Part shown: one piece after another, positions 1-64,000 of the stretch | Layout of the letters: every line of letters begins with the position of its first letter | Numbering within the stretch: position 1 is the first letter of the stretch | From: Algoriphagus antarcticus | Lineage (GTDB): Bacteria; Bacteroidota; Bacteroidia; Cytophagales; Cyclobacteriaceae | Direction: 5' to 3' | Assembly: GCF_002150685.1 (NCBI RefSeq) | Contig: NZ_MSSW01000027.1 | Location: 62,001-126,000, forward strand | DNA length: 64,000 bases | Made by a program: the position numbers and the translations under genes | The notes under the pieces: generated by a model | Told to the model about the DNA's origin: nothing | Database searches by the model: none | What the model saw: only the letters and a program-made list of their open reading frames with translations

Positions 1-52
1 ACTCTTTGGAATACAATGCAAAATAGCTAATATTAAATTAAATCTACAAATA

Positions 53-130
53 AACTGACGGAATTAATGTTAATTGCGTCAGTTGACTAACGGTATTAAT
101 ATTAATTCTGTCAGTCAACTGACGGAATTT
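53..130. repeat. 32-bp palindromic repeat, about 2.4 tandem units
   Basis: A half-site close to AACTGACGGAATTAA occurs about five times in alternating orientation. The first unit (53-84) is a near-perfect palindrome with arms AACTGACG and CGTCAGTT. The second (85-116) is centred on ATTAATATTAAT and has diverged arms. A third starts at 117 and stops near 130. The period is 32 bp, about three helical turns. It ends about 70 bases before the CPXCG gene start, so it could be an operator array or a dispersed palindromic repeat; the sequence does not decide between them. Confidence 0.6.
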
Positions 131-202
131 AGCTAAAATCAGTCAATGATATTATTTCCAAACCGCATTGCCTTATTTTTGTTAACTACTAAAACTCCCC
201 CT

Positions 203-385
203 ATGATTGAGCACTTTTTCCAATGTCCACATTGCTTCGAAGAAATTTCCATGTTGGTTGATCCATCGGTAAGGCGTCAAGAATACATTGAAGATTGCGA
301 GGTCTGCTGCAATCCGATAGAGATTCAAGTGGAAATGGAAGAAGGTGAAATCATGTATTTTGAAGCTAATTCAATCGAACAATAA
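203..385 (+). CDS. CPXCG-motif cysteine-rich zinc-ribbon protein
   Basis: A 60-residue protein with CPHC near residue 8 and a second cysteine cluster CEVCC near residue 34, the layout of the CPXCG-motif family of small cysteine-rich proteins. The four main cysteines presumably bind one zinc. The start at 203 gives the usual family length. An in-frame ATG at 146 would add a hydrophobic stretch not expected in this family. The stop overlaps the start of the next gene (TAATG), so the two are probably co-translated. The cellular role of the family is not established. Confidence 0.8.
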   Translation: MIEHFFQCPHCFEEISMLVDPSVRRQEYIEDCEVCCNPIEIQVEMEEGEIMYFEANSIEQ

Positions 386-957
386 TGTTATTTACCCGCG
401 AAAATACGCCAGCCGAAATCTGGCAAACTTTAGTTCACGAACTTCACCGAGGAGCTTTGGATTCCAAGCATCCTTTTCGGTATATGAATTTGGGGACCAA
501 TGGTAAAGACTATCCGGAAGTCCGTACCCTGGTGCTTCGCAAAGTGGACGAGCAGTTGAACTGCTTGGTCTATACTGATTTTCGTAGTGTCAAAGTCGAG
601 GAGATTTTAGCTAATCCTTTGGTTTTAATGCATTTCTATAACCCCAAACAGCGAGTTCAGCTACGGATCCAAGCCAAAGCGATTATTCATCATCAAGATG
701 GATTGACTCCCGCCTATTGGTCTCAAGTGCAAGGCGATGCTCAAAAGGCTTATAATTCTACCCTTGCACCGGGAAGCAAAATCGAAACACCTGAGCAGGC
801 CTATGAATGGCCGAAGGAGATGGACTCCCAATTTTTTGCAGTACTGGAGCTGGTGCCACAAGCTATCGAAGCCTTGCAGTTGGATGGATTAAATCACCTG
901 AGAATCAATTTTTCAAAAAAACAGGAGAATTGGGAAGGGGTATGGATGGTGCCTTGA
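385..957 (+). CDS. pyridoxamine 5'-phosphate oxidase family flavoprotein
   Basis: A 190-residue soluble protein with the split-barrel FMN-binding fold typical of PNPOx-like proteins. Residues 35-95 carry the pattern PEVRTLVLRK, then TDFRSVKV, then a run of strands ending at QLRIQAKA. This resembles the Alr4036/PNPOx-like subgroup rather than true PdxH, because the C-terminal substrate-binding RRP-type motif of PdxH is not evident. Expected activity is flavin-dependent redox chemistry on an unknown substrate. It overlaps the upstream gene by one base, so the two likely form an operon. Confidence 0.75.
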   Translation: MLFTRENTPAEIWQTLVHELHRGALDSKHPFRYMNLGTNGKDYPEVRTLVLRKVDEQLNCLVYTDFRSVKVEEILANPLVLMHFYNPKQRVQLRIQAKAIIHHQDGLTPAYWSQVQGDAQKAYNSTLAPGSKIETPEQAYEWPKEMDSQFFAVLELVPQAIEALQLDGLNHLRINFSKKQENWEGVWMVP

Positions 958-1178
958 TTTTATTTGTACAAAAAAGGGTTTCGGATTTTTTGAAAGCTCC
1001 GAATAAGCAATTTGAGTGATTTTTAATTTTGGTATCAAATCGTACCGTTGATGCGCTGGTTAATTTGAATTAACCTAGACTACAATTAAACTCATCTCCA
1101 ACGCTATTGATATCTTTTTGACTTTAGCTTTTTCCCACTCATTTCCCTAAATTCCCACTCAATCGTCAACCCAATCTT

Positions 1179-4100
1179 ATGAAATTACTTTTCAAAGGCA
1201 GCTTAGCCATGCTAGCGCTATGCCTTTTTACCTTTCCTGCCATTTCGCAGAAAAACAAGAAAAACACTGATCTCTCTCCAAAATCTACCTATGATACTTC
1301 ACTCTACAATGCCATGGAGTTCCGACTTGTCGGACCTTTTCGCGGCGGTAGAGCTACAGCCATAGCAGGTGTCGTCCAAGATCCGAGCACCTATTATATG
1401 GGTGCAACAGCTGGAGTTTGGAAAACTACTGATGCCGGCGAAAGCTGGAAAAATATCTCTGATGGTTTCTTCAATACAGCTTCAGTCGGGGCGATCACAG
1501 TATCCGAATCTGATCCAAATGTGATCTATGTCGGAATGGGCGAAGCTCCTGTTCGTGGCGTGATGACTTCCCACGGAGATGGAGTTTATAAGTCCACCGA
1601 TGCTGGCAAAACCTAGTCGAATATTGGCCTGGAAAAGATCCGACAAATCTCAAAAATCGTCGTGCATCCTACCAATCCAGATATTTTGATTGTTGGCGCT
1701 CAAGGAAGTCCTTATGGCGCTACCGAAGATCGAGGGATTTACCGCTCGGAAGATGGTGGGGCCAATTGGACCAAAGCACATTATGTCGATGTCAATTCTG
1801 GAGTATCTGACCTCAGCATGGATATGAATAATCCTCGGATCATTTACGCCGCCTATTGGGATCATCGACGTTTCCCTTGGCAGGTGCAAAGTGGAGGTCC
1901 AGGTTCTGGAATCTACAAATCTGTGGATACGGGGAAAACTTGGCAGAAGCTTTCCGAAGGACTTCCAAAAGAAACGATGGGTAAAATTGGGGTTTCTGTT
2001 TCTAGAGCAAATTCTGAAATCGTCTGGGCGATCATCGAAGCCGAAGATGGTGGTCTTTATCGCTCAGATGATGCTGGAAAGAATTGGAAACTAGTTAATT
2101 CGGATCGTTTGCTTCGAGCAAGATCTTGGTATTATATGCATATTTTGGCACATCCAACTGAACCAGAAACAGTCTATATCATGAATGCGCCTTTGGTTGA
2201 GTCTACCGATGGAGGCAAGACCTTCGCCAATATGAAGACTCGTCATGGCGACAATCATCAGCTTTGGATCAATCCCGAGCAACCGAAATACATGGTCAAC
2301 GCCAATGATGGTGGAGCAAATGTGACGATTGATCGTGGTGTAAATTGGTCCCGACAGGACAATCAACCCACGGCTCAGTTTTATCGGGTGAATGCCGATA
2401 AGCAATTCCCTTACCGCATCTACGGTGGTCAGCAGGATAATTCTTCTGTCTCTGTAGCCTCCCGAGCTAATGGAGGAGGAATCGGTTGGGAGGAATTCTA
2501 TCCGGTTGGAGGTTGTGAATCTGCCTATTCAGCTTTTGATCCTGAAAATCCGATTTACATCTATTCAGGTTGCTACCAAGGAATCATCACCGAGTGGAAT
2601 GCCAAAACCAAATTGGAGAAAGATGTGATGGCTTATCCTTACCAAGGTTTGGCCTCCAACCCACGAGACGTCAAATACCGTTTCAATTGGAATGCGCCAA
2701 TCATCTCATCCATCCATGATCGTAGCGTGATTTACCATGCTGGAAATGTGATTTTGAAGACGACTAATCGTGGCATTAGCTGGGAGGAGATTTCTCCCGA
2801 TTTGACTAAAAATGATACTACACATTTGATTGCTGGCGGTGGACCAATTACTAATGAAGGTGCAGGCGGTGAAGTTTTCCATACGATTTATTACTTGGCA
2901 GAATCGTCCTTTACCCCAGATGTATTGTATGCAGGAGCGGATGATGGGCTGCTTCATGTGACTCAAGACGGAGGAAAAAGCTGGACAAATATTACGATTC
3001 CAAATACGCCTGATGGAATGGTTAATCAGATCGAAGTGTCTCTCCATGATCCGGCTACAGTTTATTTGGCTTTCAATAGCTACAAGTACAATGACTTTAC
3101 CCCGCATATTTTCAAATCGGCTGATTATGGAAAAAGTTGGACACGTCTGGTGAACGGCATAGCACCAGACGCCCATGTGCGGGTAGTGAGAGAAGACCCA
3201 AATCAAAAAGATCTGCTTTATGCCGGAACTGAAACCGGATTATATGTCTCTTTCAACGGTGGTCAGCTTTGGGAGAAATTCCAGCAGAATTTGCCGATCG
3301 TACCAATCACAGATCTGATGATTCAGGACAATGATATGATTGTCGCAACCCAAGGTCGTGCATTTTGGGTGATGGATGATTTGAATCCAATTTATGAGCT
3401 TTCGGCTTCCAAAAATTCAGATTTCTATGTTTACAAGCCTGAAGCTGCGATCCGTGATTTGGCTTTTAGAACTCCAAGTACAGAAATGGGACAGAATCCT
3501 TACGAAGGTTTTTCCATCCTTTATTATCTGAAAAATGATGTCGATTCGGTGAACTTGACCGCGGAGATTCTGGACGCAAATGGAAAAACACTTCGGACTT
3601 TCACCACCGATAAAGATGCCAAGCAAGATAAGATCAAAAAGAAAACCGGGACCAACCGACTTCATTGGGATTTAGCCTTGACTGACTTTCAACCTGTGGA
3701 GGGAGTTTTCTCAGGAATTGGGGTGTCACCAACTCGAGTGATCCCAGGAAAATATAGCGTAAAAATGACTTACGGGGATCAGACGATTACCAAGGATTTG
3801 GAAGTAAAAGCCGATCCTCGATGGTCTGCCACCCAAGCTGATTATCAAGCGCAATACGAGGCATTGATGCCAATCCAAGAAGCCTTGGTCAAAACCCGAA
3901 CTACTGCTGATGAACTTCGCTCACTTCGGGCTCAGGTGAAAGACATTCAAAGCCGAGTGTCCAAGGAATACTATGCAGATTGGAATACGCAAGCGGATGA
4001 GTTGATAAAATCTATCGATGCCGTGGAGGCAAAACTGATTCAGCCCAATCAGAAAACGTTCCAGGATGTGATTAATTTCCCCAATCAATTGGATGCGGAA

Positions 4101-4295
4101 TTGGCACATATCTACGGAACAATTGCTAATCAGGAACCGCTGGTTACTGATGGACAAAAAGCCTATGCTTCGGATATGCTGAAGAAATATGATACACTGA
4201 TGGAAGAAACTGCTGAAGTGATGAAATCATCAGAATCGCTACAAAAGGCCTTGATCGATCAAAAGATTCCTTTCTTGGCGCCGAAGCAGAAGTAA
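1179..4295 (+). pseudogene. BNR/Asp-box (VPS10-like) secreted protein broken by an in-frame TAG
   Basis: One reading frame of 1,038 sense and nonsense codons is interrupted by a single TAG at 1614-1616; the frame is otherwise intact on both sides. An N-terminal signal peptide ending near AISQ is followed by many Asp-boxes of the form S/T-x-D-x-G-x-T-W, for example TDAGESW, SEDGGANW, SVDTGKTW and TQDGGKSW. These are typical of sortilin/VPS10-like or sialidase-like beta-propellers; the C-terminal part is helical. The TAG lies exactly where the Trp of STDAGKTW is expected, so TGG to TAG is the simplest explanation. A restart at ATG 1662 would lack the signal peptide. Such proteins are usually exported and often annotated as glycosyl hydrolases without proven substrate. 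A sequencing error is possible. Confidence 0.8.
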
Positions 4296-4956
4296 ACAAC
4301 CTTTGAGGTGTCATCTCGACCTTGGGAGAGATCTCCTCGAAGGTTTTGAAGCTGGTATTTACTAAAAATTGGAATAGAGACATTATTTAAGCTAAGACCT
4401 TCAAAGGGCTACATGTTCATTCTTAGAATGGATGTAACCTAGATGGTTTAAGGAATAACTTATAGTACATGGCTAGTCTCTAGAAATAGAAAAAGCCTCG
4501 ATTCAATCAGAATCGAGGCTTTTTGCATATTAATGGATCTGATATTGAAGGATTAGAAACTTTTTAAAATTGCTTAGATCGTAGATCACAAATTGACCGA
4601 AAATCAGAACACAAACGAAGACCTTCGAGGAGATTAGTTCGAAGTATATTTTCCGGAATTATCAGTCTTAAGGCCAGCTCGGCAAAGTACGGACTATGAC
4701 TTTTCCCATTCAAAACTAAACAATGAAGAAAATTTTGAAAGAGTCAAAAAAAAATTAACCTAATAAAATAAGTCTGATTTCAGAATATTATTCGGATTAC
4801 TATCGATTTAGGGGGGCTCAGGAATTATCTACTATTAAATTAAGTTTTTGGGTTCTGACCTTATTGGTGCTGATTTAAACGGATTCGGATTTTATATTTT
4901 TCATTTAGTTATTAGGATGAATTGATTAGTTTGTTTTACTAACTGAAATAAATTGA
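4296..4956. other. non-coding stretch with terminator and a 14-bp inverted repeat
   Basis: No credible gene is seen. ATCTCCTCGAAGGT (4331-4344) is repeated exactly in inverse orientation at 4621-4634. The first arm lies in a stretch (gtcatctcgacc...gagatctcctcgaagg) that resembles a dispersed intergenic repeat I recall from other Bacteroidota. The terminator at 4490-4524 sits between the arms. Confidence 0.5.
4490..4524. terminator. bidirectional rho-independent terminator
   Basis: A perfect 14-bp stem, AAAAAGCCTCGATT pairing with AATCGAGGCTTTTT around a 7-base loop. The A-run and T-run make it usable in both directions. Related CGATTC/GAATCG stems recur at 10429 and 12657. Confidence 0.85.
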
Positions 4957-5586
4957 ATGAAACCATTTTTACTAATTGCCCTATATTCTTTGGCATTGTT
5001 TTTCATTTCTTACTTTTTGTTGGACGTGGAAGGAATGTTTGTCAATGCAATTGCGAAGCAAACTGAAATCGAAATTCCAGAAAACGTCTTGCTCGATACG
5101 CTGGAAGATATTCGCTATTGGAATAAGTTTAGTGTCCTTTTTACTTTTCTTATTCTGGTCATCAAGTGCTGGTTGATCGCTTTGGTGCTTTACGCAGGAT
5201 TGTTTTTTGCAAATCTTCATCAAGGCATCAAATTGCTGCGACTATTCAAAGTAGCGGTATTTGCTGAGAGCATCTTGGTCATAGCAGGATTGGTGAAAAT
5301 AGTCATAGTCGCAGCAGGGGACTTTTCCTATGAAGAATTTTCTGTCTTTTATCCTTTGTCGATCTTGAGCTTATTTGACCTCAATGAACTGAACAATCTA
5401 TTTATCTATCCGCTGCAACTGGTCAATCTGTTTGAGTTTGCCTACTGCTTTCTTCTGGTGTTCTTTTTTCATCAAGAGTTTGAGGTGGATATGGGTCAAA
5501 GTGCCAAAGTGGTGATTGCATCTTATTCCTTCGCCTTGGTCTTTTGGCTGGTTTTAATTCTCTTCTTGACACTCAATTTCACCTGA
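4957..5586 (+). CDS. multi-pass membrane protein of the peptide-export operon
   Basis: A 209-residue hydrophobic protein not recognised as a named family. About five membrane segments are visible: near residues 3-22, 56-82, 95-120, 150-172 and 185-208. There is a short acidic extracytoplasmic loop after the first segment. The stop is 13 bases before the redoxin gene, which overlaps the C39-peptidase ABC exporter, so the three are probably one operon. A role in exporter assembly or in handling the exported peptides is inferred from position only. It does not look like a MauE/DoxX-type quinone-coupled thiol protein. Confidence 0.7.
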   Translation: MKPFLLIALYSLALFFISYFLLDVEGMFVNAIAKQTEIEIPENVLLDTLEDIRYWNKFSVLFTFLILVIKCWLIALVLYAGLFFANLHQGIKLLRLFKVAVFAESILVIAGLVKIVIVAAGDFSYEEFSVFYPLSILSLFDLNELNNLFIYPLQLVNLFEFAYCFLLVFFFHQEFEVDMGQSAKVVIASYSFALVFWLVLILFLTLNFT

Positions 5587-5599
5587 AATTTTTTAATCT

Positions 5600-6130
5600 A
5601 TGAAAAAAATAATCCTACTCATTCTTTCCGTAATCCTGATCTCAGCGGTCATCTATCTTGGTTTTTCCTTCCAGAAGAAAGAACAACGAAAAGAGCTAGT
5701 CCAATCTCAAATCCAGACAATTCCTGACTTTGCTATCCCTGACTTAGCGGGTGATCTGGTGAATTTGAAAGAAATCGTTGCCAACAAGCCGAGCCTTTTA
5801 GTCTATTTCAACTCTACCTGTGGGATCTGTCAACTCGAATTGAACTCTATCGCAAAGCGGATAGCCGAATTTGATTCGTATCGCTTGATTTTTGTGACGG
5901 TACAGCCGTCGGAAGAGGTAGCAGACTTTATCCAAGAACTAGGGATTTCCAATCGTGAATCTGTTCACTTTTTGATCGACTCGGAGATGAAAGTAGCCGG
6001 ACACTTTGGGATCAAGGGCGTTCCAGCTTTATTTATCTATGATCCTGCAGGCAGGCTGCTGGGGAATTACACAGGGCCGGTTAAGGTGGATTTGATTCTG
6101 GAGCAGCTTCAAAACGGAGAAAAACTATGA
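5600..6130 (+). CDS. membrane-anchored TlpA/redoxin-type thioredoxin
   Basis: 176 residues. An N-terminal signal anchor (residues 4-22) is followed by a thioredoxin-like domain containing CGIC at residues 74-77 and a cis-proline region (GVPALF) near residue 144, so it should act as a thiol:disulfide oxidoreductase outside the cytoplasmic membrane. Its stop overlaps the exporter start as ATGA. The intact exported peptides of this locus each carry two cysteines, so a role in forming, reducing or isomerising their disulfides is a reasonable inference. An alternative is a general periplasmic reductase that only happens to be in this operon. Confidence 0.8.
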   Translation: MKKIILLILSVILISAVIYLGFSFQKKEQRKELVQSQIQTIPDFAIPDLAGDLVNLKEIVANKPSLLVYFNSTCGICQLELNSIAKRIAEFDSYRLIFVTVQPSEEVADFIQELGISNRESVHFLIDSEMKVAGHFGIKGVPALFIYDPAGRLLGNYTGPVKVDLILEQLQNGEKL

Positions 6131-8316
6131 AATTTTCTCCTAAAAAAATAAAGAAACATCACGTATCTCAGTTGGGAGAGTATGCCTGTGGCTTGGCTTG
6201 TCTCTGCACGATCTCCAGATATTACGGCGCAGAATTTTCTCAGGAAAAGCTTCGGGACATCAGTGGTACTTCCCAAAGCGGAACCACCTTACTTGGGTTG
6301 ATTCAAGCTGCCCAAAGGATAGGCTATGAAGCCAAAGGCTTTGAGGCGGAGTTGAAGCATTTGGCCGAACTTGAAGGCCCTGCAATTCTCCATGTGGTTC
6401 AGGATCAAAACAGAGAGCATTACTTGGTTTATTTTGGCTTGGCCGATGGAAAGCATTGGGTAAGCGATCCGGGAGTTGGTATTTTGGGTATGGAGGAATC
6501 CGAATTGACCGCACAGTGGAAATCGGGCATTCTCCTTCGACTTCAACCTACAGAAGCACTTCAAAATAAGGCAGTGGTATCACAATCCAAAAAGCGCTGG
6601 TTTGTTTCTCTGATTGCAGAAGATATTCCAATTCTCATCGTGGCCACGGTGATTGGGAGCTTAATGGCTGGAACGGGTCTATCCACTGCTATATTTTCTC
6701 AGCGCTTGATTGACGACTTCTTGCCAAATCAGTCCTATGAAAAGGCAATTATGGGAGTAGTTGCCCTAGGTTTTTTGCTGAGTTTCCGAGCGATCTTGGG
6801 CTATATCCAAGGCGTATTTATGGCGAGGCAGGGCAGAGACTTGAATGTTCGGATTGTTGCTTCATTTATCGAGCGGATTTTGAGATTACCGATGAGCTAT
6901 TTCCGAGGCTACAGTACGGGAGACCTGATCGCCCGGATGAATGATTCTCTCAGAATCCGGAATACTGTCTCCCTGATTACCGGGACGGTCATTATCAATA
7001 TTCTCGTGGTGGTTGTTTCCCTTGCATTTGTGTTCTATCAGTCTTCGTTGATCGGTTTTATATGTTTGCTGGGTGTATTTTTCTTCTTGATTGCAGGTTG
7101 GAAATATCATGCACCAATCTTGGCGAAGCAAAAGGAGGTGATGGCGGCACACGCGCTGAATGAATCACAATATGTGGATAGCCTGACCGGGATGCATGTA
7201 TTGAGGTCCTATGGAAAGGAGCAAGAATATCAGCAGCGTATCGAGCAAGTCTATGGCATGTATCAGGGCAAGGGCTATGACTTGGCGATCATCGGGAATA
7301 ATTTTTCCTTTTGGACACAGCTGATCGTAGCCATATTTTTGAGTTTGCTTTTTGGGGCGGGGGTTTATTTAATTTTTCAGGGGGAATTATTGCTTGGCGA
7401 GTTGATGGCTTTGGTGTCTGTAGGAAGTACGATTGTCCCTGCGGTAGCGGGCTTGGTGGTGGCAAACATTCAATTTCAGGAAGCCAAAGTAGCCTTTGAT
7501 CGACTGTTTGAGATTGCAGGCTTGGAGGTAGAGTCAGATCAGGAAATAGAAGAAAACAATGACTTCAAAGCAGACAGCCCACTATTGGAATTGGATCAGG
7601 TGAGTTTTCGGTATCCGGGACGAACTCAGATTTTGAAGGGGCTGAGTTTTCAACTGGAGCCTGGAGCGCATTTGGCACTTTTCGCCCCAGTGGGCAAAGG
7701 CAAGAGTACCTTGGTGGATTTGATTCAGCGGTTTTATGATCCAGAGTCAGGAGCAATTCGATGGAAAGGGCAAGACGCCCGGCATACTTCGGTCAGGACT
7801 TGGCGAAAAGCATTGGGGGTAGTCAATCAAAAGGAAAAAATCTTCAATTCTACTGTCTTCGATAATATAGTCCTAAGTAGCGATCTCAAAGAACAGGAGC
7901 GAATCGCAAAAGTCGGAGAGTCCCTTGGCCTTTGGAATCTTTTTCATGGCTTGCCTCAGGGCGCAATGACACTGTGTGGAGAAGATGGGCGCAATCTCTC
8001 GGGTGGACAGCGTCAGCTGGTTGGTATCGTGCGTGCACTCGTGAGAGAGCCGCAGCTACTGATTCTGGATGAGGCTACTGCCGCTATGGATTGGGAGCTG
8101 GAGGAGCAGCTGATCACTATGATCCGCCACTACCTTCAAAAGCAACAAGCAGGCCTGCTGATGATCACCCATCAGCCTAGCCTTGCCGCCCGTGCAGATC
8201 GGATTTTACTGCTTAAAGACTACCAAATCGCTCAATCCGGCACGCATGAGGCCCTGATGCTAAGTGAAAACGACTATTCTCGGGCGATCAATCAAATCCT
8301 ACAACCAAATCAATAA
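6127..8316 (+). CDS. C39 peptidase-containing ABC exporter (bacteriocin-type)
   Basis: 729 residues in the order C39 peptidase, six-helix ABC transmembrane domain, ATPase. The peptidase has the expected residues Q15, C21, H98 and D114, so it should cleave after a Gly-Gly leader while the same protein exports the cargo. The transmembrane domain spans roughly residues 155-450. The ATPase has Walker A PVGKGKST, signature LSGGQRQL, Walker B LLILDEA and an H-loop MITH. The first glycine of the Walker A consensus is Ala here. No HlyD-type fusion protein or TolC is encoded nearby. The double-glycine peptides downstream at 8611, 11277 and 11489 are the obvious substrates. Confidence 0.93.
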   Translation: MKFSPKKIKKHHVSQLGEYACGLACLCTISRYYGAEFSQEKLRDISGTSQSGTTLLGLIQAAQRIGYEAKGFEAELKHLAELEGPAILHVVQDQNREHYLVYFGLADGKHWVSDPGVGILGMEESELTAQWKSGILLRLQPTEALQNKAVVSQSKKRWFVSLIAEDIPILIVATVIGSLMAGTGLSTAIFSQRLIDDFLPNQSYEKAIMGVVALGFLLSFRAILGYIQGVFMARQGRDLNVRIVASFIERILRLPMSYFRGYSTGDLIARMNDSLRIRNTVSLITGTVIINILVVVVSLAFVFYQSSLIGFICLLGVFFFLIAGWKYHAPILAKQKEVMAAHALNESQYVDSLTGMHVLRSYGKEQEYQQRIEQVYGMYQGKGYDLAIIGNNFSFWTQLIVAIFLSLLFGAGVYLIFQGELLLGELMALVSVGSTIVPAVAGLVVANIQFQEAKVAFDRLFEIAGLEVESDQEIEENNDFKADSPLLELDQVSFRYPGRTQILKGLSFQLEPGAHLALFAPVGKGKSTLVDLIQRFYDPESGAIRWKGQDARHTSVRTWRKALGVVNQKEKIFNSTVFDNIVLSSDLKEQERIAKVGESLGLWNLFHGLPQGAMTLCGEDGRNLSGGQRQLVGIVRALVREPQLLILDEATAAMDWELEEQLITMIRHYLQKQQAGLLMITHQPSLAARADRILLLKDYQIAQSGTHEALMLSENDYSRAINQILQPNQ

Positions 8317-8320
8317 GATC

Positions 8321-8533
8321 ATGGGAGGACTAAAATACTACGAACGGACGAAATTGCTTATTGAGCTGATTGAAAAGGAGAGGACGGGGAGTCCAAAAGA
8401 CTTGGCAGGTAAACTTGGACTAAAGGAGCGGATGATATATAATTTGATTGACGACCTGACTTTGGTATTGGGAAAAGATGTTTGCTACTGCAAAGAAAAA
8501 AAATCTTACATTTTTTCAAAAAAACCAGACTGA
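8321..8533 (+). CDS. small helix-turn-helix protein, module 1
   Basis: 70 residues. An N-terminal helical stretch (YYERTKLLIELIEKE) is followed by a helix-turn-helix (DLAGKLGLKERMIYNLIDDL) and a short C-terminal beta-like tail (CYCKEKKSYIF), as in winged HTH_11-type domains. The start at 8321 is chosen because MGGLKYYERTKLL is conserved in the second copy at 10987; a longer in-frame ATG lies inside the exporter gene. It begins 4 bases after the exporter stop and precedes a hairpin and the first peptide gene. It is probably a local regulator of peptide expression (inference). Confidence 0.8.
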   Translation: MGGLKYYERTKLLIELIEKERTGSPKDLAGKLGLKERMIYNLIDDLTLVLGKDVCYCKEKKSYIFSKKPD

Positions 8534-8551
8534 CTGCAAGGAAATTGCAGT
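8533..8551 (+). promoter_or_regulatory. hairpin between HTH gene and peptide gene, module 1
   Basis: ACTGCAA and TTGCAGT form a 7-bp stem with a GGAAA loop right at the stop of the HTH gene. There is no following U-run, so a plain terminator is unlikely. Hairpins of different sequence but the same position occur in modules 2 (11202-11216) and 3 (12270-12296). Confidence 0.5.
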
Positions 8552-8610
8552 GGGTTGGATTTAAGTTTAGATATTATGAATCAAATTTCTAACTTTAAAC
8601 AACAACAATT

Positions 8611-8766
8611 ATGAAAGAGCTAAGTATTGAGAAAATGGAAACAGTTACAGGAGGATGTGGCATGGATGATATGCTATTCTACTCTGGGATGCATTTGTAT
8701 TATCTTGGCAAACAAGATTATATGGCCGCAGGCGCTTATTTAGCTAGAATGTTTGGATGCATGTAA
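8611..8766 (+). CDS. double-glycine leader peptide A (bacteriocin-like)
   Basis: A 51-residue ORF. The leader MKELSIEKMETVTGG is the classic cleavage signal for C39-peptidase exporters and is shared with the peptides at 11277 and 11489. Cleavage after Gly15 would release a 36-residue peptide with Cys at position 1 and position 35, rich in Met, Tyr and Gly. The 5' flank (aaatttctaa..ttaaacaacaa) is also conserved before the other peptide genes. A hairpin follows 6 bases after the stop. It is likely a secreted antimicrobial or signalling peptide; the activity is unknown. Confidence 0.85.
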   Translation: MKELSIEKMETVTGGCGMDDMLFYSGMHLYYLGKQDYMAAGAYLARMFGCM

Positions 8767-8772
8767 AAAAAT

Positions 8773-8802
8773 AACTCAGGCGTCTAATGTGATGCCTGAG
8801 TT
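8773..8802 (+). terminator. hairpin after peptide A
   Basis: AACTCAGGCGTC pairs with GATGCCTGAGTT (12 bp, one G-U) around TAATGT. The following bases are only moderately T-rich, so it may be a partial terminator that sets peptide expression above that of the genes downstream. Confidence 0.6.
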
Positions 8803-8818
8803 CTTAATTATAAAAAAT

Positions 8819-9547
8819 ATGAGGATATTATTGAGTTTTATATTAGTAATCTTTTACACTAGTTCCTTTTCACAAAATTTCGAAGGGAAATACTCTGGAA
8901 ATTTTCTGGATCCAGAAACCCTCCTTACTATTGAATTAAAAAAAGGGCAATATACTGCCATTATTCTTACCTCCTCGAAGACTAGTTTTGTTTTAGATTG
9001 TGAGGTTGTGGAAAGCTCATTATTATTTTCTGTCCCGATGAATGACGAAAAAGAACTTCAGGTCACTGCGGTATCAATGGATCATGATCTTGAATTAAGT
9101 TTCACATTAGAAGGGCAAAATTATACTACCTTATTAAGCAGGTTTGGTGGCAAAATCGATTCTAAAGAAAATGTTGAAGAAACGAGAGATAAACCCTCCT
9201 TGAATCCAGAATTAATTGGAAAGTGGATTCAGCTTGAAACCTATGATGCATCAGGAAAACCGGTAGACGGCGAATATTCAGGAAAAGGATATTATAGAAT
9301 TTATACCAAGGATGGAAGATTAATAGTCGACCCTCAGCGGTTTAGAGATGAAAGCAGTAAAAATGGACGATCTTTTTCTTATTCTGACGTTCCAACCTTT
9401 ATTTGGACAACCTTTAAATCAAATATACTGGTCACAAATCTACCGGGTATCATTGAAATTGAAGAAGAATATTTGATAAAAGGGGATTCCCTATCATTGA
9501 AAACCGATAAGAATTTTATAACATTTTTTAGAAAGGGTAATAAATAG
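8819..9547 (+). CDS. secreted two-domain protein, paralog 1 of peptide locus
   Basis: 242 residues starting at MRILLSF, chosen because it opens a clean signal peptide ending at SFSQ; an upstream in-frame ATG lies in the peptide gene. The first domain (about residues 20-110, FEGKYSGNFLDPE onward) and the second (about 130-242, with GKWIQLE, YYRIYTKDGR and a closing TFFRK strand) both look beta-rich and lipocalin-like, but no family is recognised. It lies directly behind the peptide A hairpin and ahead of its paralog at 9676. It could give immunity, bind the peptide or act in its delivery; none of these is shown by sequence. Confidence 0.75.
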   Translation: MRILLSFILVIFYTSSFSQNFEGKYSGNFLDPETLLTIELKKGQYTAIILTSSKTSFVLDCEVVESSLLFSVPMNDEKELQVTAVSMDHDLELSFTLEGQNYTTLLSRFGGKIDSKENVEETRDKPSLNPELIGKWIQLETYDASGKPVDGEYSGKGYYRIYTKDGRLIVDPQRFRDESSKNGRSFSYSDVPTFIWTTFKSNILVTNLPGIIEIEEEYLIKGDSLSLKTDKNFITFFRKGNK

Positions 9548-9675
9548 TGAAGAAATATATACAAGAATAAAATCATAACTCTTGGAGAGACTAATTTTCA
9601 AAACATAGAATTTTATATTTGATCACATAGATATGATTTTAGTATTTGGTTTTTCCAAATAAATTTTTACTAGCT

Positions 9676-10407
9676 ATGAAATATTTATTAATTCTATTCT
9701 TCTGTTTTAATTCATTTCTTCTATTCGGCCAAAGCTTCGAGGGGAAGTACTTTGGCAATTTTCTGGATCCAGAAAATATTGTAAGCATTGAGTTAAAAAA
9801 AGGACAATATTTTGCTACTATTCTTACTTCCTCAAAAACTACTTTTGTTGTGGATTGCGAACTTGTGGAAGGATCACTTAGATTTTTTGTGCCTCTTAAT
9901 GATGAGAAGAAACTTCGGGTTACCGCAGTGTCAATTGATCAGGATCTTGAATTAAGTTTTACTCTTGAAGGAGAAAATTACACTGCCTTACTAAAGCGAA
10001 TAGGTACCCAAACCGTTTCAAAAGACAATAACAAAGAAAAAATAGATAAACCTTTCCTTGATCCTGAAATTATGGGAAAGTGGATTCAACTAGGATCCCA
10101 TTACCCATCAGGGGAGCCTACCGAGGTAGATTTTTCTACAAAAGGATATTATAAAGTTTTTACCAAGGATGGAAGAATAATTAACGATTCCAGAATGTTT
10201 AGAGATGTAAGTGCAAAGAATGGTCATTCTTTTTCTTACTCTGATATTCCTGACTTTAACTGGAGTATGAGACGTCCCAATATTTTGATTACTTCTTCTC
10301 CTGAATTTGGATCATTTGAGGAAGAATATTATATACAAAACGATTCTTTGATTTTGAAAACAACAGGAGGATTTAAAACCTACTTTGTACGCGAAATTAA
10401 AGACTGA
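9676..10407 (+). CDS. secreted two-domain protein, paralog 2 of peptide locus
   Basis: 243 residues with a signal peptide ending at LLFGQ. It is a clear tandem duplicate of the gene at 8819: the blocks FEGKY.GNFLDPE, IELKKGQY, LTSSKT and LELSFTLEG are shared, and the C-terminal half keeps GKWIQL, GYYK.FTKDGR and FSYSD. The start at 9676 is preferred over 9646 because it matches the paralog and begins the signal peptide. A strong terminator follows 22 bases after the stop, closing module 1. Confidence 0.75.
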   Translation: MKYLLILFFCFNSFLLFGQSFEGKYFGNFLDPENIVSIELKKGQYFATILTSSKTTFVVDCELVEGSLRFFVPLNDEKKLRVTAVSIDQDLELSFTLEGENYTALLKRIGTQTVSKDNNKEKIDKPFLDPEIMGKWIQLGSHYPSGEPTEVDFSTKGYYKVFTKDGRIINDSRMFRDVSAKNGHSFSYSDIPDFNWSMRRPNILITSSPEFGSFEEEYYIQNDSLILKTTGGFKTYFVREIKD

Positions 10408-10428
10408 TACCTAAATTTTAGCTATTTC

Positions 10429-10461
10429 AAAAGGCTCGATTCAATCCAAATCGAGCCTTTT
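10429..10461. terminator. bidirectional terminator closing module 1
   Basis: AAAAGGCTCGATT pairs with AATCGAGCCTTTT (13 bp) around CAATCCA, followed by a T-rich tract. The stem is related to that at 4490. Confidence 0.85.
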
Positions 10462-10575
10462 ATATTTTTAATACTAAATTCATAATTCGAGCTGAATCAA
10501 AAACTACGAGGAACAAATTATACTCCGGATAGTCAATAATGTTGACTTGCCTACTTTTTTATTATTCCAACCGAT
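10462..10575. repeat. intergenic repeat A, copy 1
   Basis: The stretch after the terminator aligns with 12694-12810. Shared blocks include taatac/taataccaaattcat, ctgaatca.aaac, actccggat.gtcaa.aatgt and attcc. Both copies begin with a CGATTC-stem terminator. No ORF with coding character is seen. Confidence 0.6.
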
Positions 10576-10640
10576 TCCTGCTGTTCAGGTCCCGATCACT
10601 ATCGTGGATGTAATCCTGAACCTTTATCATAGGATTTTCA
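10566..10640. repeat. intergenic repeat B, copy 1
   Basis: ttcctgctgttcagg, aatcctgaac and ttatcatagg.ttt..aatccg recur at 12166-12228, where the element interrupts a decayed HTH gene. It contains short inverted repeats (GTTCAGG, CCTGAAC) and may be a small palindromic mobile repeat. Confidence 0.55.
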
Positions 10641-10682
10641 ATCCGTCAGGTACTGTTATTTTACTTAAAGCTGAAAGAATAC

Positions 10683-10880
10683 TACTGGCGTCCGACAAAA
10701 TTTCGGCCTCGGAAATCAAGCGGCTTAGAAATGAGTATTTGGAAATTTCCCCGTACCTACCTACGTGATGTACCCCTGATGGTCAAAAAGGGGGTAGTTT
10801 TCAGAAAGGCATTGAAATATTCATTTTGAGCTAACTGAAACACGTTTTTTCACAGTTTTAGTTTTACTCGGACGCCAGTA
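10683..10880. repeat. 13-bp inverted repeat pair before the exporter fossil
   Basis: TACTGGCGTCCGA (10683-10695) and TCGGACGCCAGTA (10868-10880) are perfect inverse copies 172 bases apart. The second abuts the start of the exporter fossil at 10881. The short direct repeat AAAGAATAC also lies beside each arm. Confidence 0.6.
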
Positions 10881-10982
10881 AAAGAATACCAAATCACACA
10901 ACCAGGCACGCACGAGGCCCTAATGCAAAGTGAGAACGACTATTCTCGGGCAATCAATCAAATCCTACAACCAAACCAATAA
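10881..10982 (+). pseudogene. fossil of the exporter C-terminus (33 codons)
   Basis: The last 33 codons and stop of the C39 exporter are repeated here in frame with 29 of 33 residues identical (KEYQITQPGTHEALM... against KDYQIAQSGTHEALM...). Five of the nine changed codons are synonymous, which suggests this tail evolved as part of a functional exporter before the rest was lost or left behind. It is followed by HTH copy 2 with nearly the same spacing as in module 1. Confidence 0.85.
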
Positions 10983-10986
10983 AACC

Positions 10987-11196
10987 ATGGGAGGACTAAA
11001 ATACTACGAACGAACGAAGCTGCTTATTGAGCTGATTGAAAAGGAGAGGACAGGGAGTCCGAGGGATTTGGCGAGAAAACTACAGGTCCATGAGCGAACT
11101 ATGTATCGAATCATTGAGGAGGTTAGGCTTATACAACCATGTGAGACTATTTATTGCAAAGAACGGAAGAGCTACATTTTTATGAAAAATAAATAA
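10987..11196 (+). CDS. small helix-turn-helix protein, module 2
   Basis: 69 residues, a diverged duplicate of the protein at 8321. The first 29 residues are almost identical (MGGLKYYERTKLLIELIEKERTGSP in pieces); the recognition part is changed (DLARKLQVHERTMYRIIEEV). The divergence is concentrated in the DNA-binding region, which suggests a different target or specificity. It precedes peptide genes B and C, with a weak hairpin (TGACA/TGTCA, 11202-11216) immediately behind. Confidence 0.8.
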   Translation: MGGLKYYERTKLLIELIEKERTGSPRDLARKLQVHERTMYRIIEEVRLIQPCETIYCKERKSYIFMKNK

Positions 11197-11276
11197 CTCA
11201 CTGACAAGAAATGTCACTGACCTGCCATTATATTTAGGTATTACAAAATAAATTTCTAAATTTAAACAACAAAAAC

Positions 11277-11465
11277 ATGAACGAATTAAGTATTGAAAGA
11301 ATGGAGATGGTGAGTGGGGGGATTTGTCAAAGTGATTCGCTTAGCTTTTTGGCTGGAGCAACATTTATGGGAACAGTTCTGGGCGGCGGTCTCGGTTTTG
11401 TTGGAGGTTTAATAGTAGGAGAGATTGGTGCTCTTTATATTACGTATAATGGCGAGGCTTGTTAA
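11277..11465 (+). CDS. double-glycine leader peptide B
   Basis: 62 residues. Leader MNELSIERMEMVSGG, with predicted cleavage after Gly15. The 47-residue mature part has Cys at positions 2 and 47 and a glycine-rich hydrophobic core with several GxxxG spacings (GTVLG, GGLIVG), as in membrane-inserting class II bacteriocins. It lies 23 bases ahead of peptide C, so the two may act as a two-peptide system (inference). Confidence 0.85.
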   Translation: MNELSIERMEMVSGGICQSDSLSFLAGATFMGTVLGGGLGFVGGLIVGEIGALYITYNGEAC

Positions 11466-11488
11466 CAATCTTTAATTAATAGTAAGTT

Positions 11489-11680
11489 ATGAAAGAATTA
11501 AATAATCTAGAGATGGAAACAATTTCTGGTGGTGCTTTCGATAGTGCTTTTTGTAAAGGAGTAGCAGCTGTTGATATTGCTTATGGGGCTGGAGTTTTAT
11601 TAAATTTATGGAATCCGGTAGGTTGGGTAGGAGCTGCAGGAGGCTTAGCTGTTAATGCCTACTGCTTCGCTTACGGATAA
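11489..11680 (+). CDS. double-glycine leader peptide C
   Basis: 63 residues. Leader MKELNNLEMETISGG. The 48-residue mature part has two cysteines (near positions 7 and 43), a Trp-containing hydrophobic core (NLWNPVGWVGAAGG) and an aromatic C-terminus. Encoded directly after peptide B. Such composition fits a pore-forming peptide, but the activity is unproven. A small membrane protein gene follows at 11832. Confidence 0.85.
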   Translation: MKELNNLEMETISGGAFDSAFCKGVAAVDIAYGAGVLLNLWNPVGWVGAAGGLAVNAYCFAYG

Positions 11681-11831
11681 GACTTTTGAGAGTGGTATAT
11701 AATGTTTAAATATACCAACTCTCTATTCTTTCTATTATTTAATTCCGGTATTTATACAAGTAAGTCAAAAATTGTTTAGAATTTATCGGGAAAGCAAATG
11801 GACATAGAATTATATAAAATTGGAAAAATTT

Positions 11832-12005
11832 ATGAATTTATTTAAAATTATTGTTATAGTTTTTGCTATTATTATGTTTATAGGAATATTCATTGAAGAA
11901 TACTCGACCCTTTTTGTCAAATTGTCCCTAATAATTGGTTCTCTAATAATAGTTTATACCTCTTTTATAAAAAAAAGTAAATCCTCTGGAAAATCTTCTC
12001 AATAA
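11832..12005 (+). CDS. small two-helix membrane protein, candidate immunity protein
   Basis: 57 residues with two hydrophobic helices (about 3-21 and 30-48) and a basic, serine-rich C-terminal tail (KKSKSSGKSS). No family is recognised. Its position right after the peptide pair B/C, and its size, match typical bacteriocin immunity proteins. The similarly placed small membrane ORF at 12393 supports a recurring peptide plus membrane-protein layout. An upstream TTG at 11820 in frame is an alternative start. Confidence 0.55.
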   Translation: MNLFKIIVIVFAIIMFIGIFIEEYSTLFVKLSLIIGSLIIVYTSFIKKSKSSGKSSQ

Positions 12006-12126
12006 TTCTAAATTGCATTTCATTTTTTTCTCAATCTCCAATAAGTTTATGTTCTATCTAGATTTTTTATTTTAGGAATCTTGCAATTCTGGTTGAAAAC
12101 TAAAACTCACTAGAGTGTTAATTTTT

Positions 12127-12266
12127 TTTTATTGTTGATCGAAAAGGAAAAAATAGGCAGTCCAATTTCCTGCTGTTCAGGATTTCTAATCCTGAACACT
12201 TATCATAGGGTTTGTAATCCGATAAGATTTCGTCGAGAAAAAAAGCTACATTTTTTCTGAAAATAA
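12127..12266 (+). pseudogene. decayed third HTH copy, interrupted by repeat B
   Basis: ttattg.ttgat.gaaaagg..a...aggcagtcca matches the LLIELIEKERTGSP segment of the HTH genes. gaaaaaaagctacattttt.tgaaaat matches the C-terminal KKSYIF...K segment. Between them the DNA-binding region is replaced by a repeat B copy (12166-12228). The flanking hairpin and peptide leader are in the same order as in modules 1 and 2. Confidence 0.6.
12166..12228. repeat. intergenic repeat B, copy 2
   Basis: Matches 10566-10640 in tcctgctgttcagga, aatcctgaac, cttatcatagg and aatccg. Contains the inverted repeat TGTTCAGGAT / ATCCTGAACA. Sits inside the remains of an HTH gene, which suggests insertion with loss of flanking sequence. 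Confidence 0.55.
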
Positions 12267-12269
12267 TTG

Positions 12270-12296
12270 ACTCGGTGAAAGTTTTTTTCGCCGAGT
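12270..12296 (+). promoter_or_regulatory. hairpin between HTH remnant and peptide remnant, module 3
   Basis: ACTCGGTGAAA pairs with TTTCGCCGAGT (11 bp with one wobble). It is in the same place as the hairpins of modules 1 and 2 but has a different sequence, so the structure rather than the bases may be what is kept. Confidence 0.5.
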
Positions 12297-12349
12297 TGGA
12301 TTTATGTTTGATTAACAAATCAAATTTCTAATCTTAAACAACAAGAATT

Positions 12350-12373
12350 ATGACCGAGTTAAGTATTTCTTAA
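12350..12373 (+). pseudogene. truncated double-glycine leader (MTELSIS stop)
   Basis: The conserved peptide 5' flank (caaatttctaatcttaaacaacaa) leads into an ATG and the leader start MTELSIS, then TAA. The Gly-Gly site and the mature peptide are gone. A small membrane ORF follows 19 bases later. A decayed fourth peptide gene. Confidence 0.7.
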
Positions 12374-12392
12374 AAACATTAAATTAATAATT

Positions 12393-12545
12393 ATGAACAG
12401 CATTACTTTGAAAATCTTATTGTTCTCGATAGGCTTTGTTATTCTTTTTTTTGACTACACTGCAGCATTGATTTTCCTGATTCTGTCTAACCTTATTGTT
12501 TATTTTGAGGAAAAACGTAAGGTCAAGCAAAAAGCTCATGATTGA
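12393..12545 (+). CDS. small membrane protein after peptide remnant
   Basis: 50 residues with two closely spaced hydrophobic helices (about 4-20 and 23-38) and a basic tail (EEKRKVKQKAHD). The layout resembles the 57-residue protein at 11832 although the sequences differ. It may be an orphan immunity gene left after the cognate peptide decayed, which is a common outcome because immunity protects against relatives (inference). It could also be non-functional. Confidence 0.45.
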   Translation: MNSITLKILLFSIGFVILFFDYTAALIFLILSNLIVYFEEKRKVKQKAHD

Positions 12546-12656
12546 GGTAGTAGGAACCCTGACGAGGCAATCCGACTACCGTACGAATCCCTTCCAGTCA
12601 CCTCGAATTTCAGATTACACCGATCGGGGATTATGAATCTGAATTTCAGATAAAGC

Positions 12657-12693
12657 AAAAGATTCGATTCTGATAGAATCGAGGCTTTTTCTA
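12657..12693 (+). terminator. terminator closing the peptide locus
   Basis: TCGATTC and GAATCGA form the upper stem around TGATA, with outer aaaag/cttttt partly paired and a T-run. The same family as the stems at 4490 and 10429 but with a mismatched lower stem. Confidence 0.6.
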
Positions 12694-12810
12694 TTTAATA
12701 CCAAATTCATATTCCTACCTGAATCACAAACAATGAGAAACGAACTATACTCCGGATGGTCAAAAATGTCGGCTAGCTTACTTTAATTTTCATTCCGATC
12801 GATTTTTTTT
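12694..12810. repeat. intergenic repeat A, copy 2
   Basis: Aligns with 10462-10575 over its full length, including ctatactccggatggtcaaaaatgt. The two copies bracket modules 2 and 3 of the peptide locus. Confidence 0.6.
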
Positions 12811-12816
12811 GAAAAC

Positions 12817-12837
12817 ATATACCAATATTTGGTATAT
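12817..12837. promoter_or_regulatory. palindromic operator of the ParDE pair
   Basis: ATATACCAA TAT TTGGTATAT is a perfect 9+9 palindrome 20 bases before the antitoxin start. ParD-type antitoxins bind such sites to repress their own operon, so this is the likely operator. Confidence 0.7.
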
Positions 12838-12857
12838 TCGAGCCAAAGGATAACAAC

Positions 12858-13109
12858 ATGAACAAAAACACGTCAATATATCTAGGAAATTATTTTGACC
12901 AATTCGTCCAAAATCGAATTAAGGAAGGTCGATTTAATAATGCCAGTGAAGTTATTCGAGCTGGTTTAAGATTATTGGAAGAAGAAGAAAGTAAGGTCTT
13001 AGCTTTAAAAAATGCTATTCAGGAAGGAATCGGTAGCGGTATTGCGCAGGATTTTGACCCAAAAAATCACCTTCAATCTCTGAAGGCTACCAAGAAGACC
13101 AATGGCTGA
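12858..13109 (+). CDS. parD: ParD-type antitoxin
   Basis: 83 residues. The N-terminal ribbon-helix-helix (NTSIYLGNYFDQFVQ, then NNASEVIRAGLRLLEEEE) is typical of the ParD/CC2985 family: it forms a DNA-binding dimer, while the C-terminal half wraps the toxin. It overlaps the ParE gene by 8 bases and lies behind a perfect palindrome at 12817. Expected to neutralise ParE and autorepress the operon. Confidence 0.88.
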   Translation: MNKNTSIYLGNYFDQFVQNRIKEGRFNNASEVIRAGLRLLEEEESKVLALKNAIQEGIGSGIAQDFDPKNHLQSLKATKKTNG

Positions 13110-13401
13110 ATTTAAACTAACAAATAAGGCTATTGCCGATTTAGCTCAAATTTGGAATTACACCTTTGATACTTGGTCAGAGTATCAAGCTGACAAATAC
13201 TATGAAATGCTAATTTCTGCTTGCAGTGAAATTGCAGCTAATCCGACTCGAGGAAAGATATACGAGGGGATTTCTGAAGGTTTGTTCGGAATGAGAACGA
13301 ATCGACATATTATTTTCTATCGGATTTTAAACGAAAGCCTTATCGAAATTACAAGAATTTTGCACGAGAGTATGGATTTAAAAATGAGAATAGAGGAATA
13401 G
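13102..13401 (+). CDS. parE: ParE-type toxin
   Basis: 99 residues of the RelE/ParE fold: LTNKAIADLAQIWNYT at the N-terminus, the central helical hairpin with YYEMLISACSEIA, then RGKIYEGI, GMRTNRHIIFYRI and EITRILHESMD. ParE toxins poison DNA gyrase, although some family members act differently. The length and conserved motifs are intact, so toxin and antitoxin both look functional. Confidence 0.88.
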   Translation: MAEFKLTNKAIADLAQIWNYTFDTWSEYQADKYYEMLISACSEIAANPTRGKIYEGISEGLFGMRTNRHIIFYRILNESLIEITRILHESMDLKMRIEE

Positions 13402-13591
13402 AAACTTTTTGTTGCAAAAGTCTTTTTTCTCCTCATCAACTCAGTTTCAGATTTTTTCAATTCTATTTTTACACTATGCTGAGTGTAGTAAGAACTTTGT
13501 CTAAGCGTAGTCCGCCAAAATTGTCGGTATAAAGTACACTTTTTTATCAAAACGAATTAGTAATTCAATGTGAGATTAGTAAACGACTTAG

Positions 13592-13738
13592 GTTTTATAT
13601 CCAAATCACATCCCGATTATCATTGAGGATGGTAAGGATATGGGGATGAAATTACATCCGACTAACGTATGGATTCCACTCAGCCAGAATAAGATCCAAT
13701 TCCAATTTCAAGATGTCGTTTTTGATAAGAAATTCTGA
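13592..13738 (+). pseudogene. unidentified open frame without start, possible gene remnant
   Basis: The 355-base gap between the two toxin-antitoxin pairs holds a 48-codon open frame without an early start (YPNHIPIIIEDGKDMG...FDKKF stop). It reads like the C-terminal end of a protein, with alternating polar and hydrophobic residues. I do not recognise the family, and the upstream part is absent. The rest of 13402-13756 shows no feature. Confidence 0.3.
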
Positions 13739-13756
13739 TTATTCAGACAAAGGATT

Positions 13757-14173
13757 TTACAATTTAGAAATCAATTCTCGAATGGAAATAGCTGGTATTC
13801 TCGAGGATTTGAAATCTTTCAAATTTCTGGTAATGATATAATCGATGGTACGGAATGACTCAACAGTACCCATTTGGACGGCATCTTCGAAGTCTTTGTG
13901 TGTGGATTTGAGTGCGATTTTTACGATGGCTTGAGTTACATCCAAAACCGTAACCAAGTCGGAAAGCTCATCAAGAGTCTTTCGCAATTCGATTTCGTCA
14001 GTATATTTTTTGAGCAAATAGTGAGTAGTTCCCACCGAATGTGAGGAGGTGAAAAGATTAATTCTGCCTGATTCCCCGAGTTCGAATACTTCCAAGGCCT
14101 CTTGAGAGAGAGAGAGAGGATGACGGTTGGTTAGAAAATCAAGCAAAATATTAGTGTCTAGGAAAACATTCAT
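13757..14173 (-). CDS. PIN-domain ribonuclease toxin (VapC-like)
   Basis: 138 residues. The PIN fold is shown by the N-terminal MNVFLDTNILLDFL, a central ELRKTLDELSDL helix pair, HKDFEDAVQ with its conserved acidic residues, and the closing DYIITRNLKDFKSS motif. The acidic residues needed for metal-dependent RNA cleavage are all present. It overlaps the upstream antitoxin gene by ATGA. A (GA)n run at 14104-14117 lies within the gene (the E/S-rich stretch) without breaking the frame. Confidence 0.88.
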   Translation of the reverse strand: MNVFLDTNILLDFLTNRHPLSLSQEALEVFELGESGRINLFTSSHSVGTTHYLLKKYTDEIELRKTLDELSDLVTVLDVTQAIVKIALKSTHKDFEDAVQMGTVESFRTIDYIITRNLKDFKSSRIPAISIRELISKL

Positions 14174-14415
14174 TTGAGATGCTTTTCTTCTAAGGTTCTT
14201 CTCAATTCCTGCTCTTCATCAAAATCTTCTGGAAGATTGATTTTTCCTGCAATTGATTTTAATCGGGTAGAAATCTGAGTTTGAGGGGACGACTCGGTTA
14301 TTTTCTCGAAGTAATCTTCGACTAGGCCAGATAAACTACTTCCAGTCTTTTCGGCATAAATTTTAGCCTTTTGAATAACAGATTCATCAAGGCTTAGGGT
14401 TAGTTTCTTATTCAT
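14170..14415 (-). CDS. DUF6364-type antitoxin of the PIN toxin
   Basis: 81 residues beginning MNKKLTLSLDESVIQKAKIYAEK, a ribbon-helix-helix pattern found in DUF6364-family antitoxins. The C-terminal half is acidic and likely binds the toxin. The start at 14415 is preferred to 14463 because the upstream extension covers an operator-like palindrome and lacks family character. Translationally coupled to the PIN gene. Confidence 0.8.
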   Translation of the reverse strand: MNKKLTLSLDESVIQKAKIYAEKTGSSLSGLVEDYFEKITESSPQTQISTRLKSIAGKINLPEDFDEEQELRRTLEEKHLK

Positions 14416-14443
14416 ACGTATGCTTTTATACGATATACGTATA
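14414..14443. promoter_or_regulatory. operator-like repeats at the antitoxin start
   Basis: The palindrome ATACGTAT occurs at 14414-14421 and again at 14435-14442, with the related ATACGAT between. The first overlaps the start codon. A good candidate for the RHH antitoxin binding site. Confidence 0.55.
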
Positions 14444-14506
14444 GTTTTAGAATTAGATAGCATTCCCTAAACCTAACCTCGGTAGTTAGGGTGTTGCAGA
14501 CACAGG

Positions 14507-14700
14507 AAGCATAGTCCAGTTTCTGGACAAGCGGGACAGCAGGAATGAAAAGATCCAGTGATTAGGGCGAAAGATTTTTCGCCCTTACAGCTTGGTTCAT
14601 AAAATATTCTTCTGTGACCTTTGCGCAACCTTCGCGTTAAAAAAAATATCCATTATTCCAGTTTTCGAAGAAGCAAGACAGCGAAAAACTTTTCTCGCTA
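14507..14700. repeat. dispersed TCCAG..TTCTGGA repeat and hairpin
   Basis: catagtccagtttctggacaagcgggacagcagga (near 14510) recurs as atagtccagcttctggagaagcaggacagcagga near 15464. Weaker forms occur at 14656 (attccagttttcgaagaagcaag) and 15499 (aacttccagagaagcagg). The hairpin GGGCGAAA/TTTCGCCC is at 14566-14583. No gene in the 267-base gap. Confidence 0.5.
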
Positions 14701-14730
14701 GATTCTGTAATTTTAATAAATATCAAAGCC

Positions 14731-14934
14731 ATGAAAATCGAACGAACAAAAAATGAAGTGATTATCACAATTCCCGCCGCTGTTAATATTGATGATTTGC
14801 AAGATTTGGCTGACTTGATCGAATACAAGCAGATAGCCAGTAGATCGAAAGCTACCCAACTAAATGTGGATGATTTAGTGAGCGACATTAAACGAGGGCG
14901 CTGGGAGAAAACCAAATCTAAACTCGATTTATAA
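14731..14934 (+). CDS. antitoxin-like protein of a PIN toxin pair
   Basis: 67 residues. KNEVIITIPAAVNIDDLQDLADLIEYKQIASRSKATQ resembles the N-terminal part of small antitoxins paired with PIN toxins. The C-terminus (SDIKRGRWEKTKSKLDL) is basic and amphipathic. It directly precedes, and once probably overlapped, a PIN-domain gene that is now broken, so it may be an orphan antitoxin. Family assignment rests mostly on context. Confidence 0.6.
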   Translation: MKIERTKNEVIITIPAAVNIDDLQDLADLIEYKQIASRSKATQLNVDDLVSDIKRGRWEKTKSKLDL

Positions 14935-15384
14935 GGATTGTTGTTGATTCAAATATCGTATTCAGTGCGATTTTGAATAGCGATAGCAAGATTGGGAGAA
15001 TTATACTTCATCCAAAATCTAGATTAAATTTTTCATGCGACCAATCAGCTGTTTGAAGAAATTGAAAATCATAAAGACAAGATAAAGTCGCTTTCGGGTT
15101 TCTCAGAGTACGAACTTGAAAAAATCATCCAACTTATCACTCAACGAATCCGGTTTATCAACATCAGGTTGGTTCCACTTGAATTGTATAATAAATCCGA
15201 AAGTCTTACGCGTGACATTGATATTGACGATACAGAATTCGTTGCTCTTGCAGAACATGCAAAAGCCAAACTTTGGTCAGGAGATAAAAAGCTTATTAAG
15301 GGATTGAAACAGAAAAACTGGAACAAAGTAATCTCGACGGAGGATCTATTAAACTTAATTATTAAAAATATAAAGTCCATTTAA
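14931..15384 (+). pseudogene. PIN-domain toxin with lost start codon and frameshift
   Basis: From 14934 one frame reads RIVVDSNIVFSAILNSDSKIGRIIL, a PIN N-terminus with its first catalytic Asp. After a T5 run at 15029-15033 the homologous sequence continues one base later (TNQLFEEIENHKDKIKSL... to DIDDTEFVALAEHAKAKLWSGDKKLIKGL), which carries the remaining acidic motifs. One extra T would explain the frameshift. In place of a start codon stands ATA (14931-14933), overlapping the antitoxin stop. A G to A change would turn the usual ATGA overlap into ATAA, keeping the stop but losing the start. Confidence 0.75.
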
Positions 15385-15459
15385 AAGAAGAAATCAATTT
15401 ATCTAGCCTTCCCAACTCCTTTCTAAGTAAGTAAAAGTCATTTAGCTTCAGGAAATATA

Positions 15460-15570
15460 AAATAGTCCAGCTTCTGGAGAAGCAGGACAGCAGGAACTTC
15501 AAAATGCAACTTCCAGAGAAGCAGGAAAGCGCAACATCGGACACCCAACATCGGACATCCCCCACATTTT
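15460..15570. repeat. two kinds of short dispersed repeat behind the DUF5916 gene
   Basis: Two TCCAG..GAGAAGCAGGA copies are followed by gcaacatcggacacccaacatcggacatc. The latter motif recurs behind dnaE (48676) and rsmG (55417), in each case just 3' of a minus-strand gene. Confidence 0.55.
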
Positions 15571-17751
15571 CTAAACATTCCACCAATACGTAAACTTCAG
15601 CACCAGCGACCTATTCTTCACATTGAATGGTGCGGCCAGGTAATTATCCGTGTACACCAAAAATAGATCAGAAGCTGGCTTGAAACGCCATTGGAATCGA
15701 GCATTGAGATTGATGTTTTCGATTTGCTCATTGTACTGGATAAAGGTGGTCAGGAAGAGTGTATTCGTCATCGTCACATCGATTCTCGGTCCTACAAGCC
15801 AAAATCTAGTGGAACCCCAAGGTTCCCGCAATTCGATCTGATTGTAGTTTGCCGCCATCGCAATTGCCACGTAAGGCTGAAATCTGTAGCCCAAATCTGC
15901 AGTGATATTGTAACGCATCCCATTTTCATAGTAACCGCCCATTCGGGTGCTAAAAGCATAGGTCAAGACGCTTTGAGGTTTTGAGGTATATTCAGTTCCC
16001 CAGGCAACCCACTCATGCTCGGAACCTGTTTGAAGCTGCTCTCCACCAAGATTCGTTGGGTCAAAAGGTCGCTGTAATTTCACAAAGTCATAGGCTGTCC
16101 AAAGCATTAACTTGCTTTGACTTCGCCAGCGAATATTATATGCTAAGAAAGTAGTATTATCTGTTTTGACTCCGTTTTTGTTCCAAAAGAACGTGCTTCC
16201 AAATTGAGGTCCGTGACTTAGGATTTTAGCACTATTGGGGAAAAAGAGATAGCCTCCGCTAGGGTTAATTTTGTAATATCCCCGCCGAGGAACATAGCCC
16301 ACTTCTGCCGTATAGCTCTCAGACACATATTCATGCTGCCATTCCCACGTCAGGTTGCCACTTGCATATTTCAGGTTGGCTGCATGTACAAAGCCGTTTC
16401 CAGAATTATTCGGAGCAAAACTTTGAAGCACCATCGCCTTTCCAGTCCAAAGATTATTGCTGGAGGCAAGGTTGTATTCCAATCCGGCATTTCGATTGAA
16501 TTCAGAATAAACCGGTTTGCCTTCTTCTGTCGCGTCTGGATTATATCTAAGTGATTGCTTGTTGACAAAAATCGCCCCGATATTGGATCTTGCTCCAACT
16601 TGCCGCTGTAATGACATGACCGTGAAGTTTTGGGAGGGTAATCCATTTTCTTCTACTTCCGCGGTTTGCATGGTCATGGCACCGATTCGCCAGTCTTTGT
16701 TGATTCGCCCACTCACTCTTGCGCCATACTGGATTGGGACGTTTAGCCCAATTCTTCTGGAGAAGAAGGGTCGAATTGTGGCGTAGCCGAAATTGGCAAA
16801 GAGGTCGCCATTTTCCAGAAAAAACTGCCTTCGTTCCGGAAAGAATAATTCGAAGCGATCCAAATTGGTCACCTGTCTGTCCACTTCAACTTGGGAGAAA
16901 TCAGGGTTGACGGTTAGATCTAAACTTAAAGAAGAAGTCAAGCCGATTTTTGCATCCATTCCGATTTCTCGGCGATAGACATTATCCCCATCATTCTCAA
17001 AGTTTTTGGAAACGCCTCCCAGCACATAAGGAATGACGGAGACATTTGCCCCAGCAGGTGGAGGTGGATTATCCCAAGCTAGAATTCCGGTATAGGCGAG
17101 TGATGCGGAAGGGAATTGGCGTGGAACGGGTGCCCAGCCTGATTTTTCGGTAGTCTTCAGATCCAGTCGGGAAAAGTTAATTCCCCATTCTGAAATCCCT
17201 TTTTTGTAGCGAATCGATTTGAATGGAATTGCCGCTTCGAAGATCCATTTGTCGTCGTAGTTGGTGACTTTCGAAGTCCATTTATTATCCCAACTCAGAT
17301 CCACGCTGCCCCCATTGGACATGATGCCGTCCCACTGAGCACCAGCTGCATTTGCTCCAAAAGAAAAGCCATTGGTCTGGTCGTCAAAGGGATCCATGAA
17401 GAGCAGGAAGTTGTCGTTTTTTCCGAAGGAGAAATCTCGTCTGAGTGACTCCACCATATAAGGACCTTCCATTCCATGATGATTGACCACGATGAGGTAG
17501 AGGTTTTCAGCATCGTAACTCATCCGTACATCTGTCCGAACCCGTGCGAAACTGGTATCCATCGGCGTAATCATAAAGAAATCCGTAGCCACATCGGCAT
17601 CCTCCCACGCCTTTTCATCCAAAATACCGTCAATAATAATCCGTGAACTGGCTTCTCGGATGTGAAGGCGATAATCCGCATTGATCTTCTGGCCGAACGA
17701 AAGGGTGCTTGCTAAAAGTAAAAGTGTAAATAAAAGGCTCAGTAGTTTCAT
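15571..17751 (-). CDS. DUF5916 outer-membrane protein with CBM9-like domain
   Basis: 726 residues. The signal peptide ends at LSFGQ. Residues about 30-210 form a CBM9-like beta-sandwich (IIIDGILDEKAWEDADVATDF, YDAENLYL, EAAIPFKSIRY). The rest is the DUF5916 beta-barrel, ending in the aromatic strand LVLKFTYWWNV expected of an outer-membrane protein. PDFSQVEVD and FFPERRQFFLENG are typical of the family. Members are found throughout Bacteroidota; their substrate is not established, though binding of glycans or peptides at the surface is often assumed. Transcribed alone, toward a repeat-rich gap. Confidence 0.88.
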   Translation of the reverse strand: MKLLSLLFTLLLLASTLSFGQKINADYRLHIREASSRIIIDGILDEKAWEDADVATDFFMITPMDTSFARVRTDVRMSYDAENLYLIVVNHHGMEGPYMVESLRRDFSFGKNDNFLLFMDPFDDQTNGFSFGANAAGAQWDGIMSNGGSVDLSWDNKWTSKVTNYDDKWIFEAAIPFKSIRYKKGISEWGINFSRLDLKTTEKSGWAPVPRQFPSASLAYTGILAWDNPPPPAGANVSVIPYVLGGVSKNFENDGDNVYRREIGMDAKIGLTSSLSLDLTVNPDFSQVEVDRQVTNLDRFELFFPERRQFFLENGDLFANFGYATIRPFFSRRIGLNVPIQYGARVSGRINKDWRIGAMTMQTAEVEENGLPSQNFTVMSLQRQVGARSNIGAIFVNKQSLRYNPDATEEGKPVYSEFNRNAGLEYNLASSNNLWTGKAMVLQSFAPNNSGNGFVHAANLKYASGNLTWEWQHEYVSESYTAEVGYVPRRGYYKINPSGGYLFFPNSAKILSHGPQFGSTFFWNKNGVKTDNTTFLAYNIRWRSQSKLMLWTAYDFVKLQRPFDPTNLGGEQLQTGSEHEWVAWGTEYTSKPQSVLTYAFSTRMGGYYENGMRYNITADLGYRFQPYVAIAMAANYNQIELREPWGSTRFWLVGPRIDVTMTNTLFLTTFIQYNEQIENINLNARFQWRFKPASDLFLVYTDNYLAAPFNVKNRSLVLKFTYWWNV

Positions 17752-17813
17752 CTATTCGAAATTACTGTCTTTTCTAGCGAGAACCTTTGTGTTTTGGTTC
17801 AAAGGTCAGAATC

Positions 17814-18479
17814 TTATTTCGTTCCTGTTAAGAAGGCTATTTTAAAACCAACGGTTAAATTTGGTGCTAAGGCCCAACCGAGACTTCGATACTTATCCTC
17901 CAGAATAGGCGATGGGCCATCTCCACCAATAGCCCCTCCTTCCAAAACATTGACCTCATTGTGATTCACCCGAAAGCCCAATCCGATGTATTTATCAAAT
18001 AACACTCGCTTTCCGATAAATTTTTGCGAACCGATTTTTGCCATGGCGCCGGTAGAGAAATAGCGAATGTTTGAGCGATCATAGCTGAAATTATTTTCTC
18101 CATTGAAAAAGAAATCATTTTGACGATCAAAGTCTTTGGCTAACACGAAAACTTCTGCGGCTACATAGCTACTTGCCAGATACCATTTGACTTCGGTTCG
18201 AAAGCGGATAAATGAAAAATCCGAATTTTGGTCCCTGCCGGCATTTGCTCCAAAAACACCCGAGTTCAAGCCAATTTCGCCTTGCCAACTCAAGCTGTCA
18301 TTCAGGAAATATTCGACGCCTCCTTGGAAGACTACTGTCTCCAATTCTGCAAGAGCTAAGGGAGAATATTTGATCAGTAAGCGATTGTCGAGACCTTGAT
18401 TTTTTTGGGCATTTGCCAAACTAGAAATCCCCAAAAAGAAAAGGGTGAAAAGGGTTCCTATTATTTGTTTCGAGTTCAT
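17814..18479 (-). CDS. outer-membrane beta-barrel protein, unknown function
   Basis: 221 residues. Signal peptide ending SLANAQ, then alternating strands (QGGVEYFLND, WQGEIGLNSGVFG, FRTEVKWYLASSYVAAEVFVL, KYIGLGFRVNHNEV, PNLTVGFKIAFL) consistent with a small barrel of eight to ten strands. The family is not recognised with certainty; it resembles DUF3575-type proteins. The adjacent broken gene at 18495 is a paralog. No operon partner other than that pseudogene. Confidence 0.7.
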   Translation of the reverse strand: MNSKQIIGTLFTLFFLGISSLANAQKNQGLDNRLLIKYSPLALAELETVVFQGGVEYFLNDSLSWQGEIGLNSGVFGANAGRDQNSDFSFIRFRTEVKWYLASSYVAAEVFVLAKDFDRQNDFFFNGENNFSYDRSNIRYFSTGAMAKIGSQKFIGKRVLFDKYIGLGFRVNHNEVNVLEGGAIGGDGPSPILEDKYRSLGWALAPNLTVGFKIAFLTGTK

Positions 18480-18494
18480 TTGATTTATTTTTAG

Positions 18495-19172
18495 TTAATC
18501 CTGTCTTCCGGTTAAAATGCCGACCTTAATTCCCAGTGTAAATTGAGGGACCGAATCCCATCCTTCAAACCCGTAACGTTCTCCGCCGAAAAAATTTTCA
18601 GAAAATTCTCTATTCTGATCAACAGAGAGCTCAAGAATTTGTATTTCCCGATACCTAGACCGAATCCCAAAACCCACGAAAGAATCCAGTAAAATATTGT
18701 CAGAAATATAAACCTGACGACCAAACTTTAAACCTGTACCATAAACCTGAAAATTGATTCGAGCGGTATCATACCAAGTTTTTATTTTGAATGGAATGAA
18801 GGAATCATCCGTTCGGATAAAATCCTTCTGCACAAAGAAAAACTCGAGTCCCCAGTAAAACTTTTTAGCGTGAAATTTTAATTCATTTTTGCTTCTCCAT
18901 ACTGAAAAATCCTCGTTTTTACCACGCCCAGACGGAATTCCAAAGACTCCACCGTTTATTCCAATCTCAGATTGAATGCTGACTTTTGGACTGAAAAAAT
19001 ATTCTAGTCCACCTTGAATCACGATAGTCTCGGGTTCGATAAATCATAAAGGGGAGATTTTGACTAGCAAAGCTTTATCTAATTCAGGTCGCTGCTGGGT
19101 AAGGCCATGAGTAAATAAACCTGCTGAGAAGAGTAAAAAGAAAATCAATCGAAGCCGGAGAACAAAATGCAT
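18495..19172 (-). pseudogene. paralogous outer-membrane barrel gene with one in-frame TGA
   Basis: From ATG at 19172 the frame gives a signal peptide (LIFFLLFSAGLFTHG), then LDKALLVKISPL, a TGA at 19044-19046 (codon 43), and then FIEPETIVIQGGLEYFF... to the end at 18495 without further damage. Its neighbour reads LLIKYSPLALAELETVVFQGGVEYF in the same place, so one substitution appears to have broken the gene. An internal start at 19022 would make a protein without export signal. Total length without the stop would be 225 residues. Confidence 0.8.
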
Positions 19173-19226
19173 AGTTGAATATAACTAGATATGCCTTTAA
19201 TTGGATTCTCCAATATTAAAAAACTG

Positions 19227-19511
19227 TTATTTTTTTCTAAAACGGCTAGAAATCATCCTCCCAATAAAGTCAAGCCGCTCCATAGGCGCTAGGAGTGAGC
19301 CATGAATCATTTCTAAACTATCCAGTCCACTTTCTTTAGGTTGGTTGGGGTAGATCAGAATAAAACTGTGGTTTTTCAGAAAAGTATTTATCAAATCAGG
19401 AACGCGCTCCATTTTAGGGTGATAGGATTCTTCACCTTTTCGGCTTAGCACCATGATGAGATTGTCATCCGGCTTGAGGATGATATTTAAATTTCCCAAT
19501 TCCCCCCAATC
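19227..19511 (-). pseudogene. C-terminal fragment of a cation:proton antiporter
   Basis: The frame entered just after the TonB-receptor remnant reads NLIMVLSRKGEESYHP, then VPDLINTFLKNHSFILIYP and MERLDFIGRMISSRFRKK, ending at 19227. This matches my recollection of the C-terminal (USP-like) end of CPA2-type cation:proton antiporters of Bacteroidota, where S-R-K-G-x-x-S-Y-H-P and the FILIYP motif are typical. About 90 residues remain; the membrane domain is absent. It is joined in a different frame to the gene at 19465-20094, which points to a deletion that removed most of both genes. Confidence 0.6.
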
Positions 19512-20094
19512 CGGAAGGTTTGCCATCGATAAGTATCCTGACATTGGAGGAGCCGCGTAAACTCACATTTCCTTCGGGATCCACAGCTATAGAGGGAAGG
19601 TTCATCAGAATATCACTTGCATTTCCACCCGCATTTGCCAAATCTTTTCCTACATTAAATATCCGCTTGTCCAGCGAAAGCTCCATAATTGTTTTTTCTC
19701 CTCGCACCACTATTTCCTCCAAGTCACCAGCTGTAGCTTTTATGGATATTTGACCTAAATCATGTGACGGAGATTCTTTGGAAATTGTAAACGGTTCTGA
19801 CTTGTACGCTTCGTAGCCCATGAATTCTACTAATGCATAGAATTGACCTATGGGAATATTGATTAGAAAAATTCCTTCATTATTAGAAAGTCCACCCGTG
19901 ACGAGGCTGTCGGCAATATCATAGATACTCATCGAAGCAAATGGAAGAGGAGATTCAGTGCCGTCTTCAAGGACAACGCCAGTAAGTGTACCTTTTTTGG
20001 TTGACTGTAGTGCTAAGCAGTAAGACCAAAATAGAAAGCTCAGTAAAAGTGCAACCGAAAGCATTCTGAATAAGCACAGGAAATAAGTAGACAT
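19465..20094 (-). pseudogene. N-terminal remnant of a TonB-dependent outer-membrane receptor
   Basis: Signal sequence, carboxypeptidase-regulatory-like domain (GTLTGVVLEDGTESPLPFASMSI... ISIKA, about residues 34-118), then a TonB plug (DILMNLPSIAVDPEGNVSLRG, VRILIDGKPSG, about 155-195). Homology stops after GKPSGLGG and the frame runs out at 19465 in unrelated sequence. Intact members of this non-SusC class have around 800 residues including the barrel, so about three quarters is missing. The lost part is replaced by an antiporter C-terminus. Confidence 0.8.
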
Positions 20095-20425
20095 CAGATG
20101 TCGATTTAGGTATAGGTGTGGGTTGATTTAATTCCCCGGCAAATCCTGCTTGAAATAAAGATCGACAAAAAGATATTTCGATTTTTCTGTAAAAACAGAT
20201 AAAAAAATACTATTGGCGGATTTTGATAGACAAGCAGAGTAAATAGTGTATTCTATCCGTAGTTTTCATATCCTTTTAAAGTAGGGCTCTAGTTCTCCTA
20301 TCCAATTCAATCAAGATCAAAGCCTCTATGTTGAATTCCGGTTAATACTATGTTGGCATAAAAGAAAAAAATGAGCCCGATATAAAATATCGAGCTCATT
20401 CAATTAATCTAATAATATGTTTTAA
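20095..20425. other. intergenic region without gene
   Basis: Between the TonB-receptor remnant and ompA. It contains only the terminator at 20370-20400; no tRNA or ORF is seen. Confidence 0.5.
20370..20400 (-). terminator. terminator of the OmpA gene
   Basis: AATGAGC-CGATA pairs with TATCG-GCTCATT (one mismatch) around a 5-base loop, followed on the minus strand by a run of T. Lies 25 bases beyond the stop. Confidence 0.75.
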
Positions 20426-21709
20426 TTACTTCACTTCAAAGCTAGCTCTTCTTGCCATTTGTCTTGCGTCAGCAGAAGACTTGTCAACGCTCGTATCTTC
20501 ACCATAACCTTTGTAAGATAATCTAGATGCATCTACACCAGTAGCAACCAGAATGTCATAAACTGCTTTGGCTCTTCTTTCTGAAAGCTTCATGTTATAA
20601 TCTTCAGGACCTAATTCGTCAGCATATCCCTTAATTTCAACACTTACACCTGGATTCTTTTTCAAGAAGTTAGACACATAGCTAGCTGCACTAGTAGAGT
20701 ATCCAAGTGGTTTTGAGCTGTCGAAAGCATAGTAAACGTTCACGTAACCATCGTTGATTGCTTTTCTGAAGAAATCAATTTGTTCGTCAACTTCTTCAAC
20801 TGGACAACCATTTGTTGATGCTGGGCCAGGAAGGAATGGGCATTTATCCATATGATCAGGAGTACCATCACCATCAGAATCCATTGTCATACCTGAAGAG
20901 TTAACTCTTGCTCCAGCTGGAGTGTTTGGCTCTTTATCCAAGTAATCAGGAACCCCATCACCATCAGAATCTTTCAACATATCTTTGATGCCGTTGATCT
21001 GAGTAGCAAGCTCCTCTTTAGTAGCATACTTGTCAGCTGCGATGAACCAATCAGCATGCTCTTCATTTTTACCTAAGTAGAACTGAACGCCTATAGTACC
21101 TGTCCACCAGTTGCTATTTGCGCCAAAGAATCCTGGATCATTTGGACCAATTGCAGAAGCACCATCCCAAGTCACTGTTTGGCGACCATTGATGATAGTA
21201 CTGATGTCACCAAATAGGGCAACGCCTTTGCCTAATTTCAACTGTGGAGATAGACCAACGATGAAGTTATATACATCATCAGTTTCACCACCGTAAAGAT
21301 TCTCTTGAGGCTTCACATTTCCGATACCGGCACCAAAGTGGCCCAATAAGCCAAGTGATCTTGTGAAAGACTCGAAACTCATGATTCGACCTAGATTGGC
21401 AACAGCCTGAAGGTTCAAACGATAGTATTTGGTGTCAAAAGAGCCAGTGACAGCATCATCTGCTCCAGCCTCCTTCATTGAACCAAAACCGTAATCCAGT
21501 TTCAAACCGAATTTCTCGTTGAACATGTACCTAGCGCCGATATCAATATGGCCGAGGTTAAGAGATGGAGAAAGAAATCCCGGAGTCAAAGGAGCCATTG
21601 GTTTGTTAAAACCTCCGCCTACTTCGAGAGAGAACTTGTCGAATTCCTGTGCATTTGCTCCGAATGCCAGAGCGCCTGCAATAATTGATGATAGTATTAG
21701 TTTTTTCAT
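20426..21709 (-). CDS. OmpA-family outer-membrane protein with TSP3-type repeats
   Basis: 427 residues. Signal peptide ending FGANA; an N-terminal barrel domain (about 20-230); two calcium-binding thrombospondin type 3 repeats (DSDGDGVPDYLDKEPN and DSDGDGTPDHMDKCPF); and a C-terminal OmpA peptidoglycan-binding domain (about 315-427) with GYADELGPEDYNMKLSERRAKAV. It should tether the outer membrane to peptidoglycan. The pattern is typical of abundant OmpA proteins of Cytophagales. Monocistronic: its own TAAATTTG promoter at 21756 and a terminator behind. Confidence 0.92.
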   Translation of the reverse strand: MKKLILSSIIAGALAFGANAQEFDKFSLEVGGGFNKPMAPLTPGFLSPSLNLGHIDIGARYMFNEKFGLKLDYGFGSMKEAGADDAVTGSFDTKYYRLNLQAVANLGRIMSFESFTRSLGLLGHFGAGIGNVKPQENLYGGETDDVYNFIVGLSPQLKLGKGVALFGDISTIINGRQTVTWDGASAIGPNDPGFFGANSNWWTGTIGVQFYLGKNEEHADWFIAADKYATKEELATQINGIKDMLKDSDGDGVPDYLDKEPNTPAGARVNSSGMTMDSDGDGTPDHMDKCPFLPGPASTNGCPVEEVDEQIDFFRKAINDGYVNVYYAFDSSKPLGYSTSAASYVSNFLKKNPGVSVEIKGYADELGPEDYNMKLSERRAKAVYDILVATGVDASRLSYKGYGEDTSVDKSSADARQMARRASFEVK

Positions 21710-21755
21710 AACAAAAAATTTTTGTTCAAATTTTAAGTGTTGATTGATGTGAATA

Positions 21756-21785
21756 CAAATTTATAAACTTTTAACTTACTACAAA
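21756..21785 (-). promoter_or_regulatory. Bacteroidota-type promoter of the OmpA gene
   Basis: On the minus strand TTTG (21782-21785) and TAAATTTG (21756-21763) are separated by 18 bases, close to the known -33 TTTG / -7 TAnnTTTG consensus. The -7 box lies about 46 bases before the start codon. Confidence 0.6.
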
Positions 21786-21880
21786 TCTAGCTGAATTATT
21801 TAAAACCCAATTCTGAGAAGAAAATAATTCGGGACTTTTTTCAAATTAATTAATGAAACATTAACATAATTTATGCCAAA

Positions 21881-22789
21881 ATGAAATTTTTGTTCGAAAT
21901 CCTCAAACTATATAGTGTTTCCGGAGATGAATCTAAATTGTCAGAATTTATTTTACACTACATAAACCAACGAAAGAATTTTTGGAAAGTTTTACCAGTT
22001 ATATTTTCTGGTGAAGATTTTCATGACTGTATTTTACTCAAATTTGGAGAGCCTAGAACTGCTGTTTTTGCTCATATCGATACTATAGGTTTCATGTCAA
22101 GGTATAATAATCAGCTCATTTGCGTGGGTGGTCCAGAGATAATTGACGGGACTACTCTATTGGGAAAGGATTCTTTTGGCGAGATATATTGCAAATTAAA
22201 AGGCGATGAAAATGATATTTCTCATGATTTTCCTAGGGGATTAGACCCAGGAACAAGACTTTCTTTCGCTCAAAACATTCGATTGGATGAAAAATTCATA
22301 CAGGCTGCCTACTTAGATAATAGATTAGGTGTATATGCTGCGATTAAACTTTGTGAAACTATAACTGATGGTTGGGTAGTTTTTTCTACTTATGAGGAAA
22401 ATGGGGGTGGAAGTATGCCTTTTCTTTTAAAATTCATACAGGATACTTCACCTATCAAACAGGCGTTGATTGCCGACATTACTTGGATTACCGAAGGAGT
22501 TCAATTCCATAAAGGGGTTGTGATCTCTATTCGAGATAAATTTATTCCTAGAAAAAAGTTTATTGATAGAGTTATCAGCCTGGCAATAGATAGTGGAATT
22601 CCCTTTCAGCTGGAAGTGGAAGGATATGGAGGAAGTGATGGTAGGGAAGTTCAGTTTTCACCATATGCAATAGATTGGTGTTTTATAGGCGCAGCTGAGG
22701 AGAATGTACATACGCCAGATGAAAAAGTATCATTAGCTGATTTGGAAGCTATGCTGAATATATATCCATATTTGATGGAAAGACTTTAA
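21881..22789 (+). CDS. M42-family metallopeptidase-like protein
   Basis: 302 residues. The dinuclear zinc site of M42/M20 peptidases is visible: FAHIDTIG, AYLDNRLGVYAA, TYEENGGG (the Glu-Glu pair), ADITW and the late NVHTPDEKVS. It begins with the LKLYSVSGDESKL segment seen in aminopeptidases of this clan. Expected function is removal of N-terminal residues from peptides in the cytoplasm. It is slightly short for M42 proteins (about 340-360 residues). Ten bases separate it from hpt, so the two are co-transcribed. Confidence 0.85.
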   Translation: MKFLFEILKLYSVSGDESKLSEFILHYINQRKNFWKVLPVIFSGEDFHDCILLKFGEPRTAVFAHIDTIGFMSRYNNQLICVGGPEIIDGTTLLGKDSFGEIYCKLKGDENDISHDFPRGLDPGTRLSFAQNIRLDEKFIQAAYLDNRLGVYAAIKLCETITDGWVVFSTYEENGGGSMPFLLKFIQDTSPIKQALIADITWITEGVQFHKGVVISIRDKFIPRKKFIDRVISLAIDSGIPFQLEVEGYGGSDGREVQFSPYAIDWCFIGAAEENVHTPDEKVSLADLEAMLNIYPYLMERL

Positions 22790-22798
22790 AAGATTGAA

Positions 22799-23335
22799 AT
22801 GAGCATTCGAATAAATAACAAGGAATTTGAGATCTACCTTAGTGCTGAGGTAATTAATCAACGAAATTCTCAGCTTGGGCAATTGATCACTCAGGATTTT
22901 GCTGGAGTAGAGTTAGTGGTACTTGGGATTTTGAACGGCTCCTTTGTATTCATGGCAGATCTCTGTAGGTACATTGACCTACCGATTTCTGCCACATTTA
23001 TTAAGATCAGCAGTTATTCTAGCACAGGTTCCACCGGGGAAGTGCGCTCGATTTTGGGTTTGGAAGAAATAATTGAAGGTAAAAATGTACTGATTGTAGA
23101 GGATATAGTCGACACGGGAATTAGCATGGATTATTTATTTAAGGCACTTTCTGAGTTCAATCCAGCCAAATTATCCATCGTTACTTTGCTACACAAACCT
23201 GATGCTTTTAAGTTTAATTACTCGTTGGATTATGTCGGTTTTGAAATTCCCAATAAATTTGTGGTTGGTTACGGCCTTGATTACGATGGTTTGGGTAGGA
23301 ATCTGCCCGATATTTATCAACTCAGTACTCCTTAA
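22799..23335 (+). CDS. hpt: hypoxanthine phosphoribosyltransferase
   Basis: 178 residues. The PRPP-binding loop VLIVEDIVDTGISM, the flexible loop region KISSYSSTGSTGEV and the C-terminal FVVGYGLDYDGLGRNLPDIY are diagnostic. It converts hypoxanthine or guanine plus PRPP to IMP or GMP in purine salvage. It sits between the peptidase and adk; hpt next to adk is a common arrangement in Bacteroidota and links nucleotide salvage with adenylate balance. Confidence 0.95.
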   Translation: MSIRINNKEFEIYLSAEVINQRNSQLGQLITQDFAGVELVVLGILNGSFVFMADLCRYIDLPISATFIKISSYSSTGSTGEVRSILGLEEIIEGKNVLIVEDIVDTGISMDYLFKALSEFNPAKLSIVTLLHKPDAFKFNYSLDYVGFEIPNKFVVGYGLDYDGLGRNLPDIYQLSTP

Positions 23336-23350
23336 ATAATAGACGTAAGA

Positions 23351-23923
23351 ATGTATAATATTGTATTATTTGGCCCCCCGGGTGCAGGCAAAGGCACTCA
23401 AAGTGAAAAACTTATCGAGAAATACGGACTCACGCATTTATCTACCGGAGATCTTTTCAGAAAACATCTTGGAGAAGGAACCAAGCTCGGCCAACTCGCC
23501 AAAAAGTATATGAACGAAGGCCGCTTAGTTCCGGATGAGGTTGTGATCGGTATGGTGGAGGACAAAATCAATGAAACCAAAAATGCTACTGGATTTATTT
23601 TTGACGGATTTCCACGTACTACAGCTCAAGCAGAGGCATTGGACGAAATGCTTTCTCAGCATAATCTTAAAATCAATGGAATGATTGCTTTGGACGTTCC
23701 TGAGGATGTATTAAGAGTTAGAATACAGGAACGAGGTAAAACCTCTAATCGAGTGGATGATCAAGACGATGTGAAAATAAGTACACGTATTAAAGTGTAC
23801 TTGGAGGAAACACTTCCTGTGGCAGATTACTACGCTGCACAAAACAAACTTCAGAAAATCAATGGTGTAGGTGAGATCGCTCAAATCTTCAAAGACATCA
23901 CTTCAGTGATCGATAGCTACTGA
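23351..23923 (+). CDS. adk: adenylate kinase
   Basis: 190 residues. P-loop GPPGAGKGT at residues 8-16, NMP-binding segment LSTGDLFR, FDGFPRT, and a short LID (ERGKTSNRVDDQDDVKISTRI), so this is the short, zinc-free form. It catalyses ATP + AMP = 2 ADP. It follows hpt by 15 bases and is closed by a terminator at 23959, just before obgE. Confidence 0.97.
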   Translation: MYNIVLFGPPGAGKGTQSEKLIEKYGLTHLSTGDLFRKHLGEGTKLGQLAKKYMNEGRLVPDEVVIGMVEDKINETKNATGFIFDGFPRTTAQAEALDEMLSQHNLKINGMIALDVPEDVLRVRIQERGKTSNRVDDQDDVKISTRIKVYLEETLPVADYYAAQNKLQKINGVGEIAQIFKDITSVIDSY

Positions 23924-23958
23924 TTGCCTTTATTTTCCTAATTTTGCATTTCATATTT

Positions 23959-23988
23959 GGCTAGGCTTTTAAGCTTAGCCTTTTTCTT
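23959..23988 (+). terminator. terminator between adk and obgE
   Basis: GGCTAGGCT pairs with AGCTTAGCC (one G-U) around a small loop, followed by TTTTTCTTT. It ends 9 bases before the obgE start, so obgE must be served by read-through or by its own start close by. Confidence 0.75.
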
Positions 23989-23997
23989 TATCAAAAA

Positions 23998-24993
23998 ATG
24001 GCTGATTCAAACTTCATAGATTACGTAAAGTTCTGCTCCCGATCAGGAGCAGGTGGACCTGGATCAACGCATTTTCGAAGAGAAAAGCATGTTCCTAAAG
24101 GAGGTCCTGATGGTGGCGATGGCGGAAGAGGTGGACATATTATAGTAAAAGGTACTACTCAAGTGTGGACTTTGCTACATCTGAAATATAAAAAGCATGT
24201 GATAGCTGAAGCTGGCAAAAGTGGAGAAGGTGGAAGAAGAACTGGCGCAGACGGTAAGGATATCATTCTAGAAGTACCACTCGGAACAATTGCCAAGGAC
24301 GCTGAGACTGGAGAGAAACGCTTTGAAATCACCGAAGTTGGCCAGGAAGTGATTCTGACAAAGGGTGGAAGAGGAGGTTTAGGAAATGACCATTTCAAAA
24401 CATCGACTAATCAGGCGCCTCATTACTCACAGCCAGGCGAAGAAGGGGTCGAAGAGTGGATTATATTAGAATTGAAGCTTCTTGCTGATGTTGGCTTAGT
24501 AGGTTTTCCAAATGCAGGGAAGTCCACCTTGCTTTCGTCTATCTCCGCAGCTAGACCAGAGATTGGAGATTATCCGTTTACCACCCTCGTTCCAAACTTG
24601 GGTGTAGTCGCATACCATGGAGATCAATCTTTTGTCATGGCAGATATTCCAGGGATCATTGAAGGTGCTGCGGAAGGTAAAGGCCTAGGGATTCGTTTCC
24701 TTCGACATATTGAGCGTAACTCCATATTGCTTTTTATGGTGCCTGCTGACGCGGCAGATATTGCTGAGCAGTACAGGATTTTGTTGGGTGAATTAGAGAA
24801 GTATAACCCAGAACTGCTCGATAAGCGGAGACTTCTTGCTATATCCAAAGCGGATATGCTGGATGATGAACTGGTGAAGGAAATGGAAAAAGAAGTGCCA
24901 GAAGGCATTCCTCACGTTTTCATTTCTTCCGTCTCTCAGTACAATCTTGACAGACTCAAGGATCTAATCTGGCAGGCTATTCAAGAAGGTTAA
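23998..24993 (+). CDS. obgE: Obg/CgtA GTPase
   Basis: 331 residues. The glycine-rich Obg fold occupies residues 1-157 ([21 protein letters not shown]). The G domain has [20 protein letters not shown] and SKADM. There is no C-terminal OCT domain, as usual in Bacteroidota. It acts as an essential GTPase in 50S ribosome maturation and growth control. Placed between adk and grpE-dnaJ. Confidence 0.96.
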
Positions 24994-25070
24994 GGTGTCA
25001 GTTTGTCAGACAATGTGCTATGGCAACAATATTGTTAAAGCCATTGTACCAACTATTGTCTATTTCAATT

Positions 25071-25643
25071 ATGAATAATAAAGAACAAGTGGATCAAGAA
25101 ATGAATCTCAATGATGAGAATATAAATGATGCAACTGCTGAAAACATTTCTTCGGAAATGGATTTCGAAGGGGTAGAGCCTCAAAACAGTTCAGAAGATA
25201 ATAAGCTGGAGTATGAAGTAGCGGATCTGAAAGATAAATATCTTCGTCTATACTCGGACTTTGAGAATTATAGAAAAAGAACTGCTAAGGAGCGATTGGA
25301 TTTAATTACCACTGCTTCTGAGGAAGTAATTAAGGATATGATTCCGGTGGTCGATGATTTCGAGCGTGCTCTTAAAGCAAGTGAGAATGAGATAGAAGGA
25401 TCAAAAGTGAGGGAGGGTAATCTTCTTATTTTTCAAAAACTAGTAAATACACTTGGATCTAAAGGATTAAAGCCGATGGAAGATCTTATTGGTAAGCCTT
25501 TTGATCCAGAGACCCAAGAGGCAATCACGCAGATACCTGCACCAAGTGAAGATCTGAAAGGTAAAATTGTTGATGTAATCGAAAAAGGTTACGTATTAGG
25601 AGATAAAGTAGTGCGCTACGCGAAAGTGGTGACAGGAGCATAA
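25071..25643 (+). CDS. grpE: GrpE nucleotide exchange factor
   Basis: 190 residues from [10 protein letters not shown]; an upstream in-frame ATG at 25020 would add an unusual hydrophobic N-terminus and is rejected. An acidic, disordered N-terminus is followed by the long coiled coil ([19 protein letters not shown]) and the C-terminal beta domain ([20 protein letters not shown]). It releases ADP from DnaK. dnaJ follows after 4 bases; dnaK is not in the window. Confidence 0.95.
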
Positions 25644-25647
25644 TATT

Positions 25648-26763
25648 ATGGCAAAAAGAGATTATTACGAAGTACTTGGAGTTACGAAGTCCGCATCTGC
25701 TGATGAAATAAAAAAAGCATATAGGAAACTAGCGATTCAATTTCACCCAGATAAGAATCCTGACAATCCTGAAGCTGAAGATAAATTCAAAGAGGCAGCT
25801 GAGGCTTACGAGGTCCTGAGTAATCCAGAGAAAAAGCAACGATACGACCAATTTGGTCATCAAGGTGTTGGCGGTGCCGGAGGATATGGCGGCGCAGGAA
25901 TGAATATGGATGATATCTTCTCCCAATTCGGCGATATTTTCGGCGGAGGCGGTGGAGGAGGGTTCGGTTCTTTCTTCAATGGCGGTGGCGGAGGCCGACG
26001 TACCAAAAAAGGTACAAATCTTCGTGTGAAGATGAAAATGACTCTAGCCGAGATCGCCAATGGTGTAGAAAAGAAGATTAAAGTAAAACGCCATCTAATC
26101 GCTGATGGGGTGACCTTTAAGTCCTGTTCTGCTTGCCAAGGATCAGGTCAAGTGAAGAAGGTAGTCAATACCATGCTCGGACAGATGGTTTCGGCCAGTA
26201 CATGTGGCGTTTGTGGTGGTAGTGGTCAGATAGTTGACAAAAAACCAGCTGAAGCAGATGCCAGAGGGCTTTTGATAAAGGAGGAAGTAATTTCCATCAA
26301 TATTCCGGGTGGTGTAGCTGAAGGAATGCAGCTAAGTATGTCTGGAAAAGGAAATGAAATCCCAGGTGGAATTGCCGGTGATCTACTTATTGTTATTGAG
26401 GAAATTGAAGACAAAGTTCTTCAGCGCGATGGCAACAATGTTATTTACGATCTATATGTTTCCTTTATTGACGCCGCTCTTGGAGCTTCTATTGAAGTGC
26501 CTACTATTGAAGGGAAAGTTAAGATCAAGATAGATCAGGGAACCCAAAGTGGTAAAATGCTTCGCTTGAAAGGTAAAGGAATCAAGGATATAAATGGATA
26601 CATCAAAGGTGATCAGTTAATTATGGTAAATGTGTGGACTCCTACTCATTTGTCTCGAGAAGAAAAAGAAGCTTTAGAAGGTCTTAGGGATTCTGATAAT
26701 TTCAAACCCGATCCAGGAAATAGCGAAAAATCATTCTTTGACAAAATGAAAGAGTTCTTTTAA
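25648..26763 (+). CDS. dnaJ: DnaJ co-chaperone lacking one zinc centre
   Basis: 371 residues: J domain with HPD (residues 1-70), Gly/Phe-rich linker, cysteine-rich domain, and C-terminal substrate domains. A canonical DnaJ has four CxxCxGxG motifs. Here only two are present (CSACQGSG and CGVCGGSG), equivalent to motifs 2 and 3, which form zinc centre II. The expected motif 1 position reads RHLIADGV and motif 4 reads KPAEADARG, so zinc centre I is gone while the rest is intact. It should still stimulate DnaK; the loss may affect substrate holding. Operon with grpE. Confidence 0.93.
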
Positions 26764-26773
26764 ATATAAAAAT

Positions 26774-26799
26774 AGCCGGAAGCAATTCTGGCTTTTTTT
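26774..26799 (+). terminator. terminator after dnaJ
   Basis: AGCCGGAA pairs with TTCTGGCT (one G-U) around GCAA, followed by seven T. Confidence 0.8.
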
Positions 26800-26844
26800 A
26801 TATTTTTAAAAAACCTTTTCAATGTCGCCTCGTAACCTTACCGT

Positions 26845-27732
26845 ATGCTTAGAAAATTGTGTCTGCTTTTTCTGATGATGATTGGATGGGTGGCTGTGGG
26901 TAAGGCGCAACTTGTTAAGGAGTTTAAAGCCATAGAAAAAAGCGGTTTTGATATGGTTGCTCTTGAGTTCACTACTTATAAGAGTAGCACCCAGCTCAAG
27001 AGAACCAAATCCTCTGACCCTGTTTACATTCACGGTCATCTCGATAAAACGAATATTCTCCCTGTCTTTTCACAGAAAATCTCAAATAATATACTTCAGA
27101 CCTCTCTGATCCATAAGAATGTGGAGTCTGAAAACTTGGGCAAAAGTATTACTTCCAAACTTTTTTCCGGATCCTCAGATGACTTTGATCATAGCTGGAA
27201 TGTAGCTCTGAGCACTAATTATCTGTATCATTTAGACTTCAATTTGGGAATGGGCAAGTCAGATTTTGACTTGGCAAATCTCACCATCAGTCAGCTTAAA
27301 GTGAAAAGTGCCAGTGCTGATGTCACTATACGTTATAGTAGCGATTCTCCAAATCAGGTTCAAATGGATACGCTCTTAGTCACTTTGAATATGGGGACAG
27401 TGGTGATAACTAATGCGAATTTCACTAATGCCAAAAAGATGATTTTTGAGGTGAATTACGGTAAAATAGATTTGAATTTTTCGGAAGGAATGCACAATGA
27501 AAGCCATGTGATCGCTGCTGTAGGTGCAGGATCAGTTCACATACATTTACCTTCGGATTCTTTTCCCATCAAAATAAAAATGAGAACAACGGCGATGTGT
27601 AAAACTTCCTTGCCGAAATATTTAAAAACTTTAGAAAAAGGAACTTACGTCACCAAGGGCTATGATGCTGCCGATCCGAGATTGATGGAATTGATCGTTG
27701 ATGTTGGCGTCGGTTCGTTAATCGTAGAATAA
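26845..27732 (+). CDS. secreted beta-helix adhesin-like protein (DUF4097-like)
   Basis: 295 residues. Signal peptide ending GKAQ. The C-terminal two thirds consists of repeated short strands (LTISQLKVKSASADVTIRYSS, LLVTLNMGTVVITNANF, MIFEVNYGKIDLNF, VGAGSVHIHLP), as in DUF4097 or toast-rack type beta-solenoids. Its function is unknown. It lies between the dnaJ terminator and an ABC-2 exporter with 21 bases to the ATPase, so it may belong to that operon. Confidence 0.65.
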   Translation: MLRKLCLLFLMMIGWVAVGKAQLVKEFKAIEKSGFDMVALEFTTYKSSTQLKRTKSSDPVYIHGHLDKTNILPVFSQKISNNILQTSLIHKNVESENLGKSITSKLFSGSSDDFDHSWNVALSTNYLYHLDFNLGMGKSDFDLANLTISQLKVKSASADVTIRYSSDSPNQVQMDTLLVTLNMGTVVITNANFTNAKKMIFEVNYGKIDLNFSEGMHNESHVIAAVGAGSVHIHLPSDSFPIKIKMRTTAMCKTSLPKYLKTLEKGTYVTKGYDAADPRLMELIVDVGVGSLIVE

Positions 27733-27753
27733 TTAATCCCTACTTTTTGAAAT

Positions 27754-28647
27754 ATGCTGAAAATAGAAAAGCTTAATAAATCCTATGGAGCCAATAAAGC
27801 GCTGACGGATGTAGATTTGAATGTATCTGAAGGTGTCGTGTTTGGTCTTCTTGGGCCAAATGGTGCTGGAAAAACTACTCTAATCCGAATTATCAACCAG
27901 ATTATAGATGGAGATAGTGGTGAAGTCTATATAGGGGGTGAACTTCTGGCTCCAAAACATATCGGGTTAATCGGTTACTTACCTGAAGAGCGAGGGCTGT
28001 ACAAGAAAATGAAAGTCTGGGATCAGATGCTTTACTTTGCCAGACTCAAAGGGCTAAGTCCGCAGGAAGCTAAGATAAAGATCAAATACTGGCTTGAAAA
28101 GCTAGAAATGGAGACTTGGAGGGACAAGAAAATCGAGGATCTCTCCAAAGGGATGGCTCAAAAAGTCCAGTTTATTTCTACCATAATCCACAATCCACCA
28201 CTTTTGATTCTTGATGAGCCCTTTTCAGGCTTTGACCCTGTAAATGCGGAGATTATCAAAAATGAGATTTTGGAACTTAAAGCCAAGGGCACGACAGTCA
28301 TTCTCAGTACCCATAGAATGGAATCCGTAGAACTGCTTTGCGACCAGGTAGCTATGATCAATCGCTCTAAGAAAATCTTGGATGGCACGATTAAAAAGGT
28401 AAAATCCATCTATAGACCAGAGGTTTATTCTGTCACTTTGGATCACCTTACACGAGATTTACCTACTGAGTGGATATCTAAGGAAGACGAAGGGAGCTAT
28501 AGTTTTACACTTCCACTCAGCGGCAAGAATCCCAATGAACTTCTAAATGAATTGATGCAATACGGACAAGTGAACCGGTTTCAGGAACTAATTCCGAGCA
28601 TGGAGGAAATTTTTATTCACCAGGTAAAGTCAACAGAAAATGGATAA
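27754..28647 (+). CDS. ABC exporter ATP-binding protein (NatA-like)
   Basis: 297 residues. Walker A GPNGAGKTT, Q-loop YLPEERGLY, signature LSKGMAQKV, Walker B LLILDEPFSGFDPV, H-loop STHRM. The C-terminal 70 residues form the extra domain of DrrA/NatA-type ATPases. It energises the permease encoded by the overlapping next gene (8-base overlap). The substrate could be ions, drugs or lipids; the sequence does not say. Confidence 0.92.
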   Translation: MLKIEKLNKSYGANKALTDVDLNVSEGVVFGLLGPNGAGKTTLIRIINQIIDGDSGEVYIGGELLAPKHIGLIGYLPEERGLYKKMKVWDQMLYFARLKGLSPQEAKIKIKYWLEKLEMETWRDKKIEDLSKGMAQKVQFISTIIHNPPLLILDEPFSGFDPVNAEIIKNEILELKAKGTTVILSTHRMESVELLCDQVAMINRSKKILDGTIKKVKSIYRPEVYSVTLDHLTRDLPTEWISKEDEGSYSFTLPLSGKNPNELLNELMQYGQVNRFQELIPSMEEIFIHQVKSTENG

Positions 28648-29950
28648 GATCTGGTTAGTGATTCAGCGGGAGTATGTTTCTCGCGTCAAAAAGAAATCGT
28701 TTTTACTCGTCACCTTATTGACTCCATTGATTTTCCCTGCCATTATGGGGGTTTTCGTGTGGATTGCTCTGCAAGAAGACGATAATCAAGCACTTCGGAT
28801 TATCGAAGTGGTAGATGATAATAAGTTGTTTTTCCTAGAGAGTTCGGAGCAGTACGCTTTTTCATTTTCCGATGCAAGTCATGAGGAAGCCAAACAGCTA
28901 GTACAAGATGGAAATCGCTATGGTTTTCTGCACATTCCAAAATTTGACATCAAAGACCCCACTGGAATTTCATTTTATGGAGAGGAGAACCCAAGTATGA
29001 GTTTGATCAGCTACTTGGAAAATAATCTTCGAAAGAAAATCGAGGAACAACGGCTTTTTGAAAGTGGTATAGACCCCAAAATCATCAATGATGTCCGCAC
29101 AAAAGTAGCGATCAAGTCTATCACACTAGATGAGGAGGGCACAGAAACTGTCAGCGATGCCACTGTGAATTATGCGATTGGCTTCGTAGCGGGGATTTTG
29201 ATTTACATGTTCATTTTCATCTATGGCAATCAGATCATGCAGGGTGTTATAGAGGAAAAGTCTAGTAGAATCGTTGAGATATTGGTTTCCTCGCTCAAGC
29301 CGTTTCAGCTGATGCTGGGTAAAATCATAGGTATCGCAGGCGTAGGGCTCACACAGCTTTTGATCTGGATAGTGCTCATCGGCACGTTGACTACGATTGT
29401 AACAGGAATTCTGGGGATGCAAATGCCGCAGCAGCAAGCGATGGAATTAGCCAACCCAGAATTGGCTCAAGGCATAGCACAGAACACGGAGATGGTTGAT
29501 ATACTTCTGGTGATCTCAGGAATTAATTACGTGCAGATTGCATTCAGCTTTGTGTTTTATTTCTTGGGGGGCTACTTGCTTTATGGGGCCTTATTTGCAG
29601 CGATAGGCTCCGCGGTAGATGCGCCTTCTGACGCACAGCAGTTTATGTTGCCAGTGACTATTCCATTGATTGTTGCTTACATGGGCTTGTTTGTATTTGT
29701 GCTGAATGACCCAAATAGTACTACTTCATTTTGGCTTTCTGTCGTCCCGCTGACTTCGCCTATCGCGATGATGGGAAGGGTTAGTTACGGTGTGCCTCTT
29801 TGGGAACTGGCATTGTCCATGGGACTTTTGATTGTAGGATTTCTATTCACTACTTGGGTGGCGGGAAAAATATATAGAATTGGAATCCTGATGCATGGCA
29901 CCAAACCCAGCTACAAAACACTTTGGAAGTGGATCAAAACCAATAATTGA
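28640..29950 (+). CDS. ABC-2 type exporter permease (NatB-like)
   Basis: 436 residues with one N-terminal membrane helix (about 22-44), a large extracytoplasmic domain (45-170) and five or six C-terminal helices, including VIEEKSSRIVEILVSSLKPFQLMLGKI, typical of ABC-2 permeases of the NatB class. Pairs with the ATPase upstream. A strong terminator follows at 29999. Confidence 0.9.
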   Translation: MDKIWLVIQREYVSRVKKKSFLLVTLLTPLIFPAIMGVFVWIALQEDDNQALRIIEVVDDNKLFFLESSEQYAFSFSDASHEEAKQLVQDGNRYGFLHIPKFDIKDPTGISFYGEENPSMSLISYLENNLRKKIEEQRLFESGIDPKIINDVRTKVAIKSITLDEEGTETVSDATVNYAIGFVAGILIYMFIFIYGNQIMQGVIEEKSSRIVEILVSSLKPFQLMLGKIIGIAGVGLTQLLIWIVLIGTLTTIVTGILGMQMPQQQAMELANPELAQGIAQNTEMVDILLVISGINYVQIAFSFVFYFLGGYLLYGALFAAIGSAVDAPSDAQQFMLPVTIPLIVAYMGLFVFVLNDPNSTTSFWLSVVPLTSPIAMMGRVSYGVPLWELALSMGLLIVGFLFTTWVAGKIYRIGILMHGTKPSYKTLWKWIKTNN

Positions 29951-30286
29951 TTTCAGAATGGGCTTTCTTGCTTTTCCATAAGCAGGAGATAAATAACAAA
30001 AAATCCGGGCTATGAACCCGGATTTTTCTTTTCTGTATTGGGTGTTCTGAAAACATCTTAAGCCACTCTCTTGAATGATGAAGCTTTTCTAACAAAATCT
30101 CACTTTCTTTGATTTCCAATCCTATGTCATTCGTATCTATATTTTTGATGGTAAATTTTCTCGGCTTGAATTAAAGTATAAATTTACTTAGTAGGTATAT
30201 ATTTTCCCTGCTGATAAAATCTATCTCTTAGTCATACTATCTATTTGATTGAGGAGTTAGTAACGGTAGTAATTCAAGTTTGATTA
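29951..30286. other. intergenic region with terminator
   Basis: Holds the terminator at 29999-30027 and an AT-rich leader of the histidine kinase gene. No other feature is seen. Confidence 0.5.
29999..30027. terminator. terminator of the ABC-2 operon
   Basis: AAAAATCCGGG pairs perfectly with CCCGGATTTTT around CTATGAA, followed by CTTTTCT. Usable in both directions. Confidence 0.88.
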
Positions 30287-31522
30287 ATGAAAAAAAGATT
30301 TCAAGACCTCACCTCCTTAGATTTTTACACCAACAAGAAGCAAGTCAAATGGATTGTGGTTGCCGCGTCTTTAATCATAGGTGCAGGCTCGATCTGGTAC
30401 ACTAATAGCCTTGTGGAGGAGTTGCGGGAGCGAGAGAGGCGACAAATAGAACTTCTCTCCAGCGCATTGGAGTACGCTGCTACTACTGCGGAGAATCTCA
30501 CGTTTATTAATCAGGAGATTATTCAGCAAAATTACTCCATCCCCATTATTATGGTGGATGATTCCGATAACCCCATCGAATTCAGAAATATCCCTTTTAA
30601 GAATAATGCAAGTGCAGCCGATTCTGTCGAAACGCTAGTAAGGGAGCTTGCTGAGATGCGTGCTGAATACGAGCCAATATTACTTCCAGAAGCGGATATT
30701 CAGATATATTATAGAAACTCAGAATTGCTGATAAATCTGAAATACTATCCTTACGTCCAATTGGGAGTTATTTTGGTATTTGGAATGCTGGCTTATGCAC
30801 TTTTCAACCAAAATAAAATCGCAGAGCAAAATCGCGTGTGGGCTGGACTGACCAAAGAGACTGCTCATCAGCTCGGAACCCCAATTGCTTCTTTGATGGC
30901 GTGGATAGATTACTTGAGAAATTCGCCTGTGTGGGAAGAAAATAAGGAGATCATCATGGAGATGGATAAGGACGTGGTGAAGCTGCGGATGGTGACGGAG
31001 CGATTTAGCAGCATTGGAAGTAAGCCCGTGATCCAGTCTGGGAATGTCTACGAGGTGATCGAAGAGACAATAAATTACCTGAGGCCTAGGATTTCCACGA
31101 AAGTTGACATGAATATTCATGCAGATTCCAAAGATCTGGATGCCATGATGAACAAGCCGCTTTTTGAATGGGTGGTCGAGAACATTTGCAAGAATGCAGT
31201 GGATGCAATGAAGGGCAAAGGGAGAATCGACATAGAAATTTTACAGGATAGTGACAAGTATGTTATTATCGATATCACCGACACAGGCAAAGGCATGGAA
31301 AAGCGAATGTACAAGCGCGTTTTTAATCCTGGATTTTCCACACGTCATAGAGGTTGGGGATTGGGCTTAACCCTTGCGAAGCGAATTGTAGAGGGCTATC
31401 ACGGAGGGAGAATCTATGTTAAAAACTCCGAAGTTGGCAAGGGGACCACTTTCAGGATTTTACTTCATGGAAGTCATGAGGGGGCATCGCAGTTTATTAC
31501 GGAAGGAATACTAGAGTATTGA
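30287..31522 (+). CDS. orphan sensor histidine kinase
   Basis: 411 residues. Two membrane helices (about 21-40 and 157-177) enclose a periplasmic sensor region. Then a HisKA-type H-box TKETAHQLGTPIASL and a HATPase domain with N-box ENICKNAVDAM, G1 DITDTGKGM and G2 GWGLGLTLAKRIV. It should autophosphorylate on the His of the H-box. No response regulator gene is adjacent. The ETAHQLGTPI form of the H-box is common in Bacteroidota kinases. Confidence 0.92.
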   Translation: MKKRFQDLTSLDFYTNKKQVKWIVVAASLIIGAGSIWYTNSLVEELRERERRQIELLSSALEYAATTAENLTFINQEIIQQNYSIPIIMVDDSDNPIEFRNIPFKNNASAADSVETLVRELAEMRAEYEPILLPEADIQIYYRNSELLINLKYYPYVQLGVILVFGMLAYALFNQNKIAEQNRVWAGLTKETAHQLGTPIASLMAWIDYLRNSPVWEENKEIIMEMDKDVVKLRMVTERFSSIGSKPVIQSGNVYEVIEETINYLRPRISTKVDMNIHADSKDLDAMMNKPLFEWVVENICKNAVDAMKGKGRIDIEILQDSDKYVIIDITDTGKGMEKRMYKRVFNPGFSTRHRGWGLGLTLAKRIVEGYHGGRIYVKNSEVGKGTTFRILLHGSHEGASQFITEGILEY

Positions 31523-31842
31523 CCTTTGTGATTTACGAAGTTTGAGTTACGATTTACGAGGGCAATTGGAACCTCAATCCTTACCTACCATTTTATACCC
31601 CATTTAGTTTTTCAAAAAGCTCAGAATTGTAGTTTGCTGTTAACACTGAGGAAAATCTCGTAATCGAAAATTGTTGCTTAGCTCTTTCCATTTTTTTAAT
31701 AATAAATGTCGACCGACGAATAGCGAATGATGAAGTTTGCCAAAGAGGAACCTCAGGCGGGAATTTTCAATTTTTCAATTTTAAATTCTAAAATTCCCTT
31801 CGCTCTTTTTTCCTTACCTTTGCCCGCTGAAATACATGCCCC
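31523..31842. other. intergenic region before prfC
   Basis: No gene is seen. It holds only the promoter-like box at 31815. No recognisable repeat. Confidence 0.5.
31815..31822 (+). promoter_or_regulatory. -7 promoter box of prfC
   Basis: TACCTTTG matches the Bacteroidota -7 element TAnnTTTG, 20 bases before the start codon. A -33 TTTG is not obvious. Confidence 0.4.
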
Positions 31843-33423
31843 ATGAGTTTGAAAGAAGAAATCCAGAAGCGTAGAACCTTTGCCATTATTGCTCACCCTG
31901 ATGCAGGCAAGACAACTTTGACTGAGAAGTTGCTGCTTTTTGGTGGTGCTATCCAGACGGCAGGCGCGGTGAAATCGAATAAAATCGATACCGCTACCAA
32001 GTCGGATTGGATGGCAATAGAAAAGCAAAGAGGTATCTCCGTAGCGACTTCTGTCATGGGTTTTGAATACAAAGACATCAAGATCAACTTACTTGATACC
32101 CCCGGTCACCAGGATTTTGCTGAAGATACCTATCGCACACTTACTGCAGTCGATTCTGTAATTATGGTGATTGACTGTGTGAAAGGAGTGGAGATTCAGA
32201 CGGAGAAACTCATGGAAGTTTGTCGGATGAGAAATACTCCGGTGATCTGTTTTATCAACAAACTCGATAGAGAAGGGCGCGATCCCTACTCGTTGATCGA
32301 AGAAGTTGAACAGAAGTTGAACATTCAGTGCCGCCCACTTTCCTGGCCTATTGGCATGGGGAAAAGCTTCAAAGGAGTTTACAATTTGTTTGATCATAAA
32401 CTCAATCTTTTTACCCCATCGCAGCGAAAGCTTAGTGATGTTCGTCAGTCATTTGAAGATGTGAATGATCCAGAATTGGAAAAATTAATAGGAAAGAGCT
32501 ATGCAGACCAACTGCGTGAAGATGTGGAATTGATCGAGGGAGTTTATCCTGAGTTTGATCCTACTGAATATTTGGAGGGAAAAGTTGCGCCGGTTTTCTT
32601 TGGCTCAGCAGTGAATAACTTCGGCATCAATGAGATGCTGGATACCTTTATCAAAATAGCTCCAGCTCCGAAGAGCCGCAGAACGGAGGATCGTGAAGTC
32701 AAGCCTGACGAGAAGAAGTTCTCAGGTTTTGTATTTAAGATCCACGCGAATATGGATCCGAATCACCGAAATAGAATAGCTTTCTTGAGAATTTGTTCAG
32801 GAACTTTTGAGCGAAATAAGCCTTACAATCACGTAAGAGGGCCGAAGCCCTTGCGCTTTTCCAATGTAACGCAATTTATGGCTCAGGATAAGGAAATGAT
32901 CGACGAGGCATATCCGGGAGATATTGTGGGATTGTATGATACAGGGAATCTAAAGATAGGGGATACACTGACTGATGGAGAAGACATGCAGTTTGTCGGG
33001 ATCCCAAGTTTCTCCCCGGAGATTTTCAGAGAAGTGGTGAATAAGGATGCTATGAAGACTAAGCAGCTCGAAAAAGGCTTGAAGCAACTCATGGAGGAAG
33101 GAGTCGCGCAGCTATTCACCTTCGATATGGGTTCTAGAAAAGTAGTCGGAACAGTCGGGCAACTTCAGTTTGAAGTAATCCAGTTCCGATTGAAAAACGA
33201 ATACAATGCTACTGTAGAATTTCATCCGATGAACCTATACAAAGCCTGCTGGATCACGAGCAAGGACAAAAAGCAGTTGGATGAATTTGTTCGCTCCAAA
33301 AACCGTCACATCGCCCATGATAAAGACGGTAAACTGGTCTTTATGGCCGAGTCAAAAGCCTGGCTTCAGATGGTAATGGATAATTACCCTGAGATAGAAT
33401 TCCACTTTACTTCGGAGTATTGA
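31843..33423 (+). CDS. prfC: peptide chain release factor 3
   Basis: 526 residues. GTPase motifs [21 protein letters not shown] and NKLDRE, the RGISV switch, and the RF3-specific C-terminal domain. It uses GTP to recycle RF1/RF2 from the ribosome after termination. The last 17 codons ([17 protein letters not shown]) are repeated twice further on, at 34966 and 35406, with sequence drift. Closed by a strong terminator 4 bases after the stop. Confidence 0.97.
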
Positions 33424-33427
33424 TATG

Positions 33428-33464
33428 AAAAACCCTCCAGATTTTTAAAATCTGGAGGGTTTTT
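33428..33464. terminator. terminator of prfC
   Basis: AAAAACCCTCCAGATTT pairs perfectly with AAATCTGGAGGGTTTTT (17 bp). A sister stem (CTGCCAGATTTT) lies at 35466 behind the third prfC tail. Confidence 0.92.
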
Positions 33465-33478
33465 TAAGAAGTTTAAAG

Positions 33479-34513
33479 TTAATCTAATTCGTAGCGGGTC
33501 AAGTTGGGCTTCCCATCATCATGATAGGATATTAGAAAGTCATCATCACTTGAAACAGTAATAAATTCTACTTCATGATCCAAATTCAATCTCTTTATTT
33601 TATTCCCCTCCCAATCATATACTAGCATTATTTCACTTAGATAAGGATCGACGGAGAAATCTTTTCCAGAGAAAAGGAGATAGATGTAATTATTTGTTAC
33701 TGAGCTTGATATAAAACCAAATTTGTTTTCCTGATTAAGGTTTGAAGATATGCTTTTTTCATCATCATTAGGTTTTGTTTCTGGAGCCCAACCTTCAAAT
33801 ACATAAGAAGATTTTATCTCCGTATCTCCATTAATATTTAATATTTCAAAGTATGGAGCATATTTAGTGGTGCATAGTATTTTATCTCCAGATGGTTTTA
33901 AAATAAGATCTCCTTGTTGACTCATTGGAATATTACCTAACTGTGCATTTCCATCCGTGAACGGGTAGGGGATATCCAAGACTTCAACTTCATTAGAATT
34001 TGCTTTTGCCAATGCAAATTTTAAATCAAATATTCCAGTACCAAAAAAGGTAGAATCACCTATTTTTAGTAGTTTTTGATAATTGAAATTGAATGACTTA
34101 GATGTTTGATTAAAACAGGAATCTATGGCTATATCACTATCGACCTTAATATCTACTTCTTGATACTTCCAGTTTTTTCTACCATATAATCCAATTGTAT
34201 TTGATTCAGACCCTATTTTTTGAATTGTAGTAGGGAAGATTATCTCACAAGGCCCTTCTCCGATTTTCCCAAATCTACGTAAGCTATTGCTGTTATCTAG
34301 ATTGAATATTTTAAAATGAAATTCATCTGGATCTGAAACTATTAACTGATTATTTGCTAATTCTATATCAAAGGCTTGGTTTAACTTAGCTGAGAAACCT
34401 AAATATTCACCTTTTAGGTCTATTTCTTTTGGGAAGTCATTGAAGAAGGATTCCGAATCCCTTGAAGTAGTACAAGAAGATAGAATTAGTATAAATGCGA
34501 AAATCTTTTTCAT
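33479..34513 (-). CDS. BF3164-type 6-bladed beta-propeller lipoprotein
   Basis: 344 residues. A lipoprotein signal with lipobox LSSC at the N-terminus is followed by repeated blades with F.IFNLD, GEGPCEI (the G.G.GP.E motif common in this family), LGNIPMSQQGDLILKP and similar. It resembles the BF3164 / TolB-like 6-blade lipoproteins of Bacteroidota, which usually lie next to a small NVEALA-type peptide gene, as here (34565). Function unknown; it may bind the small peptide at the cell surface (inference). Located between repeated copies of the prfC and ade gene ends. Confidence 0.75.
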   Translation of the reverse strand: MKKIFAFILILSSCTTSRDSESFFNDFPKEIDLKGEYLGFSAKLNQAFDIELANNQLIVSDPDEFHFKIFNLDNSNSLRRFGKIGEGPCEIIFPTTIQKIGSESNTIGLYGRKNWKYQEVDIKVDSDIAIDSCFNQTSKSFNFNYQKLLKIGDSTFFGTGIFDLKFALAKANSNEVEVLDIPYPFTDGNAQLGNIPMSQQGDLILKPSGDKILCTTKYAPYFEILNINGDTEIKSSYVFEGWAPETKPNDDEKSISSNLNQENKFGFISSSVTNNYIYLLFSGKDFSVDPYLSEIMLVYDWEGNKIKRLNLDHEVEFITVSSDDDFLISYHDDGKPNLTRYELD

Positions 34514-34564
34514 AGGATTGTAAAAAATGGCGAGAAAACTTTTCCCACCAAAGGTTAAAATGAT

Positions 34565-34765
34565 TTAACATGGGCTTGCTTTGCCGTAGAAAATATGGAT
34601 AGTGGTAACGGGGTCACCTTCCTCATTCTCTTCTTCGGAAATTACTCTTGAGCACTCATCACTGCCTGAGCTACATCTTGTGCAATCTTCGACTGCCATT
34701 GAAGGACTGACAAATGCAAATGTGCTCATCGCCAATACGCCCGAAAATAAAATTAATTTTTTCAT
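34565..34765 (-). CDS. small secreted cysteine-containing peptide (NVEALA-like)
   Basis: 66 residues. Signal peptide MKKLILFSGVLAMSTFAF...SMA, then an acidic mature part with four cysteines (C..C near residues 28 and 31, one near 38, and the C-terminal Cys). It lies 51 bases upstream of a BF3164-like lipoprotein on the same strand, the usual setting of NVEALA-family peptides. The NVEALA sequence itself is not exact (SPSMAVED). Function unknown. Confidence 0.65.
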   Translation of the reverse strand: MKKLILFSGVLAMSTFAFVSPSMAVEDCTRCSSGSDECSRVISEEENEEGDPVTTIHIFYGKASPC

Positions 34766-34918
34766 TTTAATTAAAATTTAACTTAGAAAACCCCTTTGAG
34801 TAAGCGGATTCGTCTTCCCTATCAGTTGGCCAATAGATCACTAGCAGTATAGGTAGGGGAGGGTAAAAAATCAACTGATTTATAAAAATATTTTAAAGAA
34901 TTAGAAATCAGTAAAAAA

Positions 34919-35019
34919 TAAGGTTTCAAACTTAAATTTATGTCCATGAAAAACATTCGTTTCAGATGGTAATTGATAATCATCCTGAGATAGAATTCCA
35001 CTTTACTTCGGAGTATTAA
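34919..35019. pseudogene. junction of repeated ade and prfC gene ends, copy 1
   Basis: 34966-35019 (+) repeats the last 17 codons and stop of prfC ([17 protein letters not shown]). Just before it, 34919-34955 is a degraded minus-strand copy of the ade 3' end (tttcaaacttaaa....tgtccat.aaaaa against the intact cctcaaactcaaa...tgcccattaaa). In the parent arrangement prfC precedes ade, so this reversed order is the joint expected from a tandem duplication. Confidence 0.7.
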
Positions 35020-35033
35020 GAATTTCACTTTTC

Positions 35034-35327
35034 TTAATAGAGATAAAGTGCAAGTATTGCTACGTTTACGAGTATTCGGACGATGAACGCAATGTTATTG
35101 TTGAGTGGTTTTTCGATTTTTTCCTTGTGTTTCAGGCTTTTTATAAGGTAAAAAGTAGATATAATAATCGTTAATGAAACGATGATAAGTATTGGGAGAA
35201 TTAGGAATTTAAAACCATTAACTCTGCTTATAAGGAAACTTGCTACAAAGCAGATCATCGTCACTATACTTCCAATAGAATGAGCTTTTTTAATTTGAGA
35301 TACAAGATTGTCGGTCATATTTTTCAT
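35034..35327 (-). CDS. small membrane protein between gene-end repeats
   Basis: 97 residues with three hydrophobic segments (about 18-37, 41-61 and 75-95) and a basic loop (KSLKHKEKIEKP). No family is recognised. It is flanked by the repeated prfC tail (ending 35019) and the repeated ade tail (from 35352), so it is cargo of the second repeat unit. MKNMTDN at 35327 is taken as start; 35333 and 35318 are alternatives. Confidence 0.55.
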   Translation of the reverse strand: MKNMTDNLVSQIKKAHSIGSIVTMICFVASFLISRVNGFKFLILPILIIVSLTIIISTFYLIKSLKHKEKIEKPLNNNIAFIVRILVNVAILALYLY

Positions 35328-35351
35328 AAACATGGAGGACTAGTGAGCTTT

Positions 35352-35456
35352 TAAAAACACGTCTTCACACTCAAACTGCTGCCCGTTAAATAGGCCATTA
35401 TTAAAATGGTGATTGACAATAATTCTGTGATAGAATTCCACTTTACGTCGGAGTAT
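35352..35456. pseudogene. junction of repeated ade and prfC gene ends, copy 2
   Basis: 35352-35401 (minus) encodes GLFNGQQFECEDVFLKAH, a copy of the ade C-terminus [16 protein letters not shown]. 35406-35456 (+) encodes [17 protein letters not shown], a copy of the prfC C-terminus without stop. Several differences are synonymous (gta/gtg, gat/gac, act/acg), so the tail may once have been part of a working gene. Confidence 0.75.
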
Positions 35457-35465
35457 AGACCAACT

Positions 35466-35500
35466 AAACCTGCCAGATTTTGAAAATCTGGCAGGTTTTT
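35466..35500. terminator. bidirectional terminator between prfC tail copy and ade
   Basis: AAACCTGCCAGATTT pairs with AAATCTGGCAGGTTT around TGA, followed by TTT. It serves ade on the minus strand and is related to the prfC terminator at 33428. Confidence 0.88.
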
Positions 35501-35505
35501 TCTTA

Positions 35506-37131
35506 CTACGAAATAAAAACCTCCTCAAACTCAAACCGCTGCCCATTAAACAATCCCTTGTCACTCAACTTCAAGTCTGGGATCACCAACAAAGCCATAA
35601 AGCTCAGTGTCATAAAAGGAGAATTTAAGGTTGCTCCCATATCCTTCGCCATTTTGTCTATTCGGGTGTAAGCGGCTGCAACTTCGTAGCCGTCGGATGC
35701 AGACATGATTCCTCCGACAGGTAGAGGAAGTATATCTTCTTGGTCTCCAGAAACTGCAGAAACTCCGCCTTTAGCTTTGATGATCAGATTGACAGCTTTG
35801 CAGATGGATTCATCATCGATTCCTACTGCGATGATATTATGAGAGTCATGCCCTACGGAAGATGCAATTGCTCCAGTTTTTAACCCAAAGTTTTTGATAA
35901 ATGCGACAGCTGGCGGAGCATCTTGATAGCGATTCACCACTGTGATTTTCAAGATGTCTTTGGCAGGATTTGATTCTGCATATCCATCTTTGATTAGAAT
36001 CTCACCGGAGATTTCTGGGGTAATCAATTGCCCATCCAAGGCTTCTATCACTCTGACTTTAGCCCCTTTTGCTTTGATCTGAAAGTCTTCGGGTTTTTTG
36101 AGAGAAGTATGGAAATTATTGATGATGTCGTTCTGGATAGGCTGAATCAGTGTTTTTCCATTTTCTGCCACTTTCTCTCCATTTATATAGGTGCTGATGA
36201 CCTGGAAATCTTTTAAGTCTTTCACCAGAATAAAATCTGCAGGATCGCCTTCTCTGAGTTGTCCCACATTTAGAGAGTAATGAGCGATTGGATTTAGGCA
36301 AGCTGCCTGAAGTACGTTAAATACATCCTTGCCTTTTGCAATAGCTCGGGCGGCTAGTTCATTGATATGTGAAACCGCCAGATTATCCGGATGCTTATCA
36401 TCCGAGCAAAACATAATCATCTCAGGATATCTATCGATGAGATCTATCAGCGCCTCGAAGTTTTTCGCAGCGGAACCTTCACGGATAGCGATTTTCATCC
36501 CGAGCTTTAATTTCCCCAAAGCCTCCTCAGCCGTAAAGCACTCATGATCGGTACTTGGCCCTGCATTTACGTACTTTTCTGCAAGTTCTCCTTTTAGTCC
36601 AGGAGCATGTCCGTCTATTGGTTTTCCATATTTCTTTGAGATTCGGATTTTCTCCATCACCAGTTCATCCCGATTCACTGTGCCAGGCCAGTTCATCATT
36701 TCTGCCAAGTAATGAATCTCAGGACGAGACATCAGATTTTCTATATCCGCTGAATCGATTTCTCCGCCGGCTGTCTCGAAAGGTGTAGCAGGAACGCAAG
36801 AAGGAGCTCCGAAATAGAATTTGAAAGGAACCTGTTTTCCATTCTCGATCATATATTCGACTCCTTGCATACCACAAACATTGGCGATTTCATGCGGATC
36901 GGAGACTGTGGCCACCGTACCATGAACTACGGCAAGTCTGGCAAATTCCGAAGGGACAAGCATAGAAGATTCTATATGCACGTGTGCATCGATAAATCCC
37001 GGCATTAAATAAGGCAAGGATGGATCAGCTTCGATTTTCTCCAGTTTGGATATTTTGCCTTCCATGAAACTGAGAGAAACAGAATAGATTTCACGGTTTG
37101 GGATGTCTACGAATTGACCTTGGATCTGCAT
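35506..37131 (-). CDS. ade: adenine deaminase
   Basis: 541 residues of the amidohydrolase fold: metal ligands in [15 protein letters not shown], the [11 protein letters not shown] segment, [17 protein letters not shown] and the C-terminal [13 protein letters not shown] and GGVSAVSG. It hydrolyses adenine to hypoxanthine and ammonia in purine salvage, feeding the Hpt encoded at 22799. Convergent with prfC in the presumed ancestral layout. Confidence 0.95.
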
Positions 37132-37216
37132 AGAAATGTGCTGGAAAATTAAATGGAGAGAATCTTTATAAGCGATTCGATTCCACGGTTTGGAGATAGG
37201 TTTAGATTAAAACTAC

Positions 37217-37224
37217 TATATTTG
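37217..37224 (+). promoter_or_regulatory. -7 promoter box of cmk
   Basis: TATATTTG followed by GC matches the TAnnTTTG consensus, 37 bases before the cmk start. A TTTG at 37189-37192 could be the -33 box, with spacing somewhat long (24). Confidence 0.5.
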
Positions 37225-37261
37225 CGCAGTAATAAAAAAACGAATCAAGCGGGTTTTTTGA

Positions 37262-37966
37262 ATGAATAAAATCGTCATCGCCATTGATGGATATTCGGGA
37301 TGTGGGAAGAGCTCCACGGCCAAAGCAGTTGCAAAGGATCTGGGATACACTTACATTGATTCCGGAGCCATGTATAGAGCGGCGACTTTATATTTTTTGG
37401 ACAATTTCCTTTCTCCTACCAACCCACACGATGTGGAAAAAGCATTGGGGTCATTTGAGGTCTCTTTTCACACTAATCCCGACTCAGGCCATCAGGAAAC
37501 TTATCTGAACGGGTTAAATGTTGATAAAAAGATCCGAACTATGCGCATCACTGAGAAAGTAAGTGAAATAGCCACTGTAGGAGCTGTAAGAAAGATATTA
37601 GTGACCCAGCAGCAAAAGCTTGGGAAAAAAAAGGGAGTAGTCATGGACGGTAGAGACATTGGCTCAGTAGTATTTCCTGAGGCGGAATTAAAAGTATTTA
37701 TGATTGCCAATCTGGACATACGTGCAGAAAGACGGCAGCAGGAATTGCTGTCAAAGAGTGAACTTGTCAAATTGGAAGCCATCAAGAAAAACTTGGCAGA
37801 AAGAGACAGAATAGATTCTTCTAGATCAGAGAGTCCATTGAAAAAGATGGCTGATGCGATCGAAATAGATACAAGTGATATTTCCTTTGATGAGCAGGTA
37901 GCAAAGATTGTGCACGCGGCAAGACAAATCATTGATAAACAAGAAAGCTATGCAGGTAACCATTGA
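37262..37966 (+). CDS. cmk: cytidylate kinase
   Basis: 234 residues. P-loop AIDGYSGCGKSSTA, then DSGAMYRAATL and the DGRDIGSVVFPEAELKVF motif, all typical of CMP kinase. It phosphorylates CMP and dCMP with ATP. The 3' end overlaps ispH by 17 bases. Confidence 0.95.
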   Translation: MNKIVIAIDGYSGCGKSSTAKAVAKDLGYTYIDSGAMYRAATLYFLDNFLSPTNPHDVEKALGSFEVSFHTNPDSGHQETYLNGLNVDKKIRTMRITEKVSEIATVGAVRKILVTQQQKLGKKKGVVMDGRDIGSVVFPEAELKVFMIANLDIRAERRQQELLSKSELVKLEAIKKNLAERDRIDSSRSESPLKKMADAIEIDTSDISFDEQVAKIVHAARQIIDKQESYAGNH

Positions 37967-38846
37967 TAAAAACTCTGGGTATTGCTTCGGCGTCGAATTT
38001 GCCATCAAAATGGCAGAGGATGAGATGGAGCAAAGCGACCAGCTGTATTGCCTAGGCGATATCGTCCATAATGACATGGAGGTTTCTCGTCTAAGCGCAA
38101 AAGGTTTGGTGGTGATAAATCGCGAGGAACTTTCAGGATTGCATGACTGCAAGGTATTGATTCGTGCGCATGGTGAGCCGCCTGAGACCTACAAAACTGC
38201 CCTACAAAATAACATTGAGTTGATTGATGCTTCTTGCCCAGTTGTGCTGAAGCTGCAACATCGAGTGAAAAGCGCTTTCGACAAGATGGAGCGTGAGGAA
38301 GGTCAAATTGTGATTTATGGCAAAAAAGGCCACGCAGAAGTAATTGGCTTGACTGGTCAGACACTGGAAAAAGCCATAGTAGTGATGGAAGACGCTGATT
38401 TGGAAAAAATAGATTTTACCAGACCAGTGACCCTCTTCAGTCAGACTACCAAAAGCACCAAAGGCTTTTATGAGATTTCCCAGAAAATAGAAAAGCGAAT
38501 CCAGGCCACTCAAAAAGAATTGAGTCGGGAGACTTTCAACGCAAATGATTCTATCTGTCGTCAAGTTTCTAATCGTGAACCACAATTACACAGGTATGCT
38601 CAGGAAAATGACGTGATCTTGTTTGTGTCAGGCAAAAAAAGCTCCAATGGAAAAGCATTGTATCAAGTTTGTCTTGGGCAAAATGAAAGAAGCTACTTCA
38701 TAGAAAACGAGACAGAAATAAATCCTGACTGGTTTCAAAAAGATGAAAAAGTTGGGATTTGTGGAGCAACTTCTACCCCAATGTGGTTGATGGAGCAAGT
38801 CAAATCCTATGTGGAATCACTCGAAGAAGGAGTTCTTTCAGTATAA
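37950..38846 (+). CDS. ispH: 4-hydroxy-3-methylbut-2-enyl diphosphate reductase
   Basis: 298 residues from the ATG at 37950. Three cysteines that hold the 4Fe-4S cluster are in place: C12 (SGYCFGV), C96 (DASCPVV) and C203 (ANDSICRQV). It makes IPP and DMAPP in the last step of the MEP isoprenoid pathway; ispE of the same pathway is at 61714. A TTG-started longer frame is rejected. Co-transcribed with cmk, which it overlaps. Confidence 0.95.
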   Translation: MQVTIDKNSGYCFGVEFAIKMAEDEMEQSDQLYCLGDIVHNDMEVSRLSAKGLVVINREELSGLHDCKVLIRAHGEPPETYKTALQNNIELIDASCPVVLKLQHRVKSAFDKMEREEGQIVIYGKKGHAEVIGLTGQTLEKAIVVMEDADLEKIDFTRPVTLFSQTTKSTKGFYEISQKIEKRIQATQKELSRETFNANDSICRQVSNREPQLHRYAQENDVILFVSGKKSSNGKALYQVCLGQNERSYFIENETEINPDWFQKDEKVGICGATSTPMWLMEQVKSYVESLEEGVLSV

Positions 38847-38935
38847 ATTAGAGATATTTAAAAAGTCAGGATGCCATTCTTCCAAAAGTTCAAACATTAA
38901 AGTTCATATACCCTCAAATTAAAAAGGTTATTCAT

Positions 38936-38943
38936 TAGATTTG
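38936..38943 (+). promoter_or_regulatory. -7 promoter box of the nqr operon
   Basis: TAGATTTG matches TAnnTTTG, 37 bases before the nqrA start. No clear -33 box. Confidence 0.4.
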
Positions 38944-38979
38944 GGGCGTTTTTCAAAAGCTCATAGTTCAAAAACAGAT

Positions 38980-40332
38980 ATGTCTAAAATAGTGAAGCTT
39001 AAGAAAGGTTTTGACATCAACATGGTGGGAAAGGCTAAGCAAGAGCTTGCTGATTTCGCCCGGGCGCAAACCTTCGCAATTAAGCCGACAGACTTTATAG
39101 GGCTCCAACGCCCAAAAGTTCTAGTCAATGAAGGAGATACCGTAAAGGCAGGTACTCCAATCCTGATCGACAAAGCATTGGATCAAGTAATTTATGCGGC
39201 TCCTGTTTCCGGCAAAGTTGTCGAAGTGAAGCGTGGAGATCGTCGCAAATTACTTGAAGTCAGTATTTTGGCGGATGCTACCATCACTTACGAGCAGTTT
39301 GGTCAAGTTGATATTGCTTCTCTGGATAGAGATGCTTTAGCAGCTAAATTGGCGGCAAGTGGTATATGGCCAAATATCATCCAAAGACCTTTCGGTGTAG
39401 TAGCAAATCCTGCTGATACTCCGAAGAGTATTTTCATATCTGCTTTTGATACGCATCCTTTGGCTCCTGATTGTGCTTTTGCGTTGAAGGGACAAGAGAG
39501 ATATCTTCAGGCAGGCATAGAGGCATTGGCTAAACTGACAAGTGGCAAGGTTCATTTGAATATTGATGGTTCTAAGGCTGTTCCAGCGGTTTTTTCAAAT
39601 TTGAAAGGCGCACAAATGAATAAGTTCTCTGGCCCACACCCTGCTGGTAATGTAGGCGTTCAGATTCATCACCTTGACCCTATGAACAAAGGTGAAATTG
39701 CTTGGACTGTCTCTCCTTCTGGAGTAGCTCAGATCGGCAAATTTATTTTGGAAGGTATTTACGATGCTTCGAAAGTTATCGCTGTTACCGGGTCTGAACT
39801 GACTAAGGCTGCTTATGTAAAGACTTACAGCGGAGCTTGTGTTTCTACTTTCGTGAAAGGAAATCTTAATTCAGGTCATGTAAGAGTGGTATCTGGAAAT
39901 GTCCTGACGGGAGAAAAGATTTCATTGGAAGGTTTTCTTGGTTTTTATCACAACCAGATTACAGTAATTCCAGAAGGTGATTACTACGAATTCATGGGTT
40001 GGGCAAAGCCTACCACTAGATTGAGCTACCATAGAGCACTTGGGTTGCTTTCTTTCCTTACTCCAAACAAAGAATTCGTTTTGGATTCCAACGGCAGAGG
40101 AGAAGAAAGAGCATTCGTGCAGACTGGTGTTTTTGAATCAGTTACTCCAATGGATATACTTCCAGTTTATCTTTTGAAAGCCATTATGGCGGAGGATTAT
40201 GACGAAATAGAAGAATTGGGGATCTATGAGATCGTGGAAGAAGATTTAGCTCTTTGTGAGTTTGTGGATGTGTCAAAGCATCCCGTGCAGGAGTTGGTGA
40301 GAAAAGGAATTGAATTAATCCAATACAGTTAA
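38980..40332 (+). CDS. nqrA: Na+-translocating NADH:quinone reductase subunit A
   Basis: 450 residues starting MSKIVKLKKGFDINMVGKA; an upstream in-frame TTG is rejected. This is the soluble subunit at the quinone site, with the N-terminal biotinyl-like hammerhead (PKVLVNEGDTVKAGTPIL) and the RnfC-like Rossmann part. First gene of nqrABCDE. Confidence 0.96.
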   Translation: MSKIVKLKKGFDINMVGKAKQELADFARAQTFAIKPTDFIGLQRPKVLVNEGDTVKAGTPILIDKALDQVIYAAPVSGKVVEVKRGDRRKLLEVSILADATITYEQFGQVDIASLDRDALAAKLAASGIWPNIIQRPFGVVANPADTPKSIFISAFDTHPLAPDCAFALKGQERYLQAGIEALAKLTSGKVHLNIDGSKAVPAVFSNLKGAQMNKFSGPHPAGNVGVQIHHLDPMNKGEIAWTVSPSGVAQIGKFILEGIYDASKVIAVTGSELTKAAYVKTYSGACVSTFVKGNLNSGHVRVVSGNVLTGEKISLEGFLGFYHNQITVIPEGDYYEFMGWAKPTTRLSYHRALGLLSFLTPNKEFVLDSNGRGEERAFVQTGVFESVTPMDILPVYLLKAIMAEDYDEIEELGIYEIVEEDLALCEFVDVSKHPVQELVRKGIELIQYS

Positions 40333-40337
40333 TCCAT

Positions 40338-41558
40338 ATGAAGTTTCTAAGAGATTTATTGGACAAGCAGAAGCCACTTTTCGAAAAAGGTGGAAAGCTT
40401 GAAAGTCTATATTACGCATTTGAGGCAGGGGAGACATTCATGTTTAGCCCTAAGCATACTACAGGTATCAAAGGTGCACAAGTAAAAGATGCCATTGACC
40501 TAAAGAGAATGATGATCACGGTGGTAATCGCCATGATTCCATGTTTGCTGTTTGGTATTTATAACACAGGCCATCAGCATTTTTTGGCTACTGGCGGGAC
40601 TACAGGACTTTGGGAAGATTTTGGTGACAAAACCTGGGTCGGAGTAAAGTTGGTTTTACCTATCATTATTGTTGCTTATGCAGCTGGTGGTATTGTAGAA
40701 GCGATTTTCGCAGTGATACGAAAGCACCCAATCAACGAAGGTTTCTTGGTAACCGGTATGCTAATTCCATTGGTTGTGCCAGCTACTACGCCCCTGTGGC
40801 AAGTTGCTTTGGCTACTGTATTCGCAGTAGTGATAGCAAAAGAAGTATTTGGTGGTACCGGGATGAACATTCTTAATGTCGCTATGACGGCAAGAGCATT
40901 CTTGTATTTCGCTTATCCTGCACAGATTTCCGGTGATCAGGTTTGGACTTACTTAGGAGATAGGACGCCAGTGGATGGTTTCTCTGGAGCTACAGCTCTT
41001 GCTGTAGTGTATAATGCAGGTGTAGATGGAACCCAGTCTGCTGTAGAAGCATTGAATTTGCATAATGTGGAAGCACTCAATCAGAGTCTATTCAATTTTA
41101 CAAATATGTTTATGGGGTGGATTCCAGGTTCAATTGGTGAGACATCAACTTTAATGGCTTTGGTAGGAGCCCTGATTCTAATAGGAACAGGAGTAGGTAG
41201 CTGGAAGATTATAGTTTCCGGTTTTGCAGGAGCTTATATCATGGGATTTGTAATGAATCTTTTGGCGGTAAATGAATACATGGCTTTGCCTCCTCAATAT
41301 CACTGGGTAATGGGTGGCTTGGCATTTGGTATCGTCTTTATGGCAACTGATCCGGTATCTGCCTCACAAACAGAAACAGGCAAATGGATATACGGTCTTT
41401 TGATCGGAATCCTAACTGTGATCATTCGAGTGACTAATCCAGCATATCCTGAGGGAATCATGCTTGCAGTTCTATTCATGAACGTGTTCGCTCCACTCAT
41501 CGATTATTATATAGTTAAGGCAAATAAAACAAGGAGGTTACAACGTGCAACAGTCTAA
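40338..41558 (+). CDS. nqrB: Na+-translocating NADH:quinone reductase subunit B
   Basis: 406 residues with about ten membrane helices. The covalent FMN site is the Thr in DGFSGATALA. It carries riboflavin and one FMN and forms the main sodium path. It begins 5 bases after nqrA and overlaps nqrC by 14 bases. Confidence 0.96.
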   Translation: MKFLRDLLDKQKPLFEKGGKLESLYYAFEAGETFMFSPKHTTGIKGAQVKDAIDLKRMMITVVIAMIPCLLFGIYNTGHQHFLATGGTTGLWEDFGDKTWVGVKLVLPIIIVAYAAGGIVEAIFAVIRKHPINEGFLVTGMLIPLVVPATTPLWQVALATVFAVVIAKEVFGGTGMNILNVAMTARAFLYFAYPAQISGDQVWTYLGDRTPVDGFSGATALAVVYNAGVDGTQSAVEALNLHNVEALNQSLFNFTNMFMGWIPGSIGETSTLMALVGALILIGTGVGSWKIIVSGFAGAYIMGFVMNLLAVNEYMALPPQYHWVMGGLAFGIVFMATDPVSASQTETGKWIYGLLIGILTVIIRVTNPAYPEGIMLAVLFMNVFAPLIDYYIVKANKTRRLQRATV

Positions 41559-42309
41559 TACATATATTATTACGTTCTCCGTCATACTGACGGTGGTTTT
41601 GGGATTACTTCTGTCAGGTACTTCGCAGGTGTTAGGTCCTAAGCAGAAGGAAGCTATGGCTTTAGATAACAAAAAGCAGATACTTGGTGCATTGATCCCT
41701 GGAGAAGAGATTGCTGTAATGACTCCGGAAGAAGTCAACTCATATTATGAAAGCAGAGTATCTACTATTGTAGTAGATATCAATGGTAAGGAAGTGAAAG
41801 AGCGAGATGGAGTCGCAGTGACAGCTGAGACTGTGGACATAGCCAAAAATTATAAGAAGCCAAAAGAGGAAAGACTGTTTCCGGTTTATATTTATCATGC
41901 TGAAGGCAATCCAGAAGATGTAGCAAATTACGTTTTGCCACTTTATGGTGCAGGACTTTGGAATGCTATCTGGGGATATATAGCTTTGGATACCGATATG
42001 AATACTGTAGGAGGTATCACTTTAGCACATGCTGGTGAGACACCTGGACTTGGTGCACGGATTACTGAACAAGAAGTACAGTCTCGCTACGTTGGAAAGG
42101 AAATCTATGACGAATCTGGAAATCTAGTAGCAGTAGAGATGCAAAAGGGTGAAGGTTATGATTACTCCGGAAGTCCACACAAAGTAGACGGAATGTCAGG
42201 TGCTACGATTACTGCAAAAGGTGTTAATAATATGCTCGAGAACTATCTTGGTTATTATCAAGCTTACATAGAAACTAAAAAGTCATCTACCACTGTAGCT
42301 GTACTTTAA
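41545..42309 (+). CDS. nqrC: Na+-translocating NADH:quinone reductase subunit C
   Basis: 254 residues with one N-terminal membrane helix and a periplasmic FMN domain; the attachment Thr lies in DGMSGATITAKG. The start is a GTG at 41545 preceded by a strong AGGAGG (41532-41537), which is rare in this phylum. The start lies within nqrB, so the site may secure re-initiation. Confidence 0.95.
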   Translation: MQQSNTYIITFSVILTVVLGLLLSGTSQVLGPKQKEAMALDNKKQILGALIPGEEIAVMTPEEVNSYYESRVSTIVVDINGKEVKERDGVAVTAETVDIAKNYKKPKEERLFPVYIYHAEGNPEDVANYVLPLYGAGLWNAIWGYIALDTDMNTVGGITLAHAGETPGLGARITEQEVQSRYVGKEIYDESGNLVAVEMQKGEGYDYSGSPHKVDGMSGATITAKGVNNMLENYLGYYQAYIETKKSSTTVAVL

Positions 42310-42339
42310 ACAAATTATCAACTCAAGAATTTTAAAGAC

Positions 42340-43023
42340 ATGAGTGCTGAAACTGTAGAAAAAGCGATTGCGAAAAAGCCCGCCGAGGCTTTATTGTCTA
42401 AGCGAAGGAAGAAATTAATATCAGATCCTTTAGTGGATGATAATCCAGTGACAATTCAGGTATTGGGGATTTGTTCTGCTTTGGCAGTTACTACCCAGAT
42501 GAAACCTACGCTTGTTATGGCAATAGCTGTAATATTTGTGATTGTTATGTCCAACTTCGTGATTTCTTTGATGAGAAATACTGTTCCTGGACGTGTTAGA
42601 ATTATAGTACAGCTAGCCGTAGTAGCCACTTTGGTAACTTTGGTAAACGAGTTATTGAAGGCTTTCGCCTTTGATATGTATAAGGAACTATCCGTTTTCG
42701 TAGGACTTATCATTACCAACTGTATCGTCATGGGACGGTTGGAAGCATTTGCTATGGGCAATAAACCATACGACTCAGTATTGGATGGATTTGGATCTGC
42801 TTTGGGGTATTCTTGGATTATATTAGCCGTTGCATTCTTTAGAGAATTGTTTGGCTCAGGATCTTTGTTTGGTCTGCCTATTTACGATTATATCTCTGGT
42901 TTATTTGGACCGGACTTCACATTGGCCACGAATGGATTAATGGTGTCTCCTGTTGGGGCATTTATGATTTTGGGAATCATCATCTGGGTACAGCGTACCA
43001 AGACAGGTTATGTTGAACACTAA
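42340..43023 (+). CDS. nqrD: Na+-translocating NADH:quinone reductase subunit D
   Basis: 227 residues with six membrane helices. Cysteines in LGICSAL and ITNCIVMGR are those that, with the pair in NqrE, coordinate the intramembrane iron centre. Thirty bases after nqrC. Confidence 0.95.
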   Translation: MSAETVEKAIAKKPAEALLSKRRKKLISDPLVDDNPVTIQVLGICSALAVTTQMKPTLVMAIAVIFVIVMSNFVISLMRNTVPGRVRIIVQLAVVATLVTLVNELLKAFAFDMYKELSVFVGLIITNCIVMGRLEAFAMGNKPYDSVLDGFGSALGYSWIILAVAFFRELFGSGSLFGLPIYDYISGLFGPDFTLATNGLMVSPVGAFMILGIIIWVQRTKTGYVEH

Positions 43024-43038
43024 TTAATTAGCGAAAAA

Positions 43039-43650
43039 ATGGATTTATTTAATTTAGGTATTCGGTCGATCTTTATCGACAATATGATTTTCGCTTACTT
43101 CCTTGGAATGTGTTCATTTTTGGCTGTTTCCAAAAAAGTAAGTACTGCCATGGGACTTGGTGCTGCTGTTATTTTTGTATTGACAGTTACGGTTCCTACG
43201 AACTGGATGCTAAACGAATACGTGCTGAAAGAAGGAGCACTGGTTTGGATTAGCCCTAGTTTAGCTGAGATTGACCTTTCATTCTTGCAATTTATCATGT
43301 TCATCGCCATCATAGCTGCTATGGTTCAGCTGGTAGAAATGATCGTCGAGAAATTTGCCCCAGCACTTTACGGAGCATTGGGAATATTCCTTCCTTTGAT
43401 TGCAGTAAACTGTGCCATTCTAGGTGGATCACTTTTCATGGCTCAGAGAGATTATACTTTGGCCGAATCTACGGTTTATGGTTTTGGTTCAGGTATTGGA
43501 TGGTTGTTGGCAATTGTGGCCTTGGCTGCAATTCGCGAGAAGTTAAAATATTCTCATGTGCCGAATGGCCTGAAAGGTTTGGGTATTACCATGCTGTTGA
43601 CTGGATTAATGGGATTGGCATTTATGTCCTTCATGGGTATTGATTTGTAA
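43039..43650 (+). CDS. nqrE: Na+-translocating NADH:quinone reductase subunit E
   Basis: 203 residues with six membrane helices in inverted topology to Nqr[10 protein letters not shown] and AVNCAILGG carry the partner cysteines. It is the last nqr gene here: a terminator follows at 43677, and nqrF, the NADH-oxidising FAD/2Fe-2S subunit that usually follows, is not in the window. Confidence 0.95.
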
Positions 43651-43676
43651 TCACATTCAGTTTGAGAATATATTTG

Positions 43677-43710
43677 AAAGCTCTGGGAAAGTATCTCAGA
43701 GCTTTTGTTT
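43677..43710 (+). terminator. terminator of the nqr operon
   Basis: AAAGCTCTG pairs with CAGAGCTTT, followed by TGTTTTT. It comes right after nqrE. Confidence 0.8.
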
Positions 43711-43786
43711 TTAGTGGTAATTGATTTTAATCAATTTGCTTGTAACTTTTACCTTTAAACTTACTGAACCAATAAACCCCCGTCTT

Positions 43787-44416
43787 ATGAAAACTCTTTT
43801 GACCCTCTTATGCTTTCTGGCATTCTCTTTTTCAGTTTCCGCCCAAAGTGGTGACTGGATAGAGCTTTTCAACGGTAAAAACCTTGATGGCTGGAAGATC
43901 TCTGAAAATTCCGAATCTTTCCAAGTGGAAGATGGTGTAATCAAAGTAGCAGGGCCGCGTGGTCATGCTTTTTATATGGGAGAAGTAGCTAGTCATGATT
44001 TCAATAATTTCGAAGTGATCGCTGAGGTGAAGACCATGCCGGGAGCAAACTCAGGTATTTTTATTCATACAGAATATCAAGAAGGTGGCTGGCCAAATGT
44101 AGGCTATGAAATCCAGGTGAACCAAAGCCACACTGACTGGAGAAAAACTGGTAGTGTATATTCCTTCCAAGATGTGAAAGATGTCTATGTGAAAGATGGC
44201 GAATGGTACACGGAGCATATCATCGTAGAAGGTGATATCGTAACCGTGAAAATCAACGGAGAAACTGTCAATGTCTATGACCAGTCTAAAGATGAGAATC
44301 GTAAAGGAGATCTAGGTGTCAAAAAAGTTGATCATGGTACTATTGCACTTCAGGCTCACGATCCCAAATCTGTGATCTATTACAAAAGTGTGAAAGTAAA
44401 AATCCTTCCTGATTAA
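43787..44416 (+). CDS. secreted DUF1080 (3-keto-disaccharide hydrolase-like) protein
   Basis: 209 residues. Signal peptide ending SFSVSAQ (start 43787 chosen for this), then a single concanavalin-like DUF1080 domain: WIELFNGKNLDGWKI, FYMGEVASHDFNNFEV, GANSGIFIHTEYQ and the closing GTIALQAHDPKSVIYYKSVKVK. Family members include 3-keto-glycoside hydrolases; the substrate here is unknown. Single gene between two terminators. Confidence 0.88.
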   Translation: MKTLLTLLCFLAFSFSVSAQSGDWIELFNGKNLDGWKISENSESFQVEDGVIKVAGPRGHAFYMGEVASHDFNNFEVIAEVKTMPGANSGIFIHTEYQEGGWPNVGYEIQVNQSHTDWRKTGSVYSFQDVKDVYVKDGEWYTEHIIVEGDIVTVKINGETVNVYDQSKDENRKGDLGVKKVDHGTIALQAHDPKSVIYYKSVKVKILPD

Positions 44417-44453
44417 TTCTGGAGAAAAATAAACAGAAAGTATTTTCAAGCAT

Positions 44454-44490
44454 AAATCCTGATTATTATTGAGTAATAATCAGGATTTTT
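44454..44490. terminator. terminator after the DUF1080 gene
   Basis: AAATCCTGATTATTA pairs perfectly with TAATAATCAGGATTT (15 bp) around TTGAG, followed by TT and an A/T tract. It lies directly before the DUF502 gene, so that gene probably has a promoter overlapping this region. Confidence 0.8.
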
Positions 44491-44501
44491 ATTTTACAAC
44501 C

Positions 44502-45056
44502 ATGTCATTTACATATAGGCGCATAATTTCTTATTTTCTCAGAGGTCTGCTATTCGTCATTCCTTTAGCAGTGACACTCTATATCATCTATCAAACGATC
44601 CTTTTCCTGGATAATCTGATTCCAGTTCCCTTGCCGGGAATTGGGATTTTGATGGTCTTAGCGTTAATCACCTTCGTGGGATATCTGGCGAGCTTATTTT
44701 TTGCTCAGCCTATTTTTGACTGGTTTGAGCGGGGACTCGTCAAGATTCCATTAGTAAATATAATTTACACTAGCATTAAGGATTTGATGGGGGCTTTTGT
44801 AGGGGATAAGAAGAAATTCTCCTCCCCAGTCAAAGTGCAACTTAGCGATACACTTATCCGATTGGGGTTTATTACGCAGGATGACATGTCAGTAGTCGGT
44901 GAGGCGGACATGGTAGCCGTTTATTTTCCACACAGCTATAATGTCTCTGGAAATGTGTTCTTGGTACCTAGGGATAAAGTAACGCCTCTAGTTGGGGTCA
45001 AAAGCTCTGACGTGATGAAATTCATGGTGTCAGGCGGTGTGTCGCCGCTTGTGTAA
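44502..45056 (+). CDS. DUF502 family membrane protein
   Basis: 184 residues from the ATG at 44502. Two N-terminal membrane helices (about 10-30 and 41-66), then a conserved cytoplasmic part: PIFDWFERGLVKIPLVNIIYTSIKDL, QLSDTLIRLGFIT and the closing MKFMVSGGVSPL. Function unknown; widespread in bacteria. Convergent with the next gene; the stop codons are directly adjacent (45056/45057) without a terminator. Confidence 0.85.
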   Translation: MSFTYRRIISYFLRGLLFVIPLAVTLYIIYQTILFLDNLIPVPLPGIGILMVLALITFVGYLASLFFAQPIFDWFERGLVKIPLVNIIYTSIKDLMGAFVGDKKKFSSPVKVQLSDTLIRLGFITQDDMSVVGEADMVAVYFPHSYNVSGNVFLVPRDKVTPLVGVKSSDVMKFMVSGGVSPLV

Positions 45057-45968
45057 TCATGGCTTATGATACCTCACAAAAGCTATCCATTCTCCATCGG
45101 GTGACCAGCTATGCACGTTGATCGTCCCTTGCCCTCCGTAGAAAACTTCCGTTAGATCTTTGATCTCTTTTGTCTCGACGTCTAGCAAGCGAAGCTTGAC
45201 ATCTTTGCCAAACGGGTGAGAACCTTTCTGATCTTTTAGGTATGAAATAATTACTGCTGATTTATTGTCTGGAGACGGATGTGGAAACCAATTGTCCAAT
45301 GAATCATTCGTTAGTTGCTCGGCACCAGTGCCATCGGGTTTCATTCGATAGGCTTGCATTCTTCCTGTACGGTTGGAGTTGAAGTAAATCCAATTGCCAT
45401 CATAAGAATATTCAGGGCCATCATCAAGACCTTCTGCATCTGTAATTCTTTTCTCTGTACCTCCGGCTGTTGGGATGGAGTAAATATCCCAAAGGTCATT
45501 TCGTTCAGCGCAATAAACCAGTGTTTTGCCATCTGGACTAATGCCATGCCAATAGCTTGGATGGTCTGGTGTGATTAATTTTGGCTCACCTCCAGCAAGA
45601 GGGACGGTATAGATTCGGGATCCAAAGTCTTGATCGCTTTTGCTGATTACCAGAAGTTTCCCATCGAAACTTATCCCGTGATCATTATTCGCCCGAGAGA
45701 TTTTATCTGGCTGAATTTGTCCTAGTTTATTCCCATCTAAATCTATTTTCTCAAGAAATCCACCGGAATTAATGAGCAAGAATTTACCGTCTCTGGACCA
45801 ATTTGGAGCTTCGAAATGTCTGATTTCTTTTAAGATTGTTTTTTGTTCTCCAGATTTTACGTTGAGGATTACTAGCTCACTGGAAGTTCCCTCTGGGACT
45901 TGTTGTGCATAGAGCGTAATAGAAGATAAGAGGAAGATTAATGAGAAAAGGATTTTTGGGTTCAGCAT
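45057..45968 (-). CDS. secreted TolB-like WD40/PD40 propeller protein
   Basis: 303 residues. Signal peptide ending ITLYAQ, then PD40 blades of the type APNWSRDGKFLLIN, GISFDGKLLVIS, HGISPDGKTLVYC, PEYSYDGNWIYFNS and SWSPDGEWIAFVR. This is similar to the propeller part of TolB but without the TolB N-terminal domain. Probably a periplasmic binding scaffold. Monocistronic, about 46 bases from selD. Confidence 0.82.
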   Translation of the reverse strand: MLNPKILFSLIFLLSSITLYAQQVPEGTSSELVILNVKSGEQKTILKEIRHFEAPNWSRDGKFLLINSGGFLEKIDLDGNKLGQIQPDKISRANNDHGISFDGKLLVISKSDQDFGSRIYTVPLAGGEPKLITPDHPSYWHGISPDGKTLVYCAERNDLWDIYSIPTAGGTEKRITDAEGLDDGPEYSYDGNWIYFNSNRTGRMQAYRMKPDGTGAEQLTNDSLDNWFPHPSPDNKSAVIISYLKDQKGSHPFGKDVKLRLLDVETKEIKDLTEVFYGGQGTINVHSWSPDGEWIAFVRYHKP

Positions 45969-46013
45969 GGTGGGTTTGGGGTGATAGTTGGGTTAAGATA
46001 ATAATAAGTAATA

Positions 46014-47057
46014 CTATGGCATCACTTCTACCACAAATTCATTCCTATCTGTGAACTGACCAATTTCCCAAATGACTTGGTCTTGCTGCTTCATCGAATC
46101 CTCAAACCAAGCTTTATTTTCAGGATCTACGGCAAGCATTAATCCCCCGCTTGTCTGAGGATCACAAAGTTTGACCAAGTCCATTCCCACCACGCCCTTG
46201 GTTTTGGCGCTATAGGCATTCCAATTTCGGTAGGTGTTGTCAGGAAAAATAAACTGATTGATGTACTCTTGCACACCTTCGATCATCGGAAGTTTTTTGA
46301 GATCAATTTCTGCGGAAAGTCCTGCGCCTTCGCACATTTCTATCAAATGCCCTAACAGTCCAAATCCAGTCACATCTGTCATGGCGTGGACTTCTTCGTG
46401 ATTTCCCAGAATTTCTCCAATGGAATTCAATCTGCAAGCTGTATCCAATAAACTCATATAGTCCTTCTCGGAGATTTTTTGACGCTTCAGGGCTGTTGCC
46501 AATACGCCTACTCCAAGCTGCTTGGTGAGGTAAATAAGGTCCCCCGACTTAGCGCCGCTGTTGGTTTTGATTTTATGAGGGTGCACTATGCCATTTACCG
46601 ACAGTCCAAAAATTGGATCTTTTGCAGCGATGGAATGTCCTCCAGCCAATTCTATTCCTGCAGCTTTACATATTGCTTTTGCTCCTTCCATTACTTTAGC
46701 GGCAAGTTCAGGCGCGAGCTTTTCTACTGGCCAGCTTAGAATCGCATTGGCGAAAATTGGTTTTCCACCCATAGCATACACATCTGAAAGTGCATTTGCG
46801 GCAGCGATTCTCCCAAAGTCAAAGGGATCATCTACGATAGGTGTGAAAAAATCCACCGTATTTATCACTGCCAAATCTTCAGATACCTGATAAACAGCCG
46901 CGTCATCTTTCCCTGAATTGCCAACCAATAAATTTGGATCCGATTGACTAAATGAGCCACTTGAACTTAGAATCTGGTCTAAAATAGCCGGAGCGATTTT
47001 GCAACCGCAGCCAGAACCTTCACCCCATTCAGTCAGTCTTGTTGGTGTATTTTCCAT
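46014..47057 (-). CDS. selD: selenide, water dikinase (selenophosphate synthase)
   Basis: 347 residues. The catalytic motif GSGCGCK gives Cys17 and Lys20, the same numbering as in E. coli SelD, so this is the Cys form, not selenocysteine. Further AIRS-type motifs are GKDDAAVY, AGGHSI, TDVTGFGLLGHL and DPQTSGGLM. It makes selenophosphate from selenide and ATP. The start overlaps mnmH by 29 bases, and that neighbour is the likely user of the product. A longer frame starting at 47114 lies inside mnmH and is rejected. Confidence 0.95.
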   Translation of the reverse strand: MENTPTRLTEWGEGSGCGCKIAPAILDQILSSSGSFSQSDPNLLVGNSGKDDAAVYQVSEDLAVINTVDFFTPIVDDPFDFGRIAAANALSDVYAMGGKPIFANAILSWPVEKLAPELAAKVMEGAKAICKAAGIELAGGHSIAAKDPIFGLSVNGIVHPHKIKTNSGAKSGDLIYLTKQLGVGVLATALKRQKISEKDYMSLLDTACRLNSIGEILGNHEEVHAMTDVTGFGLLGHLIEMCEGAGLSAEIDLKKLPMIEGVQEYINQFIFPDNTYRNWNAYSAKTKGVVGMDLVKLCDPQTSGGLMLAVDPENKAWFEDSMKQQDQVIWEIGQFTDRNEFVVEVMP

Positions 47058-48084
47058 GGAATTGTGTTTTTGCTTCAAGTAGTTTTTTGATGGATGTATC
47101 GGGATCGATCCCACGTAGATCTAATTGGATAGTCTTGCCTTCGGCATGCTTTTCCAAGTCAAATATGTAGGCTTTGTCGTAGTAGATAAGCATGTTTGAG
47201 ATCCATTCGGCATGATTTCCTTCTACGATTGCCTCTATCGCTTGAGATGTACGCAACCCCCCTAATCGCTTCTTCAGACGCAAGACAGCAAGGATTAATT
47301 CATCAGCAGGCAATACGGCATATTCTTCAGCAATAAGCTCGACTCGCTCTTCATCAGTTTTCAGAATGTCTATGAGAGGTGCTGCCAACATTTGAAGGTA
47401 GAATTTGTCAGGTAGAATTAATCTGCCGATTTTTCGACTTTCGTTTTCTATCCAGATAGGCTTTTTCGGATTTTGCTTGCGCAAAGCTTCTGCAAATAGA
47501 TTTTCAAATTGCTCCACGGTAGGCTGAGCGGGCTGTCCGATGGAACCAAAGGAAGATCCTTTGTGATTTGCCAAGCCTTCCAAATCAATAATTTGCTCGT
47601 CTGATTCCTGAAGGCTCTGTAGCAATCTGGTTTTCCCTGTCCCGGTTTTTCCTCCTAAAACAATGAGAACCCATTCTCTTCTGACCAAATCAAAACTGTA
47701 GGTTCGGTAGGTTTTATAGCCGCCTTTGAGTCTAAAAACCTCAAAGCCCACCATGGTTAATAGCCAAGAAAGGATTTGGCTACGCATTCCTCCACGCCAG
47801 CAATAGATGAGTATTTTTTTCTCTGGAAATTTCTTTAAAACTTCTTTTAAAATCAAATGAAAGCGTGGTCCGACTAGTTCAAAACCTTTGATAGTAGCTT
47901 CTTCCGATCCCCTTTCTTTATATAGTGTCCCTACGACTATTCTTTCTGAATTATTTAGAATTGGGATATTGATAGAGTTGGGAATGTGACTTTGTTCAAA
48001 TTCCCCTTCACTTCTCGCATCGAGCATCGGGAATTGATCTCGCAAACTCCAAAAATCATCTAAAGAAATTAACTGCTCGGCCAT
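47029..48084 (-). CDS. mnmH: tRNA 2-selenouridine synthase
   Basis: 351 residues. An N-terminal rhodanese domain with catalytic Cys95 (LIYCWRGGMRS) is followed by a P-loop domain (GGKTGTGKT, about residues 144-152). It replaces sulfur with selenium in the wobble base of tRNAs for Lys, Glu and Gln. It is upstream of and overlaps selD, so selenium is used here at least for tRNA. No selA or selB is seen in the window. Confidence 0.94.
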   Translation of the reverse strand: MAEQLISLDDFWSLRDQFPMLDARSEGEFEQSHIPNSINIPILNNSERIVVGTLYKERGSEEATIKGFELVGPRFHLILKEVLKKFPEKKILIYCWRGGMRSQILSWLLTMVGFEVFRLKGGYKTYRTYSFDLVRREWVLIVLGGKTGTGKTRLLQSLQESDEQIIDLEGLANHKGSSFGSIGQPAQPTVEQFENLFAEALRKQNPKKPIWIENESRKIGRLILPDKFYLQMLAAPLIDILKTDEERVELIAEEYAVLPADELILAVLRLKKRLGGLRTSQAIEAIVEGNHAEWISNMLIYYDKAYIFDLEKHAEGKTIQLDLRGIDPDTSIKKLLEAKTQFHGKYTNKTD

Positions 48085-48104
48085 AAAGTATGAAGATAAA
48101 AAAA

Positions 48105-48128
48105 AGCCGCAAGGAATTCTTTGCGGCT
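48105..48128 (-). terminator. terminator of trxA
   Basis: AGCCGCAA pairs with TTGCGGCT; on the minus strand eight T follow. It lies between trxA and mnmH, so the two are separate transcripts, at least in part. Confidence 0.8.
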
Positions 48129-48150
48129 CTGATTGTAATTTAGTCAACTA

Positions 48151-48471
48151 TTAAAGTTGGGCATCTATTTTTTGTGCCAGAACAGATTTTGGAACTGCTC
48201 CTATTTGCTTGTCTACTATCTCACCACCTTTGAAAATCAAAAGAGTAGGGATAGATCTGATTCCAAACTTCGCGGAAATAGTTGGATTTGCATCCACATC
48301 TACTTTGCCAATGATAGCTTTGCCATCATATTCTCCCGCAAGTTCCTCTACTAATGGACCGATCATCTTACATGGCCCACACCATTCAGCCCAGAAGTCA
48401 ACCAGAATTGGTTTATCAGAATTAATGATTTCTTCAAAGTTAGCGTCGGTTAATTCTATCGCTTTTCCCAT
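48151..48471 (-). CDS. trxA: thioredoxin
   Basis: 106 residues of classic thioredoxin: FWAEWCGPCKMIGP with Cys31 and Cys34, cis-Pro in RSIPTLLIF and the C-terminal helix. The general cytoplasmic disulfide reductase. Single gene. Confidence 0.96.
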   Translation of the reverse strand: MGKAIELTDANFEEIINSDKPILVDFWAEWCGPCKMIGPLVEELAGEYDGKAIIGKVDVDANPTISAKFGIRSIPTLLIFKGGEIVDKQIGAVPKSVLAQKIDAQL

Positions 48472-48502
48472 TGTATGTTTAGTTTAACGTTTCTTATTTT
48501 TT

Positions 48503-48510
48503 CAAATATA
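48503..48510 (-). promoter_or_regulatory. -7 promoter box of trxA
   Basis: TATATTTG on the minus strand, about 32 bases before the start codon, matches TAnnTTTG. The -33 element is weak. Confidence 0.5.
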
Positions 48511-48659
48511 GAACTGAAAGGGAATTGAAGATTAATAAGTTCCGATTGGATTAATTTTTTTGTCTAGGATCAATTGATAATGACGATGATGACTACATAA
48601 TGCTTTTGCAGTTAAACCTAATTTTTTAATACGCAAAACTCAAATATCAATCTTTGAAG

Positions 48660-48705
48660 TTTGCGTTGAGGTAGCATTGGTCATCGGTCACCCAACATCG
48701 GTCTT
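48660..48705. repeat. CCGATGTTGGGTG repeat behind dnaE
   Basis: gcattggtcatcggtcacccaacatcggtctttc: the unit catcgg(t/a)c is repeated around acccaacatcggtc. Same motif as at 15538 and 55417. Confidence 0.55.
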
Positions 48706-48760
48706 TCAAGCCCATGGAAATAACAAATCTAGGTTAATCGAGGACACTTCATGTATACAT

Positions 48761-51700
48761 TTATACCACCTTATACATCACCTCAGGAATTTGCTTCAAT
48801 TCCATGATCATTTCTGAGCTTGGATTAATAGAGAATCTTTTAGATAACAGCTCTAGAGCAATATTCTCCTTGCGATCAATCACATCAAAATAGAGCTTAG
48901 CATCTCCTTTGTATTTCTCAGTGATTGCCTGCAATTTCTCCATCAAATCAAGGGTAAGATCATCCAGATTTATATTGACCCGAAGTCCCTTCACCATTTT
49001 CCCACGGATTTCATCGAGTAGCGTAATGTTGCTTATCTTAAACTCCAACTCATTTTCTGCCCAGCGCTTACTAGCCGCCGTTCCACTGATGAACAAAAAC
49101 CAGCCCGGCATAAAGTATTCTTTGAACTTCACATAATCATCTCCAAATAGGAAAAAGGTGAATGCGCCTTGATAATCCTCCAGTGTAAGTGTGCCGAAGG
49201 GTTTTCCGTTTTTGGTAGTTCGGTGTGCAAAAGTGGAAACTGATCCAGCCAATTTGATATCGCTACGATTTCTCAAACTTTCCAAGTCAGTCAAATCAGG
49301 CAAAGCAGCATTTGTAAAGGATTCGATTTCTAATCTAAACTGATCCAACGGATGCCCAGAAATGTAAAGCCCAACGACTTCTTTCTCAATATTTAATTGC
49401 TGCAGTTGCGTGAAAGGCTCCATCGGAGCTATGGTTGGAAGCGGAACTTCCATATTGCCAGCGCCTCCTCCGAAAAGACTAACTTGATTACTTTCTTCCT
49501 CCTGCTGTACTTTTTGAGCGTACTTTGTTGCTTTTTCGATCAGATTTAAATCATTGTCCGCAGCTTCTAAATATTGCCTTCTGTGATGCTGTGGGAAGCA
49601 ATCAAATCCACCTGCCATTGCCAAGGCTTCCATGGTTTTCTTATTGAGTGCTTTGGAGCTTACTCGTTTCGCAAATTCAAAGATGTTTTTATACGCGCCG
49701 TTTTTCTCCCGTTCACTAATAATCGCATCCACCGCAGCAGAACCTGCACCTTTGATCGCAGCCATTCCAAATCGAATTTCGCCGGCAGCATTTACGGTAA
49801 ATCCGTTTTTGGATTCATTCACGTCTGGACCCAAGACGGGGATTCCAGCCCGCTTACATTCTTCCATGAAAAACGTCACCTGAGTGATGTCATTCATGTT
49901 ATTACTCAATACTGACGCGAGGTATTCAGCAGGATAATGCGCTTTCAGATAGGCCGTCTGGTAGGCAATCCACGCATAGCAAGTTGAGTGGGATTTGTTA
50001 AAGGCGTAGGATGCAAAGGCTTCCCAGTCGGTCCAGATCTTCGAAAGTTTCTTGGCATCATGACCTTTGGCAGAAGCCTGTGCTATGAATTTTGGCTTCA
50101 TCTTATCCAGTACATCCTTCTGCTTTTTACCCATCGCTTTACGCAAAACGTCCGCCTCACCTTTAGTGAATCCGGCGAGTTTTTGGGACAAAAGCATTAC
50201 TTGCTCTTGGTAAACTGTGATTCCGTAGGTTTCCTCCAAGTATTCCTTCATGTCGTCCAGATCGTATTCGATCGCTTCCGTTCCATGTTTTCTTCTCACA
50301 AAAGCAGGGATATATGCTATTGGGCCTGGACGATACAAGGCGTTCATGGCAATCAAATCCGCAAAAACTGTAGGCTTCAGATCGCGCATGTATTTCTGCA
50401 TTCCCGCAGATTCATATTGGAAAATGCCGACTGTCTCACCACGCTGGAAAAGCTCATAAGTCTTTACATCATCTATCGGGAAATGATCGGCATCCAGCTC
50501 GATGCCATGTCTTTCCTCTACAATTCTGATCGCGGTTTTTATAAGCGTCAGGGTTTTTAGACCCAAAAAGTCCATCTTCAACAGACCTGCAGCTTCTACC
50601 ACAGAGTTGTCAAACTGGGTGCAAACCATATCTGAATCCTTCGCAAGCGCAACTGGGACATAGTTCGTAATATCATCTGGTGTGATGATTACGCCACACG
50701 CGTGTATTCCTAGGTTTCGCACAGATCCTTCTAGCATAGTCGCTTGATTGATCGTTTTGGCAGCATCATCCTGACCTTTGGAGATCTTGATTAATTCATC
50801 TGCTTTGGCAATCATCTCGCTTTGGCCGTTGAGTTTGTCAGAGATGGCAGCACGGTTTCCTTGCAGTGCAAAGAGTGCTTTCAGTTTGATGTCAGGGACT
50901 AAATTAGCCAGTCGTCCAGCCTCGGCAAGTGGGAGATTCAGTACTCTTGCGGTATCTCGAATAGCAGATTTGGCAGCCATGGTGCCATAGGTGATGATCT
51001 GTGCGACTTGGTTGGAGCCGTATTTTCTGATCACATAATCGATCACTGACTGGCGACCTTCATCGTCAAAGTCAATGTCAATATCAGGAAGTGAAACTCG
51101 ATCAGGATTTAGGAAACGTTCGAATAGAAGATTGTATGCGATGGGGTCTATATTGGTAATGCCAGTACAGTAAGCGACAGCCGAGCCTGCTGCCGATCCA
51201 CGACCTGGTCCGACAGAAACTCCCATTCTTCTCGCCTCTGCAATAAAGTCTTGTACAATTAAGAAGTATCCTGGATAGCCTGTGTTTTTGACCGTGGCTA
51301 GCTCAAAGTCTAAGCGCTCTTCGATTTCTGAAGTGATTTCTGGATAACGTTTTTTTGCTCCCTCATAGGTTAAATGTCTGAGATATGCATTTTCCCCGCG
51401 CTTTTCACCATCGACTTCATCTTCAGCGTGCTTAAATTCTTCGGGAATTCCGAAGGCTGGAAGGAGGACTTCTCGCGCGAGTTTATAGGTCTCTACTTTC
51501 TCTGTAATCTCATTGGTACATTCGATGGCTTCCGGCATGTCTGCGAAGAGCTTTTTCATCTCATCGGGAGTTTTGATGTAGAATTCATCATTCGGGAAGC
51601 CGTAGCGAAATTCTCTTCCACGCTTACCAATGTACTTTTTCGGCTTATCGTAAAGCTCTCCGTCTTTCACGCATAGCAATACATCGTGCGCTTTTGCATC

Positions 51701-53047
51701 GGTTTTCTCACTGTAGTAAGAGTTGTTTGCTGCGAAATATTTCACATCGTACTTCCGCGCAAATTCTAACAGTACCTCATTTACTTTCTCTTCCTCAGGG
51801 ATGCCGTGGCGATTGAGCTCTACATAAAAATCTTCGCCAAACTGGGCCTTCCACCACACAAAAGCTTCTTCCGCTTGGGTTTCTCCGACGTTCAAAATCA
51901 AGAAAGGAATCTCTCCCCAAAGCCCACCAGTGGTAGCGATTAGATCAGCTTTGTATTGAACCAAAAGCTCTTTGTCAATTCGGGGTAAATAGTAAAAACC
52001 TTCGATATTGGCGTAGGAAGCTAGTTTTGCTAGGTTGTGATAACCAGCTTTATTTTTTGCTAGGAGAACAGTTTGGTAACCGTCATCCTTATTTGATTTG
52101 TTTTTTCTGTCGCGGCAAAGATTGAATTCACAGCCCAAAATTGGCTTGATATCTTTTGCGAGTGCTTCTTTCACGAAGTGGAAAGCGCCCATCATATTCC
52201 CGTGATCAGTCATCGCAATAGCTGGCATTCCCAACTCTTTTGCGCGAGCAATCATGGCAGGAATCTCACAGGTGGCCTGAAGAACGGAGTACTGACTATG
52301 GACGTGCAGGTGTGTAAACGGAACATCTTTAAGATCTGAGATATCCGCTTTACCGGCCTGCTTTAGTACATCTTTCGCAGCGACTTTCTGAGCATCTTTT
52401 GCTTGCGCGAAGTTGGCTTCCTCCAGCTTAGGTGCTTCGTATATTACTTCTTTAATTGCGATTCCAGTCACAGGAGCTTGTACTCCTTGTGTGATCAAGC
52501 CAAAGAAACAGCGAGCTGTAGCATCCACATCATAAGCCGCATCGTGGGCATCACCGAAGCCTTTCCCAAAAAGTTTATGATGTAACTCTGTAAGCGTTGG
52601 CCATTTGAATTTGCCTCCTCGACCCCCGGGAAGTGCACAGAAATCTGTGGAAATATCTTTGGTGTCCAGCTGCTTTGCTGTCAACGGCATAGTAGCCTCA
52701 GCTCGGTAGTATTCCGAACCTGTTACATTGACATCAAACTCGACATTGTGTCCTACCAAATAGGTGGCTTTCTGTACGTCTCCTTCAAATATTCCGAGGA
52801 TCTGCTTCAGGTCGTGTCCTTCGGCTAAAGCTCGTTTGGTGGAAATCCCGTGAACTTTCTCCGCATTGTAGGGAATCGTAAATCCTTCGGGACGGATGAT
52901 GTAATTATGATTAGAAATCAGATTTCCCTTAGCATCATGCAGTTGCCAGGCTAGCTGAACAAGTCTTGGCCAGTTGTCCACATCGGACATGGGGGCATTG
53001 TAATCGCGGGGAAGACCGGTGGTCTCCGTATCAAAAATTAAATACAT
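48761..53047 (-). CDS. dnaE: DNA polymerase III alpha subunit with fused N-terminal proofreading exonuclease
   Basis: 1,428 residues against about 1,150-1,200 for ordinary DnaE. Residues 1-190 are a DnaQ-type 3'-5' exonuclease with all catalytic residues visible: D6 and E8 (FDTETTG), D105 (GHNVEFD), H168 and D173 (AHDAAYDVD). After a linker of about 55 residues the PHP domain starts near residue 245 (HLHVHSQYSVL), followed by the polymerase core (PDIDIDFDD near residue 660), the helix-hairpin-helix region and a C-terminal OB fold. It replicates the chromosome. The arrangement differs from PolC, where the exonuclease is inserted inside PHP. Single gene. Confidence 0.95.
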   Translation of the reverse strand: MYLIFDTETTGLPRDYNAPMSDVDNWPRLVQLAWQLHDAKGNLISNHNYIIRPEGFTIPYNAEKVHGISTKRALAEGHDLKQILGIFEGDVQKATYLVGHNVEFDVNVTGSEYYRAEATMPLTAKQLDTKDISTDFCALPGGRGGKFKWPTLTELHHKLFGKGFGDAHDAAYDVDATARCFFGLITQGVQAPVTGIAIKEVIYEAPKLEEANFAQAKDAQKVAAKDVLKQAGKADISDLKDVPFTHLHVHSQYSVLQATCEIPAMIARAKELGMPAIAMTDHGNMMGAFHFVKEALAKDIKPILGCEFNLCRDRKNKSNKDDGYQTVLLAKNKAGYHNLAKLASYANIEGFYYLPRIDKELLVQYKADLIATTGGLWGEIPFLILNVGETQAEEAFVWWKAQFGEDFYVELNRHGIPEEEKVNEVLLEFARKYDVKYFAANNSYYSEKTDAKAHDVLLCVKDGELYDKPKKYIGKRGREFRYGFPNDEFYIKTPDEMKKLFADMPEAIECTNEITEKVETYKLAREVLLPAFGIPEEFKHAEDEVDGEKRGENAYLRHLTYEGAKKRYPEITSEIEERLDFELATVKNTGYPGYFLIVQDFIAEARRMGVSVGPGRGSAAGSAVAYCTGITNIDPIAYNLLFERFLNPDRVSLPDIDIDFDDEGRQSVIDYVIRKYGSNQVAQIITYGTMAAKSAIRDTARVLNLPLAEAGRLANLVPDIKLKALFALQGNRAAISDKLNGQSEMIAKADELIKISKGQDDAAKTINQATMLEGSVRNLGIHACGVIITPDDITNYVPVALAKDSDMVCTQFDNSVVEAAGLLKMDFLGLKTLTLIKTAIRIVEERHGIELDADHFPIDDVKTYELFQRGETVGIFQYESAGMQKYMRDLKPTVFADLIAMNALYRPGPIAYIPAFVRRKHGTEAIEYDLDDMKEYLEETYGITVYQEQVMLLSQKLAGFTKGEADVLRKAMGKKQKDVLDKMKPKFIAQASAKGHDAKKLSKIWTDWEAFASYAFNKSHSTCYAWIAYQTAYLKAHYPAEYLASVLSNNMNDITQVTFFMEECKRAGIPVLGPDVNESKNGFTVNAAGEIRFGMAAIKGAGSAAVDAIISEREKNGAYKNIFEFAKRVSSKALNKKTMEALAMAGGFDCFPQHHRRQYLEAADNDLNLIEKATKYAQKVQQEEESNQVSLFGGGAGNMEVPLPTIAPMEPFTQLQQLNIEKEVVGLYISGHPLDQFRLEIESFTNAALPDLTDLESLRNRSDIKLAGSVSTFAHRTTKNGKPFGTLTLEDYQGAFTFFLFGDDYVKFKEYFMPGWFLFISGTAASKRWAENELEFKISNITLLDEIRGKMVKGLRVNINLDDLTLDLMEKLQAITEKYKGDAKLYFDVIDRKENIALELLSKRFSINPSSEMIMELKQIPEVMYKVV

Positions 53048-53293
53048 ACAGCTTGGGGAATTGAGACTTCAAATTAGGGCTAATCTCTGAAAGGAGACAA
53101 GCGGAGCGGAGGTAATTGTCGGAGATTTTTACCTAGTAATGAATAGCACCTTAAGCTTGAGACTTTTAAACTTTTTAATTCTCTGGGTGAGATGCCGTAA
53201 AAAAAGTGGTTAAGTTAAATCAGGAAAGGATTGAAAAATCTCTCCAGAAGATTACCTTTCCATACGATCTTTTTTGGTTCAAACTACCCGCAT

Positions 53294-54012
53294 TCACCAA
53301 TCCTTTTGAGGATATTGGAGTTGTAGAAAAAGCCAGGATTTAGCTGTGGGCTGAGAAATCCCTGCTTCATTTGCTAAGGCACTTAGATTCAAAAATTGAC
53401 CTGCCCGTGCTGCGCAGAGACTCAGGAAACTTTGAAATTGTCTCAAATCTCTGACAACCATGAGTTCTGTCACATCCCGATTGCCGTAGGTTTGGACATA
53501 ATTGGAGTAAAATACGCTTGGTGAAATCTTCCTGTCATACATGGCAGGGTAAAACCCAGTGATCAACTGGTCAAAAGGATCTTCTGCAAGCTAATTCGCT
53601 GATGATAGCTCCTTCGTGTCTAGTGGTAATAGCTTGAAAATAGCTACTCGGTCAGCTAAGCTCTGAGTGATTCGCTCCTTTATGTGAAAGTTTGAGATCC
53701 GGAAAGTATAAATCCGCCCATTCGATCAGGACGACTGTCAACAAGAGTTTGTAGGCACGAAAATATAGCTGGTGCTTGCTGTACTTCATCAAAGATCACC
53801 TGATCGTGGTACTCAGCCAGAAAGCCATTTGGGTCTTTCAGCGCAAAATCCCGATTATCTGGATTTTCCAAACTAACATAGCGATAGTCTGGGAAAAGCG
53901 TTCGTAAAAGCGTAGTCTTTCCTGACTGTCTTGGGCCAGTGATTGCCTGTATGGGGTATTTACTTTGACATTCCCGTATTGCGTTGAATATCTGTCGATT
54001 AATCACATTCAT
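53294..54012 (-). pseudogene. DUF4143-type AAA ATPase, broken
   Basis: The N-terminus is an intact ATPase (ITGPRQSGKTTLL Walker A, VIFDEVQQ Walker B, FILSGSQ). At SGSQTF the frame shifts; the next frame reads HIKERITQSLADRVAIFKLLPL and has an in-frame TAG after SSAN. It then continues LAEDPFDQLITGFYPAMYD to the DUF4143 part (VFYSNYVQTYGNRDVTELM...NEAGISQPTAKSW), where the rest is lost. So there are at least one frameshift, one nonsense codon and a C-terminal deletion. Intact homologs have about 380-400 residues. Function of the family is uncertain. Confidence 0.85.
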
Positions 54013-54038
54013 TTGCTACAAATGGACATCTAATTTTG

Positions 54039-54070
54039 AAATTGTACAGACTTTATTTTAAAATTGTACA
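54039..54070. promoter_or_regulatory. direct repeat AAATTGTACA upstream of the broken ATPase
   Basis: Two exact 10-base copies at 54039-54048 and 54061-54070, 22 bases apart (two helical turns), each ending in the palindrome TGTACA. They lie 27-58 bases upstream of the minus-strand start and could be a tandem regulator site. Confidence 0.5.
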
Positions 54071-54115
54071 ACTTTTATCTTTCTCTCAATGATTGTAAAA
54101 GGATAGCTTTTACTC

Positions 54116-55312
54116 TCAATAGAGAAATCCCAGCAAATAAAGTGGGATCTGCTTTCCCCAGCCTATTTCTAATTCATCTGAAAACACGAGGTGGTTTTCG
54201 TGATGAGCGACTTGAGCTGGTGTTTTGTTCTTTCCTCCGATTTCCAATAGAATTTCCTCATTGACCAAAAAGTCTCCTCTTGAGGGATGAGTGATATTCA
54301 AGCCCGCGTTTTGAAGTTGGTCGAGGGCAAAAGTCTCTCTAATGTTTCCAGAGTTCCAGCCTTTCTCGGATAGAGATTTAATCAAATTAGCATTGGAAAG
54401 CAGGATTTTTTCTGGCTTGTTCATCAGGCTAATTCCTTTAGTAGAAGATCTGAGATTTCGAATGAGCCGTGCTTCTTCTAGGACGTGAAGCATTTCAAGG
54501 AGAATTGGGCGAGTTGTTTCTATTTGAGTTGCGAGTTTGGTGATATTTGGCGTGAAGGGAACAGACTCAGAAATTATATAAAGAAGCTTTTTGAGTTTGT
54601 TTTGTGTGCTAACGGATATGTCTTTTGCTTCAGGAAGGTCATAATCGATGATTATATTGATTATCTGTTGTAATCGATAGCTATAATCAGTAAGTCCTTC
54701 TTTGAAAAAAGGGTAGGATCCATAGGAAAGAAATTCTTGAAAATAGTGTAGTGGAGACGCAAGTTTTTGTTTGATGCTTCGGGAGATCTCTACATGGTTG
54801 ATTTGAATTTCCTCCAAAGTATATGCAGGGAAGGCCCAGTCGTACTTTAGTTGAAGGAATTCTCGAAAGGATAATGCAGTGAGCTCATAAAACAGAACCC
54901 TGCGGCTTAGGTCCACAGTCGATTTCTGCAACTCAAGAATGGATGAGCCTGAGAATGTAAGTTGAAGATCGGGGTAAAAGTCATATAGATTTTTGACTTC
55001 TCGATGCCAGTCGGGGTACTTGTGAACTTCATCTAAAAAAAGCTTCCTTCCGCCAGCTTGATAGAAGCTTTCTCCTGTTTCTAGAAGTGTTGTTGTTTTG
55101 AAATATAGATCATCTAGCGAAAAGTATAGCGCTTTTTCTCCATAATCTGCCGTCTTGAGATGTTGAAGCATCAAGGTAGATTTTCCAGTTCCACGAGCAC
55201 CTTTTATGCCAATTGCCCGAGCATCCCAGTTGATTTTTTTCGAAAGGGATCTTTTGAAATTCAAATCAATTCCAGTGAGTAAGCTTTGATATCTTCGAAT
55301 GAGCTGCTGCAT
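54116..55312 (-). CDS. DUF4143-type AAA ATPase, intact
   Basis: 398 residues. Walker A GIKGARGTGKSTLM, Walker B KLFLDEVHKYP, sensor region LTFSGSSIL, then a C-terminal DUF4143 part with a winged-helix-like stretch (NITKLATQIETTRPILLEMLHVLEEARLI) and a nuclease-like end (FLVNEEILLEIGGKNKT, with the E-x-G-G-K type motif). This type of ATPase is common in mobile and accessory regions of Bacteroidota; its role is not established. Two 18-bp palindromes lie directly upstream. Confidence 0.85.
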   Translation of the reverse strand: MQQLIRRYQSLLTGIDLNFKRSLSKKINWDARAIGIKGARGTGKSTLMLQHLKTADYGEKALYFSLDDLYFKTTTLLETGESFYQAGGRKLFLDEVHKYPDWHREVKNLYDFYPDLQLTFSGSSILELQKSTVDLSRRVLFYELTALSFREFLQLKYDWAFPAYTLEEIQINHVEISRSIKQKLASPLHYFQEFLSYGSYPFFKEGLTDYSYRLQQIINIIIDYDLPEAKDISVSTQNKLKKLLYIISESVPFTPNITKLATQIETTRPILLEMLHVLEEARLIRNLRSSTKGISLMNKPEKILLSNANLIKSLSEKGWNSGNIRETFALDQLQNAGLNITHPSRGDFLVNEEILLEIGGKNKTPAQVAHHENHLVFSDELEIGWGKQIPLYLLGFLY

Positions 55313-55363
55313 TGTATTTTCAAAGATACAATATTTGTCTAAAAATGTATCTTTGAAGATACA
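55313..55363. promoter_or_regulatory. two 18-bp palindromes upstream of the ATPase
   Basis: Box 1 (55313-55330) is TGTATTTT-CA-AAGATACA and abuts the start codon; box 2 (55346-55363) is TGTATCTT-TG-AAGATACA, a perfect 8+8 palindrome. The centres are 33 bases apart, three helical turns. This looks like a strong operator. Confidence 0.7.
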
Positions 55364-55405
55364 ATTCTATTTATTTTAATCTATGTGAGAAGAAGGCAGT
55401 AGCGT

Positions 55406-55457
55406 TCACCTGACACCTAACATCCCAACATCGGTCACTCAACATCCAACATTCTAC
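55406..55457. repeat. ACATCGGTC / ACATCC repeat behind rsmG
   Basis: acctgacacctaacatcccaacatcggtcactcaacatccaacattc contains four CAACATC-like units. Third member of the repeat seen at 15538 and 48660. Confidence 0.55.
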
Positions 55458-56105
55458 CTACCTCTTATCCTCCCAAGGCATAAAAATTACCTTTTTGGTC
55501 TCAAAAAATTCTTCTTTGAAGTAGTCTTCCAAGTGGTACACCACATAGGATTTTCCTAATTCCTCCATCTCTTCGTCAACTTCTCCGCCTTTGAGATAAA
55601 GGATGCCATTTGGATATTCGTTGATGTCTTCCTTGCGGATTTTGTTTTTCACCCAAGGATAAAAAGTGGCCATACGAGTCACTGCACGACTGATCACAAA
55701 ATCGTATTTACGGATCAACTCCTCTGCTCTTGCTTGCTGAGCTTCTACGTTGGTTAATTTCAGCTGCTTTACCACATCTTTTACTACAGTGATCTTTTTC
55801 CCAATAGAATCCACCAAATGGAAATGTGTATCGGGAAACATAATCGCCAGTGGAATCCCGGGAAAGCCACCTCCAGTGCCGATGTCTAAAATCTTTGTTC
55901 CTGGCTCAAACGGCATCACTTTTACAATCCCAAGGGAATGCAGAACATGATGCAAGTAGAAATGCTCCATGTCCTTGCGACTGATTACATTGATTTTGGA
56001 ATTCCAATCATCGTATAACTCTTGAAGAAGGTCGAACTGGGCGAGCTGAGCTTCGGTAAGTTCTGGGAAATAAGACTGGATAAGCTGAGTGCCAGAGTTC
56101 ATCAA
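55458..56105 (-). CDS. rsmG: 16S rRNA (guanine527-N7)-methyltransferase
   Basis: 215 residues. SAM-binding motif ILDIGTGGGFPGIPLAI, then VDSIGKKITVVKDVV and ISRAVTRM are typical of RsmG (GidB). It methylates G527 of 16S rRNA. The start codon overlaps the stop of the sigma factor gene, so the two are coupled. Confidence 0.95.
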   Translation of the reverse strand: MMNSGTQLIQSYFPELTEAQLAQFDLLQELYDDWNSKINVISRKDMEHFYLHHVLHSLGIVKVMPFEPGTKILDIGTGGGFPGIPLAIMFPDTHFHLVDSIGKKITVVKDVVKQLKLTNVEAQQARAEELIRKYDFVISRAVTRMATFYPWVKNKIRKEDINEYPNGILYLKGGEVDEEMEELGKSYVVYHLEDYFKEEFFETKKVIFMPWEDKR

Positions 56106-56713
56106 ATGTGTTTTTGTTTGCCAGCGGCAATTTCGTAGAGTAATTCTCTGGAGCGGTGAAGTTGCGCTTTCACGGTTCCCAGTGGTTTTTCAAGTTCTTT
56201 TGCGATTTCCTCGTAAGAAAGCTCATCGAAATAGCGTAGCTGTACCAGTTTTCGATATTTCGCGGGAAGCTTGTCCACGAAGATTCTCACCATCTCGATC
56301 CGCTGAGTACGAATGAACTCGTCCTGCGGATTATTGTCATCATCTTCCACGTCTATGGTCACAGAATTTCCCCCGTCATCAGACATCGTCGTGTTCAAAC
56401 TCATCGTCTTGAGTTTCTTTTTTCTGATGAAATCAATGGTGTTGTTGGTGGCAATACGGAAAAGCCAAGTGGAGAACGTATAGTCTTTTTTGAAGCGATG
56501 GAGATTCTTGAATGCTTTGGCAAAAGCCTCCATGGTGAGATCCTCTGCATCATCTGCATCTCGGATCATTTTCAGGATCATGTAATAAACGGCCTTTTTG
56601 TAGCGCTTCATTAAAGAGGCGTATGCTTGCTGATCTTCGTGGTGTACCGCTTGATCGATCAGATCAAAGTCTTCGAGTGCTTTCTTAGAAAAACCGCGTT
56701 CATTTATTTCCAT
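56102..56713 (-). CDS. RNA polymerase sigma-70 factor, ECF/RpoE type
   Basis: 203 residues from MEINERGFSK. Region 2 (DAEDLTMEAFAKAFKNL, FSTWLFRIATNNTIDFIRKK) and region 4 (PAKYRKLVQLRYFDELSYEEIAKELEKPLGTVKAQLHRSR) are present; regions 1 and 3 are absent. No anti-sigma gene is adjacent, so control may be indirect, as is frequent for RpoE-like factors conserved in Bacteroidota. Overlaps the glycosyltransferase gene by 10 bases and rsmG by 4. Confidence 0.92.
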   Translation of the reverse strand: MEINERGFSKKALEDFDLIDQAVHHEDQQAYASLMKRYKKAVYYMILKMIRDADDAEDLTMEAFAKAFKNLHRFKKDYTFSTWLFRIATNNTIDFIRKKKLKTMSLNTTMSDDGGNSVTIDVEDDDNNPQDEFIRTQRIEMVRIFVDKLPAKYRKLVQLRYFDELSYEEIAKELEKPLGTVKAQLHRSRELLYEIAAGKQKHI

Positions 56714-57840
56714 TGGATGTCTTTTGCCTGATGGGATATAGTCCCTAAAATCCAAAAATAACCTAAATACAAGAAATCAAGCATCCAGATGTTTTTTGGT
56801 GGTTTAGTTCCTTGGATCTTTTTCTCGGCAGCTTTGAAAATAAGCGTGATAAGAAAAGACCTCAGAAGGATAATACCAAAAACAACGGAAAAATGTTCCC
56901 AGCTATGGACTAAACCGACATAAATAAGCAATCCTAAGCCCCCAAGCCAGAATAATGCATGCGAAAAGGAGTATAGTCCAATCTTTCTCTTGTCTTCACC
57001 ACTATAATATTTCCCTACACTCAAGTGCCTTTTTTTCTGAATAAGATATTCTTTGCGCGTTTCTTTTGGTTTGGAAATCGTATTCGCTTCTGGATCTAAG
57101 ACTATTGCAGTATTTCTACCACTGGCATATTGATTTATAAAAAGATCATCGTCTCCGCCTTCAATATGCCAAAGTCCTTTGAACGCTTTTACATTCATGA
57201 AAAAATCCTTGCGGTAGCAGAGGTTCCTTCCTATTCCCATGAAGGGTTTTTTCCAAAGTCCAAAAGAGATGTAGTACAACCCAGTGAGTAAGGTCTCAAA
57301 TTGAATCCAGTTATTTAAAAAGCCAGGCTTTTGTTCATATCCTGAAAATCCAACTGCAAATGTTTTTTCCTGATTTCGCACTGGAGCAGTCATTTTTCTG
57401 ATCCATTGGTTGGTTTCGGGCAGGCAATCTGCATCAGTCAGGAGAATTACGTCATGCTTGGCTACTTTGATGCCCAGTGTAAGTGCATACTTCTTGGCAG
57501 TGACATGGGTTGGTGTGTACTTGATGGTGACGGAGCGCAATTTGGGATAGCTTTCCATCATTTTCTCCAGTAGGCGCTTAGTACTATCCGTTGATCGGTC
57601 GTTGACGATCATGACATCGAAGACAGGATAGTCTTGTTCGAAGAGCCTAGGGATGAGTGTCTTAAGGTTTAAAAATTCATTGTGCGCACAAATCACCACA
57701 GTCACACCCTCTTCATTTTTCGAAGTAGATGGAGATTTATTGCCAGCATAAAAAGCTGCCTTCCCAAAAATAACCAAGAGGTAAATTGCTTGGATAAGTA
57801 TTCCAATACCGAAGAAAAACCAAAGTAAAAATAGGCCCAT
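56704..57840 (-). CDS. family 2 glycosyltransferase, membrane-bound
   Basis: 378 residues from MGLFLLWF; a longer upstream frame is rejected. N-terminal membrane helix, GT2 domain with VVICAHNEFLNL, VNDRSTDST and the DxD-like LLTDADCLP, later GGDDDLF, then three C-terminal helices. It should transfer a sugar from a nucleotide-sugar to a cell-envelope acceptor. First gene of the minus-strand operon with the sigma factor and rsmG. Confidence 0.9.
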   Translation of the reverse strand: MGLFLLWFFFGIGILIQAIYLLVIFGKAAFYAGNKSPSTSKNEEGVTVVICAHNEFLNLKTLIPRLFEQDYPVFDVMIVNDRSTDSTKRLLEKMMESYPKLRSVTIKYTPTHVTAKKYALTLGIKVAKHDVILLTDADCLPETNQWIRKMTAPVRNQEKTFAVGFSGYEQKPGFLNNWIQFETLLTGLYYISFGLWKKPFMGIGRNLCYRKDFFMNVKAFKGLWHIEGGDDDLFINQYASGRNTAIVLDPEANTISKPKETRKEYLIQKKRHLSVGKYYSGEDKRKIGLYSFSHALFWLGGLGLLIYVGLVHSWEHFSVVFGIILLRSFLITLIFKAAEKKIQGTKPPKNIWMLDFLYLGYFWILGTISHQAKDIQWK

Positions 57841-57857
57841 AGGTCGTTTTTGCTGCG

Positions 57858-57865
57858 CAAATATA
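57858..57865 (-). promoter_or_regulatory. -7 promoter box of the glycosyltransferase operon
   Basis: TATATTTG followed by CGC on the minus strand, 18 bases before the start codon. The -33 box is not clear. Confidence 0.4.
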
Positions 57866-57961
57866 AAATCAAATTCAGCAAACCATTTAAGAATAAGCGT
57901 ATATTTTTGCAGGCTGAATGGGACCATCTGTAGAAGGTCTCACCAGCAACCCATTAGCGAT

Positions 57962-59092
57962 ATGAAGTTTACCTTAGAGTACAGTGATCCCAAAAGTAAA
58001 GCCAGAGCAGGTGTAGTTAAAACCGATCATGGTGATATTCAAACACCTATTTTTATGCCTGTGGGTACAGCTGGCTCTGTGAAAGCTGTTCATCAGCGGG
58101 AATTGGATCAAGACATCAAAGCTCAAATCATTCTGGGAAATACCTATCATTTGTATTTAAGACCAGGGCTGGATGTGCTGGAAAAAGCTGGAGGACTTCA
58201 CAAATTCAACGGCTGGGGTAAACCAATCCTGACTGATAGCGGAGGATATCAAGTCTTTTCGCTTTCGGGAACCCGCAAAATCAAAGAAGATGGGGTGATG
58301 TTTAAGTCACACATTGATGGATCGAAGCATCATTTCACTCCAGAAAATGTCATGGATATTCAGCGAACAATAGGCGCTGACATCATTATGGCTTTTGATG
58401 AGTGTACTCCTTATCCTTGTGAATATGGCTATGCGAGGAACTCGATGGAGATGACCCATCGCTGGTTGACGCGCTGCATTGATCGTTTTGACGCGACCGA
58501 AGGGAAATATGGCTACCATCAGACGCTTTTCCCTATCGTGCAGGGATCTGTTTACAAGGATTTGCGTAAGCAAAGTGCGGAATTCATCGCATCGACCAAT
58601 CAGCAAGGAAATGCAATCGGCGGACTTTCTGTGGGCGAGCCTGCAGAGATGATGTATGAGATGACTGAGTTGGTCACGGATATTTTACCCCACGACAAGC
58701 CTCGATACTTGATGGGCGTAGGAACTCCCGCCAATATTTTGGAATGCATTGCTTTGGGTGTGGATATGTTTGACTGTGTGATGCCTACTCGGAATGCTCG
58801 AAACGGCATGCTTTTCACCTCGGAGGGTTTTATCAATATTCGAAACGAGAAGTGGAAGGATGATTTTTCGGGCATCGATCCAGCGATCGGAGGCTATGTG
58901 AGTACCTTTTATAGCAAAGCATATTTGAGACATTTGACTATTAGCAAGGAGATTTTGGCTGCGCAAATTGCCAGTATCCATAATCTAAGTTTTTACCTTT
59001 GGCTGGTTGGCCAAGCTAGAGAGCATATCCTAGCTGGTGATTTTGCCGTTTGGAAAGATCAAATGGTGAAAAAAGTGAGCACCAGACTCTGA
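57962..59092 (+). CDS. tgt: queuine tRNA-ribosyltransferase without zinc cysteines
   Basis: 376 residues. Catalytic motifs of TGT are present (LTDSGGYQVFSL, FDECTPYP, GGLSVGEP, MGVGTP, FDCVMPTRNAR). It exchanges guanine-34 for preQ1 in tRNAs with GUN anticodons. Where E. coli has DPECDCYTC, this protein has DPAIGGYVS: three of the four zinc ligands are missing, while the later His (IHNL) is kept. Homologs of other Bacteroidota seem to share this loss (from memory). Operon with lptG/F and eamA, only 1 base apart. Confidence 0.93.
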   Translation: MKFTLEYSDPKSKARAGVVKTDHGDIQTPIFMPVGTAGSVKAVHQRELDQDIKAQIILGNTYHLYLRPGLDVLEKAGGLHKFNGWGKPILTDSGGYQVFSLSGTRKIKEDGVMFKSHIDGSKHHFTPENVMDIQRTIGADIIMAFDECTPYPCEYGYARNSMEMTHRWLTRCIDRFDATEGKYGYHQTLFPIVQGSVYKDLRKQSAEFIASTNQQGNAIGGLSVGEPAEMMYEMTELVTDILPHDKPRYLMGVGTPANILECIALGVDMFDCVMPTRNARNGMLFTSEGFINIRNEKWKDDFSGIDPAIGGYVSTFYSKAYLRHLTISKEILAAQIASIHNLSFYLWLVGQAREHILAGDFAVWKDQMVKKVSTRL

Positions 59093-59093
59093 T

Positions 59094-60167
59094 ATGAAAC
59101 TACTCGACAAACTGATCATCAAGGATTTTCTCAAGACCTACTTTTTCGTAGTCGTCATGCTGATTCTGGTGGTTTTGGTTTTGGATTTTACAGAAAAGAA
59201 TGACACTTACATCAGAAATGATGTTCCTTCTGGAGAGATTTTCAAGTATATGATTAATTATGGCTTGTACCTCAATAACCTCTTAACTCCAATCACGGTC
59301 TTTATCTCTGTTATATTTATCACTTCCAAAATGGCAGATAGAACAGAAATTATTGCAATTCTGAGTAGCGGAGTTAGTTTTATGAGATTGTTAAGACCCT
59401 TTCTTTTTGCTGCCAGCATGATCGGTGGGGCGAGCTTTTTATTGAATGGCTGGGTATTACCGGGAGCGACTGCAGGAGTGACTGAATTCCGAATCACCTA
59501 TCTGGATAAGGAGAAAACTTCATCCGAGGCAAATCTTCATATCAAAGTAGGTGCAGAGTCTTACGCGTACATAAGTAGGTTTTATAATACCAGTAATACA
59601 GGCCATAGTTTCACCTTAGAGACAATCAAAGATGGCGAATTGTTAGCTAAACTCTCTGCAGATAGAATCGAATGGGATACTGCCAAGCGGGTATGGACTC
59701 TTCACAATTGGAGGCTCAGAGAGCTCAAGGAGCGTGAAGAAATTTATACAGTAGGTGAAGATCTTGATACTACGCTTAGCATTCGGCCAGAGGATTTTGA
59801 CTTGCCTGAAAATCATCATGAAACCTTAAAACTTCCCGAGCTAGGCAGACAGATCAAAATCTTGGAAGAGCGAGGTGCAGACAATGTGGGCTTCTACAAG
59901 ATTGAACGATATGTGAGGTTCATGTCCCCTTTTGCAGCGATAATTTTGACTTTTATTGGGGTAATCATGTCTGCTAGGAAGACCCGTGGAGGTTCTGGTT
60001 TTCAGATTGCGATGGGCTTTTTGCTCGCGTTTGTTTATATCATCCTGTTTATTCTTTCCAGGACTTTTGCAGAAAATGGCGCCACATACCCTATTTTCGC
60101 TGTTTGGCTGCCCAATATCATTTTTGCAGCTACGGGTCTTTTTCTCTACAAAACCGTCCCGCGCTAA
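59094..60167 (+). CDS. LptF/LptG family permease
   Basis: 357 residues. Three N-terminal and three C-terminal membrane helices enclose a periplasmic beta-jellyroll (about residues 130-260), the layout of YjgP/YjgQ. It is part of the LptB2FG machine that pulls lipopolysaccharide from the inner membrane. Whether it is LptF or LptG cannot be told. Directly coupled to tgt and to the next gene. Confidence 0.9.
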   Translation: MKLLDKLIIKDFLKTYFFVVVMLILVVLVLDFTEKNDTYIRNDVPSGEIFKYMINYGLYLNNLLTPITVFISVIFITSKMADRTEIIAILSSGVSFMRLLRPFLFAASMIGGASFLLNGWVLPGATAGVTEFRITYLDKEKTSSEANLHIKVGAESYAYISRFYNTSNTGHSFTLETIKDGELLAKLSADRIEWDTAKRVWTLHNWRLRELKEREEIYTVGEDLDTTLSIRPEDFDLPENHHETLKLPELGRQIKILEERGADNVGFYKIERYVRFMSPFAAIILTFIGVIMSARKTRGGSGFQIAMGFLLAFVYIILFILSRTFAENGATYPIFAVWLPNIIFAATGLFLYKTVPR

Positions 60168-61076
60168 ATGACCGCAACGATCAAGGATTACTTGATGCTT
60201 CATTTGATAGTACTCATATGGGGATTCACAGCTATTCTGGGTTTGTTGATCAGTTTGCCAGCGATAGAACTGGTTTTTTATAGAACCTTGATCGCAGCCT
60301 TGGGCGTTGCTGGTCTATTTTTATTGAAAAAGAAGAACCTGCTCCTGCCTTTTCCTGACATGATCAAAGTCACTGGAGTAGGTTTTGTGATTGCAATGCA
60401 CTGGATTCTGTTTTTCTGGTCAGCTAGAGTTTCCACAGCTTCTGTATGCTTAGCAGGAATGGCAACTACGTCACTTTGGACTGCTTTTGTGGATCCATTA
60501 TTCAACAGAACCAAAATCAAATGGTATGAGGTAGGTCTTGGTTTGATGGTGATTTCAGGGATCTTGGTGATTTTTAGTTTTGAATCGGGCTATTGGTTGG
60601 GCTTAAGTATGGCACTTGCGTCTTCTTTTTTTGGGGCTGTTTTCTCTGTCATGAATGGGAAGCTAGCGCACAGGCACAATCCTTATCAGATCACTTTCTA
60701 CGAGATGGCAGGCGCTTGTTTATTTTCTCTGCTCTTTATGCCCATCTATACCAATTTCATGACAGATGAAGGTCTGAAATTTGCATGGGTTGGTTACGAC
60801 TGGTTCTGGCTTTTTATTCTTGGAGGAATTTGCACGGTGTATGCTTTTTCCGTTTCGGTGGAATTGATGAAGAGACTTTCTGTTTTTTCGATCAACTTGA
60901 CAGTGAACCTGGAGCCTGTCTATGGGATTGTGTTGGCTGTTTTGATTTTTGGAGAAAGTGAAAAAATGACGCCCCAGTTTTACTTGGGGACGGGGATTAT
61001 TCTGTTGTCGGTGCTGATTTATCCTGTGTTGAATTATCTGAATAAGCGAAGAAAGCCTGTTCGTCCACTTGGATAA
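60168..61076 (+). CDS. EamA-family (DMT) transporter
   Basis: 302 residues with ten membrane helices in two EamA repeats (LIVLIWGFTAILGL at the start; SLMFMPIY and LEPVYGIVLAVLIFGE in the second half). It probably exports small metabolites; the substrate is unknown. Starts on the base after the upstream stop, so translation is coupled. Confidence 0.9.
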   Translation: MTATIKDYLMLHLIVLIWGFTAILGLLISLPAIELVFYRTLIAALGVAGLFLLKKKNLLLPFPDMIKVTGVGFVIAMHWILFFWSARVSTASVCLAGMATTSLWTAFVDPLFNRTKIKWYEVGLGLMVISGILVIFSFESGYWLGLSMALASSFFGAVFSVMNGKLAHRHNPYQITFYEMAGACLFSLLFMPIYTNFMTDEGLKFAWVGYDWFWLFILGGICTVYAFSVSVELMKRLSVFSINLTVNLEPVYGIVLAVLIFGESEKMTPQFYLGTGIILLSVLIYPVLNYLNKRRKPVRPLG

Positions 61077-61082
61077 TTAATT

Positions 61083-61415
61083 CTACAGAGTTGTAATATC
61101 CTTCAGTGTGGCTAATGTCTGAGTTAATTCCGTAGTTGATATCTCTCCGATTTTCTCTATCAGCCGATCCTTTGAAATTGATCTGATATGAAAAACCATC
61201 AGTTCAGACTCCACCTTCAGCCCGTTTTTTTGAGATGGTTCTAAAATCGGATTTCCCTGATAGTTTTTGATTTTGGAAGTAAGCGGAGCGGTGATCGCTA
61301 CTTGCAGGAATTTGTTCATCAGATTTCCGCTAAGGATCACCACTGGTCTTCTACCCGCTTGCTCAGAACCTATCACAGGACTGAGGTCAGACATCCAGAT
61401 ATCACCCTGCCGCAT
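61083..61415 (-). CDS. MazF/PemK-type mRNA interferase toxin
   Basis: 110 residues. MRQGDIWMSDLSPVIGSEQAGRRPVVI is the typical opening, then VAITAPLTSK and ESELMVFHIRSISKDRL with the conserved Ser/Arg of MazF-type RNases. It cleaves mRNA at short motifs. It overlaps the antitoxin gene by 14 bases and is convergent with eamA, 7 bases apart. Confidence 0.9.
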   Translation of the reverse strand: MRQGDIWMSDLSPVIGSEQAGRRPVVILSGNLMNKFLQVAITAPLTSKIKNYQGNPILEPSQKNGLKVESELMVFHIRSISKDRLIEKIGEISTTELTQTLATLKDITTL

Positions 61416-61644
61416 TTTCTATCTGGTTTAGGTAGTCAGCCATTCCTTCTTCTGCGACCATAAGAATGTCATCATCCTGAGCTGCCTGTCTGTAAGATTT
61501 GACATATTCAGCCCTTTTCAGATGGTCGAGATAAAGATTGAGCGCATTTTCTATCAATTTATTCTTTGGCAGAGAAAGCTTTTTTGCATAATCGGCGAGC
61601 CTTAGAAGAAGGTCGTCCGGAAGTGTACTAGTGAAAGTCGCCAT
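61402..61644 (-). CDS. ribbon-helix-helix antitoxin of the MazF-like toxin
   Basis: 80 residues. TFTSTLPDDLLLRLADYAKKLSLPKNKLIENALNLYLDHLKR is a clear ribbon-helix-helix; the acidic C-terminus (DDDILMVAEEGMADYLNQIE) fits the toxin-binding part. It is not a SpoVT/AbrB-type MazE, so the pair mixes an RHH antitoxin with a MazF toxin, an arrangement known from many genomes. Confidence 0.85.
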   Translation of the reverse strand: MATFTSTLPDDLLLRLADYAKKLSLPKNKLIENALNLYLDHLKRAEYVKSYRQAAQDDDILMVAEEGMADYLNQIENAAG

Positions 61645-61669
61645 TGTGATTTATATTTATGATTCACAA
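61644..61669. promoter_or_regulatory. inverted repeat at the antitoxin start
   Basis: TTGTGA (61644-61649) and TCACAA (61664-61669) lie around a T/A-rich core at the antitoxin start; a likely self-regulatory site. Confidence 0.4.
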
Positions 61670-61713
61670 ATATAAAAAACAAATTTATTATTTACCTTCC
61701 TATTTTTAATAAT

Positions 61714-62523
61714 TTATAAAATCGCTTCAAATTTAAAATATCCATCCTGCCAGGCCATTGAAGTGGGCTTCTCGTCAAACAGTCCGAACACTGAAGAGCC
61801 AGAGCCAGACATGGCAGCGTAATAAGCGCCATACTCGTAAAACTGTTCTTTTATGGCAGCAATCTCTGGATGATTTGGGAATATGCTGGCTTCGAAGTCA
61901 TTAACAAGCTCATCTTTCCATCGGCTTTTATCTACCAAAACTTCTTCGAGTCTTATTTTTGGACCGGTTGGAGTTACACCAGCATAGGCTTCTTTGGTCC
62001 CTATGTGGATTCCGGGATTGACCAAAACCAAATAAGTCCCAGTTAAGTCTAACTCCACAGGTTCCAAAATCTCTCCTCTTCCTCTGGCAATTTTCGTTGT
62101 GTTTTCAATGAAAAAAGCGCAATCACTTCCAAGTTGCGCAGCATATTCTTCCAAAAAGAAATCATCTAGGATCAGATCAAAGAGATTGTTCATCAGACTC
62201 AATGCAAACGCTGCATCCGCAGAACCACCACCCAATCCAGCTCCCATTGGGATATTTTTGTGTAGGTGTATGCTTAGTTCTGGCAGGTTTGGAAAGTCTT
62301 TCTTCAAAAGCTGATAAGCTTTAAGGATAAGATTGTCATGAGAATCTCCTGGTATTTCGAGCCCAGTGTTTTCAAAGCTTGTTTTTTTTGTACTGATGAT
62401 CATTTCCAAAGCATCCAAAAGCGGAATAGGAACCATACAGCTCTCTATATCGTGATATCCGTCTTTTCTTTTGGCAGTGATATGAAGACCCAGATTAATC
62501 TTTGCGTTTGGAAATGAAATCAT
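61714..62523 (-). CDS. ispE: 4-diphosphocytidyl-2-C-methyl-D-erythritol kinase
   Basis: 269 residues of the GHMP kinase fold: FPNAKINLGLHI at the N-terminus, ATP loop PMGAGLGGGSADAAF, and AMSGSGSSVFGLF at the C-terminus. It phosphorylates CDP-methylerythritol in the MEP pathway, the same pathway as IspH here. Confidence 0.95.
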   Translation of the reverse strand: MISFPNAKINLGLHITAKRKDGYHDIESCMVPIPLLDALEMIISTKKTSFENTGLEIPGDSHDNLILKAYQLLKKDFPNLPELSIHLHKNIPMGAGLGGGSADAAFALSLMNNLFDLILDDFFLEEYAAQLGSDCAFFIENTTKIARGRGEILEPVELDLTGTYLVLVNPGIHIGTKEAYAGVTPTGPKIRLEEVLVDKSRWKDELVNDFEASIFPNHPEIAAIKEQFYEYGAYYAAMSGSGSSVFGLFDEKPTSMAWQDGYFKFEAIL

Positions 62524-62914
62524 TGGAAATAATGTTTGTTCAAAATTAGAATAAATTTTAGGGGGAATGAGGTTTTTCTCAATTGAGAATTTGGCAAAAA
62601 ATCTAGCGTTTATTGAAGTAAATGTGGTATATCATTTTTCTTATTAAAAAAAAGAGAATAACTTTTGATAAAAGTTGAAGAAATCAAAAATCAGTACAAA
62701 ATTTTGAAAATTTAAAATTTAGACAAATCATTTACTGAAAAACAGGGGTAAATTCAGGGAAATGGAGTTTTATATTTTGAAAAAATAAATTTCCCATACA
62801 TTTTTTATCTGAGAAAGATGAAAAATGTAAAATTAAATATTGTAAGTCTGAAATTTCGGTTTTAAGTTTGTCATGTACTTCGGCATAGAGTCGAAGGGTA
62901 GCTCGAAAAATAGT
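62524..62914. other. AT-rich upstream region of ilvD
   Basis: No gene is seen. It is A/T-rich with short A and T runs and presumably holds the promoters of ispE (minus) and of the ilv transcript. Confidence 0.5.
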
Positions 62915-62965
62915 ATGTATAAAGTAGTCATTTTGCTAAGCGGAATTATTCTCATTGGATTTTAA
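62915..62965 (+). CDS. branched-chain amino-acid leader peptide
   Basis: 16 residues: MYKVVILLSGIILIGF. Nine of the 16 are Val, Ile or Leu, in clusters VVILL and IILI, just as in leader peptides that sense charged tRNAs. It ends 2 bases before the antiterminator arm and 47 bases before the terminator stem of the ilvD attenuator. Too short for usual gene calling; it is supported by its position rather than by length. Confidence 0.75.
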   Translation: MYKVVILLSGIILIGF

Positions 62966-62967
62966 AT

Positions 62968-63043
62968 GTGAGGCACTAGACTATTCTTTATAATGAAATA
63001 AAAAAAAATCTGAAGTGCCTCACTAACCTGAGGCACTTTTTTT
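62968..63043 (+). promoter_or_regulatory. transcription attenuator of ilvD
   Basis: Terminator: AAGTGCCTCA (63013-63022) pairs with TGAGGCACTT (63029-63038), followed by a T-run. Antiterminator: GTGAGGCACT (62968-62977) pairs perfectly with AGTGCCTCAC (63014-63023), using the same left arm. The two structures exclude each other. If ribosomes stall on the Val/Ile/Leu codons, the antiterminator can form and ilvD is transcribed; if they finish the leader peptide, they cover the first arm and the terminator forms. Confidence 0.8.
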
Positions 63044-63051
63044 ATACCCCC

Positions 63052-64000
63052 ATGAATATGACCCTGAAAAAACACAGTTGGGAAATAAGCGACAATCCTG
63101 AGCATCCAGCAGGCATGGCAATGTTGTATGCCACTGGAATGAGTGACAAGAAAATGAAACAGCCTTTTGTGGGGATAGCCAGCTGTGGCTATGAGAGCAA
63201 TCCCTGCAATATGCACCTGAACGACTTTGCCGGTCTGATCAAAGCCTCCTCGCAGGAGCACGATCTGACCGGTTTAGTTTTTAATACCATTGGTATTTCT
63301 GACGGTACTACCATGGGTACATTAGGTATGCGCTATTCGTTGGTCTCTAGGGAAATAATTGCTGATTCTATTGAGTCGTTCATAGTGGGGCATTCGTTCG
63401 ATAGCTGTGTGGCAGTGACAGGCTGTGATAAAAATATGCCAGGTGCATTGATGGGTATGATCCGAACCGATAGACCTGGAATTTTGGTATATGGCGGTAC
63501 GATAGCATCTGGTAACTACAAAGGCGAAAAGCTAAATATTGTATCTGCTTTTGAGGCGTTCGGAAAGCGAGTAAATGGAAATATTACAGATGAAGATTAT
63601 GATGGTGTCATTCGAAATGCTTGTCCTGGTGCCGGAGCTTGCGGAGGAATGTACACAGCTAATACCATGTCTTCAGCTATAGAAGCGATGGGTATGTCCC
63701 TTCCTTATTCTGCATCTTATCCGGCTAATTCTCCTGAGAAACTCAGAGAGTGCCGTGAGGTGAATAAGTACATGAGAATTCTTTTAGAAAAAGACATCAA
63801 GCCAAGCGATATCATCACCAGAAAAAGTATTGAAAATGCAGTGACCGTTGCGATTGCTTTGGGTGGAAGTACCAATGCTGTGATGCATATCATTGCAATA
63901 GCACGAACTGCCGGCGTAGATTTTAATTTGGAAGATTTCAAAGCTATCAATGCCAAGACTCCAATGCTTGGTGACTTTAAACCTTCTGGCAAATTCATGA
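63052..64000 (+). CDS. ilvD: dihydroxy-acid dehydratase, 5' part
   Basis: 316 codons before the window ends; the full protein is normally about 560 residues. The cluster and active-site cysteines are visible: [21 protein letters not shown] and [20 protein letters not shown]. It dehydrates dihydroxy-acids in valine, isoleucine and leucine synthesis. ATG 63058 is an alternative start. Preceded at 9 bases by the attenuator; the rest of the ilv operon probably follows outside the window. Confidence 0.95.

Follow-up and report, generated by a model that had tools for sequence, protein, structure and literature searches.

A bacteroidetocin-type export operon of Algoriphagus antarcticus and the probable exchange of putative bacteriocin cassettes behind it

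Introduction

Why should a single set of export genes be followed by several groups of small genes that share one plan and differ in content? This question is raised by a locus of Algoriphagus antarcticus, a soil-and-sea type of bacterium of the phylum Bacteroidota, in a stretch of 64,000 nucleotides (hereafter, the window; contig NZ_MSSW01000027.1, positions 62,001 to 126,000). A preliminary description of the same DNA had depicted an exporter operon followed by three repeats of one plan (a small helix-turn-helix (HTH) gene, a hairpin, a peptide with a double-glycine (GG) leader and a different cargo), and had not recognised it as a described system. We propose, with a probability of about 0.7, that one export operon of the bacteroidetocin type is used by a set of exchangeable bacteriocin cassettes. 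The argument is built on the comparison of sequences, that is, on the parts of the locus and their synteny, the turnover of cassettes, the cysteine pair of the peptides, the matching of HTH proteins to operators, and the joint of a duplication.

Results and Discussion

Structure of the locus

The operon embedding the genes for a membrane protein (TM), a CGIC redoxin and a C39 ABC transporter was found as previously described, and the domain matches agree with it (Table 1). TM, whose spans were predicted by a hydropathy scan, is the conserved first gene of the TM-redoxin-ABC operons, and its relatives are annotated as Yip1 domain-containing proteins; its more distant homologues were left out as evidence, 10 of the 19 class-level loci being devoid of redoxin and ABC genes in the stretch. 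The transporter scores 346 bits against TIGR01193, which is under the cutoff of that model, and weak Pfam matches at the locus, such as PF22852 and DUF7244, were disregarded. HTH1 is the last gene of this operon.

The repeated plan is complete in cassettes 1 and 2, but not in cassette 3, where an HTH start at 12132 leads into an intergenic repeat, and the end of the gene is out of frame with this start. The three cargoes are those that had been announced: two secreted paralogues (CARGO1 and CARGO2), a second peptide plus a membrane protein (PepC and MP2), and a membrane protein (MP3) located 3' of a dead peptide. The gene order of the locus is more than chance, as it recurs in many relatives.

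Table 1. Features of the locus (positions refer to the window).
Feature	Position	Strand	Remarks
TM, 209-aa membrane protein, first exporter-operon gene	4957..5586	+	five predicted spans
Redoxin, CGIC thiol oxidoreductase	5600..6130	+	AhpC-TSA 1.5e-13, Redoxin 4.9e-9
C39-peptidase ABC exporter	6127..8316	+	Pfam Peptidase_C39 9.8e-30, ABC_membrane 9e-34, ABC_tran
HTH1, winged HTH, recognition motif KERMIYN	8321..8533	+	fold predicted for homologue HTH2
Operator 1, ACTGCAAGGAAATTGCAGT	8533..8551	+	19-bp interrupted palindrome
-7 box, TAAGTTTA	8562..8569	+	10 nt 3' of operator 1
PepA, 15-aa GG leader, 36-aa mature peptide, mature Cys 1 and 35	8611..8766	+	
CARGO1, putatively secreted, two putative lipocalin-like domains, candidate PepA immunity protein	8819..9547	+	fold predicted for paralogue CARGO2
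CARGO2, paralogue of CARGO1 (58% identity)	9676..10407	+	predicted fold
Duplicated homology arm, 3' end of exporter gene with 5' part of HTH gene	10881..11060	+	90.6% to 8215-8394
HTH2, recognition motif HERTMYR	10987..11196	+	predicted fold
Operator 2, ACTGACAAGAAATGTCACT	11200..11218	+	19-bp interrupted palindrome
-7 box, TATATTTA	11229..11236	+	10 nt 3' of operator 2
PepB, GG leader, mature Cys 2 and 47	11277..11465	+	
PepC, partner GG peptide of PepB, mature Cys 7 and 44	11489..11680	+	
MP2, small two-span membrane protein (57 aa), candidate PepB/PepC immunity protein	11832..12005	+	
Third HTH gene, remnant	12132..12262	+	broken by intergenic repeat
Operator 3, GGTGAAAGTTTTTTTCGCC	12274..12292	+	nearest: sites of KRTVFN/KRTVYN HTHs (L087, L121)
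-7 box, TATGTTTG	12303..12310	+	10 nt 3' of operator 3
Dead peptide, leader stub MTELSIS + stop, 7 codons	12350..12373	+	
MP3, small membrane protein (50 aa), orphan candidate immunity gene	12393..12545	+	shuffle-tested similarity

The GG peptides

The leaders of the three window peptides are conserved (identity 0.53-0.73) and their mature parts unrelated (0.21-0.25), just as the preliminary description had it, and the same holds for most of the 48 distinct peptides collected, which have leaders of 15 (43/48) or 16 aa (5/48). What the mature parts have in common is a pair of cysteines: exactly two occur in 44 of the 48 peptides (null mean 12.9, maximum 23 in 2000 draws), and in 45 the first lies at most 12 residues from the mature start and the last at most 12 from the end (null mean 8.8, maximum 20), figures that are not independent, as are none of those given below for HTHs and operators, because the members of each set are related among themselves. 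Two of the remaining peptides have three cysteines and two have one, so that at least two are present in 46, the last two being short copies. We infer that one disulfide would join both ends of the mature peptide.

The window peptides, which show only weak matches to Bacteriocin_IIc and bacteriocin_sig, are probable toxins. The PepB-PepC pair was also found in L066/L067, L070, L074 and L125. GxxxG motifs are a mark of two-peptide bacteriocins; they are not enriched over shuffled sequences in PepB (P 0.13) or PepC (P 0.73) and were dropped as a proof of the two-peptide type.

Cassette turnover

The idea that cassettes are gained and lost behind a shared exporter was supported by the comparison of related genomes that had been suggested as its check: the number and kind of cassettes vary at one site, between species rather than strains. 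In three Algoriphagus genomes, namely those of the window, of A. marinus (L115; TM and ABC 84% identical) and of a MAG (L126) whose first cassette is a diverged relative of cassette 1, the same exporter (TM and ABC 84-93%) lies between one pair of flanking genes, and the cassettes differ. In a fourth Algoriphagus genome (G198), the flanking genes lie about 130 bp apart with no exporter between them (empty site). Of 60 Algoriphagus genomes, 6 carry the exporter, the one analyzed here among them. Cargo may also move between exporters, since in MSM8 the PepB/PepC/MP2 set of the window lies behind an exporter of another lineage, with PepB 89%, PepC 87% and MP2 70% identical to those of the window vs. 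58% for TM, 40% for the redoxin and 64% for ABC.

Candidate immunity genes

The genes located behind the peptides, coding for putatively lipocalin-like secreted proteins or for membrane proteins, are candidates for immunity. A peptide of the PepA type is followed by a CARGO gene in 13 cases out of 13 and none of the other 35 peptides is. For 23 of the 26 non-PepA peptide units, an ORF predicted to span the membrane begins no more than 450 bp away, the exceptions being L068:15856, L115:8718 and L123:9997. MP3 resembles proteins of L114 (local score 67, maximum of 500 shuffles 50) and L068 (52, shuffle maximum 42); the scores of the MP2-like proteins of L074 and L066 fell within those of the shuffles, and these were dropped as relatives.

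It is possible, though rather unlikely, that the CARGO proteins are instead co-exported effectors or carriers of PepA. Their N-termini look signal-like by eye, their folds (CARGO2 model) look lipocalin-like, a type that is among the matches listed and that could bind a ligand, and two copies are found both in the window and in L115. However, no CARGO carries a GG leader, most other units have a membrane protein at the same place, and each of the three PepA copies of L126 is accompanied by its own CARGO.

Toxins or signals?

In a second and more improbable alternative, the peptides would be pheromones, HTH and operator would make up the circuit that handles the signal, and the proteins labelled “immunity” would act as receptors or modulators. 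GG peptides do also act in cell-to-cell communication (PMC7018657), and a regulator gene lies 5' of the peptides in cassettes 1 and 2 and in many relatives. Nevertheless, no sensor kinase, response regulator or peptide-binding regulator was found among the 10 proteins encoded in 4957-11680, the HTH is a bare winged-helix domain of about 70 aa (HTH2 model), and the most similar exporter region on record produces toxins (PMC6671954). Moreover, the presence of several different peptides per exporter and of an orphan membrane gene fits better the turnover of an arms race, and we infer an antibacterial action of the peptides.

HTH proteins and their probable operators

The hairpin of the preliminary description is present as a dyad behind all three HTH genes, and we read it as a 19-bp DNA operator to which the neighbouring HTH would bind. 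The -7 box TAnnTTn[GA] lies exactly 10 nt 3' of the operator in 25 of 36 cases. The window HTHs match HTH_11 below its curated cutoff (E 0.0018-0.0062), and the HTH2 model resembles TM1602 (1j5y) with a TMq of 0.73 but an E of only 0.028.

At the level of the letters, the operator follows the recognition helix of the neighbouring HTH in 33 rows out of 33, according to two rules. Glu36 occurs with outer AC (n = 18) and Lys36 with outer GG (n = 13) or AG (n = 2); Arg41 occurs with the half-site TGxCA (n = 11) and other residues with other half-sites (n = 22). In the HTH2 model (pLDDT 86), residues 36 and 41 are both placed where the recognition helix begins. When 14 distant homologues are added, rule 1 holds in 45 of 47 rows (the exceptions to Glu/AC being L137 and L138) and rule 2 in 47 of 47; further exceptions are the broken HTHs at L068:5923 and L114:4875. 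On an HTH tree from which the helix was left out, trait and operator each show five changes for rule 1 and four for rule 2, with one and two independent pairs, respectively, on supported branches (two and two with the distant rows), and no sign test on such pairs reaches 0.05 for either rule. No dyad was found in the searched stretch for 9 of the 45 HTH ORFs with a readable helix; in one of these (L117), a site of its class lies inside the 3' end of the gene, and three belong to Lunatimonas, at loci where exporter and HTH are present and no GG peptide could be found. A GG motif occurs within the HTH itself in distant members, a hint that the regulator may in the past have been cleaved or bound by the exporter.

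That the dyad might be an RNA hairpin, i.e., a terminator or attenuator of the HTH transcript, appears quite improbable. It does lie directly 3' of the HTH stop codon and its arms co-vary. On the other hand, no conserved T run follows it, its arms track the neighbouring recognition helix even in distant homologues, and, with the -7 box 10 nt behind it, its place is upstream of the point where the peptide mRNA should begin. A search of Rfam with 8200-12800 gave no match at E up to 0.1 and, together with the helix-arm matching, led us to set this reading aside. As a DNA operator, the dyad is placed where a -33 element would be expected, and the HTH would bind it and switch the toxin genes, activation, by which the toxin would follow the exporter, being slightly favoured over repression.

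The 3' end of the exporter gene and the 5' part of the HTH gene (8215-8394) are duplicated at 10881-11060, and the duplication ends inside the HTH gene, before the recognition helix; therefore, the DNA-reading half travels with operator and toxin. New cassettes would enter by homologous recombination in these arms, which would keep the DNA-reading half together with its operator.

Lastly, the broken cassette 3 and the secondary HTH copies truncated in several relatives might recall a decaying remnant without present function, an idea that we regard as very improbable in the face of the open frames and intact motifs of the exporter, HTH1, HTH2 and the peptides of cassettes 1 and 2, and of the identity still shared with A. 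marinus in TM and ABC.

A model for the locus

According to the scheme proposed, the C39 domain would cut the 15-16 aa leader after Gly-Gly during export of the peptide by the ABC transporter, and the CGIC redoxin and the membrane protein would close the end-to-end disulfide. Each cassette would combine the DNA-reading half of a small HTH gene with its operator and a -7 box, a single GG peptide or a pair of them, and a gene for immunity; the latter would code for a lipocalin-like secreted protein in the case of PepA-type peptides and mostly for a small membrane protein in that of hydrophobic one- or two-peptide toxins.

A more ambitious version, to which we would give somewhat less than even odds, views the locus as an arsenal in which each cassette has its own cognate switch, written in a readable protein-DNA code, and in which recombination inside the HTH gene exchanges this code together with the operator, the toxin and the antidote. 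Residue 36, as Glu or Lys, would set the outer AC or GG, and Arg41 would set TGxCA; the regulator would stand last in the exporter operon, so that toxin is made only once the exporter is present, and the terminal cysteine pair would be the one chemical property that all cargoes must share to use the machine.

If correct, this would provide a Gram-negative Bacteroidota counterpart of the pneumococcal bacteriocin immunity region, and a set of naturally occurring HTH-operator pairs that might be used to read DNA specificity. The pair of cysteines, with one residue close to either end, might serve as a simple finder for unannotated toxins, because the peptide families share little beyond the leader.

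Comparison with known systems

The HTHs share the winged-helix fold with the HTH_11 regulators (TM1602, 1j5y) but have no ligand domain. Cassette 2 resembles class IIb two-peptide bacteriocins in that a small membrane protein comes after two neighbouring GG peptides; here, however, each peptide has a terminal cysteine pair. The pneumococcal blp locus, as presented in PMC4860687, shares a peptidase-containing exporter common to the cassettes, conserved GG leaders and variable bacteriocin/immunity genes, which are thought to change by recombination; there, one quorum-sensing region serves all, whereas here an HTH and an operator come with each cassette, and the exporter is a Gram-negative one that has redox partners.

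The closest system is that of the bacteroidetocins (class IIf; PMC6671954, PMC8546649), a likeness judged from the make-up of the operon. According to PMC6671954, four genes of the bacteroidetocin region make the toxin in E. coli. Shared are the five-span membrane protein, the thiol oxidoreductase, the C39 ABC transporter, and a GG peptide with a leader of 15-16 aa and at least two cysteines, the number at which PMC6671954 accepts the wider group; bacteroidetocins A and B have four, whereas most peptides here have two near the ends. Killing of Bacteroidetes and the target BamA are features of the bacteroidetocins. The same TM-redoxin-ABC-GG peptide set is present in a plasmid region of Flammeovirga pectinis; pBACSA02 of Phocaeicola salanitronis, considered as bacteroidetocin-like, was rejected, as it has HlyD and TolC with a C39 ABC and no TM/redoxin pair, and looks like another type. 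The third plasmid considered, of B. uniformis, carries no annotation and was set aside.

The exporter is thus not new, because its operon make-up is that of the bacteroidetocin (class IIf) region, and the locus is a variant of a described system, contrary to the first impression, which holds for what sits behind the exporter. There, the window adds an HTH-operator pair per cassette (the word “regulator” is absent from the main text of PMC6671954), two-peptide pairs, several cassettes per exporter and candidate immunity genes, for a bacteriocin type in which, as reported in PMC6671954, no immunity protein was found in Bacteroides. HTH-operator-matched cassettes behind a bacteroidetocin-type exporter are not described in the titles and abstract beginnings of the literature surveyed. 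What is new is the cassettes behind the exporter, with their matched switches.

Organization of the locus

The features of the locus are collected in the table below; the source genome measures 5.88 Mb. The start of HTH1, the first of the small winged HTH genes, is best placed at the ATG at 8321 and not at 8264, where the longer ORF begins, because relatives conserve the former. A single in-frame stop, near 1614, lies within the left-flank gene, and the alignments of relatives run across it. The ParDE pair is also present in the locus of A. marinus (L115), and the PIN-like gene in a MAG locus (L126) and in L185 and L188.

Features of the locus in the window
Feature	Position (nt)	Content or remark
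Left-flank gene	1179-4295	
Exporter operon	4957-8316	membrane protein (TM), CGIC redoxin, C39 ABC transporter
Cassette 1, behind HTH1		GG-leader peptide PepA; CARGO1, CARGO2 (secreted, lipocalin-like)
Cassette 2		HTH2; GG-leader peptides PepB, PepC; small membrane protein MP2
Cassette 3, dead		broken HTH, operator, leader stub, small membrane protein MP3
Collinear with L115 and L126	53-4347; 4735-8639; 15572-17697	left flank; exporter; right flank
Duplicated segment	8215-8394; 10881-11060	90.6% identity over 180 bp
Intergenic repeat, about 60 bp	12170-12229; partly 10611-10645	breaks third HTH; recurs at 87% in L115 and L126
Second intergenic repeat pair	10492-10576; 12719-12804	79%; beside the cassettes
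Toxin-antitoxin-like pair, presumably ParD/ParE-like	12858-13401	between cassettes and right flank
Toxin-antitoxin-like pair, presumably PIN-like	13757-14463	between cassettes and right flank

Cassette turnover at a single site

The preliminary description had proposed that cassettes are gained and lost behind a shared exporter, and the comparison with relatives bears this out, since L115 and L126 carry other cassette sets at the same site and the site is empty in the genome G198 (L184). Both flanks and the exporter have collinear matches in L115 and L126 (those of L126 to the left flank and the exporter begin at 436 and 4954), the right flank of the window being 83% identical to theirs, and it is in the interval between exporter and right flank that the cassette sets of the three loci differ. 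In L115 there are a different single peptide, a peptide that is truncated, and a PepA type followed by two CARGO genes. L126 harbors three PepA types with one CARGO each, and its first cassette is a diverged relative of cassette 1 (45% for PepA, 60% for CARGO to CARGO2) with the same operator class. The identities of TM, redoxin, and ABC are 84/72/84% between the window and L115, 84/70/84% between the window and L126, and 88/89/93% between L115 and L126. The flanking genes of G198 are separated by about 130 bp, with neither exporter nor cassette, versus 11.3 kb in the window, and G351 and G130 have different small genes between the flanks and no exporter; the left-flank gene could not be located in the stretches retrieved from the remaining five of the eight genomes. 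Lastly, PepB, PepC, and MP2 of strain MSM8 (L125) are 89/87/70% identical to those of the window and lie behind an exporter only 58/40/64% identical; the cassette has moved between exporter lineages.

As for how cassettes are gained, the duplicated segment of the window takes in the 3'-terminal part of the exporter gene and the first part of the HTH, stopping before the recognition helix in the HTH alignment. Leftover pieces of a TM start and of ABC lie 5' of HTH copies in B. calami (L068), and secondary cassettes in L068, L075, L114, L115, L121, L123, and L126 open with an HTH whose first half is truncated. From these sequences we infer two possible routes: whole exporter-cassette units would recombine in tandem, the spare exporter being lost afterwards, or recombination would occur within the exporter end and the HTH start. 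Either route would keep toxin and immunity gene in one block with their promoter, the operator, and the DNA-reading half of the HTH.

Matching of HTH proteins and putative operators

The hairpin of the preliminary description is a 19-bp dyad 3' of the HTH gene, a putative operator, which was found in the searched stretch for 36 of the 45 HTH ORFs whose helix motif could be read; among the other nine, the ORF of L117 carries a site of its class within its own 3' end. The set used for the tree has 33 rows (32 different), namely 31 from the scan with the first half present plus L066 and L067, added by hand with their sites confirmed; two rows, both of L068, have a stop near the end. Without exception in these rows, residue 36 is Glu with outer AC (n = 18) or Lys with outer GG (n = 13) or AG (n = 2), and residue 41 is Arg with TGxCA (n = 11) or another residue with other half-sites (n = 22). 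Five dyad-bearing HTHs outside this set, their first half missing or diverged, agree as well; two broken ones (L068:5923 and L114:4875) disagree. When 14 HTHs from other loci are included, mostly of other families, picked for a nearby dyad and not for the tested bases, and with three pairs sharing one dyad, the rule holds in 45/47 cases for residue 36 (exceptions L137 and L138) and in 47/47 for residue 41. A phylogenetic test below 0.05 was out of reach, the supported independent pairs being 1 and 2 (2 and 2 with the distant rows). In the predicted structure, the recognition helix begins at residue 36. Tandem HTH pairs with one shared dyad between both genes were seen in other Bacteroidota (L134, L110, L111).

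The -7 box has the consensus TAnnTTTG, and the -33 element stands at a set spacing from it. TAnnTTn[GA] lies exactly 10 nt past the operator in 25 of 36 cases, and the operator, judged by that spacing, would occupy the place of the -33 element, whose letters are not conserved between operator classes; these two points together weakly favor activation over repression.

Of the 55 distinct HTH ORFs that are distant (below 90 bits), 13 (L028, L024, L025, L030, L075, L112, L120, L138, L143, L149, L150, L157, L159) have a GG motif in the C-terminal tail, versus none of 40 close ones. Several of these tails are leader-like, and an ABC exporter gene lies near at least those of L024, L025, L030, L075, L112, L143, and L157, so that such a regulator may itself be an exporter substrate.

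Peptides and candidate immunity genes

Fifty peptides (48 distinct) were chosen for their leader pattern and length and for lying near an HTH or ABC gene. Mean pairwise identity is 0.64 for the leaders and 0.26 for the mature parts, versus 0.22 for shuffled mature parts. Many of the 48 are related and are not independent cases. Exactly two cysteines are present in 44, versus 12.9 under the null (maximum 23 in 2000 draws); two have three, and two (a short L115 copy and a 40-aa L123 copy) have one. In 45/48, the first cysteine is at most 12 residues from the mature start and the last at most 12 from the C-terminal end, versus 8.8 under the null (maximum 20 in 2000 draws). A Flammeovirga pectinis plasmid with TM-redoxin-ABC likewise encodes a GG peptide with cysteines near both ends. 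The exporter's redox pair and the cysteine pair of the peptides would each account for the other. According to PMC6671954, toxin activity in Bacteroides is attenuated when either the thiol oxidoreductase gene or the TM gene is deleted.

Thirteen of the 48 peptides match the pattern C-[SGD]-x-x-[DE], the Cys being the first or second mature residue. A CARGO relative lies no more than 350 bp 3' of all 13 and of none of the 35 others, for a type defined after the sequences were inspected and with identical mature peptides in L064 and one L075 copy. CARGO matched no Pfam family above cutoff, and 47 of the 48 proteins retrieved by its profile lack a precomputed Pfam domain; its predicted structure has two beta domains with calycin-like neighbors, and the short forms (L115, L117, L125, L126) retain the C-terminal domain. 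For 23 of the 26 other peptide units, counted by eye, an ORF of 51-223 aa with at least one predicted span starts no more than 450 bp away. MP3 resembles the small membrane protein behind a two-peptide pair of B. filtrata (L114) and is a candidate orphan immunity gene of the dead cassette.

Distribution among relatives

In 148 genomes of the family, HTH2 gave 66 matches at E up to 0.01, many distant, and TM gave 96 at E up to 0.001, mostly distant, with a close group of 12 places (45-62% identity) besides the window's own; when 390 family genomes were searched with the HTH alignment, 123 matches, many distant, were obtained at E up to 1e-9. The locus is patchy, since the exporter membrane protein occurs in only 6 of 60 genomes of the genus, the window's own counted (E up to 1e-25). 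A scan of named genomes yielded 31 loci, in genera including Belliella, Mongoliitalea, Cecembia, Indibacter, Nitritalea, Pleomorphovibrio, Lunatimonas, Echinicola, and Algoriphagus; 37 loci were annotated. The order TM-redoxin-ABC-HTH-GG peptide is that of the window, L062-L070, L115, L126, and L087 (with redoxin split in L062 and L070 and ABC in L067), and the order ABC-HTH-peptide-TM-redoxin that of L076, L116, L122, L124, and L127 (ABC split in L122).

The three Lunatimonas loci L071-L073 combine an exporter with an HTH; they lack a dyad, and the leader patterns picked up no GG peptide in them. No exporter was found in the fetched stretch of the HTH loci L077, L078, L118, L120, and L128-L130; neither group fits the cassette plan simply. 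Outside the family, TM-redoxin-ABC operons accompanied by GG peptides are present in L112, L161, and L165; within it, L163 has one with no HTH in the stretch. In L165, from another family, five small GG peptides lie in a row (122-1319) directly 5' of the operon.

Comparison with known systems

None of the literature titles and abstract openings searched describes an array of cassettes in which HTHs and operators are matched and immunity genes are included. The make-up of the exporter and the plan of the peptides match those of the bacteroidetocin region, the described biosynthesis region of class IIf bacteriocins, and are thus already known; the new part is the array of cassettes, with its matched HTH-operator pairs and candidate immunity genes.
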